Positions 1 to 53,870 of a stretch of DNA of 53,870 bases are shown piece after piece; the first letter of the stretch is position 1; every line of letters begins with the position of its first letter. A program made the translations under genes and the position numbers. The stretch is from positions 1-53,870 of the forward strand of contig DUOS01000043.1 of NCBI GenBank assembly GCA_012838745.1, written 5' to 3'. The stretch is from Treponema sp. (GTDB lineage: Bacteria; Spirochaetota; Spirochaetia; Treponematales; Treponemataceae). Below the pieces are notes generated by a model. The model searched no databases. It saw only the letters and a list, made by a program, of their open reading frames with translations, and was not told the DNA's origin.

Positions 1-1080
1 CTCTTTGCTTGGGCCGAATATAATCTTTTTCATAAATCTGCGAATAAAAAACGAATAAAAGAAATCATGCCTATTTTACAGCGGTACATGAGCTGGATTG
101 AGACAACCTTTAAAAAAGAAAATGGGTTGTATAAGGTTCCTCTTGCAGCGACTACTATGACAAATTCGCCTCGAAAGAAAGCGGCATACCTTGTCGATTT
201 TAACACAGCGCTCGCAGTGAATGCCCTGTATATGGCTGCCCTTGGAGATATCCTAAATGATAAGGAGTTGGGCTTTCAGTACAAGCGCATGTACTTTTCG
301 CTAAAAACTCGAATTAACTCACTTATGTGGAATCCTGATACAGGTTTTTATCATGATATTGATAGTTCCGAAGAGCGATTACCGCAAAAAACAATAGCGG
401 GATTTTGGCCTCTTTTGGCAGAAATTCCTAATGAGGATAAGGCCGAAAAGCTAATCTCACATTTACAAAACCCTAAAACTTTCGGCGTTGATCACCCTTT
501 TCCGTCCCTTTCTGCAGACGATCCCGAATTTGATGAGCGGGGGATGGGATATCGGGGGAGCGTTTTTCCGCCCCTGACTTTTATGGTAATTAAGGGCTTG
601 GAAAAGTATAACCGATGGGATCTCGCTCGCGAATGTGCAATTCGCCACCTCTATCATGTGCTTGATGCCCTTTCTCCCAACGGAGAACATAATAAGGGTT
701 TTTTGTGGGAAGCATATATGCCAACAAAAGAAGGTGCAGCACAATGGCCAGGAAAAGAAGGTTTTCCCAAAAAGCAGTATCTTCCTTATACAGGGTTATC
801 TACGATTGCCCTTATGATAGAAAACATAATTGGTTTAGCGATTAGTCTGCCGAGAAAAACCGTTGATTGGATTATTCCTAATCTTGAAGTAATGGGTATA
901 GAAAACCTGAGTCTCAAGCGAAATCTTATAACTATATTATCCACAAAGAGCCAGAGAGGATGGGAAGTACATATGGAAAGTGAAAAACTGTATTATTTTA
1001 CCATCAATATTCTTGGACAAAAGAAAAAAACCCTACCAATACCTTCCGGAAAATGCTCGATGCTTATCGACAAGTTGTAA
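1..1080 (+). CDS. Trehalase-like / MGH1-type glycoside hydrolase, 3' part only
   Basis: The reading frame is open to the first base of the window, so the gene starts upstream; 359 codons are visible. The visible part looks like the C-terminal half of an (alpha/alpha)6-barrel glycosidase of the GH37/GH63 (MGH1-like) clan. A helix-rich stretch contains LMWNPDTGFYHDID and TIAGFWPLLA, followed by GMGYRGSVFPPLT, FLWEAYMP and YLPYTGLSTIALMIENIIG, which is the usual order in this fold. A short beta-rich tail of about 70 residues follows. Trehalase activity is inferred from family resemblance; other alpha-glucosidases share the fold. The catalytic acid would lie upstream of the window. ppx starts 26 bp downstream, so the two are probably cotranscribed. 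An internal ATG at 67 is not the true start, because the protein continues upstream of it in frame. Confidence 0.75.
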   Translation, partial: LFAWAEYNLFHKSANKKRIKEIMPILQRYMSWIETTFKKENGLYKVPLAATTMTNSPRKKAAYLVDFNTALAVNALYMAALGDILNDKELGFQYKRMYFSLKTRINSLMWNPDTGFYHDIDSSEERLPQKTIAGFWPLLAEIPNEDKAEKLISHLQNPKTFGVDHPFPSLSADDPEFDERGMGYRGSVFPPLTFMVIKGLEKYNRWDLARECAIRHLYHVLDALSPNGEHNKGFLWEAYMPTKEGAAQWPGKEGFPKKQYLPYTGLSTIALMIENIIGLAISLPRKTVDWIIPNLEVMGIENLSLKRNLITILSTKSQRGWEVHMESEKLYYFTINILGQKKKTLPIPSGKCSMLIDKL

Positions 1081-1106
1081 TCGCCGGGCGCGCGAATGGG
1101 GATTGT

Positions 1107-2651
1107 ATGAGTAACCAAATACAACCGCGGCTAGAGGCCGTTATAGAAATTGGCGCAACAGGGATTCGGTTGCTTGTGGCGGAAATTTCCGCCACGGACG
1201 AATGGGTCGTTATTGACCGCGCAGAGCGAGCACTCGCCCTCGGGCGCGATGTGTTTACCACTGGCGTCATATCTCGGGAATCATTATTACAATGCTTAAC
1301 TATTCTCAATCGCTATCGCGAGATGCTTTCTGGGTGGGCCATTTTAGATTCTCACGTTACAGTAGTTGGAACGAGTGCTATTCGTGAAGCGCGCAACCGA
1401 GATTCTATTTTAGATCGTGTTGCAGTAAAAACTGGCTTCCGTGTGCATGTAATCGATGGAATTGAAGAAAATCGTCTTATGTACCTAGTTGTAGAGTATG
1501 CGCTTCAAACTGCTAGGGGCCGGTCCTTTAAAGATAACTCAGTTATCATGGATGTAGGTGGTGGTTCAACCGAGATTATGTTGCTCAAGCAAGGAAAGAT
1601 GGTTGCTGCGCATAGTTTTCGTATGGGCACGGTAATTATAGAACAACAAATAAAAGCAATGATGGGTTCGGAAAATGATATGCGCCGATTTCTATCGGAG
1701 TATATAAAAACAACCGTAGAAAATCTCAACAATGAATTACAAATGAATCAAATCCGCCAGCTTATTGCTATTGGAAATGAAGCTCGTCTTGTTGCCAGTA
1801 GTATTGGTACACCGGTAACTGACTTGTTGTTTGTTATTAAACGAGATGATTTTATATCCTTTGTTGAGGGTATTTTACAATATTCGATTGAAGAGATAGT
1901 TCAGCGCTTTCGGGTGGGGTATAGCGACGCCGAATCGCTGATTCCGGGATTGTTGGGATATAAATATTTATTAGAACTCACTGCTGCAGAGATTGTTCTT
2001 GTTCCCTTTTTGTCTATTCGAGAAGGAGTACTCATCTCTCGCCTTGCCGGCCCTGATCATTTGGTTCACGAAGAGTTTTATTCCCAGGTTGTAGCCTCTG
2101 CCCTTAACTTAGGAAGAAAATTTCATATGGACGAGGAGCACTCTCAGTATGTTACGAGAATAGCGCTAAAACTTTTTGACTGCCTTAAAAGTGAACTTGG
2201 GCTTGATCGCCATGCCCGGCTTCTTCTTGAAACTGCGGCTATATTGCATGATGTAGGCTTTTTTATACAAGCGAAAGATCATCACCTTCATGGCCAGTAC
2301 ATAGTTACCCACTCTGATATTTTTGGGGTGAACAAGGAAGACATTAATATTATTTCCAATGTTGTGCGATATCATCGTGCAGAAAGCCCGAGCCCTTCGC
2401 ATTATCATTACGCATCCTTGCCGCGGGCAGATCGCACAATTGTACTCAAACTCGCTGCTGTTCTCCGCGTTGCAGATGCTCTTGACCGAGGGCATTCTCA
2501 GCACATTGAAGATTTCGATATAGAACTAACTAAAGACACCCTTTATTTGCGTGCAAAGGGAACGCATCATACTACCCTCGAACGCCTTGCTCTTGAGGAA
2601 AAAGCTAATTTATTCGAGGATGTGTTTGGTTACAATCTAGTTATTGTATGA
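1107..2651 (+). CDS. ppx: Exopolyphosphatase, Ppx/GppA family with HD domain
   Basis: This 514-aa protein releases phosphate from inorganic polyphosphate, or hydrolyses pppGpp in the GppA branch. The N-terminal half is an actin-like ATPase fold: the phosphate-1 motif appears as EIGATGIRLL near residues 13-22 and the phosphate-2 motif as VIMDVGGGSTEI around 150. The C-terminal third carries an HD-type domain with AAILHDVGFF and a histidine-rich DHHLHGQYIVTHS segment. The family commonly has this two-domain layout. An upstream in-frame ATG at 1053 overlaps the previous gene. I chose 1107 because it follows that gene's stop, has a G-rich stretch just before it, and makes the protein begin close to the first conserved strand. 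ppk lies 11 bp downstream, so synthesis and breakdown of polyphosphate share one transcript. Confidence 0.88.
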   Translation: MSNQIQPRLEAVIEIGATGIRLLVAEISATDEWVVIDRAERALALGRDVFTTGVISRESLLQCLTILNRYREMLSGWAILDSHVTVVGTSAIREARNRDSILDRVAVKTGFRVHVIDGIEENRLMYLVVEYALQTARGRSFKDNSVIMDVGGGSTEIMLLKQGKMVAAHSFRMGTVIIEQQIKAMMGSENDMRRFLSEYIKTTVENLNNELQMNQIRQLIAIGNEARLVASSIGTPVTDLLFVIKRDDFISFVEGILQYSIEEIVQRFRVGYSDAESLIPGLLGYKYLLELTAAEIVLVPFLSIREGVLISRLAGPDHLVHEEFYSQVVASALNLGRKFHMDEEHSQYVTRIALKLFDCLKSELGLDRHARLLLETAAILHDVGFFIQAKDHHLHGQYIVTHSDIFGVNKEDINIISNVVRYHRAESPSPSHYHYASLPRADRTIVLKLAAVLRVADALDRGHSQHIEDFDIELTKDTLYLRAKGTHHTTLERLALEEKANLFEDVFGYNLVIV

Positions 2652-2662
2652 GGAAATAGATA

Positions 2663-4840
2663 ATGAGTAAAAGTGACGATCAGTACATTAACAGAGAACT
2701 TTCTTGGGTTGAATTTAACGCACGGGTACTTGCTGAGGCTCTTCAAGAATCGGTACCATTGTTGGAAAGATTGCGTTTTTTAAGTATCGTATCCTCTAAT
2801 TTTGACGAATATTTTATGATCCGCGTGGCTGGCCTTAAAACAAGGTTTCGCAATCTTCCAGATTGGCGAGACATAAACGGAGTGTCTGCATTTGAATTGC
2901 TCGAACGTCTTTCTTTACGCATTCATGAATTGGTAAAAATTCAGTATGACTGCCTTATGAACTGTGTTATCCCGGGGCTTGCTTTAGAAGGCGTTCGCTA
3001 TGTAGAAACATCTGCATATTCCGTAAATCAAAGCCGTTTTCTTGAGTCATTTTTTATGAATGACGTTTTTCCTCTGCTTACACCATTGCGCTCTGGTTTA
3101 GATGGGAGCTTGCCGAGTATTGGTAATTTACGTCTTCATGCTGCCTTTATGCTCAAACAAGGTTCTGGTGTCTCGGATAGTGCTGTTTTACGTTTTTTGG
3201 AAACAACCGGTGCTGTTTCCTCTTCCAATGAACTCGAAGAAGTTGCCGGACTAAGTATGCGCGTAGCTATTGTTCAAATCCCTGCAAGTATCCCTCGTAT
3301 TGTATGGATGCCTGATGAAGGTGGCGAGCGCATCTTTACCCTTCTTGATGATGTTCTGTTGGAATATGGACATTTACTATTTCCAGGTTTTGAAATAAAG
3401 GAACGTCTCCTTTTTAAGATTACTCGCGATGCAAATGGTGCCGTTGACGAAGATCGAGATGATGATTTCATTGAAGCTATTCAGGAAGTTCTCGATTCTC
3501 GTTTGTCCTCGCAGCCAGTTCGACTTATGTGCACTGGTGATAGTCCAACTTTGCTTAAATACCTCAAGAAAGGTATGGCTCTGGCTGATTCAGATGTATA
3601 TTCGGTGGATGGGCCGATTGACCTTCATTCTTTTATCGATTTAGTAATGGCTCCCGGATTAGAACGTTTACGGTATGAGTCTTGGAAGAATTATTTACCG
3701 GTTACAGTACCCTTGGATACTCCCATTTGGGATGAACTCAAGAGGACAGATGTTTTTCTCCATGCTCCCTACCATTCGTATGATCCCGTTCTTCGGTTTA
3801 TAAATGACGCAGTAAATGACTCAAAGGTTCTTGCTATAAAAATGACACTGTATCGCACGAGTGGCGATTCTCCCGTTGTCCGGTCGTTAGAAAACGCTGC
3901 TCGTTCTGGAAAACAGGTTACTGTTTTTGTTGAACTCAAAGCGCGCTTCGATGAAGAAAGGAATATATCTTGGGTTCAGCGTCTGGAAGATGTAGGTGTT
4001 ATTGTTGTGTACGGTATTGCACGCCTTAAGGTGCATGCGAAAATACTTCTTGTAGTTCGTTGCGAGCCGGATGGCACACATCGTTATGTTCATCTTTCTA
4101 CAGGAAACTACAATGATAAAACAGCTAAAATTTACTCTGATATGTCTTTGTTTACAGCAAATAAAGAAATTGCGAATGATGCCACATTGTTTTTTAACAT
4201 GATATCGGGCTATTCCGCAATTTTACGTACTAAACGCCTCGTCATGGCTCCTATAGATCTCAAAACACACTTGCTTTCTCTCATTGATCGAGAAATTGAA
4301 CGGTCAATGCCTGAGAAACCGGGCCTTATAATGGCAAAAATGAACAGTTTAGCGGACCCAAAAATTATTAAAGCGCTTTATCGTGCAAGCCAGTCTGGAG
4401 TGCGAGTTATGCTTAACGTTCGTGGAATTTGCATGCTTGTACCCGGAGTTCCCGGTATGAGCGAAACAATTACAGTGGTGAGTATTATTGACCGGTATCT
4501 AGAGCATTCACGGATTACTTGGTTTCAAAATGGTGGTTCCGATGAATTATATTTAGCCAGTGCCGACTGGATGCCACGCAATCTTGACCGTCGAGTGGAG
4601 CTTATGTTTCCAGTGCTTCAAAAAAACATCCGTGAAGAAATCCGTTCTATACTTGAATTGTACTTTGAAGATAACACTCAATCTCATGTTCTACAGAGTG
4701 ATGGGACATGGGAGCGTCGTGTTCGTGGGAAAAAAGAAAAGCGAGTTCGTGCACAGGAGTCTTTGTACCGAGCTGAAAAAGCTCGGCAGGAATTGTTTGA
4801 GCAAGCGCCTCGCCGAGAGTTTACTGTCCGGAGGAATTAA
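2663..4840 (+). CDS. ppk: Polyphosphate kinase 1
   Basis: This 725-aa protein has the usual PPK1 length and reversibly polymerises ATP gamma-phosphate into polyphosphate. The N-terminal domain starts with YINRELSWVEFNARVL and SNFDEYFMIRVAG, both hallmarks of PPK1. The catalytic core contains AIKMTLYRTSGDSPVV, VELKARFDEERNISW and the autophosphorylated-His motif RLKVHAKILLVV. A second conserved His lies in YLEHSRITWF, followed by ASADWMPRNLDRRVEL. The C-terminal tail after about residue 690 is highly basic and Arg/Lys-Glu rich. An AGGAAA ribosome site precedes the ATG. The gene sits 11 bp after ppx and its last 20 bp overlap the 3' end of the convergent parB. Confidence 0.95.
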   Translation: MSKSDDQYINRELSWVEFNARVLAEALQESVPLLERLRFLSIVSSNFDEYFMIRVAGLKTRFRNLPDWRDINGVSAFELLERLSLRIHELVKIQYDCLMNCVIPGLALEGVRYVETSAYSVNQSRFLESFFMNDVFPLLTPLRSGLDGSLPSIGNLRLHAAFMLKQGSGVSDSAVLRFLETTGAVSSSNELEEVAGLSMRVAIVQIPASIPRIVWMPDEGGERIFTLLDDVLLEYGHLLFPGFEIKERLLFKITRDANGAVDEDRDDDFIEAIQEVLDSRLSSQPVRLMCTGDSPTLLKYLKKGMALADSDVYSVDGPIDLHSFIDLVMAPGLERLRYESWKNYLPVTVPLDTPIWDELKRTDVFLHAPYHSYDPVLRFINDAVNDSKVLAIKMTLYRTSGDSPVVRSLENAARSGKQVTVFVELKARFDEERNISWVQRLEDVGVIVVYGIARLKVHAKILLVVRCEPDGTHRYVHLSTGNYNDKTAKIYSDMSLFTANKEIANDATLFFNMISGYSAILRTKRLVMAPIDLKTHLLSLIDREIERSMPEKPGLIMAKMNSLADPKIIKALYRASQSGVRVMLNVRGICMLVPGVPGMSETITVVSIIDRYLEHSRITWFQNGGSDELYLASADWMPRNLDRRVELMFPVLQKNIREEIRSILELYFEDNTQSHVLQSDGTWERRVRGKKEKRVRAQESLYRAEKARQELFEQAPRREFTVRRN

Positions 4841-5747
4841 ACAATTCATACAGACGGTCAAGGTCGTCTCTAGAAAAATAAGATACTTCAATAGTTCCGC
4901 GATCAAGAGAGCCTTTAACAGCGACCTTGGTTCCAAGGGTATCTATAAACTTTTGTTCAATAGTGCGTATTTCTATACCTTTTGTAGGATCTTCGGTTGT
5001 TTTCTTTTTATTACTACTAGAGGATGATTCTTTCCCGGCTCTGCTGCCGTTGTTAAGTTCAGTAGCCATGCGTTCAGCTTCTCGAACAGAAATCCCATTC
5101 CCAACAACCCGACCAAAAAGTATGCGTTGGTCAGCAGGGTTCATAATGGAAAGAATAGCACGAGCGTGCCCCGGTGTAATTTGTCCAGATGAAAGAGATG
5201 AACGGATATCATCTGGAAGTTTAAGCAGACGAAGGGCGTTTGCAACTGTTGATCTGTTTTTTCCTACGCGTGCAGCAGCTTCTTCTTGGCTAAGGTTTCC
5301 CAGGGTCATGAGCTGGTGATATGCTTCGGCTTCTTCTATTGGATTAAGATTTTCGCGTTGAATGTTCTCTATAAGCGCGATTTCTAATTTTCTTTCTTCA
5401 GAATATTTTTTTAAAATAATTGGTACGGTAGATAAGCCGGCAATGCGCGCCGCTCGAGTTCTTCGTTCCCCGGCAATAATATAATACGTTCCATCACCAA
5501 CTTCTTCGGCTATGATAGGCTGAATAATTCCGTGTTCTCGTATTGAATCTGCAAGTTCTTTGAGTGCTTCTTCGTTAAACTCGCGGCGCGGTTGGTGTGG
5601 ATTCGGTTTTAAAAGAGTTGGATCAATAAATAGTTCTGAACCTGCTTTACCACTAGATTGTGTTTTTCCTGCTCTATCTGTTGTATCTTGTTCGGAATCA
5701 TCAAGAAGGGCGTTTAGGCCGCGCCCGAGACCGGAAACCTTAGCCAC
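4821..5747 (-). CDS. parB: ParB/Spo0J chromosome partitioning protein (GTG start)
   Basis: This is a CTP-dependent DNA clamp that loads at parS sites and segregates the chromosome with ParA. The 308-aa protein opens with KVSGLGRGLNALL, typical of chromosomal ParB. It then has the N-terminal domain (LKPNPHQPRREF, IIQPIIAEE) with the nucleotide-binding motifs AGERRTRAAR and ALIENIQRENLNPIEEAEAY. A helix-turn-helix follows (SQEEAAARVGKNRSTVANALRLLKLP), then a Ser/Lys-rich linker and a C-terminal dimerisation segment. The frame stays open upstream to 5828, but that part overlaps parA. The GTG at 5747 starts the protein at its conserved N-terminus, with GAGG about 9 nt upstream, and overlaps the parA stop by 8 bp, implying translational coupling. 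No canonical parS site was found in the window. Confidence 0.93.
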   Translation of the reverse strand: MAKVSGLGRGLNALLDDSEQDTTDRAGKTQSSGKAGSELFIDPTLLKPNPHQPRREFNEEALKELADSIREHGIIQPIIAEEVGDGTYYIIAGERRTRAARIAGLSTVPIILKKYSEERKLEIALIENIQRENLNPIEEAEAYHQLMTLGNLSQEEAAARVGKNRSTVANALRLLKLPDDIRSSLSSGQITPGHARAILSIMNPADQRILFGRVVGNGISVREAERMATELNNGSRAGKESSSSSNKKKTTEDPTKGIEIRTIEQKFIDTLGTKVAVKGSLDRGTIEVSYFSRDDLDRLYELFNSSGQ

Positions 5748-6495
5748 GTTCAAGTACCTCTTTTGCAAGTTTTTCGTAACTCCGTGCGCCAACACATTGT
5801 GCGTCGTAGTTGCATATGGGTAAGCCATGCGAGGGGGCTTCGGAAAGTCGAATGTTTCGCGGAATAATTGTGGTGAAAACTTTATCTTTAAAATATGTTG
5901 TTACCTGCTGCACAACATCTTGAGCAAGTCGGGTGCGGGAGTCATACATAGTAAAGAAAATTCCACCAATTACTAAATCAGGATTAAGACTCTTTTGTAC
6001 TCGTTTAACGGTTTGCAAAAGAAGTGTAAGCCCTTCTAGGGCAAAATATTCACATTGGAGTGGTATGAGTACTTCGTCTGCGGCAACCAGCCCGTTCAGG
6101 GTTAAAATCCCAAGAGATGGAGGGCAGTCGATAAGAATAAAATCATATATATCCTTAACAGGTTCTAGGGCACGGCGTAAATAAAACTCTCGTTCTTTTT
6201 GGTCTACCAGCTCAATAGCGGCGCCGGAAAGATCAATTGATGCGGGAATAACGGAAAGGCCTGGTACTACCGATTTTCGGATTACCTCTTTGAGGGTGGC
6301 TTTGCCAGCGAGAAGGTCATATACGGTTGGTATTTCACGATCAACGCCTACACCGGATGTCATGTTGCCCTGAGAGTCAAAATCGACCAAAAGGGTCTTT
6401 TTTCCTTCGAGAGCGAGGTAGGCGCCAATGTTTATAGCGGAGGTTGTTTTGCCGACTCCACCTTTTTGATTTACAAAAACGTATGTTTTACCCAT
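5740..6495 (-). CDS. parA: ParA/Soj chromosome partitioning ATPase
   Basis: This 251-aa Walker-type ATPase binds DNA non-specifically in its ATP form and works with ParB. It has the deviant Walker A motif QKGGVGKTT at residues 10-18, the A' motif LLVDFDSQGN and the Walker B motif FILIDCPPSLG. The length is typical of the chromosomal Soj class, with no N-terminal HTH extension. The ATG has no SD sequence. A TATACT -10 box lies 9 nt upstream with TTTCAC 17 bp further, so the transcript is probably nearly leaderless. parB follows with an 8-bp overlap. dnaA, gyrB and the gidA/gidB genes that often sit beside parAB are not in this window. Confidence 0.94.
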   Translation of the reverse strand: MGKTYVFVNQKGGVGKTTSAINIGAYLALEGKKTLLVDFDSQGNMTSGVGVDREIPTVYDLLAGKATLKEVIRKSVVPGLSVIPASIDLSGAAIELVDQKEREFYLRRALEPVKDIYDFILIDCPPSLGILTLNGLVAADEVLIPLQCEYFALEGLTLLLQTVKRVQKSLNPDLVIGGIFFTMYDSRTRLAQDVVQQVTTYFKDKVFTTIIPRNIRLSEAPSHGLPICNYDAQCVGARSYEKLAKEVLERG

Positions 6496-6504
6496 TTGTA
6501 ATAA

Positions 6505-6533
6505 AGTATACTGGATTATTTAGATTTGTGAAA
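6505..6533 (-). promoter_or_regulatory. Sigma-70 promoter of parA-parB
   Basis: On the minus strand TTTCAC, 17 bp, TATACT. The -10 box ends 9 nt before the parA ATG, so the predicted start is within about 3 nt of the codon. Confidence 0.55.
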
Positions 6534-6544
6534 GCAAGAAACAT

Positions 6545-7276
6545 TTATCGGCCTCCCGGAAGTGGGTTATAACTAACTCCGTGATCAAAAACATCACATT
6601 GTTCTTGGTTTTTCATGAATTTTACTGCTGCATACGTAAGAGGCGTGCAAGCAGCTTCTATTAGAGTTTTAAAGGCATAGTTTGATCCTATCATTACTAG
6701 CAGGATGGAATTAGGATAGTTTCCGGCAAAGGCAACGGCAACAAATATAGCAGTATCCAAGAGTTGCCCCGCGAGGGTTGAGGCAATAGTACGCATCCAT
6801 AAATGTTTTCCGGCTGTGGCTATTTTCATACGAGAGAGTACTACTGAGTTCACGTATTCTCCTACAAAATAGGCAAGGCTACTTGCGAGAACAATTCTGG
6901 GCATTTGCATGAGTATATTGATGTAGTCTTGTTGGAAAGGCCACGATGCTTCGCCGGGAAGAATGCCTATTAACCAAATATTGAGGCTCATAAGGACTAG
7001 GGTTATGAGGCCTGTCCAAATAACCTTTCGTGTTTGGCGGTAGCCATATACTTCGGTGAGTACATCTCCGAACAAATATGATAAAGGGAAAAGAAGAGTT
7101 CCTCCATCAAAAACAAAAGGCCCAAGGCGGATCATTTTTGATGCAAGAATATTTGATAGCAGCAGAACTCCAACAAATAGCCCGGTAATAACTGGTAAAA
7201 AACGGAATTGATACACATTGGTTGCTTTAGTCATCACTGGGAGCTTTTTCTTTGATCGTGTTAGGAGAGTTTTCAT
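6545..7276 (-). CDS. Queuosine precursor transporter, YhhQ/VUT (DUF165) family
   Basis: This 243-aa integral membrane protein has about six hydrophobic helices. Family hallmarks are SNILASKMIRLGPFVFDGG, PLSYLFGDVLTEVYGY and, near the end, DTAIFVAVAFAG and ALIEAACTPLTY. Members import preQ0/preQ1 for queuosine tRNA modification; the activity here is inferred from the family. No queuosine synthesis genes lie in the window. A second Met at residue 15 is possible. I keep the first because a promoter (TTGTAT, 17 bp, TAAAAT) ends 6 nt before it, which fits a leaderless start. Confidence 0.85.
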   Translation of the reverse strand: MKTLLTRSKKKLPVMTKATNVYQFRFLPVITGLFVGVLLLSNILASKMIRLGPFVFDGGTLLFPLSYLFGDVLTEVYGYRQTRKVIWTGLITLVLMSLNIWLIGILPGEASWPFQQDYINILMQMPRIVLASSLAYFVGEYVNSVVLSRMKIATAGKHLWMRTIASTLAGQLLDTAIFVAVAFAGNYPNSILLVMIGSNYAFKTLIEAACTPLTYAAVKFMKNQEQCDVFDHGVSYNPLPGGR

Positions 7277-7282
7277 GCGCGG

Positions 7283-7311
7283 ATTTTAGCCTATTGGCAT
7301 GGCTTATACAA
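7283..7311 (-). promoter_or_regulatory. Sigma-70 promoter of the queuosine-precursor transporter
   Basis: Minus strand TTGTAT, 17 bp, TAAAAT, then 6 nt to the ATG at 7276. There is no SD sequence, so a leaderless transcript is predicted. Confidence 0.6.
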
Positions 7312-7337
7312 GAATACACGCAATAAAGAGAGTTATT

Positions 7338-7371
7338 AAAAGAAAAAATAGCCCGCCTGTTATGGCGGGCT
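7338..7371 (-). terminator. Intrinsic terminator of hsp20
   Basis: The stem AGCCCGCC / GGCGGGCT (7350-7371) has a 6-nt loop. On the minus strand it is followed by a T-rich tract and starts 8 nt after the hsp20 stop codon. Confidence 0.85.
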
Positions 7372-7378
7372 GTAGAAA

Positions 7379-7822
7379 CTAGGCCGACTTAATCGTAATT
7401 TGTCGTGGTTGTGCTTCTGGTTTCCGAGGAATACTTATAGTAAGTACTCCATTTTTAAATTCGGCAGAAACACTTTCGCTAACAATGTCTTGCGGCAGGG
7501 AGAACTTCCGAGAGAAGCACGAAGATCTGCGTTCGCGGATTATATATTCCTCTTCGTTGTCAGTTTTTTTCTTGTCTTCCTTCTCTGCTTCCTGAACAGA
7601 GGCGATGGTTAGCACACGATCTTTTAGATTTATTTCCACATCTTTCTCTGAAAGACCGGGAAGATCCATGTGCATTACATAGGCGTCGTTTGTTTCGCGG
7701 ACGTCTACCTTAGGCAAGCTATAACCGGTTGAACTTACCGGAGGGGTAAGGCCATAATTTCGGTCAAATGCATCAAAAAGATCATTTGCAAAAGTTGGAT
7801 TGAAAAGACGTAAAGCGTTCAT
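7379..7822 (-). CDS. Small heat shock protein, Hsp20/IbpA family
   Basis: This 147-aa chaperone binds unfolded proteins without ATP. It has an N-terminal arm (LFNPTFANDLFDAFDRNYG), an alpha-crystallin domain from about residue 38 to 130 (VDVRETNDAYVMHMDLPG, VEINLKDRVLTI, FKNGVLTISIPR) and a C-terminal I-x-I motif in RQITIKSA. GGAGG lies 6 nt before the ATG. The gene is monocistronic with its own terminator. The 5' leader is unusual: a near-perfect sigma-54 promoter lies about 80 bp upstream, and the roughly 65-nt leader is predicted to fold, with a small hairpin that would pair with the SD. This points to sigma-54 control and perhaps RNA-structure control; both are inference. Confidence 0.93.
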   Translation of the reverse strand: MNALRLFNPTFANDLFDAFDRNYGLTPPVSSTGYSLPKVDVRETNDAYVMHMDLPGLSEKDVEINLKDRVLTIASVQEAEKEDKKKTDNEEEYIIRERRSSCFSRKFSLPQDIVSESVSAEFKNGVLTISIPRKPEAQPRQITIKSA

Positions 7823-7827
7823 AATAT

Positions 7828-7881
7828 ACCTCCACAGGTTGTTTTTTTTATACCCTCAAAGGGCTTTGGTTCATTTGAACC
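7828..7881 (-). promoter_or_regulatory. Structured 5' leader of hsp20 (possible RNA thermometer)
   Basis: Inverted repeats in the leader are GGTTCATTTGAACC (7868-7881), CCCT-CAA-AGGG (7853-7863) and ACCT-GTGG-AGGT on the minus strand (7828-7839). The last one places the SD GGAGG in a hairpin. Stabilities were not computed, and no known ROSE or fourU consensus was recognised. Confidence 0.35.
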
Positions 7882-7897
7882 CGCTACAGTATATAAC

Positions 7898-7915
7898 AAG
7901 CAAGATTCGTGCCAA
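7898..7915 (-). promoter_or_regulatory. Sigma-54 (RpoN) promoter of hsp20
   Basis: The minus strand reads TTGGCACGAATCTTGCTT, matching the -24/-12 consensus TGGCACG-N4-TTGCW at every defined position. The -12 GC is at 7900-7901 and the predicted transcript starts near 7888. Confidence 0.8.
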
Positions 7916-8014
7916 CTATTTCCGAGGTTTTTCTGTAATTAAGTCTATACTCTATAGTGATTTGTTGTAGATTGGCTTTGTTCGCATTTGCTGGTGTGGT
8001 AGATTTATACAGCT

Positions 8015-8051
8015 GGGTCAAAATTGCGATTATTTTGTGTCATTCTGACCC
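8015..8051. promoter_or_regulatory. Nested dyads upstream of hsp20 (possible activator site)
   Basis: GGGTCA (8015-8020) with TGACCC (8046-8051), and CAAAAT (8019-8024) with ATTTTG (8032-8037). They lie 115-150 bp upstream of the sigma-54 -12 element, a usual enhancer distance. They could equally serve the plus-strand gene at 8136. No bound regulator is known. Confidence 0.3.
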
Positions 8052-8119
8052 TCTTGATAGATACAGTTTAAATAAAGAGTACCAACATGGTTCGTTAGAG
8101 TGCTGTTTTTTCTAAAATA

Positions 8120-8128
8120 TGGTATAGT
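8120..8128 (+). promoter_or_regulatory. Extended -10 promoter before the 8136 gene
   Basis: TGG-TATAGT is an extended -10 (TGN plus hexamer) ending 7 nt before the ATG at 8136. No good -35 box was found and there is no SD, so a leaderless start is predicted. Confidence 0.4.
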
Positions 8129-8135
8129 TTTACCG

Positions 8136-9620
8136 ATGAAGGAAAATACTGATCGGTTACTTACGGATTTTTTATACCATCGCGTTGAGCCGTTTACTAT
8201 GGCTGAATTGCTTAAGTTTCTTTCCGAACCTAACGATCCCGAATCTAGGGAAAACTTATCTAGTTACATGCTCTATAACCAACTCGCGTATGTTAACCCT
8301 TCGGCTGATGGAAAAAAGGAGAGTTGGATAACTCGAGCGGGGCTTTTTGCCAATAGTCAATCCTTTATCGTTCCGACACGGCAGGAAATTGCTTCGGGGA
8401 TTCTTGTTCCTGGTTCTCGATTTGTTCCTTATGTGAATCCCGTATTGCTTCCTCATGAATTGCATTTCGTTTTTAATTCTCGCACACTTTCTAGAACCCT
8501 CGTCAATATGAGTACTTCAATTCTTTTTCCTTTTTATTGTTTTTTTGGAGAAGAGTATACAGGCCAATATCTTGCCCAAGACAATGAAAAAAATGAAGAA
8601 ATTTTTTTAACAAATGAGTATGACGATCCCGATGAATGTTTTGTTTCTGCTATAAACATGAAAGAGGTCTATTGGACAACAGCGTTTAAACCAGGGGATA
8701 TGATTTGTGCGCAGATTCGTGATTGGCACAACGGGGTTATTGAGCTTTCAATTGTTCCTGCTATAAAAATTGATAAGACCCTTCAGGAAGAATGGATGCT
8801 TCTCATGGACGAAAGTTTGATAGCTGTATTTGAACTTTTTGGTCCAGGAGCAAGTATGGATGAGCAACTTGCATTTGCTTTTTATCTAAACCAATCGCTT
8901 CTTAGCGAAACGAACTCGGTAAGCTTACACAGTTTTTTAGAGTGGAGCAAGAAAATTGGGATTCAACCCTATGGAGTTGAGTCTCGTTTATGGTATAAGA
9001 ATACAGAAATCCCTGCTCAAGGGACTTGGAACTTAGCGATAGTGGTTGCGCCTACGACTCTAGCTGAAGAAGCATTTATGCAATTAGGCTTACCTGTTTC
9101 TGATGCCGTTATGAATGCATATCTTATGGATGCACTTTTTCAGCGTGAGGCGTCTGAAGGCCCTGTTCTTAAGCGGTTAGTTCCTGTTCATGATAAAAAA
9201 ACAATCTTCTATTTTCCAGTTATTGAGCGTTCTGTCGCTTCGACCCTTTCTATTCTTCGGGAAAAATATAACTGGTTTGCTGATCATGAGCATGGTACGA
9301 TTAGAAACAGGTTTATAGACTTGCATACAGGGCTGACAGTTTTTATTTTTCAATTGCAAAAAACAGGGATTACGCCAAATCAAATTCCTGATCAGGGAGC
9401 GGTTGTTCTTGGGCAGTTACTTGCGCACACTATTTCAGTGCTGGAGCTACTTGCCTCTCAAGAGGCTCCGAATAGTTCTGAGATAGAAACATTATGGATG
9501 AGTGTTGAGGGGATGGAAGACAGTTTTTTTGAAATGAAAACAGCTATACAGGGAAATTTACCTAGTTTGCTCAAAAATCGTTTTTCCGTTATAAAGGAGA
9601 GGGAGGAACCTAATGAATGA
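8136..9620 (+). CDS. Conserved-looking hypothetical protein, 494 aa
   Basis: I do not recognise this protein. It has no signal peptide and no obvious membrane segment, and it is acidic with alternating helical and beta-like stretches, so it is probably cytosolic. An N-terminal region (LLTDFLYHRVEPFTMAELLK) could be a small winged-helix-like domain. The middle holds ECFVSAINMKEVYWTTAF and FKPGDMICAQIRDW, the latter resembling a small beta-barrel strand pair. The C-terminal third is helical. A GTG at 8100 is in frame, but the ATG at 8136 fits the -10 box spacing. Its last 8 bp overlap the PTS IIA gene, which in turn overlaps tkt, so the three form a tight operon. A role tied to carbon-flow signalling is only an inference from that context. 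Confidence 0.75.
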   Translation: MKENTDRLLTDFLYHRVEPFTMAELLKFLSEPNDPESRENLSSYMLYNQLAYVNPSADGKKESWITRAGLFANSQSFIVPTRQEIASGILVPGSRFVPYVNPVLLPHELHFVFNSRTLSRTLVNMSTSILFPFYCFFGEEYTGQYLAQDNEKNEEIFLTNEYDDPDECFVSAINMKEVYWTTAFKPGDMICAQIRDWHNGVIELSIVPAIKIDKTLQEEWMLLMDESLIAVFELFGPGASMDEQLAFAFYLNQSLLSETNSVSLHSFLEWSKKIGIQPYGVESRLWYKNTEIPAQGTWNLAIVVAPTTLAEEAFMQLGLPVSDAVMNAYLMDALFQREASEGPVLKRLVPVHDKKTIFYFPVIERSVASTLSILREKYNWFADHEHGTIRNRFIDLHTGLTVFIFQLQKTGITPNQIPDQGAVVLGQLLAHTISVLELLASQEAPNSSEIETLWMSVEGMEDSFFEMKTAIQGNLPSLLKNRFSVIKEREEPNE

Positions 9621-10098
9621 TTCTTCTGCAATCATAGAAATGGTACGCTTAGGCGGCGTATATTATCATATTTGCGGAACAACTGCTGAGGGCGTATTTA
9701 AGGACGCCGTTTCGCGTATTGCATTACCCGAAGGTGTTGATAGTACAACATTGATTGCCGGTCTCACCGAGCGAGAAAGATTAATGAGTACCTCCATCGG
9801 GAGTGGTGTTGCCCTGCCGCATCCACGGGTCCCGCTTATTACTGATACAGGTTCAGAACGTATTTATGTGTGCTACCTCGATAGAGGCGTTAATTTTGAT
9901 GCTATGGACGGAGTTCCTATTCATGTAATGTTCTTGATTCTTTCGACAGGATCGACGAATCATCTAAATATTCTTTCAAGATTGTCGTATGTGCTTCAAA
10001 AACCTTTGTTTAGAGAAGCCTTACGGGGTAAACCAGATACCGAAGAATTGATTGAGCTAATAAAAAAACACTTTCAAGGAGAGAAAGAAAATGAATAA
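9613..10098 (+). CDS. PTS EIIA domain protein, fructose/nitrogen (PtsN-like) type
   Basis: This 161-aa stand-alone EIIA domain of the mannitol/fructose/IIA-Ntr class normally accepts phosphate from HPr on a His. The expected active-site motif is visible as IGSGVALPHPRVP near residues 60-72, with the phospho-His in LPHPR. The later helix LNILSRLSYVLQKPLFREAL is also typical. No EIIB or EIIC partner lies next to it, so a regulatory role (PtsN-like) is more likely than sugar uptake. It overlaps the upstream gene by 8 bp and tkt by 8 bp. A second EIIA protein is encoded at 39157. Confidence 0.85.
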   Translation: MNDSSAIIEMVRLGGVYYHICGTTAEGVFKDAVSRIALPEGVDSTTLIAGLTERERLMSTSIGSGVALPHPRVPLITDTGSERIYVCYLDRGVNFDAMDGVPIHVMFLILSTGSTNHLNILSRLSYVLQKPLFREALRGKPDTEELIELIKKHFQGEKENE

Positions 10099-12079
10099 AA
10101 AACTGGATGCTGTTGCACTTTCAGTGCGAAGTTTGTCGATGGATGCAATTCAACAGGCTAATTCGGGGCACCCTGGGTTACCGCTTGGTGCCGCAGAGCT
10201 TGCCGCAGTTTTATACGGTAAGATTATGAAGCATAATCCTGCAAATCCTAAGTGGGTAGATCGTGATCGTTTTGTTCTTTCTGCAGGACATGGATCCATG
10301 CTCCTGTACTCTATATTACATCTTGCAGGCTATTCCGTAACGCTTGATGATATTAAAAACTTCCGCCAAATAGGCTCAGCCTGTCCGGGTCATCCAGAAT
10401 ACGGCTACACTGACGGCGTTGAAATGACAACAGGACCCTTAGGCCAAGGTGTTTCTTCTGCCGTTGGTATGGCAATAGCTGAGTCAATGCTTGCTGCACA
10501 ATTCAATACAGAAGATTTTTCTATTGTAGATCATTATACCTATTCGTTAGTTGGAGAAGGATGCCTCATGGAGGGTGTCTCTTCTGAAACTGCTAGCATT
10601 GCCGGCCATCTCAAACTGGGAAAATTAATTGTTTTTTATGATGAAAACCGCATTTGCATCGATGGTACAACAGATATGACAATGACTGAAGACATTGCAG
10701 GTAGGTATACGTCTTATGGATGGCAGGTTCTTTCTGGAGATATGTATGACTACAAGGCCATCGAATCACTCGTAACTAGTGCAAAGAATGATCATCGCCC
10801 CACACTCATTATGCTTAAATCAGTTATTGGTAAGGGTGCTCCAACTGTTGCGGGAACCTCCGCGGCTCATGGAGCTCCTCTTGGTGAAGCAGGTATTATA
10901 GAAGCCAAAAAAAACCTAGGACTTGACCCAGATAAGAAATTCTATGTTGATCCCCTTGCTCTCGAATGGTTTACAGAACGTGGTACAGATTTCGCTGCAG
11001 AAGAAGCTTCCTGGAATGAGCAATTTGCGGCATGGTCTGCAAAGTACAGTGAGAAGCGCAAGCTTTGGGATACTGCCTTTGTTGACGGCGGAATTGATAT
11101 TTCAAAACTAGATTCTGCTGCGGTTCCTGCGTATAAAATCGGAGATTCAAAAGCCACTCGTGCAGCATCTGGAGAAGTGCTCAATGCCTTTGCTTCGGTG
11201 TATCCAAATCTTGTTGGAGGCTCTGCAGATCTGCAGGGACCAAATGTGGTTGGTATTAAGGGTGCTACGGTCTATGACGCAGAAAAGCCTCAGGGGCGAT
11301 ATTTCCACTACGGTGTGCGTGAATTTGGAATGGCGGCTATTACTAATGGTATCCAGCTTCATGGTGGATTCCGCGCATTTTGCGCTACCTTCTTAATCTT
11401 TTCAGATTATCTGCGCCCAGCTCTTAGGCTTGCAGCTCTTATGCATCTGCCGGTTGTGTATGTTCTTACCCATGATTCTGTTTTTATTGGCGAAGACGGG
11501 CCTACGCACCAGCCAGTTGAAACACTTGAGTCTCTCCGTGTTATTCCTAATGTACAGGTGTTCAGGCCAGCAGATCCCGAGGAAACAATCCTAGCCTGGA
11601 AACTCGCTCTTGCTCGCAAGGACGGCCCCGTTTGCTTAGCGCTTACCCGACAAAACACCACTGTTTTTACAAAAGATGATCCAGACTGGAAACACACTAT
11701 TGAGTGTGGTGCATACATTGTTCGTAAGGGTGGAAACAAACCCGACATTACAATTTTGGCAACGGGCTCAGAAGTAGGCATGGCTCTTGAAGCGGCCGAA
11801 CGAGTTTCTAGCAAGACTATTCGGGTTGTTTCTGTTTTATCCCGTGAAGTTTTTGCTTCTCAATCCGAGATTATTCAAAATGCAATTACTGGTAATAGTG
11901 ATGGTGCGGGACGGATTGTTACTGTTGAGGCTGGGGTGAGTGCGGGCTGGGAAGGCTGGGCTTCTACAAGGGGAGATAGTTTTTCTATTAATAGATTTGG
12001 TGAATCTGGTCCTGGTAACAAGGTTGCAGCCCATTTAGGATTTACCGTAGAAAATCTTGCTAAGCTTTTAGAAAAATAG
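10091..12079 (+). CDS. tkt: Transketolase
   Basis: This 662-aa protein has the normal full length. It moves two-carbon units between sugar phosphates in the pentose phosphate pathway using thiamine diphosphate. The N-terminal PP domain has SGHPGLPLGAAELAAVLY, LSAGHGSMLLYSILHLAGY, GPLGQGVSSAVGMAIAE and the metal/cofactor motif GEGCLMEG...DENRI. The Pyr domain has GVREFGMAAITNGI, FLIFSDYLRPALRLAAL and HDSVFIGEDGPTHQPVE. A C-terminal domain ends the protein. AAGGAGAG precedes the ATG inside the end of the EIIA gene (8-bp overlap). A terminator-like hairpin lies 50 bp downstream. Confidence 0.97.
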   Translation: MNKKLDAVALSVRSLSMDAIQQANSGHPGLPLGAAELAAVLYGKIMKHNPANPKWVDRDRFVLSAGHGSMLLYSILHLAGYSVTLDDIKNFRQIGSACPGHPEYGYTDGVEMTTGPLGQGVSSAVGMAIAESMLAAQFNTEDFSIVDHYTYSLVGEGCLMEGVSSETASIAGHLKLGKLIVFYDENRICIDGTTDMTMTEDIAGRYTSYGWQVLSGDMYDYKAIESLVTSAKNDHRPTLIMLKSVIGKGAPTVAGTSAAHGAPLGEAGIIEAKKNLGLDPDKKFYVDPLALEWFTERGTDFAAEEASWNEQFAAWSAKYSEKRKLWDTAFVDGGIDISKLDSAAVPAYKIGDSKATRAASGEVLNAFASVYPNLVGGSADLQGPNVVGIKGATVYDAEKPQGRYFHYGVREFGMAAITNGIQLHGGFRAFCATFLIFSDYLRPALRLAALMHLPVVYVLTHDSVFIGEDGPTHQPVETLESLRVIPNVQVFRPADPEETILAWKLALARKDGPVCLALTRQNTTVFTKDDPDWKHTIECGAYIVRKGGNKPDITILATGSEVGMALEAAERVSSKTIRVVSVLSREVFASQSEIIQNAITGNSDGAGRIVTVEAGVSAGWEGWASTRGDSFSINRFGESGPGNKVAAHLGFTVENLAKLLEK

Positions 12080-12089
12080 TATTTCTATA

Positions 12090-12269
12090 TTATAAATGTT
12101 CAGTACGAATTCGTAATTCGTTTATTGCAGAAAGGACTTCGCGTTTAGCGAGGTCCTTTCTTTCTGAGCGTACGTCTTCGTCAAATTCAAGGAATCGATA
12201 AAGAGCGTCTCTAATACTATCTAAATCGTCGTTAAAGCTACTAATAAGATGTGTTCTATTATTTTGCAT
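12090..12269 (-). CDS. Small acidic helical protein, 59 aa, hypothetical
   Basis: This is the last gene of the lgt operon. ATG at 12269 lies inside the final codons of lgt (11-bp overlap), a normal arrangement for coupled genes. The product looks like a helical hairpin: DDLDSIRDALYRFLEF and KREVLSAINELRIRTEHL. A longer start at 12314 would extend further into lgt and is less likely. I do not recognise the family. One caution is that a strong plus-strand hairpin, the likely tkt terminator, lies within this frame, so the frame could be fortuitous. Confidence 0.5.
   Translation of the reverse strand: MQNNRTHLISSFNDDLDSIRDALYRFLEFDEDVRSERKDLAKREVLSAINELRIRTEHL
12130..12166 (+). terminator. Intrinsic terminator of tkt
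   Basis: A 12-bp stem with one G-U pair, AAAGGACTTCGC / GCGAGGTCCTTT (12131-12159), with loop GTTTA and a T-rich tail TTTCTTTCT. It lies 51 nt after the tkt stop, inside the opposing small gene. Confidence 0.65.
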
Positions 12270-13239
12270 GGGACCTACACTGATATGATCGAATGAGTAA
12301 AAATATTGTGCCACCTACAATCATCATGAGGCACAGTATTTGACCGGTTGAGATGTTTAAAAAAGATTCAAGCAAATAAGTTGGTGCGGGGACTCCTCCT
12401 CGGGTAATTCGGTAGCCGAGGTCGCTATCGGGTTCTCGAAGGTATTCTATAAAAAACCTGACGAGTCCGTAGCCGATGGTATAGACCGCGGTAAGCATAC
12501 CGTTGAATGATCGTCGTTTTCGAAAGATAAACCAAATTATTGCCCAAAGAACGATGCCTTCAAAAAAGGCTTCATACAATTGGCTGGGGTGGCGGGGTAA
12601 ATTAATCATGGCTGCACCATCTGGAACGATCATGTTGAGATACTCAGCAGTTTTACGAACCCAAGGTTCAGAAAGAGAAAACCGGCGTGCATTGGGGAAA
12701 ATCATACCGAAGGGGCTTGTCGTTACCCTGCCGTAAAGTTCGCCGTTTAAAAAGTTCCCGAGACGTCCAAACGTATAGCCCAGGGGAACCGAAGCGGCCA
12801 TCGTATCGCACCAGGCAAGGAAGGGCTTTTTATGGCGTATAGTCCAAAGAAGCATTCCAATAAATGCACCCACGAATCCACCGTGGTACGACATTCCTTG
12901 TAGCCCCGTCCATTGACCACTTTCATTTAATGGCCAAAAAATAAGCCAGGGCTTTTGAAGGTAGATTCCTGAAGTATCATAAATAAGCGTTGCAAAGATA
13001 CGGGCGCCAATCAAAAGGCCAAAAATTGTCCATGAAATAAAACTGGAAATATCGTCAGTAGTTACGGGATGCCCGTCTCCTTGTGCCCGGTCAAGCTCAC
13101 CGTTGCGTACTTGGTAGCGAAATAAAAAGTAAGCAGTAGCAAAGGCGAATAAATACATAAGGCCATACCAGCGAAGAAGCGGGAAGCCGGGGAAAATCTC
13201 AGGTTGTATCCAAGAAGGATATGAAATACTCAAAAACAT
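12259..13239 (-). CDS. lgt: Prolipoprotein diacylglyceryl transferase
   Basis: This 326-aa inner-membrane enzyme transfers diacylglycerol from phosphatidylglycerol to the lipobox Cys of prelipoproteins. The signature GRLGNFLNGELYGR is present in the middle. Other family marks are FPLLRWYGLMYLFAF near the N-terminus, GMSYHGGFVGAFIGM, HPSQLYEAFFEG and FIEYLREPD. About seven hydrophobic segments are visible, as expected. AGGAG lies 6 nt before the ATG, made from the final codons of the fapA gene 3 bp upstream. Lipoproteins are major envelope components in spirochaetes. Confidence 0.95.
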   Translation of the reverse strand: MFLSISYPSWIQPEIFPGFPLLRWYGLMYLFAFATAYFLFRYQVRNGELDRAQGDGHPVTTDDISSFISWTIFGLLIGARIFATLIYDTSGIYLQKPWLIFWPLNESGQWTGLQGMSYHGGFVGAFIGMLLWTIRHKKPFLAWCDTMAASVPLGYTFGRLGNFLNGELYGRVTTSPFGMIFPNARRFSLSEPWVRKTAEYLNMIVPDGAAMINLPRHPSQLYEAFFEGIVLWAIIWFIFRKRRSFNGMLTAVYTIGYGLVRFFIEYLREPDSDLGYRITRGGVPAPTYLLESFLNISTGQILCLMMIVGGTIFLLIRSYQCRSHAK

Positions 13240-13242
13240 TTG

Positions 13243-15438
13243 TTACTCCTGATTGGGTATTGTGCTAGGTATAGGAGAGCACACTATTTGTCCGGAGGAC
13301 TGGTCAAAAATAAATATGACATGATGCATTGGCTTTCGAACTTCATAGTATCGTCCATGACTTTCGAGAATCACTCCAGGATATACGGTTTTCTCAACAC
13401 GGATATGGGAAAGATAATGAGTTTCAAACTGTTCCTTAAGAGAGAAAACTCTTACGGTTAGTTTTTCGTTGCGTTTTAATAGTTCTAGTTTTTTTCTGCG
13501 GAGTTCATGGATACGGGGACTCGTTGGAGATGTTTTTTCCATTTCGGCGTCTACTTTTATTATGACGTCTTTGATTTTTTCTAGTTCTCGTTCGCTTACT
13601 TCTATTTTGTCACTTACTAAATAGTTTTGGCCAAAAGAGATGCTCGTTCGTATTGTTTTAGCTGATCCTAACTCTATAACTTCAACCCCTTTTGTAGCTC
13701 GTATGTTTCCTCCGAGTAAAACACCAGGGTTTTTTTTCATAATCAGTTGGTGGTTTGTTTTAACCGTGCATTGAAAGCAAAACTTATCTATATGTATGGT
13801 TTGACCTGCTAAAATTCGTGCATTTTCTGCAAAACCTATGTGAATTTCTCTTTTTGCCCATACGGTTCCTCTACCAGCTCCCTTTATACCACCGTCTATT
13901 GCAACTGAATCCTCTGCATAGGCAAGGGCCGCTCCCGCTGAGCCGGTAACGGTAAGTTTTTCGCCTGCTTTAACAGATCTTCCCGAGGTAATGTTTCCGG
14001 TAATAAGGAGATTCCCTGGGAAGGAGATATCTCCAAATTTTTCGTCGATGTCAATTGTTATGTTTTTTGTGTTTGAGATTGAATATTTGTTATAGTTTAT
14101 AATTAATTCACCAGAAACGCGTGCGGTAAAAAAGGTTTGTCCATCGGTGGTTTCACGCGCGATAGAATCATCATGTGTTGGTTCTGCAACCTGTTCGGCT
14201 GAAGAGGCCAAGAGAATATTTCCAAAAACATCATGCCCGTCGGATCCTTGGGGAACTCTTTTTATTGAAAGGATTCTGTCGCCTGCAAGTACAACTGGCG
14301 GAGTGTTTAGTAAGGAAGGTTCTGTGAGCATAACTATCTGTATTCCGTTTGGAAGAACAGGAGGATCGCCTCGCAATACAATTATTTCAGCTTTTTTCCC
14401 TGTTTCCTTTACACGAGAAATAGCCTGTTTTATTAAATCTGTATTAATTGCACCCTTTACTTCTTTTTCTTTAAGCGCTTCAGTTGCTAGGTCAAGCGAG
14501 AGTGGTAATCCGGGACCTTCTTCACGCTCAAGGATTAGTGTTACCGCCATGTTGTTTTTTTCAATGACTATTGTTGCAGACGCATCACGAAACGGTACAA
14601 TACCGGCTTTTACTTTATCTTCAGTTATTTCGGAGTAAAGTAATCCGCTACAGTCTGCTCTGAGTCCTTCTGAGCCAAGGGTAATATTGCTAACTAGCTC
14701 AAGAGTAGGATCATTTCCTGGTAATCCTGGAATTTCCTTACCAAAAACATCTATTCCCTTTGTGCCAGGTTTTGTTGCTTTAAATTCGAAAAGAATTTTT
14801 CCCTTTTCTACAAGCGCAAGTTTTGAGGCATTTTGGGGAGTTAGAGAATTCTTTTCTGTGTTTGTACGAGAGTTTTCGACTGGGGCAGTAACTCTATTTT
14901 TAAGAGCTTGTGCATGTTCAGTTTCTAGCCACTCTACTATGGGAGTGAGCTTACGATCTTTTCCTCGGCTTGGCGGAGTTCCTTCTGCGATTACTAAGTC
15001 TGAGAGTTCCATAGCCTCAGAGGTTCTAAATGAATTAATAGCCATTTTTATCTTTTCATGATTAAGATGCTTTAGGCGGCTATTGTTAATTACTCCAGAG
15101 ATAAGCTTGAGATCAATGGATGTGTTTTTGTCTGACGCTTTGCGGATATATAAAGAAGCCTTGGTTTTATCAGGTGATATTATTATGCGTACATCAAAGG
15201 TTGGTTGAATTACAATTGGGAACGAAAACTCTTCTCCAGGAATCATGTTGGCTTTTTCAATGTTTCTTTCCAGAAGTTCGTCTGTAAGGATAAAAAGTTT
15301 GTTAATACCTATTTTTTCCGCTTTGGCTTTTAAAGAATCGAGAGTCGGATAATTTTTAATTGGAAGGGCTTCACTAATATTGAGGTACCAGCGATTGTTT
15401 TTTAGATTTTTTTCAATATTCCATGTTTTTTCTGGCAT
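13243..15438 (-). CDS. FapA-family (DUF342) polymer-like beta-helix protein
   Basis: The 731-aa product is a FapA/DUF342 family protein. The N-terminal 300 residues include the FapA N-terminal region with LVIAEGTPPSRGKD and FEFKATKPGTKGIDVFGKEIPG, a spacing typical of the family. The centre (about 440-620) is a right-handed beta-helix-like run with FPGNLLITGNITSGRSVKAGEKLTVTGSA-type strands, including GGIKGAGRGTVWA. A coiled coil follows (EVSERELEKIKDVIIKVDAEM, ELRRKKLELLKRNEKL). Members are linked to flagellar or cell-surface assembly in several bacteria, but the biochemical role is poorly defined. AGGAAA precedes the ATG. It is 15 bp downstream of the MinD-like gene and 3 bp upstream of lgt. 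Confidence 0.85.
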   Translation of the reverse strand: MPEKTWNIEKNLKNNRWYLNISEALPIKNYPTLDSLKAKAEKIGINKLFILTDELLERNIEKANMIPGEEFSFPIVIQPTFDVRIIISPDKTKASLYIRKASDKNTSIDLKLISGVINNSRLKHLNHEKIKMAINSFRTSEAMELSDLVIAEGTPPSRGKDRKLTPIVEWLETEHAQALKNRVTAPVENSRTNTEKNSLTPQNASKLALVEKGKILFEFKATKPGTKGIDVFGKEIPGLPGNDPTLELVSNITLGSEGLRADCSGLLYSEITEDKVKAGIVPFRDASATIVIEKNNMAVTLILEREEGPGLPLSLDLATEALKEKEVKGAINTDLIKQAISRVKETGKKAEIIVLRGDPPVLPNGIQIVMLTEPSLLNTPPVVLAGDRILSIKRVPQGSDGHDVFGNILLASSAEQVAEPTHDDSIARETTDGQTFFTARVSGELIINYNKYSISNTKNITIDIDEKFGDISFPGNLLITGNITSGRSVKAGEKLTVTGSAGAALAYAEDSVAIDGGIKGAGRGTVWAKREIHIGFAENARILAGQTIHIDKFCFQCTVKTNHQLIMKKNPGVLLGGNIRATKGVEVIELGSAKTIRTSISFGQNYLVSDKIEVSERELEKIKDVIIKVDAEMEKTSPTSPRIHELRRKKLELLKRNEKLTVRVFSLKEQFETHYLSHIRVEKTVYPGVILESHGRYYEVRKPMHHVIFIFDQSSGQIVCSPIPSTIPNQE

Positions 15439-15453
15439 GCGGTTTCCTGAATT

Positions 15454-16590
15454 TTAGAGTCTATATCCCTGCTGTATAGCTTGGGAAATCTTATGTTTTA
15501 AAAGATTGTTTTCCCGTCGTAGCACAGAGAGCTCATATTGTTGTGATTTTATGGTTTCCGCAAGGTCCCCCATGGAAAGAGCGCCGCTACCTATTAAGTC
15601 TTCAACATAATTCATTCGAGAGTCAAAATCAATAGATGCTTCCATTTCAGCGGATTGAAAACTCTCATCAGTAAAGTTCGAAAAATCAGAAACTTCTTCC
15701 GTTTCTGATTGAAGTATTTTATCTGCAATACGATACACTGCTTGAGAAAGAAGAGACTGAGGTTTATACGTAATAACGGGAAGGCGCGACGCGAGAGCGG
15801 TGTCTTGCGCAGCATCACGATAAATAACGCCGAGGTGTTCTAAGTCGATACTAAGATATTCCTTGCAAGATCTACGAATTTTTAAAGCCTTGTCTGCATC
15901 TTTAGGATCATCAATCATATTCATAACAAGGCGCGGCCGGAAGGATTGCATTCGTCCTAAAAACTTTTCTGCGCTTTTGGGATCAATACGGGAAATTTCT
16001 TCAATAATTTTAGGTATGTACATGCGTTGAAGAGAGGCACTGTCGCTTTTTATATCTTCTAGCCATTTTCTTGCTGGACTGCCTCTTTTAAAAGAAGTAA
16101 ACATCATTCGGAAAACGGTATTTTTAAGAAATAGATATGCATTTAGCGTGGCCGTTACCGTTGGCGCAGTGACCACAATGCCTGCGTTGGATAAGAGGAA
16201 AAAATCTAAAATCCCCGTATGTGTGCCCGCTCCAAGGTCAAGAATCAAATAATCTGCATCACTTGAAACAAGCTTTTTAGTTAGTGCGGCTTTTTGAGGT
16301 GCGCGTAAGGAGGTTAATCCGGGGATTTCGGAATCTCCTGGAATAAAACGAACATTTTCATAGGAGGTATCAAGAACAATCATTTCAAATTCAGTATTTC
16401 CTGAAAGGAAGGTTCCTAAACCAACAGGAGGGGATGAAACACCTAAAACAAGGTGAAGGTTAGATGCTCCGAGATCAAGATCGACTAAAATGACTTTTTT
16501 GCCTGCTTGACCGAGGGCAATCGCGAGATTAGCTGATAACAGGCTCTTGCCAACACCGCCTTTTCCGCTTGCTACAGGGATTATTTGCAT
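15454..16590 (-). CDS. MinD/FlhG-like P-loop ATPase with C-terminal coiled coil
   Basis: The 378-aa protein has a SIMIBI ATPase domain: VASGKGGVGKSLLSANLA at residues 6-23 (deviant Walker A), LVDLDLGASNLHLVLG, and YLILDLGAGTHTG as Walker B. This subclass includes MinD and FlhG/YlxH, which set cell-division or flagellar position. It lacks an obvious MinD membrane-targeting helix. Instead it ends in a coiled coil around QQYELSVLRRENNLLKHKI, suggesting a protein partner. An inserted helical segment near 170-210 is also unusual for MinD. Its partner may be the FapA-type protein encoded 15 bp downstream; this is inference. The start overlaps the upstream membrane-protein gene by 10 bp. Confidence 0.85.
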   Translation of the reverse strand: MQIIPVASGKGGVGKSLLSANLAIALGQAGKKVILVDLDLGASNLHLVLGVSSPPVGLGTFLSGNTEFEMIVLDTSYENVRFIPGDSEIPGLTSLRAPQKAALTKKLVSSDADYLILDLGAGTHTGILDFFLLSNAGIVVTAPTVTATLNAYLFLKNTVFRMMFTSFKRGSPARKWLEDIKSDSASLQRMYIPKIIEEISRIDPKSAEKFLGRMQSFRPRLVMNMIDDPKDADKALKIRRSCKEYLSIDLEHLGVIYRDAAQDTALASRLPVITYKPQSLLSQAVYRIADKILQSETEEVSDFSNFTDESFQSAEMEASIDFDSRMNYVEDLIGSGALSMGDLAETIKSQQYELSVLRRENNLLKHKISQAIQQGYRL

Positions 16591-16973
16591 ACTATTCGAT
16601 TTCTCCCAAAGCAGTATACACCGATTATGGCATCACCAATAATAAAAAAGACTGCTGAAATGAGGGAAGAAAGGAGTGATATATCCCCACCTGTTCCGAA
16701 TCTGAGTACAGTTGGCAGTGTTTGTGCCATAAATAATATGAGTGCTGGTATTCCTATGGCCTTTATAAGTGAAATGATGGGGAGCCAGTGAGCGTTCTCT
16801 TTTTCGTGCAGGGATAGCATGAAAAGCATTACTGGTACTATAGAGAGTAAGGGAACTGCGGCATACCAACTTATTGGCAATACGAGTGAGGCAGTGCCAT
16901 TTTTCATGATGAAAAAAAGCCGAATGAGTTCGTAGAGTAAGAATATTGGGTATGTAACAAGTCGAAAATGCAT
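16581..16973 (-). CDS. Small integral membrane protein, hypothetical
   Basis: The 130-aa protein has about four transmembrane helices: YPIFLLYELIRLFFIM, an amphipathic gap, VPLLSIVPVMLFMLSL, IGIPALILFMAQTLP, and LLSSLISAVFFIIGDAIIG. No family recognised. It is the first gene of the five-gene operon that continues through the MinD-like ATPase, FapA, lgt and the small acidic gene, so it could be a membrane anchor for that system (inference). It has no SD. A -10 box lies 7 nt upstream of the ATG. Confidence 0.75.
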   Translation of the reverse strand: MHFRLVTYPIFLLYELIRLFFIMKNGTASLVLPISWYAAVPLLSIVPVMLFMLSLHEKENAHWLPIISLIKAIGIPALILFMAQTLPTVLRFGTGGDISLLSSLISAVFFIIGDAIIGVYCFGRNRIVCK

Positions 16974-16980
16974 TACTCAA

Positions 16981-17009
16981 AGTCTACGCAACATGGAGGC
17001 GGCGGTCAA
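16981..17009 (-). promoter_or_regulatory. Sigma-70 promoter of the fapA-lgt operon
   Basis: Minus strand TTGACC, 17 bp, TAGACT, then 7 nt to the ATG at 16973. Leaderless architecture. Confidence 0.6.
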
Positions 17010-17024
17010 GTAGTACAATTGCGC

Positions 17025-17054
17025 TTGACAAAAGGGAGTGCTTCGTTTGACAAT
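17025..17054 (+). promoter_or_regulatory. Sigma-70 promoter of the ctpA-rsmE operon
   Basis: TTGACA, 18 bp, GACAAT, then 6 nt to the ATG at 17061. It is back to back with the divergent promoter at 16981-17009. Confidence 0.5.
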
Positions 17055-17060
17055 GAAATT

Positions 17061-18545
17061 ATGAATTCTAAAAAAACTTGGCTTGGTGCACTTCTTTTTG
17101 CCTGCGCCCTTGTCGTTTTTACCCTAACGTCCCCTGTTTTATTTGCTCGGGATCGAAGTGAAGATGCAGCAGCATCTGAGCGATACCTTCAACTCTTTCA
17201 ATATGTCTTTGGGTTTGTCCGAGATAATTATGTTGATGAGATTGAACCTTCTTTACTATATAAGGGGGCAATGAAAGGGATGCTTGAGGCTATCGAAGAT
17301 CCCTACACTTCATATATAGATACCGATAGTATTTTGGGGCGCAACCTTCAGGATACAACAACAGGTGCTTTTGGTGGCGTAGGGCTTTCTATAACTAAGC
17401 CGTTTGTGTCCTCTATGGAAAAGCCGGCGTATGTAGAAGTTGCCGCTCCTATCGAAGATACACCGGGCTGGAAGGCTGGGATTGAGCCAGGCGACCTAAT
17501 TCTAGAAATTGATGGAACATCAACACCTGAGATAACCATGGAGAATGTTCTTGATCTCCTGCGTGGTCCCGTGGGAACTGATGTAGCAGTGCTTCTTCGT
17601 CGCGGGAAGGCCCTTGAATATACCGTTACCTTAACGAGGGCCCTTATCGAGGTTCCTACTGTTAAATACGCCATGATGGAGAATGGAATCGGATATCTAC
17701 GAATTATTGAATTTACGCCTCTAACTCCTGGCCGAGTTCAAGAAGCTTTAGATTCCTTTTCCAAAGAAGGGTATACCTCTCTGCTTATAGACTTGAGAAA
17801 TAACCCAGGTGGTTTGATTACCAGCGTGGTAGATGTTGCCGATAAATTTATTGATTCAGGCGTTATTGTTTCTACTCAGTCGCGCATTTCATATGAAAAT
17901 CGCGAATTTCTCGCTAAAAGCGGTAAGTCTATCGTACCTGCAGGATTTCCCATCGTGGTGCTTATAAATAAGGGCTCGGCAAGCGCCTCTGAAATCTTGG
18001 CTGGGGCGCTTAAAGACTATCACCTTGGATATTTAGTTGGTGAGACAACCTATGGCAAGGGTTCAGTCCAGCAGGTTATAGATTTGATGAACAACGACGC
18101 TATGAAAATGACTATGGCTCGCTATTATACTCCTAGTGGGGCGAATATTGATAAGCAGGGAATACCTCCCGATCACGCAGTGCTTATTCCAGAACTTACG
18201 GAAGAAGAAGAGAAAGCTCTTTCAGAATTGCTGAACACAACAATTATTGCAGATTATGTTGCAGGAAATAAAAATCTTTCCCATAAAGTTGCAGCATCCT
18301 ATGCTCGAGAACTTAAGAAAAAATATCCGGTTGAATTGAGGCTGCTTACTCGGTTAATCATGCAAGAATATTATCGAACCCATATAACACCGTTATATGA
18401 TCTTGAATTTGATATACAACTGAAGGCTGCAGTAGAAATTTTACTCGAGGGTAATCTTGGCGCATTGATTAAGGCTACGAGTACGGTACGAGAACTCCAA
18501 GAAACGGCAGAAAAAACTGTAGCAGCTGCCACTATTGGCGAATGA
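17061..18545 (+). CDS. S41 C-terminal processing peptidase (CtpA/Prc-like)
   Basis: The 494-aa periplasmic serine protease begins with a signal or anchor sequence (KKTWLGALLFACALVVF, ending near SPVLFARD). A PDZ domain spans about residues 90-190 (FGGVGLSITK, GWKAGIEPGDLILEIDG). The S41 catalytic core has LLIDLRNNPGGLI, the nucleophile Ser in NKGSASASEILAGALKDY and the Lys in GETTYGKGSVQQ. The family trims C-termini of envelope proteins. A longer frame from 16968 would precede the signal sequence and overlap the divergent gene. ATG 17061 gives a proper signal peptide and lies 6 nt after the -10 box. rsmE overlaps its end by 4 bp. Confidence 0.92.
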   Translation: MNSKKTWLGALLFACALVVFTLTSPVLFARDRSEDAAASERYLQLFQYVFGFVRDNYVDEIEPSLLYKGAMKGMLEAIEDPYTSYIDTDSILGRNLQDTTTGAFGGVGLSITKPFVSSMEKPAYVEVAAPIEDTPGWKAGIEPGDLILEIDGTSTPEITMENVLDLLRGPVGTDVAVLLRRGKALEYTVTLTRALIEVPTVKYAMMENGIGYLRIIEFTPLTPGRVQEALDSFSKEGYTSLLIDLRNNPGGLITSVVDVADKFIDSGVIVSTQSRISYENREFLAKSGKSIVPAGFPIVVLINKGSASASEILAGALKDYHLGYLVGETTYGKGSVQQVIDLMNNDAMKMTMARYYTPSGANIDKQGIPPDHAVLIPELTEEEEKALSELLNTTIIADYVAGNKNLSHKVAASYARELKKKYPVELRLLTRLIMQEYYRTHITPLYDLEFDIQLKAAVEILLEGNLGALIKATSTVRELQETAEKTVAAATIGE

Positions 18546-19351
18546 GACAGTTTCTCCTGCCTCAAATGCCACAAAACGGCCAGATTCAGATAACCGGCAG
18601 TGAATATCGGTATCTGGTTCAGGTCCTTCGCTTAAAAGTCGGGGCTCAACTGGACGGGCGTCTTCCTAATGGTAGTCTCTGTGCGCTCGAAGTTACAGAA
18701 ATCGAAAGAAAAGAAAAATTAGTTACGCTTGCCGTAGTCGGTGATTATGTTCAGCGTACAACTGCCGCAGGAGAGTCCGCACCTCCCCAAGCAGCGTTTT
18801 CAAACTCATTTCCGAAAATCATTCTCTTTCAATGGTTACTCAAGGGGCAAAAAATGGATTTAGTAATCCGACAAGCCACGGAAACAGGAGTTGCTGTAGT
18901 CGTTCCAGTAGCCGGAGCGCGGTCGCTTTCCATAGGTGCTGCAGATTCACGCAAGGATGAACGCTGGAAGAGAATTGTGCGAGAAGCGCGCCAACAAAGT
19001 GGTTCTCCGATAGCAACTCAGGTATATCAGGTTATTTCTCCTGATCAGGTTCCCGCAGTACGCCAAGAGTTTGCTTCCGCTGGTAATGCCTGCTCCCTTT
19101 TATTCACAGAAGCACCTCTTGCGTTAAAATCTATCCACCAGTATCTTGTAAATGGTGCTACAACCGTGGCACTGGTAAATGGTCCGGAGGGCGGGCTTTC
19201 CGCCGAAGAAGCGGAAGCGCTGAATGTAGAGGGTTTCCTGCCCGTCCATTTGAAAACGAATATTCTCAGGGCTGAGACCTGCGCGCTCTATGGCGTTGCA
19301 GCTGTGCAAAATGCCCTAACGGAGTTAGAATCGTGGCAGTTGAAAGGCTGA
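18542..19351 (+). CDS. rsmE: 16S rRNA (uracil-1498-N3)-methyltransferase
   Basis: This 269-aa SPOUT-class methyltransferase has a small N-terminal PUA-like domain (HY-like GSEYRYLVQVLRLKVGAQLDG) and the C-terminal knotted domain. Typical motifs are GQKMDLVIRQATETGV, RWKRIVREARQQSGS, the SAM-binding NGPEGGLSAEEAE and ILRAETCALYGVAAVQ. The start overlaps the protease stop (ATGA). The annotation rests on the full set of family motifs at normal length. The next gene starts inside its last 19 bp. Confidence 0.93.
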   Translation: MRQFLLPQMPQNGQIQITGSEYRYLVQVLRLKVGAQLDGRLPNGSLCALEVTEIERKEKLVTLAVVGDYVQRTTAAGESAPPQAAFSNSFPKIILFQWLLKGQKMDLVIRQATETGVAVVVPVAGARSLSIGAADSRKDERWKRIVREARQQSGSPIATQVYQVISPDQVPAVRQEFASAGNACSLLFTEAPLALKSIHQYLVNGATTVALVNGPEGGLSAEEAEALNVEGFLPVHLKTNILRAETCALYGVAAVQNALTELESWQLKG

Positions 19352-20076
19352 ACTTCCTGAATGTACCAATTGATGTAGTCCCAGAGGAAGACCTTGATTC
19401 GGTTATTCTTGACTTGCTCTCAAAAGACAAGCCCCAGCACATCATGCTTGTCTCTCTGTGGGACGTCCTACGTGCTCGCCATCGGGGGGAATTCCGTTTA
19501 ATGGTAGAAAAGGCCGCACTTGTGCTTCCTATTTCTCGTAGCCTTGTACGAGGAGCTCGTTTTCTTAAAAAAACACCGCCAGTGCGTCACTATCCATTTA
19601 CTTTAGTTATTACAGTTTTAGGTATTCTTGAACGGTACAATAAATCACTGTATGTTTTCGGTGCTCATAACCGGAGTCTGCTTCAGGCAGAGCGTAATCT
19701 TCGTAGTACCTTTCCTCGGTTGAGCCTTGTAGGTCGATTCCCTGGTTACTATCACCGTAACATGGAGAAAAAGATTTTGACGGCTATAACAAAGGCGAAC
19801 CCTTCGCTAACAATCGTGGGAAATGGAATACCTGCTGGGCAAAAGTGGATTCATCGAAATCGAAATCGTCTCCATAATGGTCTTTTTATCTGGAATGGGG
19901 ATGTTATTGATATTTTTTCTGAGCGCAAGCGCCGTATTTCTGAAAAAACCTTTGAACGGGGCCTTGAATACTTTCCTCTTATCCTAAAAAACCCCTTGAG
20001 AATTTTTAGAGTTGTTCAATACCTGTGGTATAGGGTATTATTACTGTATTACCGGTTGTTCCGGGGGCCTGCTTAA
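19333..20076 (+). CDS. WecG/TagA/CpsF-like glycosyltransferase (GTG start)
   Basis: The 247-aa protein resembles GT26 enzymes, which add N-acetylmannosamine-type sugars to lipid-linked intermediates. The supporting segments are the N-terminal FLNVPIDVV, SLYVFGAHNRSLLQAERNL (the VYLLGG-like strand), LVGRFPGYY and LTIVGNGIPAGQKWIHRN, followed by a basic membrane-association tail. The usual Asp-Gly of the substrate loop near residue 60 is not clearly visible, where VLPISRSLVRGARFL stands instead. The member may therefore be divergent or inactive. GTG 19333 has GGAG about 9 nt upstream and overlaps rsmE by 19 bp. Confidence 0.7.
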   Translation: MAVERLNFLNVPIDVVPEEDLDSVILDLLSKDKPQHIMLVSLWDVLRARHRGEFRLMVEKAALVLPISRSLVRGARFLKKTPPVRHYPFTLVITVLGILERYNKSLYVFGAHNRSLLQAERNLRSTFPRLSLVGRFPGYYHRNMEKKILTAITKANPSLTIVGNGIPAGQKWIHRNRNRLHNGLFIWNGDVIDIFSERKRRISEKTFERGLEYFPLILKNPLRIFRVVQYLWYRVLLLYYRLFRGPA

Positions 20077-20119
20077 TACATTCTACTTTTCCCCAGAAAA
20101 CACCGTAAAAGGAAATCTG

Positions 20120-21280
20120 GTGCGATCAATTTTCTATGTAACGACAGATACTAAAAACTTTGATATTTTTGAGCGGTTCTTACGAGGACGCTGTTCAGTG
20201 CGTGCAGTTTCCTCTCCGGCAGAGGCCCTTCGATTTGCTTCTGGACCACAGTACGACGCAATCCTTTTTGATCCGATTTTAACGAGCACTAATGGCAAAC
20301 ATCTTTTATCTCGACTGGTCTCAACTCCCACCCACTTACCTATTTTCATTCTAACGAGTGAGTATTGCTTTCATTTTCTGCGGTTTGCTCTTGAGCAGGG
20401 TGTTTGTGGTTATTATTTAATCCATGGGGGGTTAAATAAAGTTTTGCGTGATATTGAACTTGCTACTTCATTGGCTCAAGAAGGGCTGGTTACAATTCCT
20501 GGTATCTGCCGAGAATGCGGAACGTTTGAATGTGCTCTTTCTCCCTTGTTGGGACATGCTGCAAGCCAGTTTGTGGGGCAAAGCCCGGCTGTTATTTTAC
20601 TTCGACGTACTGTTCATTCAATGCGAGAGAGTTTTTCTCCTGTGGTCATACATGGAGAAAGTGGATCAGGTAAAGAACTAGTGGCTCATATGGTTCACGA
20701 TAATTCCCCTGCTTCTAATGGACCCTTTAAAGCCGTAAATGTTAGCTGTATTTGCAATACTCTTGCGGAAAGCCAGCTCTTTGGAACCGTTCGTGGTGCC
20801 TTTACCGGTGCAGAGTCTTGTCCAGGGCTTTTTGAACAAGCAAATGGCGGAACCTTGTTTTTAGACGAAATTGGCGAGCTCAACGTAACAATGCAGGCCA
20901 AACTTCTTCGAGTGCTGGAAGAGCACATGGTTACTCGTCTTGGTTCCGCAGAACCTCGGCCTATTCAAGTGCGAATCATTTGTGCTACCAATAAACGGTT
21001 GGCAACATTAGTAAAGAGTGGCGCGTTCCGGGCGGATTTGTATTATCGATTAGATGCCCTGCGGATACGGGTGCCTCCGCTTAGAAACCGGGTAGAAGAT
21101 ATCCCGCTCCTTGCGGCTTATCGGCTTCGAAATAAGCAAAAAAAGCTTTCTTTTCCTGCGCTTAAACGCTTGCACGCGTATCATTGGCCCGGCAATGTTC
21201 GTCAGTTGTTTCATTGTCTTGACCGAGCAGCCGGCGAAGCTTCATCAGGGGTTATTCATCCGGATCACATCGACTTTTAA
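20120..21280 (+). CDS. Sigma-54-dependent activator (NtrC-type) lacking a DNA-binding domain
   Basis: The 386-aa protein has a receiver-like N-terminal domain (IFYVTTDTKNFDIF, YDAILFDPILTS, IFILTSEY), a short Cys-rich linker (GICRECGTFECALSP) and a complete AAA+ sigma-54 interaction domain. In the latter the Walker A is GESGSGKELVAHMVH, the sigma-54 loop GAFTGA is at residues 226-231, Walker B is GGTLFLDEIGEL, and FRADLYYRLDALRI and WPGNVRQL follow. It ends at IHPDHIDF, where a Fis-type helix-turn-helix normally begins, so no DNA-binding domain exists. The receiver keeps the likely phospho-Asp, but the conserved Lys is replaced (YYLIHGG). A longer frame from 20012 overlaps the previous gene. 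GTG 20120 has AAGGAAA upstream. Its 3' end overlaps the convergent methyltransferase gene by 29 bp. Confidence 0.9.
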   Translation: MRSIFYVTTDTKNFDIFERFLRGRCSVRAVSSPAEALRFASGPQYDAILFDPILTSTNGKHLLSRLVSTPTHLPIFILTSEYCFHFLRFALEQGVCGYYLIHGGLNKVLRDIELATSLAQEGLVTIPGICRECGTFECALSPLLGHAASQFVGQSPAVILLRRTVHSMRESFSPVVIHGESGSGKELVAHMVHDNSPASNGPFKAVNVSCICNTLAESQLFGTVRGAFTGAESCPGLFEQANGGTLFLDEIGELNVTMQAKLLRVLEEHMVTRLGSAEPRPIQVRIICATNKRLATLVKSGAFRADLYYRLDALRIRVPPLRNRVEDIPLLAAYRLRNKQKKLSFPALKRLHAYHWPGNVRQLFHCLDRAAGEASSGVIHPDHIDF

Positions 21281-22031
21281 TAAAAGCCATGCAGTGAAAG
21301 AGTTTTTCAATGCGTTTAGCTTCACCTTCCGATAAACTTGCTCTAGCAAAAACTGACTCCAAAAACTGATCATGTTTAGAACGTCCTGAAAGCTGAAAAA
21401 GACCAAGCTTGTCGGTGTTTTCACCAATAGAAGCAACCATCTTTTGTATACGTTTTTGAGGTATAGGAATGTATCCTCGTTGTTTTTCGATTTCATGTGT
21501 GTAAAGGCTGTAAGTGATTATTTGGACGGCATGAGAAAGATTGAGCGATGGAAAGGCAGAATTAGACGGAATGTTAACTGCAACGGAGCAACAATCAATT
21601 TCTTCTTCGGTCAACCCTGTTCGTTCGTTGCCAAAAACTACTGCTGTAAATGATCGTGAATTCTTAAGTGCAAACTCTGCAAGTTGGCTGGGAGCCATTC
21701 CCCACGACTTTCTTTTTTGTCCCATGCGACGGGTTGTTCCGGCAACGAGGGTGCAGTCGCTTACAGCTTCTTGGAAACCCTTTGTGGTTGGTTCAAAAAA
21801 ACGGGCTTGTTCCCATACATCAAATGCATGTATGGCTAACGTGCGAATATGATCTTCTTGATAATCATTTTTATTTCCCACAATACGAAGGTCGAGACAG
21901 TTCATGTTTTTCATTGCTCGACAGACCGAGCCGATATTCCAGCTTCCTTCGGGGCGGCACAATACAATGGTGTAGGGTAGAGGTTTCACAAGGGGATTGT
22001 CCGGTAACGCACTTGTTATGTCAATATTCAT
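21252..22031 (-). CDS. TrmH/SpoU-family RNA methyltransferase, TrmJ-like
   Basis: The 259-aa SPOUT methyltransferase is most similar in motifs to TrmJ, which makes 2'-O-methyl at tRNA position 32. Visible motifs are LCRPEGSWNIGSVCRAMKNM, LVAGTTRR, FGNERTGLTEEEID (motif 2) and IPSNSAFPSLNLSHAVQIIT (motif 3). The target RNA is inferred. The ATG at 22031 lies 5 nt from a TATAAT box shared in part with the divergent SDR gene, so a leaderless transcript is likely. The start codons of these two genes are only 16 bp apart. Confidence 0.87.
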   Translation of the reverse strand: MNIDITSALPDNPLVKPLPYTIVLCRPEGSWNIGSVCRAMKNMNCLDLRIVGNKNDYQEDHIRTLAIHAFDVWEQARFFEPTTKGFQEAVSDCTLVAGTTRRMGQKRKSWGMAPSQLAEFALKNSRSFTAVVFGNERTGLTEEEIDCCSVAVNIPSNSAFPSLNLSHAVQIITYSLYTHEIEKQRGYIPIPQKRIQKMVASIGENTDKLGLFQLSGRSKHDQFLESVFARASLSEGEAKRIEKLFHCMAFIKSRCDPDE

Positions 22032-22041
22032 AGGGTATTAT
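22013..22041 (+). promoter_or_regulatory. Sigma-70 promoter of the SDR gene
   Basis: TTGTTA, 17 bp, TATTAT, then 6 nt to the ATG at 22048. The -35 and spacer lie inside the first codons of the divergent methyltransferase gene. Confidence 0.55.
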
Positions 22042-22042
22042 A
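22037..22042 (-). promoter_or_regulatory. -10 box of the TrmJ-like gene
   Basis: TATAAT on the minus strand, 5 nt before the ATG at 22031, overlapping the -10 of the divergent gene. No convincing -35 box was found. Confidence 0.45.
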
Positions 22043-22047
22043 ATGAC

Positions 22048-22743
22048 ATGGACGTTCTGTTTTCAGGAAAAAAAGCTCTTATTGTTGGTGGTACTAGCGG
22101 GATTGGCCTCAGTATTGCCCGTGAACTCGAACGTGAAGGGGCCCTAGTGAGTATTGTTGGGCGCACGGCAGTTTCTGGTATGGATGTTTCTTTGCTTGAT
22201 CTTAATCTTTCTCAAAATTGTGTAAAAGTACTTGAAATGGCTGGGGTCTGTGATATCCTAGTTGTTGCACGGGGGCCTTTTATGCAGGCCACTCTTGATG
22301 AAACAACACCGGAAGCTTGGGAATCGCTTGTTTTTTCCAACTTAGTATTTCCTGGACAGCTTGTATCGGCAGCGCTACCTTCCATGCGGTCAAATCACTG
22401 GGGTAGGATTTTGTTGTTTGGCGGCACTCGAACAGATAGAATTAGAGGATTTCGGACTAATGCTGCATATGCAGCTGCTAAAACAGGTCTTTCATCTCTG
22501 GTGCTTTCTGTTGCTGAAGAGTATGCCAAAGAAGGAATAACCTGCAATGCTCTGTGTCCTGGTTTTGTTGACTCTCCTTTGTTGGACTCAACGGAACGGA
22601 TCCGATTACAACAGAAAAGTCCGGGTGCAACTTTGATTAGTGTAAGGGAAGTAACCGAAACAGCGCTTTTTCTAATAAAATCGGCCGCAATAAACGGTAC
22701 AGTCCTCCGCATTGATCGCGGATGGGCCCCCTCCTTTGTTTGA
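22048..22743 (+). CDS. Short-chain dehydrogenase/reductase (SDR)
   Basis: The 231-aa classical SDR has the Rossmann motif ALIVGGTSGIGLSIARELE at the N-terminus, LVVARGPFM where NNAG is usual, and the catalytic YAAAK. The Ser normally 13 residues before the Tyr is absent: the segment reads LFGGTRTDRIRG, with Thr nearby. A C-terminal GFVDSPLLD and INGTVLRIDRGWAP match FabG-like members. Substrate unknown. A frame from 21997 is longer but overlaps the divergent gene; ATG 22048 fits the promoter and the fold. Confidence 0.85.
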   Translation: MDVLFSGKKALIVGGTSGIGLSIARELEREGALVSIVGRTAVSGMDVSLLDLNLSQNCVKVLEMAGVCDILVVARGPFMQATLDETTPEAWESLVFSNLVFPGQLVSAALPSMRSNHWGRILLFGGTRTDRIRGFRTNAAYAAAKTGLSSLVLSVAEEYAKEGITCNALCPGFVDSPLLDSTERIRLQQKSPGATLISVREVTETALFLIKSAAINGTVLRIDRGWAPSFV

Positions 22744-22768
22744 CAATTTAATTTATTGTGTTTATAGT
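22740..22768 (+). promoter_or_regulatory. Strong sigma-70 promoter of the STAS gene
   Basis: TTGACA, 17 bp, TATAGT, starting at the last base of the SDR coding sequence. It gives a leader of about 40 nt with AGGAG before the ATG at 22814. Confidence 0.75.
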
Positions 22769-22813
22769 AATGTTATTACTGGAAGGGCCGATATTGTAGA
22801 CGGTAGGAGCTAT

Positions 22814-23365
22814 ATGAATAACAACAGCATTATTCCAGGATTTGATGACGAGAAAGATGATAGTCTAAAAATCCGTTTGGAAAAAGTTGATGACGTAGAA
22901 GGGTGTATCATTTTATTTCTCAACGGTTATATTGATACTTACAATTCCAGCTTTTTCCAGAAGCGCGTGTCCAAAATAGTAGAAAGTGGCTTTATTCGTC
23001 TTATTTTTAATTGTGGGGCGTTGAACTATGTTTCATCTACTGGAATTGGTTCTTTTACAGCATTTTTGAAAACCGTTAAGCCTAAGGGTGGAGACGTAGT
23101 TTTGTTAGAAATACAGCCAAAGGTATACGAAGTATTCCAGTTGCTGGGTTTTTCTCAATTTTTTAATATAAAGGATTCTCTTGGTGAATCCATCGCTTTT
23201 TTCAAATCAAGTGGCATAGAAATAAAAACAGAAGTTTTTCCAAAAATATTTGCCTGTCCTATTTGTTCTAAGAAATTGAAAGCTACTAAGTCGGGTAGAT
23301 TCCGCTGTTCTGAGTGTAAAACTATACTAGCTATAGACAACAATGGCCAAGTTTTTCTTGGATAA
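22814..23365 (+). CDS. STAS-domain protein with C-terminal zinc ribbon
   Basis: In this 183-aa protein, residues 18-125 resemble an anti-sigma-factor antagonist (SpoIIAA-like STAS): GCIILFLNGYIDTYNS, FNCGALNYVSSTGIGSF (site of the phospho-Ser) and VVLLEIQPKVYEVFQLLGFS. A C-terminal extension has CPICSKKL followed by FRCSECKTIL, a four-Cys zinc ribbon. The fusion is unusual for a partner-switch antagonist. No anti-sigma kinase or PP2C phosphatase gene is adjacent. The ATG at 22814 is chosen over 22712 because of its SD (TAGGAGCTAT) and the strong promoter between the two. Confidence 0.85.
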   Translation: MNNNSIIPGFDDEKDDSLKIRLEKVDDVEGCIILFLNGYIDTYNSSFFQKRVSKIVESGFIRLIFNCGALNYVSSTGIGSFTAFLKTVKPKGGDVVLLEIQPKVYEVFQLLGFSQFFNIKDSLGESIAFFKSSGIEIKTEVFPKIFACPICSKKLKATKSGRFRCSECKTILAIDNNGQVFLG

Positions 23366-23385
23366 TATCAAGATAGTGACGAATT

Positions 23386-23411
23386 AAGGCGGGTTTTTCC
23401 CGCCTTTTTTT
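23386..23411 (+). terminator. Intrinsic terminator of the STAS gene
   Basis: Stem AAGGCGGG / CCCGCCTT with loop TTTTT and a run of seven or more T. It lies 20 nt after the stop codon. Confidence 0.9.
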
Positions 23412-23705
23412 GTTTGTGCATAACTTGTGCAAAGATTTTCTAAGATTAACTAAATTTTATTAACTTTCTCCACCATAAACAATTAAATTTTTAAATAAAT
23501 ATGGACAGTTAGTGGAGAAACGTTTTAATTCCTTACTACGCAAATAATTGATGAAAACAGGGCTTGACACGATTTTTAATTTCTTCTTATTCAGATTTGC
23601 TTGCCTTGTAAAGAAATGCAGAATACTGAAGATTTTAATATGGGATAACCTGTGGATAACTTGTTATTAGTTATATGGAATTCGTTGCGCTGTAAAGAAA
23701 AGCTC
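23412..23705. other. AT-rich intergenic region with DnaA-box-like sites and a long inverted repeat
   Basis: There is no coding frame. It holds TGTGCATAA (23415-23423) and TGTGGATAA (23651-23659), whose complements TTATGCACA and TTATCCACA fit the DnaA box. A perfect 9-bp inverted repeat TTTCTCCAC (23465-23473) / GTGGAGAAA (23512-23520) encloses a 38-bp, very AT-rich core. An imperfect direct repeat (GTAAAGAAA followed by TGCAGA and TACT) occurs at 23608 and 23692. This could be a replication-origin remnant, a DnaA-responsive control region, or chance. Confidence 0.4.
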
Positions 23706-23735
23706 TTGCAGATACTAGTGAGTGCGTGATACTAT
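23706..23735 (+). promoter_or_regulatory. Sigma-70 promoter of the LptF/G-like pair
   Basis: TTGCAG, 18 bp, TACTAT, then 7 nt to the ATG at 23743. No SD; leaderless architecture. Confidence 0.55.
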
Positions 23736-23742
23736 TTTTTAT

Positions 23743-24756
23743 ATGAAAAACACACTGATGGTTCCACTCGTGTTTTTTTTAAACTTCACGTTGTGGATAC
23801 TTGCTGTTTCATTTTTCTCGGTGTTTTCCTCATATAATGGCATTATGTCCCTTGCGATTGGGTCAACTGGTGTCTTTTTTTTAGAATGCTTATATCGAGT
23901 TGTCTATTATTTACCAGTTTGTTTATCCCTTGCTCTTGTTACGGTGTTTTTCTTTTTAATGCGCCACCGAACTATTTATTGGATTACTGTTTTACTTCTT
24001 CTTATATCTCTTATTGTAACAATCTTCCTTATAATGCCTGTTTCTTACCGACTCATAGAAAAGAACTCTTGGGCTTTTCTTCAAAACCGTTCTGTTCTTA
24101 CTAGTTCTTCCAGGCAAGTATATTCTCCCGGTGTTTTAAGACCAGATATAGATGGATCGCGAATGGTTTGGCTTTCTGTCCATGAATCGGGCAAAATAGT
24201 TCGTAGACTTGTTGTTGCTCGGACAAGTGAAACCAATTCTGCCCTCGTTGTTTATCCTGAAGCAACTTACGATTTAGCAACACGGAATCTAGTAGCTGAT
24301 GGAACGGTTGTCGTAAAGCAAGCCGGCGGAGAAGATCCTCTTTTTTCCAATGTTTTTTCACCGCCTCAAGTTGTAGCCTTAGTGGCTAATCGAGTAGATG
24401 TGGTGATGGACGCTTTTTTAACTGCAGTTAGTCGAGGTTTTTATTCATATGCACTATTCTCACTCGTCTTTTTTGGCTCTGTTACTTTGTTGTGGTTATT
24501 ATGCAACGCAACCGGATGGCGCCTTTTGAATATATTGCTTACCTTTGCTGCTCTTTTTTACCTGTATGCAGTATATCCGCTTTTTTCTCATGGAAGCCTT
24601 GTGCTTTTTGCCCTTCGCATTCTTCCTTCGCGATTTCCTTCTGAAATGATTCCATCGCTGTTTTATGCCACGCAAGCGGTTCTTTTTGCCATCATTGGTG
24701 CTATCGTTTTTACTCGAAGGTTGATTCGGCTCGGTGGGCGGAGGGACGAGATATGA
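23743..24756 (+). CDS. Membrane protein with LptF/LptG-like 3+3 helix layout
   Basis: The 337-aa protein has three N-terminal transmembrane helices (around VPLVFFLNFTLWILAVSFF, VVYYLPVCLSLALVTVFFF, ITVLLLLISLIVTIFLIMP). A soluble domain of about 120 residues, rich in beta strands, follows (VLRPDIDGSRMVWLSVHESG, LVVYPEATYDLATRNLVADG). Three C-terminal helices end the protein. This arrangement matches LptF/LptG permeases of the envelope lipid exporter, though sequence similarity is weak. It overlaps the next gene, a second protein of the same topology, by 4 bp. In known Lpt systems F and G form a heterodimer, so a paired role is plausible. ATG 23743 is preferred over an upstream in-frame start at 23722 on promoter spacing. 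Confidence 0.6.
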   Translation: MKNTLMVPLVFFLNFTLWILAVSFFSVFSSYNGIMSLAIGSTGVFFLECLYRVVYYLPVCLSLALVTVFFFLMRHRTIYWITVLLLLISLIVTIFLIMPVSYRLIEKNSWAFLQNRSVLTSSSRQVYSPGVLRPDIDGSRMVWLSVHESGKIVRRLVVARTSETNSALVVYPEATYDLATRNLVADGTVVVKQAGGEDPLFSNVFSPPQVVALVANRVDVVMDAFLTAVSRGFYSYALFSLVFFGSVTLLWLLCNATGWRLLNILLTFAALFYLYAVYPLFSHGSLVLFALRILPSRFPSEMIPSLFYATQAVLFAIIGAIVFTRRLIRLGGRRDEI

Positions 24757-26540
24757 GTGATACCGGGCGTGTGATACCTGCAATAGCAGCTCATTTTATA
24801 GTTGGCTTTCTTCTTGCTCTCATCTATACCTTCAATCAGCCCTTGCCCGGTACACTGCTTGAGTCTTTTATTCTTTCGTACCGGATACGATCAACGGTGT
24901 TAGTGTTTATACATGCGTTACCTTCGCTGTATATAAGTAGCTTGTTGATTGGTTTTACTATTGCCTTTAGTAAAATTGCAGACATTAATGTAGGACGTTG
25001 GTCTTCACAGCTTTTAGGCGTACTCAAATCATCTTTTGTGATTATGGTCATAGTAATTGCAGCTTACGTTGTATTAACCGAGGGGGTAGCCCCGATAATG
25101 CATACTAAGACCTCCTCTGCCTTAGCTCGTTCCGATGATTATAGAGAGTACTTGCGTCTTGCAAATGATATGCTGCGGAAAGGGCAACCTCGTTCTGCAG
25201 AAAAACAAGTTCTTTCGGCGCTTGAGATTTGGAAAGAAAGCGCTGCTGCACAAAAGCTTCTTGATGACTGCCACTATTCTATTGCTGACTTATATGGTTC
25301 CCCCGAGTCAACAGCACATGTTCCAGTACCCGATCCCTTAGTCCCCAAAGAAATCGGGGCGCTTACCGTTCTCGATGCGATTGATTCTTCCGAGGGAGCT
25401 GCTCGAGAGCTGGATTATTACAATGCTCATTATTACGCAATGCTCGCTTTTCGTTTGTCTCGCCCAAACGACCCAAACAGGGAACTCTCTTTGCGTATGG
25501 CCGCCGATGCCTGGAATCATATAACAACAGGAACCGATTTTTTACGTTCTCGGGATGATGCACGCCTCTATGATGCCAAGCGCACAGGCTATAATGCTAT
25601 TCAGCAGGGAGACTACTTAACTGCTTACTACGAATTTCTAGAGCTTTATACTGAAGATTCTTCTCGGCAAGACGGTAAGAGGGATCCTGATCTTGAGCGT
25701 TTCTTGGAAGTATCTCGTAAAGGAGTTCTGGAAAGTTTTTTTTTCTTGGATGAAACTGCTGTTCTTCGCCCATTTGAATCCGCACGAGATGTATTTTTTG
25801 TTATCAAGCGACAGGATGGCGGCTTAGATGCGGTATATGCTCGGGGGGTAGTGTATACACGAAATGGTGGAAAAGATGTGGTATATATACGTGACTTTGA
25901 ACTGTTGCGACATAACCAATTTAATCAACTTGAGTATCATATACGTGTTCCAAATGTGAAAATGTTTGCCTACACTCCCGACGGTAAGAATCCCCGAGCT
26001 GAACTCATGCTTCAGTCTGTTGATCGTACGGGAGAACGAAAAAAACAGGTTCCCGCTGTACTTGCCGGGAATCCGGCCGAGCAGGATATTAGTGTACTGT
26101 TACTGGATATGCCGTACCGAGATTTTAACCTTATTGTTTCGGCAAATCGCGGGCCTGATTCTATGAATATGGTAGAATTATTGCGTTTTTACGATCATGC
26201 AGAAAATTATGGGTTTGATCAACGAGTGTATTTACGCGAAGCAATTGCTCGTCTTTCAGAACCTTTTCTATTACTCATAATTTCTGTTCTTGCCCTTATT
26301 GCTGGCTGGAAGTATCGGTTGGGAAAGAATGTCTTGTTTAAGGCGTGGTGGGTCCTGGTTGTTCCTCTTTTTCCAATCGTAGCAATGTTTATTATACAAA
26401 GCGTTCGGTATCTTGCTGGGCTATGTATAGCATACTTTGTTATCACTGTGCCGGAACTTGCTATGGTTTTTACCCTATTATTTCTTGCGGTATGTTTTAC
26501 CGGGGCATCCCTTTATTTTTTCGCACAGCGTTCTGATTAA
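24753..26540 (+). CDS. LptF/LptG-like permease with inserted repeat-type helical domain
   Basis: The 595-aa protein has three N-terminal membrane helices up to about residue 120 and a large soluble region from 120 to 485. The first part of that region looks TPR-like (DYREYLRLANDMLRKGQPRSAEKQVLSALEI, ending near KLLDDC). The second part is beta-rich and resembles the LptF/G jellyroll (ARGVVYTRNGGKDVVYIRDF, LEYHIRVPNVKMFAY). Then comes MNMVELLRFYDHAENYGFD, matching the family element before the fourth helix, and three C-terminal helices starting AIARLSEPFLLLIISVLAL. Standard LptF/G are about 360 aa, so the TPR-like insert of about 200 residues is distinctive. The gene ends 4 bp before convergent murA. 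The substrate (LPS, lipo-oligosaccharide or another lipid) is unknown. Confidence 0.65.
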   Translation: MSDTGRVIPAIAAHFIVGFLLALIYTFNQPLPGTLLESFILSYRIRSTVLVFIHALPSLYISSLLIGFTIAFSKIADINVGRWSSQLLGVLKSSFVIMVIVIAAYVVLTEGVAPIMHTKTSSALARSDDYREYLRLANDMLRKGQPRSAEKQVLSALEIWKESAAAQKLLDDCHYSIADLYGSPESTAHVPVPDPLVPKEIGALTVLDAIDSSEGAARELDYYNAHYYAMLAFRLSRPNDPNRELSLRMAADAWNHITTGTDFLRSRDDARLYDAKRTGYNAIQQGDYLTAYYEFLELYTEDSSRQDGKRDPDLERFLEVSRKGVLESFFFLDETAVLRPFESARDVFFVIKRQDGGLDAVYARGVVYTRNGGKDVVYIRDFELLRHNQFNQLEYHIRVPNVKMFAYTPDGKNPRAELMLQSVDRTGERKKQVPAVLAGNPAEQDISVLLLDMPYRDFNLIVSANRGPDSMNMVELLRFYDHAENYGFDQRVYLREAIARLSEPFLLLIISVLALIAGWKYRLGKNVLFKAWWVLVVPLFPIVAMFIIQSVRYLAGLCIAYFVITVPELAMVFTLLFLAVCFTGASLYFFAQRSD

Positions 26541-26544
26541 AGAC

Positions 26545-27831
26545 TTAACATTCTAGCGATTTACGCGTTATGCGTGCGCCCAGATTTTGAAGTCGGTTAG
26601 TAAGATCCTCATATCCGCGCTCAATTTGATACACATTACGTATGACACTTTCCCCTCGTGCACACAGAGCTGCAATGACCATTGCCATACCTGCTCGAAC
26701 ATCGGGGGAAATAAGTTCTGAACCGTGGAGTACGCTTGGCCCTGATACTACTGCGCGGTGAGGATCGCAGAGTGTAATACGGGCCCCCATGGCAATGAGT
26801 TTATCTACAAAGAACATCCGCGATTCAAACATTTTCTCGTGAATTAAAACAGTTCCTTCAACTTGTGTTGCAATAACAGTCATAATGCTCGTGAGATCGG
26901 GTGGGAAGCCCGGCCAAGGAGCATCGTCAATCTTGGGGATCATTCCTCCAAGATCACAATTAACCTGTAAGGTTTGCTGAGTGGGAACGGTTAGTGTGGT
27001 GCCCTCTATTTCCCAGCGGATTCCAAGTTTTCCAAACGCAACACGAAGCGGAAGCATTTCGCGTGGTACAATATCAGTAATAGTTATGCTCCCGTGAGTA
27101 ACGGCGGCAAGGCCAATAAAGGATCCAATTTCCATGTAATCGGGCCCAATGCGGAAGTCTGTTCCTTTGAGTGACTTTTTCCCTTTTATGGTTAGAATAT
27201 TAGAACCGATTCCACTGATATCTGCGCCCATAGCGTTAAGCATACTACAGAGGTTTTGTACGTGAGGTTCGCTTGCTGCGTTAGTTATAACCGTAGTTCC
27301 TTCGGCTAGGGCCGCGGCCATAACAGCATTTTCGGTTGCGGTTACCGATGTTTCGTCAAGAAATATATCTTGTCCTTTGAGTTTATTTGCCGTAAAGGTA
27401 AACTGGCCGTCTATATCAACTCGAGCACCCAGATCGGTAAGGGCAAGAAAGTGAGTGTCCAGTCTACGGCGGCCTATTATATCGCCTCCAGGAGGCGGGA
27501 GTACTGCTTTTCCTGCTCGCGCAAGTAGGGGGCCTGCAAAAAGAATAGAAGCTCGGATTTTTTGGGAAAGCTCGAGAGGAATGACGGTTTGTGGTGCGTT
27601 TTTCATTTGGAGTCGGTATTCATTGGGGCCAAGTGTTTCCACCGAGCCACCGAGAGCGGTGAATATTTCGAGCATTACGTGCATGTCTTCGATTTCTGGT
27701 AAGTTACGAAGGGTTACTGGTTGATCAGTTAAGAGGGCTGCCGCAATACAAGGCAGTGCGGCATTTTTGTTTCCACTTGCTTTAACCGTTCCTTTTATTG
27801 GGAATCCGCCTTCGATGTGATATTCGTACAT
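26545..27831 (-). CDS. murA: UDP-N-acetylglucosamine 1-carboxyvinyltransferase, Cys-to-Asp form
   Basis: The 428-aa enzyme commits UDP-GlcNAc to peptidoglycan by transferring enolpyruvate from PEP. Visible are [16 protein letters not shown] with the catalytic Lys, [14 protein letters not shown], and the active-site loop [13 protein letters not shown]. The loop usually reads GGCxIGxRxxD. Here residue 117 is Asp (codon 27483-27481 reads GAT) instead of the Cys that fosfomycin alkylates. Asp at this site is known from Borrelia, Mycobacterium and Chlamydia, where it gives intrinsic fosfomycin resistance with activity retained. The ATG 2 bp after the pepT stop has GGGGAG upstream; a frame start at 27846 overlaps pepT and is rejected. 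Confidence 0.95.
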
Positions 27832-27833
27832 GA

Positions 27834-29081
27834 TTATTCTCCCCATACCTTTGCTAATTCAATAAGTGTTTTGACCATAGCGGTCATTTGTTCGAGCGAA
27901 GCCCATTCAATACGAGAATGAAAATTATGCCCGCCGGTAAAAATATTTGGTGTTGGTATACCCATCTCTGTAAGACGGGATCCATCGGTACCACCCCTAA
28001 TGGGTGACATGCTTGTTGCAACGCCGGCATTTTTCGCGGCGCGTTTGAGTAATTCTAAAACATGGGGCGCGCGGTCGAGTTTTTCTTTCATGTTAAGATA
28101 CTGTTTAGTGCGAGTAACGCTAACTTTCCCGCCAGGGAACTGCGCCTCTATAGCTGTGGCAAAAACATCCACTCTATCGAGTTTTTTTTCCATCTCTGAT
28201 AAATCAAAGTCGCGCAAATATACGGTAACCGAAGCCGTTTCACCTGATCCGTTAATTTCAAGCGGGCAAAAATAGCCTTCATATCCTGAAGTTGTTTCTG
28301 GGCTTTCGCGGGCAGGGAGGGCGGAAACAAAAGATGCAGCCATAGAAACTGCGTTAACCATTTTTCCTCGAGCGGTACCAAGATGAGCCGCGATGCCCGT
28401 AAAGACTACATCGCATTTCCATGCGTTAAAACATTCTGTTTCTATTTCTCCAACTTGCCCGCCATCGACGGTGTAAAAAGCCTTTGATGTTATTTTTTCA
28501 AGTGGGATACGATCCATTCCATGGCCAGTTTCTTCATCGGGGCTAAATACAATTTCGATGGGGCCGTGTTGTATTTCGGGATTCTCGGTAAGGTAGTGCA
28601 CGAGCGTCATTATTCCCGCAATCCCTGCCTTATTATCCGCTCCGAGGAGGGTTGTACCGTCTGAGGTTATAATTGTCTCTCCGACACATGCGGCGAGGGC
28701 GCTATCTGTAGCAGGATCGATACTATGGCCCTCTGAGAGATGGATTACAGACCCATCATACTTATCCACGATTTGAGCTTTTACGTTCTTACCCGAGGCT
28801 TCCGCTGCTGTATCGAGATGAGAGCATAAACCAAAAGAAGGTTTGTTTTCCAAGCCAGTTGAAGCGGGAAGATGAGCAAGAACATATCCGTTTTCATCGA
28901 TTTTTGTATTGGTAAGGCCCATCTGTATGAGTTCCGTAACTAATAGATTACCGAGTTCTATTTGGCCTTCGGTAGAAGGTTGAATCCCGGCATCGGCGCG
29001 TTCATGGGAGCTTTGGGTATCAATTGCTATGTAGCGTAAAAAACGGTCAAGTACGTGTTGACGAAGAAACGATTCATTCAT
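27834..29081 (-). CDS. pepT: Peptidase T (tripeptide aminopeptidase)
   Basis: This 415-aa M20 zinc peptidase removes the N-terminal residue from tripeptides. Metal and catalytic motifs are [40 protein letters not shown] with the general-base Glu pair, [18 protein letters not shown], and [27 protein letters not shown] with the final His ligand. The length matches the family. It has no SD; its promoter ends 7 nt before the ATG. It is cotranscribed with murA, which begins 2 bp after its stop. Confidence 0.95.
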
Positions 29082-29088
29082 TAAGCCT

Positions 29089-29117
29089 AGAATACGATAT
29101 TTTATTCATGCCGTCAA
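29089..29117 (-). promoter_or_regulatory. Sigma-70 promoter of pepT-murA
   Basis: Minus strand TTGACG, 17 bp, TATTCT, then 7 nt to the ATG at 29081. Leaderless architecture. Confidence 0.6.
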
Positions 29118-29120
29118 TTG

Positions 29121-29149
29121 CGGCAACTTGCCGTTTGTGTCGTAAACGG
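29121..29149. repeat. Two overlapping palindromes between divergent pepT and DUF2156 promoters
   Basis: CGGCAACTTGCCG (29121-29133) and CCGTTT-N7-AAACGG (29131-29149) cover the -35 and spacer of the plus-strand promoter. They are a possible operator for an unidentified regulator. Confidence 0.35.
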
Positions 29150-29156
29150 TTACCTT
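29128..29156 (+). promoter_or_regulatory. Sigma-70 promoter of the DUF2156 gene
   Basis: TTGCCG, 17 bp, TACCTT, then 7 nt to the ATG at 29164. No SD. Confidence 0.5.
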
Positions 29157-29163
29157 TAGCTCT

Positions 29164-30051
29164 ATGAAAATACTGCCGTTGTATCCGGAATTTGCTCCGC
29201 TTTCTTTAGAGATGGCTCGCGAAATATCTCCCCAGCTTGTTCGTCTTCCTGATGGAATTTCGGAATATAGCTTCGCAGGATTTTATCTTTTTCGGCACTG
29301 GTATAATTATCGTGCTTCCTTGTATAAGGATTTGTTAATTATTTCGGGTGAGCTGGATGGAAAGACTTTTTTTATTACGCCTTGTTGTAAGACAAGTATG
29401 AATGTTATTGTTGAGCTTTTTAAAACTCATGATTACTGGAAACTAATTTCTCCCGCCTTTTTGCAAGAAAATCGTAAGGAAATTGAAGCTGCTGGCTATG
29501 AAATCCTTGAAGATCGTAATAATCATGACTACGTCTATAGTCGAACTGATTTGGCAACCCTTTCTGGTAAAAGATTTCACAAAAAGAAAAATCATGTTAA
29601 TGCTTTTGAAAACACCTATCCTGATCATCATATTGAGCCTCTCAATATGAACACTCGGATAGATGCACTTACGGTTCTTGACGCTTGGGCTTCTCATATA
29701 AAAAATCCCGAAAAGACAGATTACGCGGCAGCACGAGAAGCATTAGAACTTCTTGATCAGTTCGAAATGTTTGGTATTGTTTTATATGTAGAAAAAAAGC
29801 CGGTTGCTTGGACTCTTGCAGAAATGGTATCTGATGGAACTATGGCTGCCGTCCATTTTGAAAAAGCTCGTACCGAATATCGTGGCGTTTACCAGTGGCT
29901 AAACTATGTTTTTGCTCAAAAACTACCAGAAACTGTTACTCTCATAAATCGTGAACAAGATTTAGGTGACGAAGGCCTTCGTCAGGCAAAAATGACCTAT
30001 CGCCCTTGTGCATTTGTTGAAAAATACCGGATTGAACCAAAAAAACCGTAA
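29164..30051 (+). CDS. DUF2156 / phosphatidylglycerol lysyltransferase C-terminal-like protein
   Basis: This 295-aa soluble protein has a double GNAT-like fold. Diagnostic segments are SFAGFYLFRHWYNYRASLY near residue 40, SGKRFHKKKNHVNAFEN in the middle (the basic acceptor loop) and INREQDLGDEGLRQAKMTYRP near the end. The relative MprF C-terminal domain transfers lysine from Lys-tRNA to lipids. Stand-alone members such as this have no membrane part and no established substrate. A promoter lies directly upstream, divergent from pepT. Confidence 0.85.
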   Translation: MKILPLYPEFAPLSLEMAREISPQLVRLPDGISEYSFAGFYLFRHWYNYRASLYKDLLIISGELDGKTFFITPCCKTSMNVIVELFKTHDYWKLISPAFLQENRKEIEAAGYEILEDRNNHDYVYSRTDLATLSGKRFHKKKNHVNAFENTYPDHHIEPLNMNTRIDALTVLDAWASHIKNPEKTDYAAAREALELLDQFEMFGIVLYVEKKPVAWTLAEMVSDGTMAAVHFEKARTEYRGVYQWLNYVFAQKLPETVTLINREQDLGDEGLRQAKMTYRPCAFVEKYRIEPKKP

Positions 30052-30120
30052 TACGCTAGAAATTACTTTAAATTCCAAATTTCTGTTATATTGTTACATG
30101 AGCCTATATGGAGGTTTACT

Positions 30121-31437
30121 ATGGAATTAATCAGTACCCGTGACCCATCCCACATTGTCAGTTTTCGCCAAGCGGTACTGGACTGCATTCCAAGCGATGG
30201 TGGTTTATACGTTCCTGCAAAGGAAGAAGATTTACGTCGATGGATTATGTATATGGATGAGAATACGTCTTTTTCATCAATTGCAGGAACCTTAACGTCT
30301 GCATTGCTACAAGAAGAGTTTAGTCCTGTTGTTTGTGAACGTATTGCAGGCTCTGCCTTTACCGGGTACTCGCCGGCTTTGAAGCAGCTGGACGACCATG
30401 TTTTTTCTCTTGAGCTGTACACAGGCCCAACTGGGTGCCATAAGGATTATGGGTTTCTTTGGTTTGCTTCTGCTTTAGAACATATACTGATTATGGAGAA
30501 TAAAACTGCTACGGTGATGGCTGCTGTTGATGGTATTACCGGTAGGAGCCTTGCATCTGCTATGGCAGGTAAAAAGCGTTTATCTCTCGTTCTTGTATAT
30601 CCAAAGGGGAGTGCTTGGGCACTTGAGCCTGAAACTTTTGTTTGGAATGGCGGTAATATATGGCCAGTAGAAGTCGACGGAGACTTGTCCGCTGCAGAGA
30701 AATTAGTTCGAGCTGTATATAGCGACCGTGATCTGGTGGAACGGCACAATTTAACTCTTGCTAACACTACTAATATTGGGCGTCTTTTGCCGCAGGTTTT
30801 CTTTTATATGTATGCCTTTACTCGTATACGAAAAAAAGTACAAGGTGACATTTTTTATTCTGTCCCTTCTGGTAATTATGGAAATCTTGTTGCTGGATTG
30901 TATGCATGGAAGTTTTCATTACCGGTAAACGGATTTATTACAGACTCTACTCCGAATCTTTCCTGCGACGCTCGAGGCGACTGTTTGATTATGGATTCTC
31001 TCGTTGATCTCAGCGAGCGTAACTCTGCTGATCCCGCGAGTCCTTCTAATTTAGAACGCCTTGAACAAATTTTTTCGTTAAATCCGAGAATGTTGCGGGG
31101 GCTCGTATTTCCAGCGGAAGTTTCACATGAGCGCATACCAGATTTGATGCTTGATGCATATCGGAAATATGGAATATTTCTCGGTTCTGATGCTGCCTTG
31201 GCCTACGGGGCAATCGAACAGATTGGTGAGCGCATTGATGCAGACGAAGGCTCGGTTATTTTGGTTTCGAAGGATCATCCAGCCTTCGAAGCCGCGTATA
31301 TTAAAAAAGCATGCGGTGCGGCGCCCACAATTCCGGACTTTTTAAAACTAAAAAAAGAGGTTGTTCCCGGGATAAAAGTTATCCCGGCTCAGGGAGATTT
31401 CTTGCGTTCGATATTGGATACAATCTCTAGCAAATAA
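30121..31437 (+). CDS. thrC: Threonine synthase
   Basis: This 438-aa PLP enzyme converts O-phosphohomoserine to threonine. It begins with the family N-terminal block (STRDPSHIVSFRQAVLDCIPSDGGLYVP). The PLP-Lys motif is GPTGCHKDYG, where many members read PTGAFKDFG, so Cys-His replaces Ala-Phe. YSVPSGNYGNLVAGLYAW is the phosphate-binding region, and the C-terminal DAALAYGAIEQIGE and VILVSKDHPAFE are also typical. GGAGG 7 nt before ATG 30121 fixes the start; an in-frame start at 30091 has no such support. No other threonine genes are adjacent. Confidence 0.9.
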   Translation: MELISTRDPSHIVSFRQAVLDCIPSDGGLYVPAKEEDLRRWIMYMDENTSFSSIAGTLTSALLQEEFSPVVCERIAGSAFTGYSPALKQLDDHVFSLELYTGPTGCHKDYGFLWFASALEHILIMENKTATVMAAVDGITGRSLASAMAGKKRLSLVLVYPKGSAWALEPETFVWNGGNIWPVEVDGDLSAAEKLVRAVYSDRDLVERHNLTLANTTNIGRLLPQVFFYMYAFTRIRKKVQGDIFYSVPSGNYGNLVAGLYAWKFSLPVNGFITDSTPNLSCDARGDCLIMDSLVDLSERNSADPASPSNLERLEQIFSLNPRMLRGLVFPAEVSHERIPDLMLDAYRKYGIFLGSDAALAYGAIEQIGERIDADEGSVILVSKDHPAFEAAYIKKACGAAPTIPDFLKLKKEVVPGIKVIPAQGDFLRSILDTISSK

Positions 31438-31449
31438 GGGCGTCAGTTC

Positions 31450-31478
31450 TTGCCTTGTGCCTTGAAACCCAGTATACT
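31450..31478 (+). promoter_or_regulatory. Sigma-70 promoter of the 44-aa gene
   Basis: TTGCCT, 17 bp, TATACT. It gives a short leader with a G-rich SD before the ATG at 31505. Confidence 0.65.
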
Positions 31479-31504
31479 TAGTGTGTGTAGATTGAGGGGG
31501 TGTT

Positions 31505-31639
31505 ATGGCGGTTAAACTTGACGGTGCTAAATTTGAAACGATTGAAGAGCTTGTTGAAGCATTGTATCCCTTGTATTCCGATAAAATGTCGGAAGATGAG
31601 TTTAAAAAGTATGTAGAGGATAACGCCGAAAAGACTTAA
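31505..31639 (+). CDS. Small acidic protein, 44 aa
   Basis: This frame is below usual length cut-offs but has a full set of gene signals: a TTGCCT-17-TATACT promoter, a GAGGGGG ribosome site before the ATG, and an intrinsic terminator just after the stop. The product is soluble, acidic and probably helical (FETIEELVEALYPLYSDK, EDEFKKYVEDNAEKT). It has no signal peptide or membrane segment. Family unknown to me. Confidence 0.75.
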   Translation: MAVKLDGAKFETIEELVEALYPLYSDKMSEDEFKKYVEDNAEKT

Positions 31640-31660
31640 TGCTTTTTGACGTTTAAACAT

Positions 31661-31701
31661 AAAAAAGCGCGCGGCCGTGCATACGGTCGCGCGTTTTTTT
31701 T
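31661..31701. terminator. Bidirectional terminator between the 44-aa gene and the alpha-amylase gene
   Basis: An 11-bp stem with one G-T pair, CGCGCGGCCGT / ACGGTCGCGCG (31668-31693), loop GCAT, flanked by A6 on the left and T8 on the right, so it can work on both strands. Confidence 0.9.
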
Positions 31702-34700
31702 ACGACAGCTTCTTAGGTTTTAATTTCTTATTAGTAGTATCTGTCTTTTTTTCTTTAGAACGTTTTTTCCCTGCTTCTTTTTCAGTAAATGCAGCAATTA
31801 GATTCTCAAATTGATATTCAGAATCCTCAAAAGCGGAAGCAAGTTGATTTAACGAGCTGTTAATTTTTTTAGGTCCTTGCTGCTTAGCATATTCATCGCA
31901 GTCGCTGAATAAAAGCATGGAAAGACGAAGTAAATCCAGCACTTTATCCGCTTCATCTTTACCGAACCAGAGAACCTGATTCCAAGGATGAACATTCATT
32001 TGCCGTTGAATCCCGTCGGTACTAAAAAATTCTACCCATCGTGTTGCGGAAGTTTGTTCGTCGAATATATCTCGCTGAGAAAGAAAATCTCCCATGTCAG
32101 TAAAAAATTGATGTGGGTTGGTTACGATATCTAAATCTTTTAGTAAATCTCCAAGTTTTCGATCAATGTCATATCGCTTAATAAGTTTACTACAGATCTC
32201 TCCCGAAATAATCGGCAGGGTTACATGGCGAACAGCAAAAAGAATCGCCGTTGCAGCTAGTAATTCTGGTACGTTTTTCAAATCTTCGGGAAGACTAGAA
32301 AAAGCGGTCTTAAAAGCAACTGGATCTTTTTCTAAAGAGAAGATTCTTTCCATGTAGAGTTTGTAGCGTAAAAATGCTGCGTCAACTTTAGGTTTTTCCG
32401 TTGGTTTAGATTTTTTTGTTGATGTTGTTTCTGGGGCTAGGGTGGAAAATCCTGGTAAAAGAGAGACCTCTTTAAAGAAATCAGATGCTGGTGCAAGAAT
32501 TTTTGTAAAGAAGTCTTTTTTCTTTTGCTCAACCTTTTTAGTTTCAGGATTCATTATTTCTTCAACACTTTTGAAGAATGCGGGAGCCATGAGTTTTTCT
32601 AATGCGGTGTATAGATCTTTAAGAACGATATTTTGTATCCCCATATGGACATCGGGAATGCCTGCACCACCGAGAGATTCGTATAAAGTTCTGTAGTGGC
32701 CTTCCTCGTTGTCGTCAACTTCTTGAATGTTTACAAAAACTTGAGTTTGGAAACCGTCGAGTGCTGCAAAAAAACCATTGGTTACTATTTCTCGCACAGT
32801 ACGGAGGAACCATAATCCCGAACGCTGTTCTTTGAAAAGACAAAATCTGTTTTCTCTATCTGTTAAGCCAAGACCTTCAGCGAGGTTTTTTTGCACAAGA
32901 AATTTGGTTCCGTCATCTAGTTTCTGTGCATAGGCGGCGGACTGTTGTATCCATCCTGATGTTTTTTGATACACATTATTATAGAAAATCAAGGATCTTT
33001 CAGCTCCAGCACGGTTTGACCAAGCAAAAACATTTTCGTTTACGTTCCCGTTTTCCCAAAAATCATAGAGGAAGAAGTGTTCAACACCGGCAAAGAGATA
33101 TCGCTTCTTTATAAGCGGAAAAATTTCATGGCGATGGCGAGCAATAAGGTTTTGATCTGGTTCTTCATCGTAATAGGCTCGTCGATATTCCATACCGTAC
33201 TTTTCTTCAAAGCCTTCAATTTGACCATGACCGAACATCGGAAGGCCGGGCATAGCGACCATCATGGTGCATACTCCAAAATATTTATCGTCCTTACCGA
33301 ATTGAGCTACTGCAGTATCTTCATCGGGGTTGTTCATGAAGTTTACATATCGTTTAAGAATTTCAGGATCGAATTCTATAGTGTTTTTTATAGTGCTCCG
33401 ATATTTTTCATTTTCTTCTCGCTTGAGCATATTCATAAAAGCTGAATTGTATACCCGATGCATACCGAGTGTGCGTACAAAGTAGCCTTCCATCATCCAA
33501 AATGCTTCTGCAAGTAAGAGTGTATCAGGTATTTCCTTAGCGCAGCGATCTACGACCTCACGCCAAAATTCTTCAGGAATTCTTCGTTCGAATTCTTCTC
33601 TTGAAACTGCAAAACGAGAGCGGGATGCAATATCACCACCCTTGCCTGGTTCCGGATACCAAAGTCGTTGAATATGTTTTTTGGCTAGAACCATTGCAGC
33701 ATCAAACCTAATAATAGGAAAGTTTGCAGCCACATGGAGTATTTTTTGGATTACTTCTTCCCGCGCTTCCGGGTTTAAAAAGTCAACTTGGGCTGTGTCG
33801 TTCCAGGGTAAACCAGTGCCGTCATTTCCATGATAAATATATCGGGTGTCTCCGGTATGGTGATCGACTCGTTTAAATACTACGGCACAATCAGATTTTG
33901 TGTAATAATGGTTTTCAAGATAGATGCCTACACGATCATCATGAGAAAGATTTTCCCCTGAAAAATCATATCCTGGAAACGGTGAATCTTTGGTTTGGAT
34001 AAAGTAATCTGGTTTGTTAACAACCCAGTCAGAATCCATTCCTGTATGGTTTGGAACCATATCCGAGGCCATTCGTATACCACGAGACCAAGCACGCGTA
34101 CGAAGGTTTTCCAAGCCCGACCATCCACCGAGCTCGCCCGCAATTTCATAATCATTTAGGCTGTATGCGCTTGCCGCTGCTTCAGGATTACCGTTTATTT
34201 GTTTTATACGCGCACTAGCAGGGGAGCGTTCCCATACGCCAATGAGCCACAAACCGTTAAATCCAGCTTTCTCAAGTGCATCAAGCTCCTCATCGGGAAC
34301 TTGATCTAGGCGAGTTATGGGTCGGTTATATTTTTTAGTTAATTGATCTAGCCAAACGAGAGTGCTCTTAGCAATCATTACTACATTTGGCATCCAATCT
34401 TTATCAGGGCTAAAGCGTTCATATTCTTTGCTTATATCGTCAAACTCATATACTGTTGTATCAAAACCATCAGGCCCTGGGCCGCCTCCCCAACCAGCTT
34501 TCTCTTCTTCTGCAATCAAATCAAGGCCGGCAAGTAAGCGGGAAAGCCATTCGCCCAGAATGTTTACCCAATGAGTACGAATATACTCAAGCTGGCCTTT
34601 TAAATCGTATGGAGAGTAATCAACCGGAGCCTTGAGCATTGATACTAAATCAAGATTTTCTGGACCAAAAGGAGGGTTTTCAGCAGACCAAGAACGGAAG

Positions 34701-35314
34701 GCACTCCAAAAACTTTGGTATGCGGGATCTTTCTTTAAGGCTTTATCTGAAAAAAGTGGAAAAAACGGTTCAAAAGCAGGGTTTTCATTTGCAAGACGAA
34801 GAAGAACAAGTTCTTCTAGGGCCATAGTGCGGTGGGAAACTCCTCCGCTGCCATCGCTGGCAAGCCATGCCACAGCAGTAGCATTTTTTTTGTACACGGC
34901 CTTGGGCGGGAACTCTTGTACAAACAACAAAAGAATACGGTCAAGAGCTTCTTTTCCGAGTACTTCTTCCAGTGTTTGTAGGGCTTCTGAAAAGAAAGTT
35001 TCTTTTACATTTTGGCGATAGAGGCGGCAAACATAATGAAATATTTCATCCAGCAACCCCATAGCATTAAGCTGTCCTGTGGTTAGGTAGCGTTCAGGAT
35101 GATTTTCCCCGTCAACTTGTTCATTGTATTTTTGAGCAAAAAGCTGTACAGCAGAAAGATTTGCAAAAATTATATTGCCTGAAGACGAAAAAAGCGACTC
35201 ATCAAAGTCGCATTTTTTTCGGAGAGCACTATGTATGTGAAATTCCATTTCTTGTTGATCACGGCATCGTTCTTTGCCGATCGGAATTGCTGTGGTGTAG
35301 GGTTTTTGAGTCAT
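31700..35314 (-). CDS. Large alpha-amylase family (GH13) protein, 1204 aa
   Basis: This GH13 protein is about twice the usual size. The N-terminal 290 residues form a helical domain of unknown role. The barrel follows: region I ASDMVPNHTGM, region II FPIIRFDAAMVLAKKHI with the nucleophile Asp, region III TLLLAEAFWMMEG with the acid Glu, and region IV FMNNPDEDTAVAQFG. Region IV normally reads NHD, but here the His is Pro. A further 450 residues follow the barrel, including a basic Lys-rich tail (AGKKRSKEKKTD). No signal peptide is present, so it acts on cytoplasmic glucans or maltodextrin. AAGGAG lies before the ATG and its start overlaps the malQ stop by 4 bp. Confidence 0.88.
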   Translation of the reverse strand: MTQKPYTTAIPIGKERCRDQQEMEFHIHSALRKKCDFDESLFSSSGNIIFANLSAVQLFAQKYNEQVDGENHPERYLTTGQLNAMGLLDEIFHYVCRLYRQNVKETFFSEALQTLEEVLGKEALDRILLLFVQEFPPKAVYKKNATAVAWLASDGSGGVSHRTMALEELVLLRLANENPAFEPFFPLFSDKALKKDPAYQSFWSAFRSWSAENPPFGPENLDLVSMLKAPVDYSPYDLKGQLEYIRTHWVNILGEWLSRLLAGLDLIAEEEKAGWGGGPGPDGFDTTVYEFDDISKEYERFSPDKDWMPNVVMIAKSTLVWLDQLTKKYNRPITRLDQVPDEELDALEKAGFNGLWLIGVWERSPASARIKQINGNPEAAASAYSLNDYEIAGELGGWSGLENLRTRAWSRGIRMASDMVPNHTGMDSDWVVNKPDYFIQTKDSPFPGYDFSGENLSHDDRVGIYLENHYYTKSDCAVVFKRVDHHTGDTRYIYHGNDGTGLPWNDTAQVDFLNPEAREEVIQKILHVAANFPIIRFDAAMVLAKKHIQRLWYPEPGKGGDIASRSRFAVSREEFERRIPEEFWREVVDRCAKEIPDTLLLAEAFWMMEGYFVRTLGMHRVYNSAFMNMLKREENEKYRSTIKNTIEFDPEILKRYVNFMNNPDEDTAVAQFGKDDKYFGVCTMMVAMPGLPMFGHGQIEGFEEKYGMEYRRAYYDEEPDQNLIARHRHEIFPLIKKRYLFAGVEHFFLYDFWENGNVNENVFAWSNRAGAERSLIFYNNVYQKTSGWIQQSAAYAQKLDDGTKFLVQKNLAEGLGLTDRENRFCLFKEQRSGLWFLRTVREIVTNGFFAALDGFQTQVFVNIQEVDDNEEGHYRTLYESLGGAGIPDVHMGIQNIVLKDLYTALEKLMAPAFFKSVEEIMNPETKKVEQKKKDFFTKILAPASDFFKEVSLLPGFSTLAPETTSTKKSKPTEKPKVDAAFLRYKLYMERIFSLEKDPVAFKTAFSSLPEDLKNVPELLAATAILFAVRHVTLPIISGEICSKLIKRYDIDRKLGDLLKDLDIVTNPHQFFTDMGDFLSQRDIFDEQTSATRWVEFFSTDGIQRQMNVHPWNQVLWFGKDEADKVLDLLRLSMLLFSDCDEYAKQQGPKKINSSLNQLASAFEDSEYQFENLIAAFTEKEAGKKRSKEKKTDTTNKKLKPKKLS

Positions 35315-37314
35315 TTTTCCGCTCCTTGAGTCCTTGTTGTTGTCTGTCTTTGTTTTACAATAGTTGAAATAGCAGAAACGAGTGAATTATTTTTTATTAA
35401 GTTTTCAAGGGTATCTGGCATTCGCCATGTCCAGTTGAATTCTGTAACTGTTCCAGGAATATTGATTCTGCTATCTTCAGGATTCTCTGGATAATATTTA
35501 GCATCTAGATCTAGGAAGTCTTGAGCCGGAATAAGAAGAAACGCCGATGGTGTTTGGGCTACTTTAGCAAGAACCTGGGCAGCTATTTCCGGTGTGTATT
35601 TTTTTGAACCTTTAGGGATAGTGATACCAGTTTCTTCGAAAAGGCCTGCACCATTTTCTTGTTCCCACCAACCCCGAAGTGTGGACGAATCGTGTACTGA
35701 TGTAGTGGTAACTGATCGTTGTATATAGGATTCGAGGGGACGAAGAGGTTGCCCGTCTTTTTCCCATTCCCGCTCCCATCGCAGTACTTTGAGGCTTAAA
35801 ATGTTGAGTTTTTCAAGAACTGATGGCACACACTCAGGGATGCTCCCTAAATCTTCTGCGCAGGCAAGCATTTTTGTAGACTTTGTAATTGCCGACAAAA
35901 TTTCGAGTCCCTGTTTCCCCCAAAGCATTTCGTTCTTTTTGTTTTTGTCCAACAAGAGTTCTTCCATAAGAGCACGCTCTTCTCCGGAGAAGGTCTTCCA
36001 TGCAGTGCTGTCATGATAATTCCATACAGGTGCATATAAAGGTCGCCCTTGATCATCGCGCCCGCACTCTTGTAACAGGCGGTCTCGCCAACAGCGAACC
36101 AATATGTCTTGAACTGGTTCGGGGATATTTACTGCTCGAATATCCTGTTCGTTGTGTAGCTCCGGCTTAAAAATCCAAAGTTCTTCATTGCCAACACGGG
36201 TCATTAATTTTTGTAATAAGCCGTGGGTGCCTAAATAATCATAGTTATTAACTTCTTCCACAAGCTTGGTTGGTACATGTGGTTCGGTAATCCATCGCAG
36301 TCGCTCGCCTGAAAAGCCCATGGCAAATAATTCTGCCGTGGTAATGGGGGCAAGCGGTGTTGTCCAGCCGAGGTAACCAGATTCATTTCCTTGCGGGATA
36401 GACCATATTCTAAAGAATCCAAGTATATGATCTATTCGGTACGCGTTATAGTAACGGTCGCAGTTGGCGATTCTCTTTTTCCACCAGTCAAAACCAGTTA
36501 CCCGTAAGTTATCCCAATTATAGATGGGAAAACCCCAGTTTTGCCCAAGAGGGTTTAAGTCGTCGGGTGGATTTCCTGCCCGTAAATCGACTCTGAAAAA
36601 TTCAGGATTAGCCCAGGCGTCGCATGAGTCTTCATTCATCAGTATAGGAATATCACCCTTAACTGCTATCCCTTTTTTTTGGCAATAAGCGCATGCAGCC
36701 TCAAATTGCTCGTCTAGGCGCATTTGTAACCAAGCATAAAAAAGATGGTCCGATTTGCGAATTGAACTTTCCCACCGCTTTTTAATTTCTGCGTGTGTTG
36801 GAGTTTGATAGGAGTGCCAATGCTTCCAAGATGCACCAGAGTTCCGATGTTTTAAGTTCATGAATACGGCATATTCAGAAATCCACGGATTATTCTTAAT
36901 CCACTTTGTAAGAGCTGGAGCGGTTTGGATTGATTTTTCATTTGAGGCATAAATTTGACGAAGAATATCCATCTTTGCATCATATAAGGCACGATAGGGA
37001 AATCGTTGCTCGTCTTCATATTTGAAACAGAGTTCACGAATTTTCGTTGAGTAATCCCTTGCTTCAGGGAGTGCATCAAGGCTGATGTATACAGGGTGCA
37101 GCGCAAAGGCAGAAAGTGCGCTGTATGGTGAGCTTTCTGTGCCGGTGTCGTTTACTGGCAAGAGTTGGATTACATCTAATCCTGTTTTTTTACAGAAATC
37201 TGCAAGCAGTTTGAGATCACGGTATTCACCGATTCCACAACTGCTAGAAGACTTTAAGGCACCAACCGGAATAGTTATACCGGTAATTGGATGATTATAG
37301 TTTGGGAACTGCAT
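35311..37314 (-). CDS. malQ: 4-alpha-glucanotransferase (amylomaltase)
   Basis: The 667-aa GH77 enzyme rearranges maltodextrins by transferring glucan segments. Family marks are GALKSSSSCGIGEYRDL and DVIQLLPVNDTG at the N-terminus, YRIDHILGFFRIW (nucleophile Asp), CAEDLGSIPECV (acid/base Glu in ED) and TTSVHDSSTLRGWW (third carboxylate). A longer frame begins at 37404, but ATG 37314 has GGAGG 6 nt upstream and starts at the family N-terminus. It is translationally coupled to the GH13 gene downstream; together they handle storage glucan or maltodextrin. Confidence 0.95.
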   Translation of the reverse strand: MQFPNYNHPITGITIPVGALKSSSSCGIGEYRDLKLLADFCKKTGLDVIQLLPVNDTGTESSPYSALSAFALHPVYISLDALPEARDYSTKIRELCFKYEDEQRFPYRALYDAKMDILRQIYASNEKSIQTAPALTKWIKNNPWISEYAVFMNLKHRNSGASWKHWHSYQTPTHAEIKKRWESSIRKSDHLFYAWLQMRLDEQFEAACAYCQKKGIAVKGDIPILMNEDSCDAWANPEFFRVDLRAGNPPDDLNPLGQNWGFPIYNWDNLRVTGFDWWKKRIANCDRYYNAYRIDHILGFFRIWSIPQGNESGYLGWTTPLAPITTAELFAMGFSGERLRWITEPHVPTKLVEEVNNYDYLGTHGLLQKLMTRVGNEELWIFKPELHNEQDIRAVNIPEPVQDILVRCWRDRLLQECGRDDQGRPLYAPVWNYHDSTAWKTFSGEERALMEELLLDKNKKNEMLWGKQGLEILSAITKSTKMLACAEDLGSIPECVPSVLEKLNILSLKVLRWEREWEKDGQPLRPLESYIQRSVTTTSVHDSSTLRGWWEQENGAGLFEETGITIPKGSKKYTPEIAAQVLAKVAQTPSAFLLIPAQDFLDLDAKYYPENPEDSRINIPGTVTEFNWTWRMPDTLENLIKNNSLVSAISTIVKQRQTTTRTQGAEK

Positions 37315-37335
37315 GCTTCCTCCATTGGATCTTAA

Positions 37336-37341
37336 AGTATA
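37336..37341 (-). promoter_or_regulatory. -10 box upstream of malQ
   Basis: TATACT on the minus strand about 21 nt before the malQ ATG, with no clear -35 (TTCCTT at 17 bp). This unit has an SD leader rather than a leaderless start. Confidence 0.35.
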
Positions 37342-37416
37342 AGACAAAAAGTGTAAAAAAGGAAGCAAAGTCAAACGACGATGAAGCATCAGTTTTGTTG
37401 GCAAATTTTTTGATGG

Positions 37417-38361
37417 TTATCGTATAAAACCGGATTTCCAATACCAAATGGGCTGAGCTAAGGATGAAGGAAAGGGTTGGGTGTGGGTAAAATCGGGGAG
37501 CCAGTCAGAACTTTCTAGTAATTCTTGTAAAAAACCATCGTCAATGTCATAAAACTCAAGCAATCGGGTGAGGGTCGTGTGTTCTTTTTGTGAGACAAAG
37601 CGATTTTTTGGTTGATCTAAGGTTGAGTGCGTCTGCCCTTTTTCTACTGGAGTATATTGAGTCATAAGTGAAAGAAGTGCGCGATCTTTTAGATGTTTGG
37701 AAAACCAGTTTAGCACTGTTTTTGTATCTTCGAGGTTTTCGGGAAGGACGAGGTGGCGTACTATCATTGCCGGTTCCATTAAGCTGTTTTTTGTGTGTTC
37801 TGCCATAAAAAGAAGGGCGTTTTTAGCCGTTTCAGGATAATCAGGAGCGCGAAAAAAGCGATTTGCTATCTCTGGATTTAGTGTTTTTAGGTCTGGAAGC
37901 CAGCAATCTACTAAGCCGTCAAGGAGCCTAAGTGCATCAACGGTTTCATAGCTCGAAGAATTCCATAAAAAAGGGAGAGAAAAACCTTTATTGCGTGCAG
38001 TGCGCATCATGCGAGCAATTGCAGGAATTGCGTGGCTGCCAGTAACAATATTTATATTTTCAGCCCCTGCTTCTTGAAGTGCTGTGCATATTGTAAGAAA
38101 TTCTGTGTCCGAAACAATGGTCCCCATTGCATCGCGCGAAATTTGGTAGTTTTGGCAAAAAGAGCAGCCGAGATTACATCCCGTAACGAATATTGCCCCT
38201 GAGCCACCTGTTCCAGTAATGGGAGGTTCTTCGCCAAAGTGGAGGCCAGCCCAAGCAAGGCGAAGATTAGCGGTTTCTCCGCAAAATCCAGTTTCTCCCG
38301 CGTTTCTGTTTACTTTACAATTTCGGGGACAGAGCATGCACTGTTCATAGGCTAGTTCCAT
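37417..38361 (-). CDS. Radical SAM protein, PflX/PflA-like
   Basis: The 314-aa protein has an N-terminal Cys cluster (CMLCPRNCKVNRNAGETGFCG) like COG1313/PflX proteins. The radical SAM motif CNLGCSFCQNYQIS near residue 62 gives the CxxxCxxC for the 4Fe-4S cluster. SAM-binding strands follow (ENINIVTGSHAIPAIARMM, VDCWLPDLKTL). Such proteins resemble pyruvate formate-lyase activases, but the target is unknown. No glycyl-radical enzyme gene is adjacent. The start has no SD; TATACT lies 9 nt upstream. Confidence 0.87.
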   Translation of the reverse strand: MELAYEQCMLCPRNCKVNRNAGETGFCGETANLRLAWAGLHFGEEPPITGTGGSGAIFVTGCNLGCSFCQNYQISRDAMGTIVSDTEFLTICTALQEAGAENINIVTGSHAIPAIARMMRTARNKGFSLPFLWNSSSYETVDALRLLDGLVDCWLPDLKTLNPEIANRFFRAPDYPETAKNALLFMAEHTKNSLMEPAMIVRHLVLPENLEDTKTVLNWFSKHLKDRALLSLMTQYTPVEKGQTHSTLDQPKNRFVSQKEHTTLTRLLEFYDIDDGFLQELLESSDWLPDFTHTQPFPSSLAQPIWYWKSGFIR

Positions 38362-38370
38362 AGTTTTTTG

Positions 38371-38376
38371 AGTATA
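38371..38376 (-). promoter_or_regulatory. -10 box of the PflX-like gene
   Basis: TATACT on the minus strand, 9 nt before the ATG at 38361 and directly downstream of the terminator of the structured RNA. No clear -35. Confidence 0.4.
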
Positions 38377-38386
38377 GCAGGGTCAT

Positions 38387-38420
38387 TTAAAATAAAAAAG
38401 CCGGTCTAACACCGGCTTTT
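38387..38420 (-). terminator. Terminator of the structured RNA locus
   Basis: Stem AAAAGCCGGT / ACCGGCTTTT (38396-38420) with a 5-nt loop. On the minus strand it is followed by TTTTTTATTTT. Confidence 0.88.
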
Positions 38421-38641
38421 GAGGCTTTTTCTCCGTTCCCGGAGGTGTCCTAACATGGACTTGGCCTGATTAGTACCCCCCACACCTTTAAAGATGTGGG
38501 TGAAATAATTAAGTCAAATCGCCGGACTCTAACCGGCCTGAAACGTAAGGCGGATCACCCATAGTAAACCTCCATATATTCGAAAGAAAGAGACGAGTGC
38601 TGTACAAGCACTGTCCTCATTCGCAATTCTTATTCGCTCCT
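38396..38641 (-). ncRNA. Candidate structured RNA of about 245 nt, family unknown
   Basis: On the minus strand, downstream of TTGACT-17-GACACT, is a run of hairpins. In 5' to 3' order they are: AGTGCT/AGCACT extended by GAC/GTC (38590-38618); GCCT/AGGC (38536-38551); GCCGG/CCGGC (38521-38537); CCCACATCTT paired with its complement (38479-38500); GTCC/GGAC (38447-38460); CTCCG-GGAA-CGGAG (38431-38444); and the terminator stem. Three loops share GTTAG. A 17-codon frame with a strong SD lies inside. The sequence lacks hallmarks I know for tmRNA, RNase P RNA or SRP RNA. 6S-like RNA, a translated leader RNA, or a relic of an IS200/IS605-type end are the alternatives. Confidence 0.55.
38509..38562 (-). 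CDS. 17-codon micro-ORF inside the structured RNA
   Basis: GGAGG lies 7 nt before the ATG at 38562. The peptide reads MGDPPYVSGRLESGDLT and then stops. Its codons overlap the GCCT/AGGC and GCCGG/CCGGC hairpins, so ribosome movement would change the RNA fold. The Pro-Pro pair could slow translation. It is not rich in any one amino acid, unlike classical attenuator peptides. The frame could be fortuitous, but the SD is one of the better ones in the window. Confidence 0.45.
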   Translation of the reverse strand: MGDPPYVSGRLESGDLT

Positions 38642-38647
38642 AAATTA

Positions 38648-38676
38648 AGTGTCGTGTCCCGCATAAGGGAAGTCAA
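38648..38676 (-). promoter_or_regulatory. Candidate promoter of the structured RNA
   Basis: Minus strand TTGACT, 17 bp, GACACT. The -35 is good and the -10 weak. It lies about 40 nt after the stop of the 128-aa gene. Confidence 0.4.
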
Positions 38677-38712
38677 GGGTAAACGTGAGAATTCTTCAAG
38701 CATTTGGTATGT

Positions 38713-39099
38713 TTACACTTTGCCCCGCGAAACAATGACGGTCATAATTTCGGTAAGCGTTTCCATATCCAGAGATTCTGCTTCTGCCGAAACAATTTCT
38801 CGGATTTCTTCCCAAGCCTTGTCTGGAAAGTCCATGGTGTCGTCGAACTCCCCATTAATCAGTGCCATAAGAGCTAAAAGACTTTGGAGAGCTATTGCTC
38901 GCTTATCATCGGTGGTAAGGTTTAGCCCAAAATTTTGGTGCCAAAAACCTGCTAAAGCTTTTGCAAGGATTTCCGATGAACGGTTCCATTCAAGAAAACT
39001 CCGTTGGAGTTCAGCGCTTAACGCCTGTTCTTTGCCGTCTCTTATAAAACGGGCGGTTGTTCTCTCGGCGTCAGAATAAAATTTATCGAGGTTAGTCAT
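38713..39099 (-). CDS. Hypothetical protein, 128 aa
   Basis: The small soluble, all-helical-looking acidic protein contains DKFYSDAERTTARFIRDG, KRAIALQSLLALMALINGEF and WEEIREIVSAEAESLDM. No motif recognised. TATAAT sits 6 nt before the ATG, in the short gap shared with the divergent PTS IIA gene. The structured RNA follows downstream on the same strand. Confidence 0.7.
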   Translation of the reverse strand: MTNLDKFYSDAERTTARFIRDGKEQALSAELQRSFLEWNRSSEILAKALAGFWHQNFGLNLTTDDKRAIALQSLLALMALINGEFDDTMDFPDKAWEEIREIVSAEAESLDMETLTEIMTVIVSRGKV

Positions 39100-39105
39100 G
39101 GTGTA

Positions 39106-39111
39106 ATTATA
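39106..39111 (-). promoter_or_regulatory. -10 box of the 128-aa gene
   Basis: Perfect TATAAT on the minus strand 6 nt before the ATG; -35 not evident. Confidence 0.45.
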
Positions 39112-39121
39112 CTGAAAATCC

Positions 39122-39150
39122 TTGACTTTTCCTATGAAGGACCGTAAACT
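39122..39150 (+). promoter_or_regulatory. Sigma-70 promoter of the second PTS IIA gene
   Basis: TTGACT, 17 bp, TAAACT, then 6 nt to the ATG at 39157. No SD; leaderless architecture. Confidence 0.6.
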
Positions 39151-39156
39151 ATTAAC

Positions 39157-39603
39157 ATGAACTTGAAAACAGTGTTAACCACAGATACAGTAGATTTGCA
39201 CCTTAAAGGTACAACGAAGGAAGCAATCATTGATGAATTGCTTGATATTCTTGTAAGTGCTGGCAAAGTAAAAGATAAAAATGCCGCACGTGCCTGCGTA
39301 CTTGACCGAGAACGCAAGATGTCTACCGGTATGAAGCATGGCATCGCTATTCCTCATGGTAAGACCGATTCAGTAGACGACCTCGTCGCTTGCTTGGGTA
39401 TATCGGATTCTCCTGTGGACTTTGATTCTCTTGACCAAGAGCCCTGTCGTATTTTTATTATGACACTTTCTCCCGTTGATAAGACTGGCCCTCACCTGCA
39501 ATTTCTTGCAGAGGTAAGCTTGTTGTTCAAGAGTGCAGAAAAGCGTCAGGAAATTCTTAAAGCAACCGATAAGTCCGAGGTTATTCGGATTTTGACTGAA
39601 TAG
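39157..39603 (+). CDS. PTS EIIA domain protein, fructose/IIA-Ntr type
   Basis: The 148-aa single EIIA domain has the active-site loop KMSTGMKHGIAIPHGKTD, with the phospho-His in IPHGK. The downstream strands (DSPVDFDSLDQEPCRIFIMT) and helix (LQFLAEVSLLFKSAEKRQEIL) match the family. It is monocistronic with its own terminator, again without EIIB or EIIC. It is closer to the classical EIIA consensus than the paralogue at 9613, which has PHPRVP at this site. Confidence 0.9.
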   Translation: MNLKTVLTTDTVDLHLKGTTKEAIIDELLDILVSAGKVKDKNAARACVLDRERKMSTGMKHGIAIPHGKTDSVDDLVACLGISDSPVDFDSLDQEPCRIFIMTLSPVDKTGPHLQFLAEVSLLFKSAEKRQEILKATDKSEVIRILTE

Positions 39604-39610
39604 TACTAGT

Positions 39611-39671
39611 AAGTATTTCACGAGTAAATACTTAAGCATAGAGAAAGGACCCTGTTGGGTCCTTTTTTTTT
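39611..39671 (+). terminator. Tandem hairpins and intrinsic terminator of the PTS IIA gene
   Basis: AAGTATTT / AAATACTT (39611-39633, 7-nt loop) precedes the main stem AAAGGACCC / GGGTCCTTT (39644-39665, loop TGTT), which ends in a run of T. Confidence 0.92.
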
Positions 39672-39700
39672 CTTTTATCCCGAATATTCTGGAGGTTTGT

Positions 39701-41575
39701 ATGAAAATAAAATCGCAGTTTACCCTAGATGGCGTGTATATACGTGACCAAGATGGGCGAATCGTTTTATTCAGAGGCTGTAACCTCGGTGGTGATAGCA
39801 AGATTCCAAGCAGTCCTCCTGGTAATTCTCTCAATAGCAACGTTTCTTTTGTAGGCCGTCCGTTTCCCCTAGATGAAGCAGATACTCATTTTTCCCGGCT
39901 AGCCGGCTGGGGATTTACCCTTCTTCGCTTCGTTATTACCTGGGAGGCAGTGGAACATGAGGGGCCAGGTATATATGACGAAGGATATCTTTCCTATCTT
40001 CGGGATATTTTAAAAAAGGCCGAGGCTCATGGTTTTTCTGTTTTTATTGATCCGCACCAAGACGTGTGGAGCAGATGGACCGGTGGTGATGGCGCTCCCC
40101 GTTGGACCCTCGAGGCAGTAGGAATGGATCCTGATCGTATGGATGAAACTGGGGCTGCATACACCATGGAAGGGCAGGGAGACGCCTATAAGCCCATGAG
40201 CTGGGGACTAAACTATCTCCGTTATGCTGCGGCAACCATGAACACTCTTTTTTTTGCAGGTAATACCTTTGCTCCCGGTTTGTTTGTGCAGGGGGTTCCG
40301 ATACAAGACTGGCTTCAAGATCATTTTATAGATGCAATGCGCCATACTGCTCGGAGGATTAAAGACTGTGCTTCAGTCATCGGATTTGGAATTTTTAATG
40401 AGCCTCATTACGGGTTTATTGGTTTACCCCACGTTAACGGCCATGGTCGAATAACTGCGCCATCTGGTGCTGCGCCTTCGGCATTTCAGGCAATGGCTTC
40501 CGCTTCTGGATTTACCCAACGTGTAGGGCGCTTTACCCTCGTGGGAATTCTTCCCAGTTTTGGTGCTGAGGTTTTCAATCCTAATGGAGTATCACTGTTC
40601 CTAGAGGGGCATTCATGCCCTTGGAAGGGCGCCGGAGTTTGGGATGTAATCAACGGTAAACCAGTTATAAAAAAGCCTACCTATTTTACGGCGATTCCAT
40701 CGGGACAAACCGGAGAAGGCACTCCTGTTTCATTTACCGACCATTTCTTAAAGCCGTTCCAAAAAAGATTTATGCACGCTCTATCCAAAAAGCACTCACA
40801 CTATATTTTTTTTGCAGAAGGGGTGCCTATGGGAGAGCGAATTTCTTGGAGTGCCGAAGATCGCATTCGGCCCGATGGAAAACCTCTCAATATCGTAGAT
40901 GCGTCGCACTGGTATGAAGGTTTAACCCTGCTTACTAAGCAATGGAGGGCTTGGCTTTGTGCCGATTCTGAAACAAACAAACCGGTTTTTGGAGTTTCAA
41001 GGGTAAAAAAGAGTATCAGGGAGCAGATTGCACGGCTTGCCGGTCGCCCTCGTTCCGAAGGAACTCCAGCATTTTTAGGCGAGTTTGGTATCCCCTTTGA
41101 CATTGGGAACAAAAAATCCTTTTCCACGGGCGATTATAGCAAGCAGGAAGAAGCACTAGGAATCTTTTATGACGGAATAGACGCTGCGTTCTTACATTCA
41201 ACTATCTGGAATTATTCAGCGTCTAATACGAATAAAGAAGGGGATTTTTGGAATACTGAAGACTTATCAATTTATTGTAGCGATACTAATTCGGGGCGAG
41301 CAGTGCGCGGATTTAGCCGCCCATACGCTTTGGCTATTTCAGGTACACCGATTGAAATGCATTTTGATTCAGGGACTCGGGTTTTTATTTTTAGTTGGGA
41401 AGCGGAACCAGGGACGACAGAACTCTATGTCCCGTCGCACTGGTACCCTGAGGGTTGGCATATTAAAATTATTCCCACGGAAAGTACTGTGGAAACGTCT
41501 ATTGAAGATCAACGGGTATTGGTTAAAACAACAAGCTCGGGAGCAATGCGTATTCAGATTGCTCCTCGTAGCTGA
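39701..41575 (+). CDS. GH5-family glycoside hydrolase (endoglycoceramidase/cellulase-like)
   Basis: The 624-aa protein has a TIM barrel opening with IVLFRGCNLGGDSK, then GFTLLRFVITWEAVE and VFIDPHQDVWSRWTGG. The acid/base Glu lies in GFGIFNEPHYG and the nucleophile Glu in PAFLGEFGIPFD near residue 465. This order and the PHQD segment resemble endoglycoceramidase-like GH5 enzymes. A C-terminal beta domain (VFIFSWEAEPGTTELYVPSH) follows. No signal peptide is seen, so an intracellular glycolipid or glycoside substrate is likely; the substrate is unknown. GGAGG precedes the ATG. Confidence 0.85.
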   Translation: MKIKSQFTLDGVYIRDQDGRIVLFRGCNLGGDSKIPSSPPGNSLNSNVSFVGRPFPLDEADTHFSRLAGWGFTLLRFVITWEAVEHEGPGIYDEGYLSYLRDILKKAEAHGFSVFIDPHQDVWSRWTGGDGAPRWTLEAVGMDPDRMDETGAAYTMEGQGDAYKPMSWGLNYLRYAAATMNTLFFAGNTFAPGLFVQGVPIQDWLQDHFIDAMRHTARRIKDCASVIGFGIFNEPHYGFIGLPHVNGHGRITAPSGAAPSAFQAMASASGFTQRVGRFTLVGILPSFGAEVFNPNGVSLFLEGHSCPWKGAGVWDVINGKPVIKKPTYFTAIPSGQTGEGTPVSFTDHFLKPFQKRFMHALSKKHSHYIFFAEGVPMGERISWSAEDRIRPDGKPLNIVDASHWYEGLTLLTKQWRAWLCADSETNKPVFGVSRVKKSIREQIARLAGRPRSEGTPAFLGEFGIPFDIGNKKSFSTGDYSKQEEALGIFYDGIDAAFLHSTIWNYSASNTNKEGDFWNTEDLSIYCSDTNSGRAVRGFSRPYALAISGTPIEMHFDSGTRVFIFSWEAEPGTTELYVPSHWYPEGWHIKIIPTESTVETSIEDQRVLVKTTSSGAMRIQIAPRS

Positions 41576-41580
41576 GTAAT

Positions 41581-42321
41581 TTATCGGATCGTTCGGGCTG
41601 TACCTTCGGAGTCAATAGAATATTTAGATGCAACTTGTTGAGCAAAAAGTTTTTCTAGACCTTGGCGGTAATGCAGTATTCGGGAAGCGTAATCTAATGT
41701 CTGTTTTGGTGTGTTGTTATTTCTAACCTTTGTGGTTCCTGCATTATACATAGCAAGAGCGGTAACCTCATGGCCAGAAAGATCAAGACAATAGCTCAGA
41801 TGCGAAAGCCCATAATGCGCGTTTGTTTCGGGATCAAAGAAATCCTTATCCACAAGCTTGGGGAAGGCTCGGTTATTAAGCTGAAAGAGCCCGCGGTCGG
41901 TAGAGGTTGCATTTTTGTTTACTGCTCGAATTTGGTACCGGCTTTCTTGCCATGCGAGAGCAAACGCTAAGGCTGGCGAAATGTTGTTCTTGCAGGCATT
42001 TTCTAAGATTATTCTACTGGTGTTTTCATCCCCGGTAATATGGGTGTAAAATTGAAGAACGTCTTCGCGGGAAATCTCTTCGCGGTACAAAAGTAGTGCT
42101 GGATCTGCGAGATTTCGGGTTTCTGTAAAAGATTTCTGTAGGTGTTCCATCGGAACAGCTGCTGCGAGTTGTACTTCGGTATCTTCCTGGGCAAAGCTTG
42201 CTTCCATGGAGTCGAACTGGGTGTATAAAACTTTTCCCGCTAGGATAACGAGTGCGAAAATAAATACTGACAATAATATCTTCTTAGGATACATTGCTTG
42301 TTTTGTAACTGATTGCATCAT
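41581..42321 (-). CDS. Lytic transglycosylase-like SLT domain protein
   Basis: The 246-aa protein has an N-terminal membrane anchor (KKILLSVFIFALVILAGKVLY). A Goose-lysozyme-like SLT domain starts near residue 100: ISPALAFALAWQESRYQIRAVN has the catalytic Glu in QES, followed by DRGLFQLNN and YGLSHLSYCLDLSGHEVTALAMYNAG. It cleaves peptidoglycan glycan strands, probably at the outer face of the inner membrane. The start lies after an SD (GGAG) with a promoter at 42361-42389. The 3' end is 5 bp from the convergent GH5 gene. Confidence 0.88.
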   Translation of the reverse strand: MMQSVTKQAMYPKKILLSVFIFALVILAGKVLYTQFDSMEASFAQEDTEVQLAAAVPMEHLQKSFTETRNLADPALLLYREEISREDVLQFYTHITGDENTSRIILENACKNNISPALAFALAWQESRYQIRAVNKNATSTDRGLFQLNNRAFPKLVDKDFFDPETNAHYGLSHLSYCLDLSGHEVTALAMYNAGTTKVRNNNTPKQTLDYASRILHYRQGLEKLFAQQVASKYSIDSEGTARTIR

Positions 42322-42360
42322 ATGCGAAATACTCCACTGTTTTCTAACGATTACGGCAGA

Positions 42361-42389
42361 AATATACTAAGGGTTGGCTTCTTAATCAA
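42361..42389 (-). promoter_or_regulatory. Sigma-70 promoter of the transglycosylase gene
   Basis: Minus strand TTGATT, 17 bp, TATATT. It gives a leader of about 35 nt with an SD. Confidence 0.6.
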
Positions 42390-42423
42390 CCCTTAAGTCG
42401 CAAAAAAGGCAGAAAAACACTGT

Positions 42424-42468
42424 TTATTTAAAAAAAAGGGCGAAAAACACGCGGTTTTCGCCCTTTTT
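42424..42468 (-). terminator. Intrinsic terminator of rex-serC-serA
   Basis: A stem of about 14 bp, AAAAAGGGCGAAAA / TTTTCGCCCTTTTT, just after the serA stop, with a T-rich tail on the minus strand. Confidence 0.9.
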
Positions 42469-42484
42469 GCTGAATTAACGTAAC

Positions 42485-43696
42485 TCAGTATTCGTCAGAA
42501 ATGGTTGGAGTATAATCACGGCCAGCGATAGCACGGACGGTAATTATTCCATCAATGGTTTTTATTTTTTCAATTACCGAGGGGTCTACTTCGGTGTGCA
42601 CATCAATAAGATTGTATGCTACATCGGCTCGGTTTTTATTGGTCATTGATTCGATATTTAGGTGTTCTGCGGCAAGAACTCCCGTAATTTGCCCAATCAT
42701 ATTGGGTACGTTTTTGTTTGCAATGCACAGGCGTATTCCTTTTGCGGGAATAGGGCCGTCGATCCGACATTTTGGAAAGTTTACTGAATTAACTATATTT
42801 CCATTTTCCAAAAAATCGATAAGTTGACTAACTGCCATGCTCGCGCAATTATCTTCTGCTTGTGGTGTTGAGGCACCTAAATGGGGGAGGCAAATAATGT
42901 TTTCGACCTTGAGGAGTTCTTCGTCGGTAAAGTCACTAACAAAGCAGGCAACTTTCCCATCGGTTACTGCCTTAATCATGTCTGCATTGTTTACTAAACC
43001 GCCGCGAGCGAAGTTGAGTATTCTCACGCCTTTCTTCATGATCTTTATTTTTTCTGCATTTATGAAACCCTTGGTCTCATCAGTCTGTGGTACATGGATA
43101 GTAATATAGTCAGACTGTGCGAGGAGAATATCGAGACTCTCAGCTTTGTGTACTCCTCGTGAAAGCGACCAGGCCGAATCAACAGAGATAAATGGGTCGT
43201 ACCCTACAACATTCATTCCAAGTGCATGTGCATCGTTTGCAACCATAACACCGATGGCGCCAAGGCCAACTACACCGAGGGTTTTTCCCTTGAGTTCTGG
43301 CCCTACAAACTGACTTTTCCCTTTTTCTGCAAGATCAGGAATTTCGTCTCCCTTACCTGCGAGATTTTTTGCCCAAAGAAATGCCTTGTGTACGGGGCGG
43401 CTGGAAAAAAGCAGGGCTGCGAGAACTAGTTCTTTAACTGCATTAGCGTTAGCGCCCGGCGTATTAAATACTACTACACCGCGATCGGTAAGTTTTGGAA
43501 TGGGAATATTGTTAACACCGGCTCCCGCACGGGCAATTGCCGCAACAGAAGGGGGAATTTCCATATCATGCATTACCGCAGAACGCACGAGAATTGCATG
43601 GGGGTTTAGTATTTCACTTGCAATTTCGTATTCTTCGCGGGGGAAGAGGGCGAGACCATCATGTGAAATTTTATTCAAGGTCTGTATTTTGTACAT
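42485..43696 (-). CDS. serA: D-3-phosphoglycerate dehydrogenase with ACT domain
   Basis: The 403-aa enzyme oxidises 3-phosphoglycerate with NAD, the first step of serine synthesis. The NAD-binding domain has LGVVGLGAIGVMVANDAHALGM and FARGGLVNNADM. Catalytic residues are visible in GAGVNNIPI (Asn-rich substrate loop), the Glu region DFTDEELL and the His in CLPHLGASTPQAE. A C-terminal ACT domain (IGQITGVLAAEHLNIESM) may sense serine. The length fits the short ACT-containing type. It is the third gene of the rex operon, 10 bp after serC, and is followed by a terminator. Confidence 0.95.
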   Translation of the reverse strand: MYKIQTLNKISHDGLALFPREEYEIASEILNPHAILVRSAVMHDMEIPPSVAAIARAGAGVNNIPIPKLTDRGVVVFNTPGANANAVKELVLAALLFSSRPVHKAFLWAKNLAGKGDEIPDLAEKGKSQFVGPELKGKTLGVVGLGAIGVMVANDAHALGMNVVGYDPFISVDSAWSLSRGVHKAESLDILLAQSDYITIHVPQTDETKGFINAEKIKIMKKGVRILNFARGGLVNNADMIKAVTDGKVACFVSDFTDEELLKVENIICLPHLGASTPQAEDNCASMAVSQLIDFLENGNIVNSVNFPKCRIDGPIPAKGIRLCIANKNVPNMIGQITGVLAAEHLNIESMTNKNRADVAYNLIDVHTEVDPSVIEKIKTIDGIITVRAIAGRDYTPTISDEY

Positions 43697-43706
43697 TAAG
43701 TACTCC

Positions 43707-44819
43707 TTACGCGTTGTTTTTTTCGAAGTTCTTCATAAATTCGATAAGGGCTTTAACCCCTTCGATTGGCATTGCATTGTAAACAGAGGCACGCATACCT
43801 CCTACTAAACGGTGGCCGGCAAGGTTAACTAACCCTACTGCCTCAGCTTCAACTACAAACTTCTTGTTTATTTCAGCGGCTTTTTCCTCGTCTTTAATAA
43901 CTGTAAGAAAAGGAATGTTCATCAAAGAACGACTGTCTTGTTCTACCGTGGGTTTGAAAAAAGCACTTTGTTCGAGATAGTCATAAAACATACCTGCTTT
44001 TTCGCGGTTAATTTTACCAATAGCCTCGGTTCCGCCTAGTTCCTTAATCCAATCAAGTACTAGCTTCATTATATAGATGGAATAGCACGGAGGAGTGTTG
44101 TACATGGATCCTTGTTTTGCATGAGTATCGTAGCGAAGCATTGTAGGAACAGACTCAGGCAAATCGCCAAGAGGGGAGTCTGCGTTACGGATTAGGTCGT
44201 TCCGGATAATTACTAAAGTGACACCTGCAGGTGCGAGGTTTTTTTGTGCTCCGGCGTAAATAATACCAAACTTTGATACGTCGAGGGGTTCCGAAAGGAT
44301 GCACGACGAAGCATCGCAGATGAGGGGAATATCTCCGGTATTTGGAAGGGTTTTCCACGCCGTTCCTACTATAGTATTATTGAGTGTAATGTGGGCGTAA
44401 TCATAATCTCCGGAAATTTTCTCAACCTTAGGGATTCTGTTGTATCCATCGGCTTTGGACGAAGCTATTACATCTACGGTGAGGTATTTTTTAGCTTCTT
44501 GAATTGCCTTTCCAGACCATACTCCGGTATCAACAAAGGCGGCCTTGCCTTTCTTTGCGAGGTTCATTGGAACCATGGCGAATTGCAAGCTGGCTCCGCC
44601 TTGCAAAAAAAGCACAGAGTAATTTTCCGGAACGTTCATGAGTTCTCGTACTAAGGCTTCTGCCTTTTCAATGATGGGTTTGTACGCTTTTGAACGATGG
44701 CTCATTTCCATGACGGATTGTCCGGTGCCTTGGTAATTAAGAAGCTCTGCCGCTGCTTTTTCGAGAACGGCTTCGGGAAGCATGGAAGGTCCTGCTGAGA
44801 AATTGTAAACTCTGTTCAT
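43707..44819 (-). CDS. serC: Phosphoserine aminotransferase
   Basis: The 370-aa class V PLP aminotransferase converts 3-phosphohydroxypyruvate to phosphoserine. The sequence begins NRVYNFSAGPSMLPEAVL, typical for SerC. It continues with GTGQSVMEMSHRSK, VLFLQGGASLQFAMVPMNL, PLICDASSCILSEPLD and the PLP-Lys segment YAGAQKNLAPAGVTLV. AAAGGAG ahead of ATG 44819 fixes the start; a frame start at 44873 would run into rex and is rejected. The gene begins 4 bp after the rex stop. Confidence 0.96.
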   Translation of the reverse strand: MNRVYNFSAGPSMLPEAVLEKAAAELLNYQGTGQSVMEMSHRSKAYKPIIEKAEALVRELMNVPENYSVLFLQGGASLQFAMVPMNLAKKGKAAFVDTGVWSGKAIQEAKKYLTVDVIASSKADGYNRIPKVEKISGDYDYAHITLNNTIVGTAWKTLPNTGDIPLICDASSCILSEPLDVSKFGIIYAGAQKNLAPAGVTLVIIRNDLIRNADSPLGDLPESVPTMLRYDTHAKQGSMYNTPPCYSIYIMKLVLDWIKELGGTEAIGKINREKAGMFYDYLEQSAFFKPTVEQDSRSLMNIPFLTVIKDEEKAAEINKKFVVEAEAVGLVNLAGHRLVGGMRASVYNAMPIEGVKALIEFMKNFEKNNA

Positions 44820-44823
44820 TTGT

Positions 44824-45456
44824 TTACTCCTTTGTGTTAATTGAGCGTCGAGCGGCAATCGCCCCAAGCGCATCTAATATTGATACCTGTTCAATCTCTA
44901 CCCCTGGTGGGGCGGGAAGAAGAACTGGGGTAAAATTGACAATTCCAGTTATTCCGCAATCAATGAGTCTTTCGGCAGCCAGGGCAGCCTGTTCAGCTGG
45001 TACGGTAAGGATTGCATAACTAATGCCTAACCTTGGAATTATTTCCTTCATTTTGAAGGTTGGATAGAGAGGAAAATCTGCCTTAAGAATCTCAACTCTA
45101 TTTACATTGGAATCGAAGCCAGCTCGAATAGTGAAAGGGCTTTCTGCAAACCCTTTATAATCCAAAAACGCCGAACCTATGCGGCCTAGTCCCACGATAC
45201 AACAATTTTGCTCCGTACCTGCAAAACCAAGGGTTTCTCGGATCGCTTTTGCGAGTTCACAGGGAAGATACCCCGTATTAGTTGCGATGCCACTTGTTTT
45301 AGTCAGCGAGGAAATATCCTTACGGATAGTATGGCTTGCCCATCCGGTTAGAACTTCAATTTCTGCCGACGTGATGGGCGTATTTTCTTCCGATTGCTGT
45401 TCAAGCAAAAGCGCAAGACGAGAAAGTCGTTCTGCTGTAGGCTTTGAAATTGCCAA
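44824..45456 (-). CDS. rex: Redox-sensing transcriptional repressor Rex (TTG start)
   Basis: The 210-aa repressor is released from DNA when NADH is high. The N-terminal winged helix contains TAERLSRLALLLEQQ and ITSAEIEVLTGWASHTIRKDI. The Rossmann domain has CCIVGLGRIGSAFLDY, followed by FTIRAGFDSN and ILTVPAEQAALAAE. The last segment, GVEIEQVSILDALGAIA, is typical. The frame starts at TTG 45456 with AGGAGG 6 nt upstream and no better ATG. Rex operators lie in its own leader, so it is very likely autoregulated and controls the serine genes behind it with NAD redox state. Confidence 0.93.
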   Translation of the reverse strand: MAISKPTAERLSRLALLLEQQSEENTPITSAEIEVLTGWASHTIRKDISSLTKTSGIATNTGYLPCELAKAIRETLGFAGTEQNCCIVGLGRIGSAFLDYKGFAESPFTIRAGFDSNVNRVEILKADFPLYPTFKMKEIIPRLGISYAILTVPAEQAALAAERLIDCGITGIVNFTPVLLPAPPGVEIEQVSILDALGAIAARRSINTKE

Positions 45457-45465
45457 AACGGCCTC

Positions 45466-45483
45466 CTGTGAAATAATTCACAG
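45466..45483. promoter_or_regulatory. Rex operator 1 in the rex leader
   Basis: CTGTGAAATAATTCACAG, close to the Rex consensus TTGTGAAATATTTCACAA. It overlaps the predicted transcription start and lies next to the SD of rex. Confidence 0.75.
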
Positions 45484-45485
45484 TC

Positions 45486-45514
45486 AATATACCAAGTCGT
45501 TATAATTATGTCAA
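45486..45514 (-). promoter_or_regulatory. Sigma-70 promoter of rex-serC-serA
   Basis: Minus strand TTGACA, 17 bp, TATATT. Transcription should begin near 45479, inside Rex operator 1. Confidence 0.8.
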
Positions 45515-45531
45515 GTAAATCTATGTTTTAT

Positions 45532-45549
45532 CTGAGAAATATTTCACAA
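45532..45549. promoter_or_regulatory. Rex operator 2
   Basis: CTGAGAAATATTTCACAA matches 16 of 18 consensus bases. It sits upstream of the rex -35 and just before the -35 of the divergent gene, so it may act on both promoters. Its centre is 66 bp from operator 1. Confidence 0.7.
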
Positions 45550-45560
45550 CCATGGTTTTA

Positions 45561-45589
45561 TTGACATCTGAGCGGTTTTGGCACATAGT
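45561..45589 (+). promoter_or_regulatory. Sigma-70 promoter of the large hypothetical gene
   Basis: TTGACA, 17 bp, CATAGT, then 6 nt to the ATG at 45596. No SD. Confidence 0.55.
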
Positions 45590-45595
45590 ATGTGT

Positions 45596-47125
45596 ATGGC
45601 CGATCAAACAGGAAGTTTCTTTTCTCGCATTCTAGGACTCTTTTTTTCCTCTAATGACCCCGAGGCAGAAAAGCGCCGTCAGCTTAAGGTTCTTGCAAAG
45701 GCTCTCTCTAAGAATCGGTACAAATGGTATCGCCCTGGTTCTGAGGAAGCCCTCGTTGCAATGGGAAAGTTTTTTTATGAAGTATACAAGGTTGTGGGTT
45801 CAGCCCAGATAGTTCTCGCAAATGCAAATACTTCTATGGTTTTGAAGAATGTTTTGGTTGAAATGACTCTTTCTCCCAAGCAAAAAGAACTCAAAGAAAG
45901 ATTGACGGAAGAAGCTATTAAGGAACGCGCCAAATCAACGCCTATCCGTGAACTTGCTGAACTAGTTAACAACGAAATTTCTACCTTTATGGGTGGTTTT
46001 GATTCAGAAAAGATAAACAAAATTGACGCCTTGTATTCGCAACTAGAACTGATGGTTAATTTTGTTTCTTTTGATTATTACTTTCTCTTAAAGAAATTTG
46101 ATTCTCGTATTCCAGAGAGGACTTTTACGTACACTCCTAAGTTTGAGCATATTCGTGGTGAATATGTGCTGGAAGATCTTAAGGATTTTGCCGCTGTTAT
46201 GTATTCCCTCCCACTCGATGCAGATTGGGCAAAAATTTTCGCCGTTGTAAAGGCGTACCGGGAAGTTGATGCGGTATCAATCGGGCACTGGAATAAACTC
46301 ATGAATATTCTTGGGGAAGTGCGCCGTTCCGAGATAATCGAACAGATTATTTGTCACCTTGATAAAAATCCTGACTATATAGTTAAACCTGAAACTGTAA
46401 CTATCCGTATTGTAGATAATTATTTGCAAAAGATGAAAACACAGACGGAAATGTGTGTGTTTCAAATTAAACAGGAAAAGAAAAACACTAAAGCTTCTGA
46501 GCTTTTAAAAAGTATCTTTGGAACAGAAGCTGTTGTACGACTAAAAAACTACGCAGAACGTAATAATGCGGCCTTTGAAAAGAAGATGCTTGGTGGTTAC
46601 TTGTATGTTGAAGAACTCAACTATCTTAAAGCTTTTCTAATCGACTATTTTAAGCGGGATATCCGTGCTATCACCGATCTTTTCTTAGTGCGGGGCAAGT
46701 GGTCTGCTGCGAGTCTTACGGTTGCGTATTCCCAGAGCTTTCATGAGCTTTTGGAAATTTCTGATAAAATTACCTCTTTCGATGATAGCCTCGCAGAAGA
46801 TGACGAGCTTGGTACTAAACTTCGAGTTTTGCTTACGCGTGCTGATCGAGATAAGGAAGTAATTAAACAATTACGCCCACAACTAAAGGAAGTAAACGAC
46901 ATGGCGTTAAAACTTCTTACTGATGGAACCCAGCACTTTATTGTAATAGCTCGTAATCTCAAAGGTATTCTTGAAGACTTTGAGAAATCCCCTCATGCCC
47001 TGCTTACTAACTGGAAAGAACTCGAGATGCATGCTGATCGCCCAATCAAAGAATGGGTCGTAGAAGTGTACAAGAAAATTTATGCATTTGTTATGTTAAT
47101 GCAACTTTATCTCAAGGGCGAATAA
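45596..47125 (+). CDS. Large cytosolic hypothetical protein, 509 aa
   Basis: I do not recognise a function. From memory it resembles a Treponema family called DUF5312, but this needs a search. The protein is soluble, highly charged and mostly helical. Segments are DPEAEKRRQLKVLAKALSK, the VLVEMTLSPKQKELKERLTE coiled region, LKSIFGTEAVVRLKNYAERN, and a C-terminal helical bundle ending EVYKKIYAFVMLMQLYL. It starts near an amphipathic FFSRILGLFFSS helix that could bind membrane. TTG 45578 and ATG 45590 are in frame, but ATG 45596 fits the promoter spacing. Rex operator 2 lies just upstream, so redox control is possible. Confidence 0.8.
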   Translation: MADQTGSFFSRILGLFFSSNDPEAEKRRQLKVLAKALSKNRYKWYRPGSEEALVAMGKFFYEVYKVVGSAQIVLANANTSMVLKNVLVEMTLSPKQKELKERLTEEAIKERAKSTPIRELAELVNNEISTFMGGFDSEKINKIDALYSQLELMVNFVSFDYYFLLKKFDSRIPERTFTYTPKFEHIRGEYVLEDLKDFAAVMYSLPLDADWAKIFAVVKAYREVDAVSIGHWNKLMNILGEVRRSEIIEQIICHLDKNPDYIVKPETVTIRIVDNYLQKMKTQTEMCVFQIKQEKKNTKASELLKSIFGTEAVVRLKNYAERNNAAFEKKMLGGYLYVEELNYLKAFLIDYFKRDIRAITDLFLVRGKWSAASLTVAYSQSFHELLEISDKITSFDDSLAEDDELGTKLRVLLTRADRDKEVIKQLRPQLKEVNDMALKLLTDGTQHFIVIARNLKGILEDFEKSPHALLTNWKELEMHADRPIKEWVVEVYKKIYAFVMLMQLYLKGE

Positions 47126-47131
47126 GCGCAG

Positions 47132-47160
47132 TTTTCATTTTTTCTTCTTTCTGTTATACT
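47132..47160 (+). promoter_or_regulatory. Sigma-70 promoter of the PHP-family gene
   Basis: TTTTCA, 17 bp, TATACT, then 7 nt to the ATG at 47168. Leaderless architecture. Confidence 0.55.
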
Positions 47161-47167
47161 AGTATTG

Positions 47168-47983
47168 ATGAATATAAGTAGTTTTCATACCCATACATGG
47201 TTGTGCAAACATGCTTCTGGAAAGCCAGAAGATTATGTAGCACAAGCAGCTCTTGATGGTTGTTCCGCACTTGGTATTTCCGATCACTGTCCCTATCCAG
47301 ACCCCACTTGGTCTGGAAGCCGGATGGAGCTCTCTCAACTCCCCGAATATCTCAACTTGGTTACTGCAGCCCAAGAAAAGGCATCCTTTCCACTTTTTTG
47401 GGGTTTCGAATGTGAATGGCATCCCGCCTATGAATCGTGGTATAGGGATTTTCTACGCGCAGAAATGGGTGCGGAATATCTCGTGTATGGATCTCATTGG
47501 GTCGAAGAAAATGGTGAGTTCTGGTACATACCTGAGTATCCTGGAGCTCAGAGGCTTATCCGATATACAGAAATGACGGTCCGCGGGATACAAAGTGGTT
47601 TATACGACTTTATTGCACATCCTGATATTTTTCTCGCCGGATATCCGAAATTAACTGATACAATTCGTTCTGCTTGTCGTGATATTATTTATGCCGCGGT
47701 TGATGCAAATCTTCCTATGGAAATTAACGGCTTAGGGCTTACTCGTACACCTCTTATTGGTGATTCCGGCCCGCGAGCGCCGTATCCAGTTCGAGAGTTT
47801 TGGGAAATGGCTGCAGATGCCGGTGCTACCATTATTTGTAATTCTGACGCGCATCGTCCAGAAGATGTTTTAACATTGGCGCACGGAGCCCGGGCTTTCG
47901 CGAAGGAAATTGGTGTTTCTGTTCAGGACCCTGCCGAAGTTTTACCTTTTGTGCGAGCAAGTGATAAAACAGAAATAAGCTAA
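47168..47983 (+). CDS. PHP-domain phosphatase, HisJ (histidinol-phosphatase)-like
   Basis: This 271-aa PHP-family metal phosphoesterase opens with SSFHTHTWLCKHASG, giving the HxH and third His ligands, then GISDHCPYPD. FGFECEW-type (WGFECEWHPAY) and YGSHWVEENGEFW follow. DFIAHPDIFLAGYPK and ICNSDAHRPEDV complete the metal site. It most resembles HisJ histidinol-phosphatases, but no other his genes are nearby, so the substrate is uncertain. ATG 47168 is preferred to the TTG at 47165. Confidence 0.87.
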   Translation: MNISSFHTHTWLCKHASGKPEDYVAQAALDGCSALGISDHCPYPDPTWSGSRMELSQLPEYLNLVTAAQEKASFPLFWGFECEWHPAYESWYRDFLRAEMGAEYLVYGSHWVEENGEFWYIPEYPGAQRLIRYTEMTVRGIQSGLYDFIAHPDIFLAGYPKLTDTIRSACRDIIYAAVDANLPMEINGLGLTRTPLIGDSGPRAPYPVREFWEMAADAGATIICNSDAHRPEDVLTLAHGARAFAKEIGVSVQDPAEVLPFVRASDKTEIS

Positions 47984-48081
47984 TTTTCGTTCTCACAAAC
48001 TTTCAGCATCAACATAGCTAAAATAGTAATTATCTTAGATTCTGAAATATGAGGGTTTATTTATTTTATATTCTTAATCTC

Positions 48082-48110
48082 TTGACCGCAAACGTGGTAG
48101 GAGTTAAACT
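48082..48110 (+). promoter_or_regulatory. Candidate sigma-70 promoter of the chemoreceptor gene
   Basis: TTGACC, 17 bp, TAAACT. It gives a leader of about 60 nt with AAAGGGAG before the ATG. No sigma-28 (flagellar) consensus seen. Confidence 0.5.
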
Positions 48111-48178
48111 TTCTTCTATAATAGTGAGATTTTAATAAAAGTTTCCAATAAAATACTTGTATCTCAAAGGGAGTACCC

Positions 48179-49822
48179 ATGGCATCTGCGAAAAAATCTT
48201 TGCACTTTTGGTTTTTCTTAGAAATTATTATCTCCAAGCTCGTGATAGCTGGTCTTGTATATATCGGAATTAACTCGAAGCTACTTTTAGTTTTTCTTTT
48301 CCTAACATTACTTACGGACTTAACGCTAATGATTTTCCTCAGAAGGAATGAAAAACAAAAGCAAGGTGCATTAATCCAACTTGCACAGAGTTCGGGTGTT
48401 TTAGAAAATACAGCAACTGAAAACTGGAAAGATTTGTATTCCACTGTTTCTTCTTATCTTGAAACTTGCCGAATCGTACGAGAAAAAACGGCGGGCCTGA
48501 TGGATACTGCTAAGGATCATGCAATAGATTTTACCTTTGTGTTACGGGATTCTGTCTATACTGCCACTAGAATAAATGGAAGTGTTCTCACTATTCATGA
48601 ACAAATTGAAAAGCTTGAAGAGGATATTTTAAGCAGCATGGCCGCTGTTGAAGAGATAACTCGAACAATAGAATCTTTTGGGCAACAAATTACGACACAG
48701 TCTAGTTCTGTTATGCAGACATCGGCCGCAATTGAGGAAATGGATGCTTCCATAAAAAGTGTTCGCTCTATAACTGGAAAAAAACGTGAATCCATTACAT
48801 CCCTTGTTACACGAACGGTCGAAGGAAAAACGCAGATGGAAGAAATGGGGCATATTGTCCAAGAAGTAAATGACAGTATCGATACCATCCATCAAATCAC
48901 CGGCGTCATTAACAATATAGCGGCACAAACAGGACTCCTTTCAATGAATGCGGCAATTGAAGCTGCACATGCTGGCGATGCAGGCCGTGGGTTTGCAGTG
49001 GTGGCAGAAGAAATTCGAAATCTTTCCGAATCAACAACGGAGAACTCCCGCCTAATTGCCGGCTCCTTGAAAACTATTATCGCTAACATTAAAAATGTTA
49101 TGGAGCACAGTGCTCGCAACTTGGACATTTATAGTGATATTGTGAACGAGTCTAACGAAATCGCAAACGCATTTTCTGAAATACATGCTGCAACGGAAGA
49201 GCTTGAAGAAGGAAGCGGAGAAATTGTAAACGCTACTCAAACACTCCAAGATATTTCGGCACTTATCAAGCAGGGTTCGGGAGAAATTGAAACGAGTGCA
49301 ATTGATCTTAGAAACAATATCCAAGAAATCGTAGAAAAGGGGAGTTCTACTGCAAACGAGACGACACGAATTGCTTCGGTTACCCAGAGTCTTAATATGC
49401 TTTTCCAGGATATTTCTGAAAACTTTCTTAATTACGATTCAACTCTTATCGAAACGAGAAAAGCTCATGCCGAGTTTGCAGGGAGCTCGGATCAGTTTTA
49501 TGCTATTCCAATTATGGTAAAGCATCTTTTGTGGATTATACGATCACGAGGTGTTATTGATGGGAAAATGGATATAGATAGAAGTACCCTTGTTGATCAT
49601 AATTCATGTGAACTAGGAAAGTGGCTTGAAAGAGATGCCCCCGATTCAATAAAGAACAGTGATGCATTTCACAAGATGCAAGAAAGCCACCAACGACTTC
49701 ATCGCCTTGTACAGGAAATAATTGACACAGTAAAAACAACTGATCGAGTTGAGCAAGAAATTAAGTTTGACGAACTTCTCGATTCCTCGGTGTCCATCTT
49801 AGAATTTTTAAGGACGTTGTAG
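48179..49822 (+). CDS. Methyl-accepting chemotaxis protein with C-terminal CZB zinc domain
   Basis: The 547-aa chemoreceptor has two N-terminal membrane helices ([19 protein letters not shown] and [19 protein letters not shown]) with almost no external loop, so sensing must be internal. The signalling hairpin is clear: [19 protein letters not shown] and [18 protein letters not shown]. The C-terminal domain has the CZB ligands [18 protein letters not shown] and SHQRLHRL (His, Cys, His, His). CZB domains bind zinc and report zinc or hypochlorous acid in characterised receptors; the ligand here is inferred. The gene stands alone, without che genes. Confidence 0.93.
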
Positions 49823-50226
49823 CAATTTAGAAAAGGTGCGTTTATTTAGTACATTTATATCAAAGGGTGCCGCGGTAAATGGTGGTAATTTCGCAAAGAA
49901 ACCCCCTCGATTTAATGCATCTATTTTTTGTGTCTAGAGGATTACCGGGTTGGAAACAAAATATTTCGCCCACGTTTTGATTTTCTGCGAGGGGGCTCCG
50001 AGCGTGGCTCGCCGCCCATTAGCCCGTAGTGTGCCTCAGTCTATACGAAGAGCAAAAATATGTGTACATTGTAAGCAAGCAATAAAAATCACACGTAGAA
50101 ACTTTTTATAGTTCGCAAGTTCGGGCTCAAAATCGCCCAGATTAGGATACGCCACGTAAGAACATTTTTCAAAACTTTTTAATTTTTCTCAATTAATTTT
50201 CATATTTATTTGTAAAGGATTTTTGT
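49823..50226. other. Structured intergenic region of 404 bp, no convincing gene
   Basis: It has an outer 8-bp inverted repeat CCCCCTCG (49902-49909) / CGAGGGGG (49988-49995). A hairpin GGGC-TC-CGAGC-GTG-GCTCG-CC-GCCC spans 49993-50017 with no T tail. A smaller pair GGGC / GCCC lies near 50125-50137. The core is GC-rich while both flanks are AT-rich. A start-less open frame at 49938-50110 encodes an Arg-rich peptide with a CVHC motif and could be a gene relic. No tRNA, SRP or tmRNA signature was seen. Confidence 0.4.
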
Positions 50227-51570
50227 ATGAGTGAATCTAATCACATGGAAACAGGGAAGATTCCCCGTCTGCTGCTTCAGTTTTCTCTGCCGGCAATTGT
50301 TGGGCTATTAGTAAATGCGTTATATAACATCGTGGATAGTATATTTGTTGGGCGGGGCGTTGGTGATCTTGGTCTTGCTGGTGTTACGGTAAGTTTTCCA
50401 ATCGTGATGGGATTTATGGCTGTTACTATGTTAATTGGTATGGGGGCGACTGCGTTGATATCGCTTCGTCTGGGGCAAAAACGTGGTGAAGATGCTGAAA
50501 AAATTATTGGTAATGCGTTTGTCTTGTTGGTTGTTCTTGGGTTGAGTTTAACTGTTTTTGGGTTGATTTTTCTCAAGCCGATTTTGCTCTTTTTTGGAGC
50601 CAGCCCAGATGTTTTGCCCTATGCAACCGATTACATGCGAATAATTTTATTGGGAACTGTGTTTATGGCAATCGGTGGCGGTATGAATAATTTTATTCGT
50701 GCAGAAGGCAATCCGAGAATCGCTATGAACACTATGTTAATTGGTACTGTTACCAATATCATACTGGACTATGTATTTATTTTTATATTTAAGTGGGGTA
50801 TTAAGGGCGCCGCTGCGGCTACAGTTATTTCTTACAGTGTAACAAGCACGTGGGTTCTTTACCACTTCCTTAGAGGGAAAAGTAAACTTAAAATTAGGCG
50901 CAAGAATCTTAAACTCAATAGATTGATAGTTAAGGGAATAGTAATTATTGGTTTTCCAACCTTTGTTTTACAGGTAACGGGGAGTATTCAGCAGTTAATT
51001 CTTAATCGAAGCCTTGCCTATTATGGTGGTGATGCGGCTTTGGCTGTTATTGGTATAATTATGAGTGTCGTTATGTTTCTCGTAATGCCTGCGATGGGGA
51101 TTAGCCAGGGAGCGCAGCCTATTATTGGGTACAATTTTGGCGCTAATAAAATTAGGCGGGTAAAACATACTCTGGTGCTCTCAATTATTTCGGCGACTGG
51201 GATTGTTGCGATTGGCTTTGTTGTTTCGAAAATATGGCCGCGGTGGATAATTGGCTTATTTACCGAAAGCCCTGAATTAATCGAGATGGGCTCGTATGCT
51301 ATGGGTGTTTTTTTTAGGTTTCTGCCGTTAGTTGCTATGCAGATGATTAGTTCAAGTTATTTCCAGGCGGTGGGAAAACCAACTCAGGCAACGCTATTAG
51401 GTTTATCTCGGCAAGTGTTTATCTTTATACCATTGTTATTTATTCTCCCCTATTTTAAAGGGCTTGATGGAGTGTGGCTTTCGGGACCCTACTCAGATTT
51501 AGGTGCTTTTATATTTACCGGTATTTGGTTGTTGGTTGAAATACGGCACCTAAACAAGAGTAAAGAATAG
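50227..51570 (+). CDS. MATE-family multidrug/sodium antiporter
   Basis: The 447-aa membrane protein has about twelve helices in two halves. It begins MSESNHMETGKIPRLLLQF, then SLPAIVGLLVNALYNIVDSI and GVGDLGLAGVTVSFPI, typical for MATE transporters of the DinF/NorM-like set. The second half has FPTFVLQVTGSIQQLILNR and GISQGAQPIIGYNFGA, the mirrored family motif. It exports cationic drugs or metabolites in exchange for Na+ or H+; the substrate is unknown. AAAGGA precedes the ATG. The stop is 9 bp from the convergent membrane gene. Confidence 0.92.
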   Translation: MSESNHMETGKIPRLLLQFSLPAIVGLLVNALYNIVDSIFVGRGVGDLGLAGVTVSFPIVMGFMAVTMLIGMGATALISLRLGQKRGEDAEKIIGNAFVLLVVLGLSLTVFGLIFLKPILLFFGASPDVLPYATDYMRIILLGTVFMAIGGGMNNFIRAEGNPRIAMNTMLIGTVTNIILDYVFIFIFKWGIKGAAAATVISYSVTSTWVLYHFLRGKSKLKIRRKNLKLNRLIVKGIVIIGFPTFVLQVTGSIQQLILNRSLAYYGGDAALAVIGIIMSVVMFLVMPAMGISQGAQPIIGYNFGANKIRRVKHTLVLSIISATGIVAIGFVVSKIWPRWIIGLFTESPELIEMGSYAMGVFFRFLPLVAMQMISSSYFQAVGKPTQATLLGLSRQVFIFIPLLFILPYFKGLDGVWLSGPYSDLGAFIFTGIWLLVEIRHLNKSKE

Positions 51571-51579
51571 ATTCTTTTA

Positions 51580-52296
51580 TTAGTGATCTTGCTTAAACTT
51601 ATTTGATAAGCGGTCTTTTTTAATAGTGAAAAAGCCAAGAGCGGAAATTGCAAAGGCGCTTATAGCATCTGCTATAAGGTCTTTCATCGTGTCAGCAAGT
51701 GCGGCACGACCGATTAACGGGGTGCCGTCCGCAGTAAAAGCTTTTTGCATGTTTAAGGATAATAGGCCGTCAAAAAAGTATTCGTAAATTTCCCATAGTG
51801 CACCAACTGCTAATGCAAAACAAAATGCGAATAATGCTATGAATATTGGGCTGAGTTTTAGCTGTATCTTTTTAATATCATTAAGGACACTTACTAAGCT
51901 GAATCCAAGAGCGGCGAGCATCGCGGCGCTAAAGGCGTGAAGTATGGTATCCCAATGAGGAATTAAATAATAAAAGTTTCGAACTTCCCCGAGATATATT
52001 GCGCAAAATAGAAATACAAAAAATATGATGGACATATAGTTGGGGAGGGTAAGGGACCACTTCCGCTCGATTATGGTTGGTAGCATCATAACAATAACGC
52101 CCATGATGCATTGGATGAGCATTAACACATAATCGCTTTTTAGCCGTGCATGAGAGTCTAATGTATCGATTGTATTTGGTGCATAAATGATCTTCACGAT
52201 TGCATACACTATTGATAAAATTAATGTGATAAAAAGAATGTTACCTGCAATTTCTCGTGCATCATATTGCTTTTTTCCAATATCTTTTTTGTTCAT
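51580..52296 (-). CDS. YjdF/DUF2238-like integral membrane protein
   Basis: The 238-aa protein has about six membrane helices. The conserved pattern is IPHWDTILHAFSAAMLAALGF, then AVGALWEIYEYFFD and DTMKDLIADAISAFAIS, which is the acidic/His layout of YjdF-type proteins. The clustered His, Asp and Glu residues in helices suggest a metal-dependent or catalytic site, but no function is established. It overlaps the thioesterase gene by 4 bp (ATGA). Confidence 0.75.
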   Translation of the reverse strand: MNKKDIGKKQYDAREIAGNILFITLILSIVYAIVKIIYAPNTIDTLDSHARLKSDYVLMLIQCIMGVIVMMLPTIIERKWSLTLPNYMSIIFFVFLFCAIYLGEVRNFYYLIPHWDTILHAFSAAMLAALGFSLVSVLNDIKKIQLKLSPIFIALFAFCFALAVGALWEIYEYFFDGLLSLNMQKAFTADGTPLIGRAALADTMKDLIADAISAFAISALGFFTIKKDRLSNKFKQDH

Positions 52297-52718
52297 GGAG
52301 TATCTCCTTCTAACAGTAATGTATCAGGTTTGAGGCCTGGAACATAAAACTCTTGGGGGATTTTGGTTGGTTTACCATCAGCGTTGGTGCAACACCAAGT
52401 AACTTCTGCTTCTGTGCATACTTCGCCGTGCTGATTAAGTATACGTTGGGAGAATATACCAGAGACATTCCCAAGTTTAGTGGGTTCGACCTCAATACTT
52501 AATTCATCGAAGAGATATGCAGGTTTTCGGTAATGAATATCGACTCGGGTTATAAACAATGCATAGCCTGCTTTGGTTAGCCCAATGTAGTCAAAATTGA
52601 TTTCCTTTAGGAACTCCATTCTTCCGTATTCCAAGTATTGTAGATAAATTGCGTTGTTTACATGGTTATACGCATCCAGCTCATAGCTTCTAACAGTCAA
52701 GGTGGCTACAGTTTTCAT
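52293..52718 (-). CDS. Hotdog-fold acyl-CoA thioesterase, YbgC/FadM type
   Basis: The 141-aa protein has the 4HBT thioesterase core. YELDAYNHVNNAIYLQYLEYGRMEF has the catalytic Asp (DAYNHVNN) and the central helix, and VDIHYRKPAYLFDELSI the sheet. It hydrolyses acyl-CoA or acyl-ACP; the substrate is not predictable from sequence. TATAAT is 8 nt before the ATG. It is translationally coupled to the membrane protein that follows. Confidence 0.88.
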   Translation of the reverse strand: MKTVATLTVRSYELDAYNHVNNAIYLQYLEYGRMEFLKEINFDYIGLTKAGYALFITRVDIHYRKPAYLFDELSIEVEPTKLGNVSGIFSQRILNQHGEVCTEAEVTWCCTNADGKPTKIPQEFYVPGLKPDTLLLEGDTP

Positions 52719-52726
52719 ACCTATAG

Positions 52727-52732
52727 ATTATA
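52727..52732 (-). promoter_or_regulatory. -10 box of the thioesterase gene
   Basis: TATAAT on the minus strand, 8 nt before the ATG at 52718; -35 uncertain. It is back to back with the Nudix promoter. Confidence 0.45.
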
Positions 52733-52746
52733 CCGTGAACGCTTTT

Positions 52747-52776
52747 TTGACAATCGCCCCGTATGGGTAGTACAAT
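52747..52776 (+). promoter_or_regulatory. Sigma-70 promoter of the Nudix gene
   Basis: TTGACA, 18 bp, TACAAT, then 6 nt to the ATG at 52783. This is the clearest leaderless promoter in the window. Confidence 0.75.
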
Positions 52777-52782
52777 TAGCGT

Positions 52783-53193
52783 ATGATCAAAGTAGCTGCC
52801 GCTGTTATTGAGAACAGAAATGGAAGGATACTCATTGCGCGAAGGAAGGCTGATATTTCTCTTGGAGGTTATTGGGAATTTCCTGGGGGAAAGATTGAAG
52901 ACGGCGAAACCCCTGCTGAGTGCGCTGTTCGTGAATTACGCGAAGAAATGAATGTACGTATTGATACGGGAGATATTATAGCCGAAACGGTGTATGACTA
53001 CGGGGATAAGGTTGTTAATTTAATTGCTGTTCGAGCGATTCTTTTGGATGGAAATTTGCATTTACGGTATCATGACGAAATTAGGTGGGTTTCTATCCAT
53101 GAAATGGATGACTTTTTATTTGCCCCAGCTGATGAAGCAATCATTGAGAAAATCCGTCAGGACTCTCGTAATACAGAATCTACTAACTCCTGA
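52783..53193 (+). CDS. Nudix hydrolase, MutT-like
   Basis: The 136-aa hydrolase has the Nudix box GGKIEDGETPAECAVRELRE followed by EMNV, so all catalytic Glu and Arg positions are present. IENRNGRILIARRKADISL precedes it. MutT relatives clean 8-oxo-dGTP from the nucleotide pool. The trailing AVRAILLDGNLHLRYHDEIRW resembles MutT's nucleobase-recognition region. The 3' end overlaps the convergent acidic-repeat gene by 37 bp. Confidence 0.93.
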   Translation: MIKVAAAVIENRNGRILIARRKADISLGGYWEFPGGKIEDGETPAECAVRELREEMNVRIDTGDIIAETVYDYGDKVVNLIAVRAILLDGNLHLRYHDEIRWVSIHEMDDFLFAPADEAIIEKIRQDSRNTESTNS

Positions 53194-53870
53194 AACGTTT
53201 CGTCTGAGTTTGCGCCAGTTTTTTTTAGCTTTTTGTTAGCTATTACAAAAATACCATCTCGATTAACTATTTGGTCGTGATCTTCTGGTATTTCATCTAA
53301 GCCTAATAGTTCGAAAGGTTCAGCTTCTCCTATAACTTCTAAAAACTCAAACACTGCTCGTTCGTTATACCTCGTTTCAATTCGTTGTGGTATTCCTGAG
53401 GGATATGGATCTAAATATTCAACTTCTTCCGCGTCTTCTTGTTCGTTCGCATCAAGTATGGAAAAATCGAGGCCTCCCACGGTGTACGAATCGTCTAGCA
53501 GGCATTCATTTTCGTTGAGTACGGGCCGTTCAAACGTGTCTAATGCAGGAGTTTCCTCAAAGTTATAGACAAGCACTGCGTCTGGGAAGGTTTCCTGTAT
53601 ATATTCTTTAAGCTCTTCTTCTGTGGCGACTTCGAGAAGTTCGGGTTCCCATTCACCATCGAGATATTCAACTTCGGTGGGCTCAACAGGATCTGTAATA
53701 ATTTCTTTGAGGTCGGTGATATTTGCGTAATCAATAAGTTCTTCGAGTTCGCCGAGCTCATCCAGCTCTTCGAGCTCTTCAACTTCGCCGAGCTCATCCA
53801 GCTCTTCGAGCTCTTCAACTTCGCCGAGCTCATCCAGCTCTTCGAGCTCTTCAACTTCGCCGAGCTCATC
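53157..53870 (-). CDS. Acidic repeat protein, 5' end beyond the window
   Basis: The frame is open to the end of the window (238 codons visible including the stop), so the gene begins outside. The visible N-terminal part is a 12-residue repeat DELGEVEELEEL coded by exact 36-bp tandem copies. It is followed by a very acidic but less repetitive region (ITDPVEPTEVEYLDG, EEELKEYIQETFPDAVL) and a compact C-terminus (FELLGLDEIPEDHDQIVNRD, IFVIANKKLKKTG). The internal GTG at 53576 is not the start, since the sequence continues in frame. Family and function are unknown to me; the repeat suggests a flexible or coiled acidic stalk. Its stop lies inside the Nudix coding region. Confidence 0.75.
   Translation of the reverse strand, partial: DELGEVEELEELDELGEVEELEELDELGEVEELEELDELGELEELIDYANITDLKEIITDPVEPTEVEYLDGEWEPELLEVATEEELKEYIQETFPDAVLVYNFEETPALDTFERPVLNENECLLDDSYTVGGLDFSILDANEQEDAEEVEYLDPYPSGIPQRIETRYNERAVFEFLEVIGEAEPFELLGLDEIPEDHDQIVNRDGIFVIANKKLKKTGANSDETFQELVDSVLRES
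53753..53870. repeat. Exact 36-bp tandem repeats, at least 3.3 copies
   Basis: Units begin at 53753, 53789, 53825 and 53861 (partial) and are identical in sequence. They continue past the end of the window. Confidence 0.97.

Follow-up and report, generated by a model that had tools for sequence, protein, structure and literature searches.

Short open reading frames (ORFs) with a Shine-Dalgarno (SD) sequence and slow codons near a structured RNA are found in leader-peptide (uORF) attenuators and in arrest peptides, including those of the RAPP type with Pro-Pro. These systems act in cis before the gene that they regulate, and in arrest peptides the motif lies at the end of a peptide that spans the tunnel. 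Free small RNAs with a terminator and a small ORF are also known, among them the dual-function RNAs SR1/SR1P and VcdRP. The rnTrpL/peTrpL RNA of Sinorhizobium, which is released from the trp operon leader, is a leader-peptide RNA that acts away from its gene and is thus a precedent for a role in trans. The uORF motifs odc1 and uORFC-6-1, which come from comparative screens (PMC8632094), are likewise structured RNAs with a conserved short ORF; those considered here each lie upstream of one gene class, and none is described as a free spirochaete RNA.

The RNA analyzed here shares with leader-peptide and arrest systems the short ORF with an SD and the slow codons beside a structure, and in both the position of the ribosome is likely read by the RNA. 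It may therefore resemble leader-peptide systems in its mode of action, but it fails their defining feature, a common downstream gene, and its transcript ends at once. Its Pro-Pro motif lies at codons 2–6, unlike that of arrest peptides. In contrast to SR1/SR1P and VcdRP, the peptide is unconserved beyond Pro-Pro and the spacing to a hairpin is kept instead; unlike rnTrpL, it has no operon. Our favored reading, held with slightly better than even confidence, is that of a conserved and widespread stand-alone RNA gene whose micro-ORF would serve as a ribosome-position sensor with two states and a readout in trans.

The window is the whole 53,870-nt stretch of Treponema sp. contig DUOS01000043.1 that was analyzed. 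Its minus strand between positions 38676 and 38394 reads as the layout of a single transcription unit, with promoter-like boxes, a 5′ hairpin, an SD, a micro-ORF, hairpins, and a terminator. A predicted −35 box TTGACT (38676–38671) is separated by a 17-nt spacer from a −10-like box GACACT (38653–38648), and TTGAC was kept at the −35 place in all seven aligned genus members. The 5′ hairpin of the transcript, predicted by folding (38618–38590), could be drawn in relatives, where its sequence was not conserved. The SD, GGAGG (38573–38569), was kept in relatives and is followed by a 17-codon micro-ORF with its ATG at 38562 (38562–38509; MGDPPYVSGRLESGDLT, then stop), of which Met-x-x-Pro-Pro is the conserved part, with variation at wobble positions only. 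Hairpin H1 (GCCGG..CCGGC; 38537–38521) begins 16 nt after the first nucleotide of the first Pro codon. It is followed by hairpin H2 (38500–38479), in which CCCACATC pairs with GGTGTGGG, and by a 3′ domain (38467–38422) in which helix P1 (AGGC at 38467–38464 with GCCT at 38425–38422) encloses P2 (38460–38447) and P3 (38444–38431). The unit ends with the intrinsic terminator AAAAGCCGGTGTTAGACCGGCTTTTTT (38420–38394), a stem at 38420–38398 and then a T run, which was near-invariant within the genus; a stem of the GCCGG type was kept in most families.

The six hairpins, the strong terminator, the possible promoter, and the 17-codon frame with a spaced GGAGG had already been noted on this strand in a sequence-only reading, and all were confirmed. 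A promoter-like box pair was also present upstream of 68 of the 129 members described below, compared with 4 of 123 control stretches. Judged by these sequence signals, the element is an independent unit with promoter and terminator, and it is well supported as a putative free-standing gene whose product is a structured RNA of about 270 nt.

The distribution of the RNA was determined by searches of increasing breadth. Seven of 12 genomes of the genus, the window's own among them, gave BLAST matches to the element or to its terminator, and the loci, when read, each carried the whole element directly before a radical SAM gene. The best DNA identity among the genus homologues was 74%, and the invariant parts were the SD, the AUG, CCGCC, the spacing to the GCCGG/CCGGC hairpin, the 3′ domain, and the terminator. 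A covariance model built from five genus members (R1) matched 12/12 genus genomes and 45/274 family genomes. Among the 394 genomes of the order, the second model (R2) matched 92 (E ≤ 0.001); among the 395 of the class, the third (R3) matched 93 (E ≤ 1e-4). Because weak model matches can be bare terminators, every sequence was read individually, and retention required an SD, a start codon, and an early proline in the micro-ORF. The 129 sequences that passed were checked for a terminator too. Out-of-class matches in three genomes (f34 and f46) were terminators without SD or micro-ORF, so model E values near 1e-6 were no proof without the micro-ORF check. Matches at L231, L232, L233, L234, and L161 were discarded for the same failing, and a pattern match in a viral contig was unconfirmed by the covariance model. 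No convincing match was obtained in the complete genomes of g13 and g14 or in a 1.1-Mb genome.

Pro-Pro forms occurred in at least 14 families (f1, f5, f12, f15, f17, f56, f60, f69, f70, f71, f72, f81, f82, and f83). Named carriers include Brucepastera parasyntrophica RmG11, Candidatus Treponema faecavium, Candidatus Avitreponema avistercoris, Spirochaetales bacterium Spiro_10, and termite-gut Treponema MAGs, and judging from these records the class of the carriers would be Spirochaetia. Two tandem copies of the RNA were seen in the genus member G001 (L014:1501–2003), and G246, G248, G255, and G258 each carry two or more copies at separate places.

No Rfam 15 family scored above its gathering score on the RNA in the window or in 34 relatives, and a relaxed threshold gave only terminator-like chance matches. 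A literature search of open-access papers found no published description of it. The RNA therefore appears to form a previously undescribed family with a wide distribution in the class Spirochaetia. A diverged housekeeping RNA of the 6S kind was considered at this point, as the gene is single copy and free-standing and the genus has no RF00013 match elsewhere (none at E ≤ 1 in the 12 genus genomes and none in the window). The lack of an Rfam match on the RNA and its relatives speaks against such an origin, as does the anatomy, which offers an SD and a translated ORF instead of a rod with a central bubble; a tmRNA is present elsewhere in the genome. We regard a 6S-like identity as very improbable. 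The RNA is not a tmRNA, since ARAGORN found none in the window and the separate one exists in the genome.

The fold of the RNA was more stable than expected for its composition. Its energy was −87.6 kcal/mol compared with −68.2 kcal/mol for dinucleotide shuffles (z = −4.0), and none of 200 shuffles was as stable. Helices H1, H2, P1, and the terminator were then evaluated in the 34-member alignment on which model R3 is based, whose members come from four families (f1, f5, f12, and f15). Standard pairs made up 92.4% of these helices compared with 68.6% in shuffles, double changes numbered 160 compared with 44, and the covariation score was 0.543 compared with 0.142 for shuffles and at most 0.108 for slid controls. 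The alignments were fitted to a covariance model, which favors structure, but base changes cannot arise from fitting. All five pairs of H1 and all six pairs of H2 covaried across relatives, although the sequence of H1 was variable in some genera. P1 was kept in distant families and showed compensatory changes, as did P2 and P3 inside it, which covaried in a genus-rich set. These results demonstrate that the four helices H1, H2, P1, and the terminator covary strongly.

Conserved homologues with compensatory changes, syntenic within the genus, are what had been proposed as a check on the suggestion of a regulatory or free-standing RNA, and that suggestion is now supported. Two details of the same reading did not hold across relatives: the GTTAG loops shared by three hairpins are peculiar to the window sequence, and the micro-ORF, said to run through two stems, runs in the conserved fold through H1 only, because its stop codon precedes the next stem. 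The idea that translation would remodel the RNA fits this anatomy.

Evidence for translation of the micro-ORF was obtained from the pattern of its variation. With the start codon chosen by the SD alone, CCNCC was in frame in all 79 sequences that have it, at four distances from the AUG (+4, +7, +10, and +13). Among the 51 Pro-Pro members of the order, the first two nucleotides of each Pro codon were invariant (51/51), and the third varied (G43 A7 C1 in the first codon; T29 G9 C9 A4 in the second); the codons flanking Pro-Pro varied mainly as GAN, giving an exchange of E and D. The start of the ORF is thus under coding selection, as indicated by the in-frame CCNCC and the wobble-only change. 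The first Pro codon was CCG or CCA in 78/79 and CCU in 0/79, and for the second CCU was commonest (46/79). In E. coli, CCC/U followed by C causes frameshifts and is selected against (PMC8129111), and given this, avoidance of CCU in the first codon is the pattern expected of a truly decoded Pro-Pro. The combination of SD, AUG, and Pro-Pro within codons 2–6 occurred in 85 of 129 members compared with 25 of 70,016 control windows, a comparison that is partly circular as the models hold the SD, AUG, and CCGCC columns; frame, wobble pattern, and spacing are free of this circularity.

The same base choice bears on the possibility that CCNCC is a motif of the RNA, pairing with GGNGG of the SD, and that the ORF is incidental. 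CCNCC and GGAGG are indeed partly complementary. However, U at the center, the base that would complete pairing with GGAGG, was used in 0/79, and sequestration of the SD by CCNCC was rejected on account of this base choice. The in-frame position at four distances and the variation of the flanking codons, mostly at wobble positions too, also argue against an RNA-level motif, which we consider scarcely credible.

Past codon 6 nothing was conserved, and ORF length ranged from 6 to 28 codons (for example, MEPIEL, METPPKRK, MDTPPEVA, and MENPPE...). No conserved functional peptide was recognized among these ORFs, in which only Pro-Pro is kept. This weighs on the explanation of the element as a dual-function small RNA, in which the product would be the micro-peptide, bound to a protein partner, and the body of the RNA would serve for stability or base pairing. 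Coding selection on the ORF start agrees with such a role, and small RNAs of that kind are known, such as SR1 and VcdRP. Against it, conservation is limited to Pro-Pro and a loose context, lengths vary widely, residues past codon 6 follow the hairpin and not a peptide, and some ORFs are merely METPPKRK or MDTPPEVA. A dual-function RNA is therefore unlikely in our judgment.

Most members of the genus g16 have Pro-Thr (MQFPTK) or a single proline in place of Pro-Pro. The hairpin of its members, such as L048 and L080, still lies near the usual distance, and they provide a natural variant for the role of the prolines. Overall, the micro-ORF appears from its codon pattern to be genuine, and its conserved element is the early Pro-Pro (Pro-Thr in one genus) and not the end of the peptide. 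The sequence-only reading had overlooked the conserved parts, namely, the SD, the AUG, the Pro-Pro codons, and the hairpin at a fixed distance, as well as the reach of the RNA far beyond the genus.

The distance between the prolines and H1 was determined within a search window of 10–20 nt. Counted from the first base of the first Pro codon, H1 started after 15–16 nt in 2/2 members with that codon at position 2, 17/18 with it at position 3, 75/98 at position 4, and 8/11 at position 5; with a wider search window, the same spacing was found in 54 of 76 members in the order. The distance from the AUG to H1 accordingly shifts (about 20, 23, 26, and 29 nt), whereas that from Pro to H1 is constant. 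A bacterial ribosome reaches about 15–16 nt beyond the first base of the codon in its P site. A ribosome whose P site is on the first Pro codon and whose A site is on the second would thus have its leading edge right at H1. It is chiefly this fixed distance that suggests a readout of the ribosome by the RNA at that point.

Neighboring genes were compared among 121 members. The downstream gene shared the strand of the RNA in 63 and ran opposite to it in 58, which indicates that the RNA is not the leader of the radical SAM gene. Upstream neighbors in other families, by inspection, include serC-like and uvrC-like genes. In the window, the RNA lies between a 128-aa ORF and the radical SAM gene, and no TnpA or TnpB is adjacent. 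The 128-aa ORF (38713–39099), upstream of the RNA, had no Pfam or NCBIfam match and was conserved with the RNA in the genus wherever the locus reaches that far.

A transposon-derived RNA (an IS200/IS605 end or omegaRNA) had been raised as the main alternative in the sequence-only reading, where the hairpin at 38479–38500 was likened to IS200/IS605 right ends. The RNA sequence is present in a single copy in the window's genome and is syntenic in the genus with no adjacent TnpA/TnpB. Copy number and synteny thus exclude a mobile element, and the chance of such an origin is negligible.

The radical SAM gene (38361–37417, minus strand) has no SD, and a TGCTATACT box (38361–38376 region) ends 9 nt before its ATG, directly behind the terminator of the RNA. 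A TATACT/TATAAT box was found at the matching place in the genus members read, where the radical SAM genes also lack an SD. Having its own TATACT box and no SD, the gene is suggested to produce a leaderless message of its own. This bears on a cis attenuator, in which the behavior of the ribosome on the micro-ORF would decide termination before the radical SAM gene. The gene does come directly downstream of the RNA in the genus and in members of g3, g4, and g7, and H1 and the terminator share GCCGG/CCGGC, so that an alternative pairing between them is possible and is the minimum free energy structure in the window. However, this cross-pairing was barely stronger for members' own partners than for mixed members (−13.9 compared with −13.5), and 3.4% of shuffles were as good, a figure not corrected for kinship. 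Antitermination by pairing of H1 with the terminator is considered unlikely on this ground. Together with the opposite downstream gene in 58/121 members and the separate box of the radical SAM gene, this makes a cis attenuator decidedly improbable.

A stand-alone RNA with a ribosome-sensing micro-ORF is thus the reading that we pursue, and the following course of events may be envisaged. Transcription would run from the gene's own promoter to its own terminator and yield a structured RNA of about 270 nt, and ribosomes would initiate on the micro-ORF and reach the early Pro-Pro codons. Once the first and second Pro codons occupy the P and A sites, respectively, formation of the Pro-Pro bond, which is the slow step, would take place while the leading edge stands at the foot of H1. 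H1 could stay closed during this step, and the next ribosome step would begin to melt it. The RNA would then have two states, set by the speed at which ribosomes pass the prolines, which may depend on EF-P, prolyl-tRNA, or elongation in general, and a changed 3′ domain or RNA lifetime would be read out in trans. EF-P is encoded in the window's genome. We propose tentatively, at somewhat less than even confidence, that this class-wide free RNA contains a trans-acting switch made up of a hairpin and of a ribosome that slows at the early Pro-Pro with its leading edge against that hairpin. The slow-down at proline, the change of state of H1, and the action in trans are thus put forward as the conditional part of this reading.

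In E. coli lacking EF-P, PPE and PPD pause, PP-aromatic does not, and PP-basic does so only after an acidic residue (PMC4140641). The residue after Pro-Pro was E or D in 44 of 79 members, and the window has PPY; by the E. coli rule, the PPY of the window and many PPK and PPV members would not pause. The Pro-Pro bond itself is common to all Pro-Pro members despite their differing next residue, and the Pro-Thr or single proline of g16 counts against a Pro-Pro sensor. An early Pro-Pro also promotes peptidyl-tRNA drop-off, which is relieved by EF-P (PMC8934632). Drop-off at the early Pro-Pro would fit ORFs whose ends do not matter and is an alternative to pausing.

The retention of the RNA across at least 14 families and its absence from Rfam suggest that it likely performs an important job. 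The design, in which a hairpin follows a translated Pro-Pro at the distance of one ribosome edge, offers a sharp and cheap test of whether free RNAs sense elongation speed or EF-P activity. If this is true, elongation would be sensed by free RNAs, beyond gene leaders, through a ribosome-reading RNA with no gene attached, and spirochaetes, whose RNA regulators are poorly known, would gain a class-wide regulator to study.
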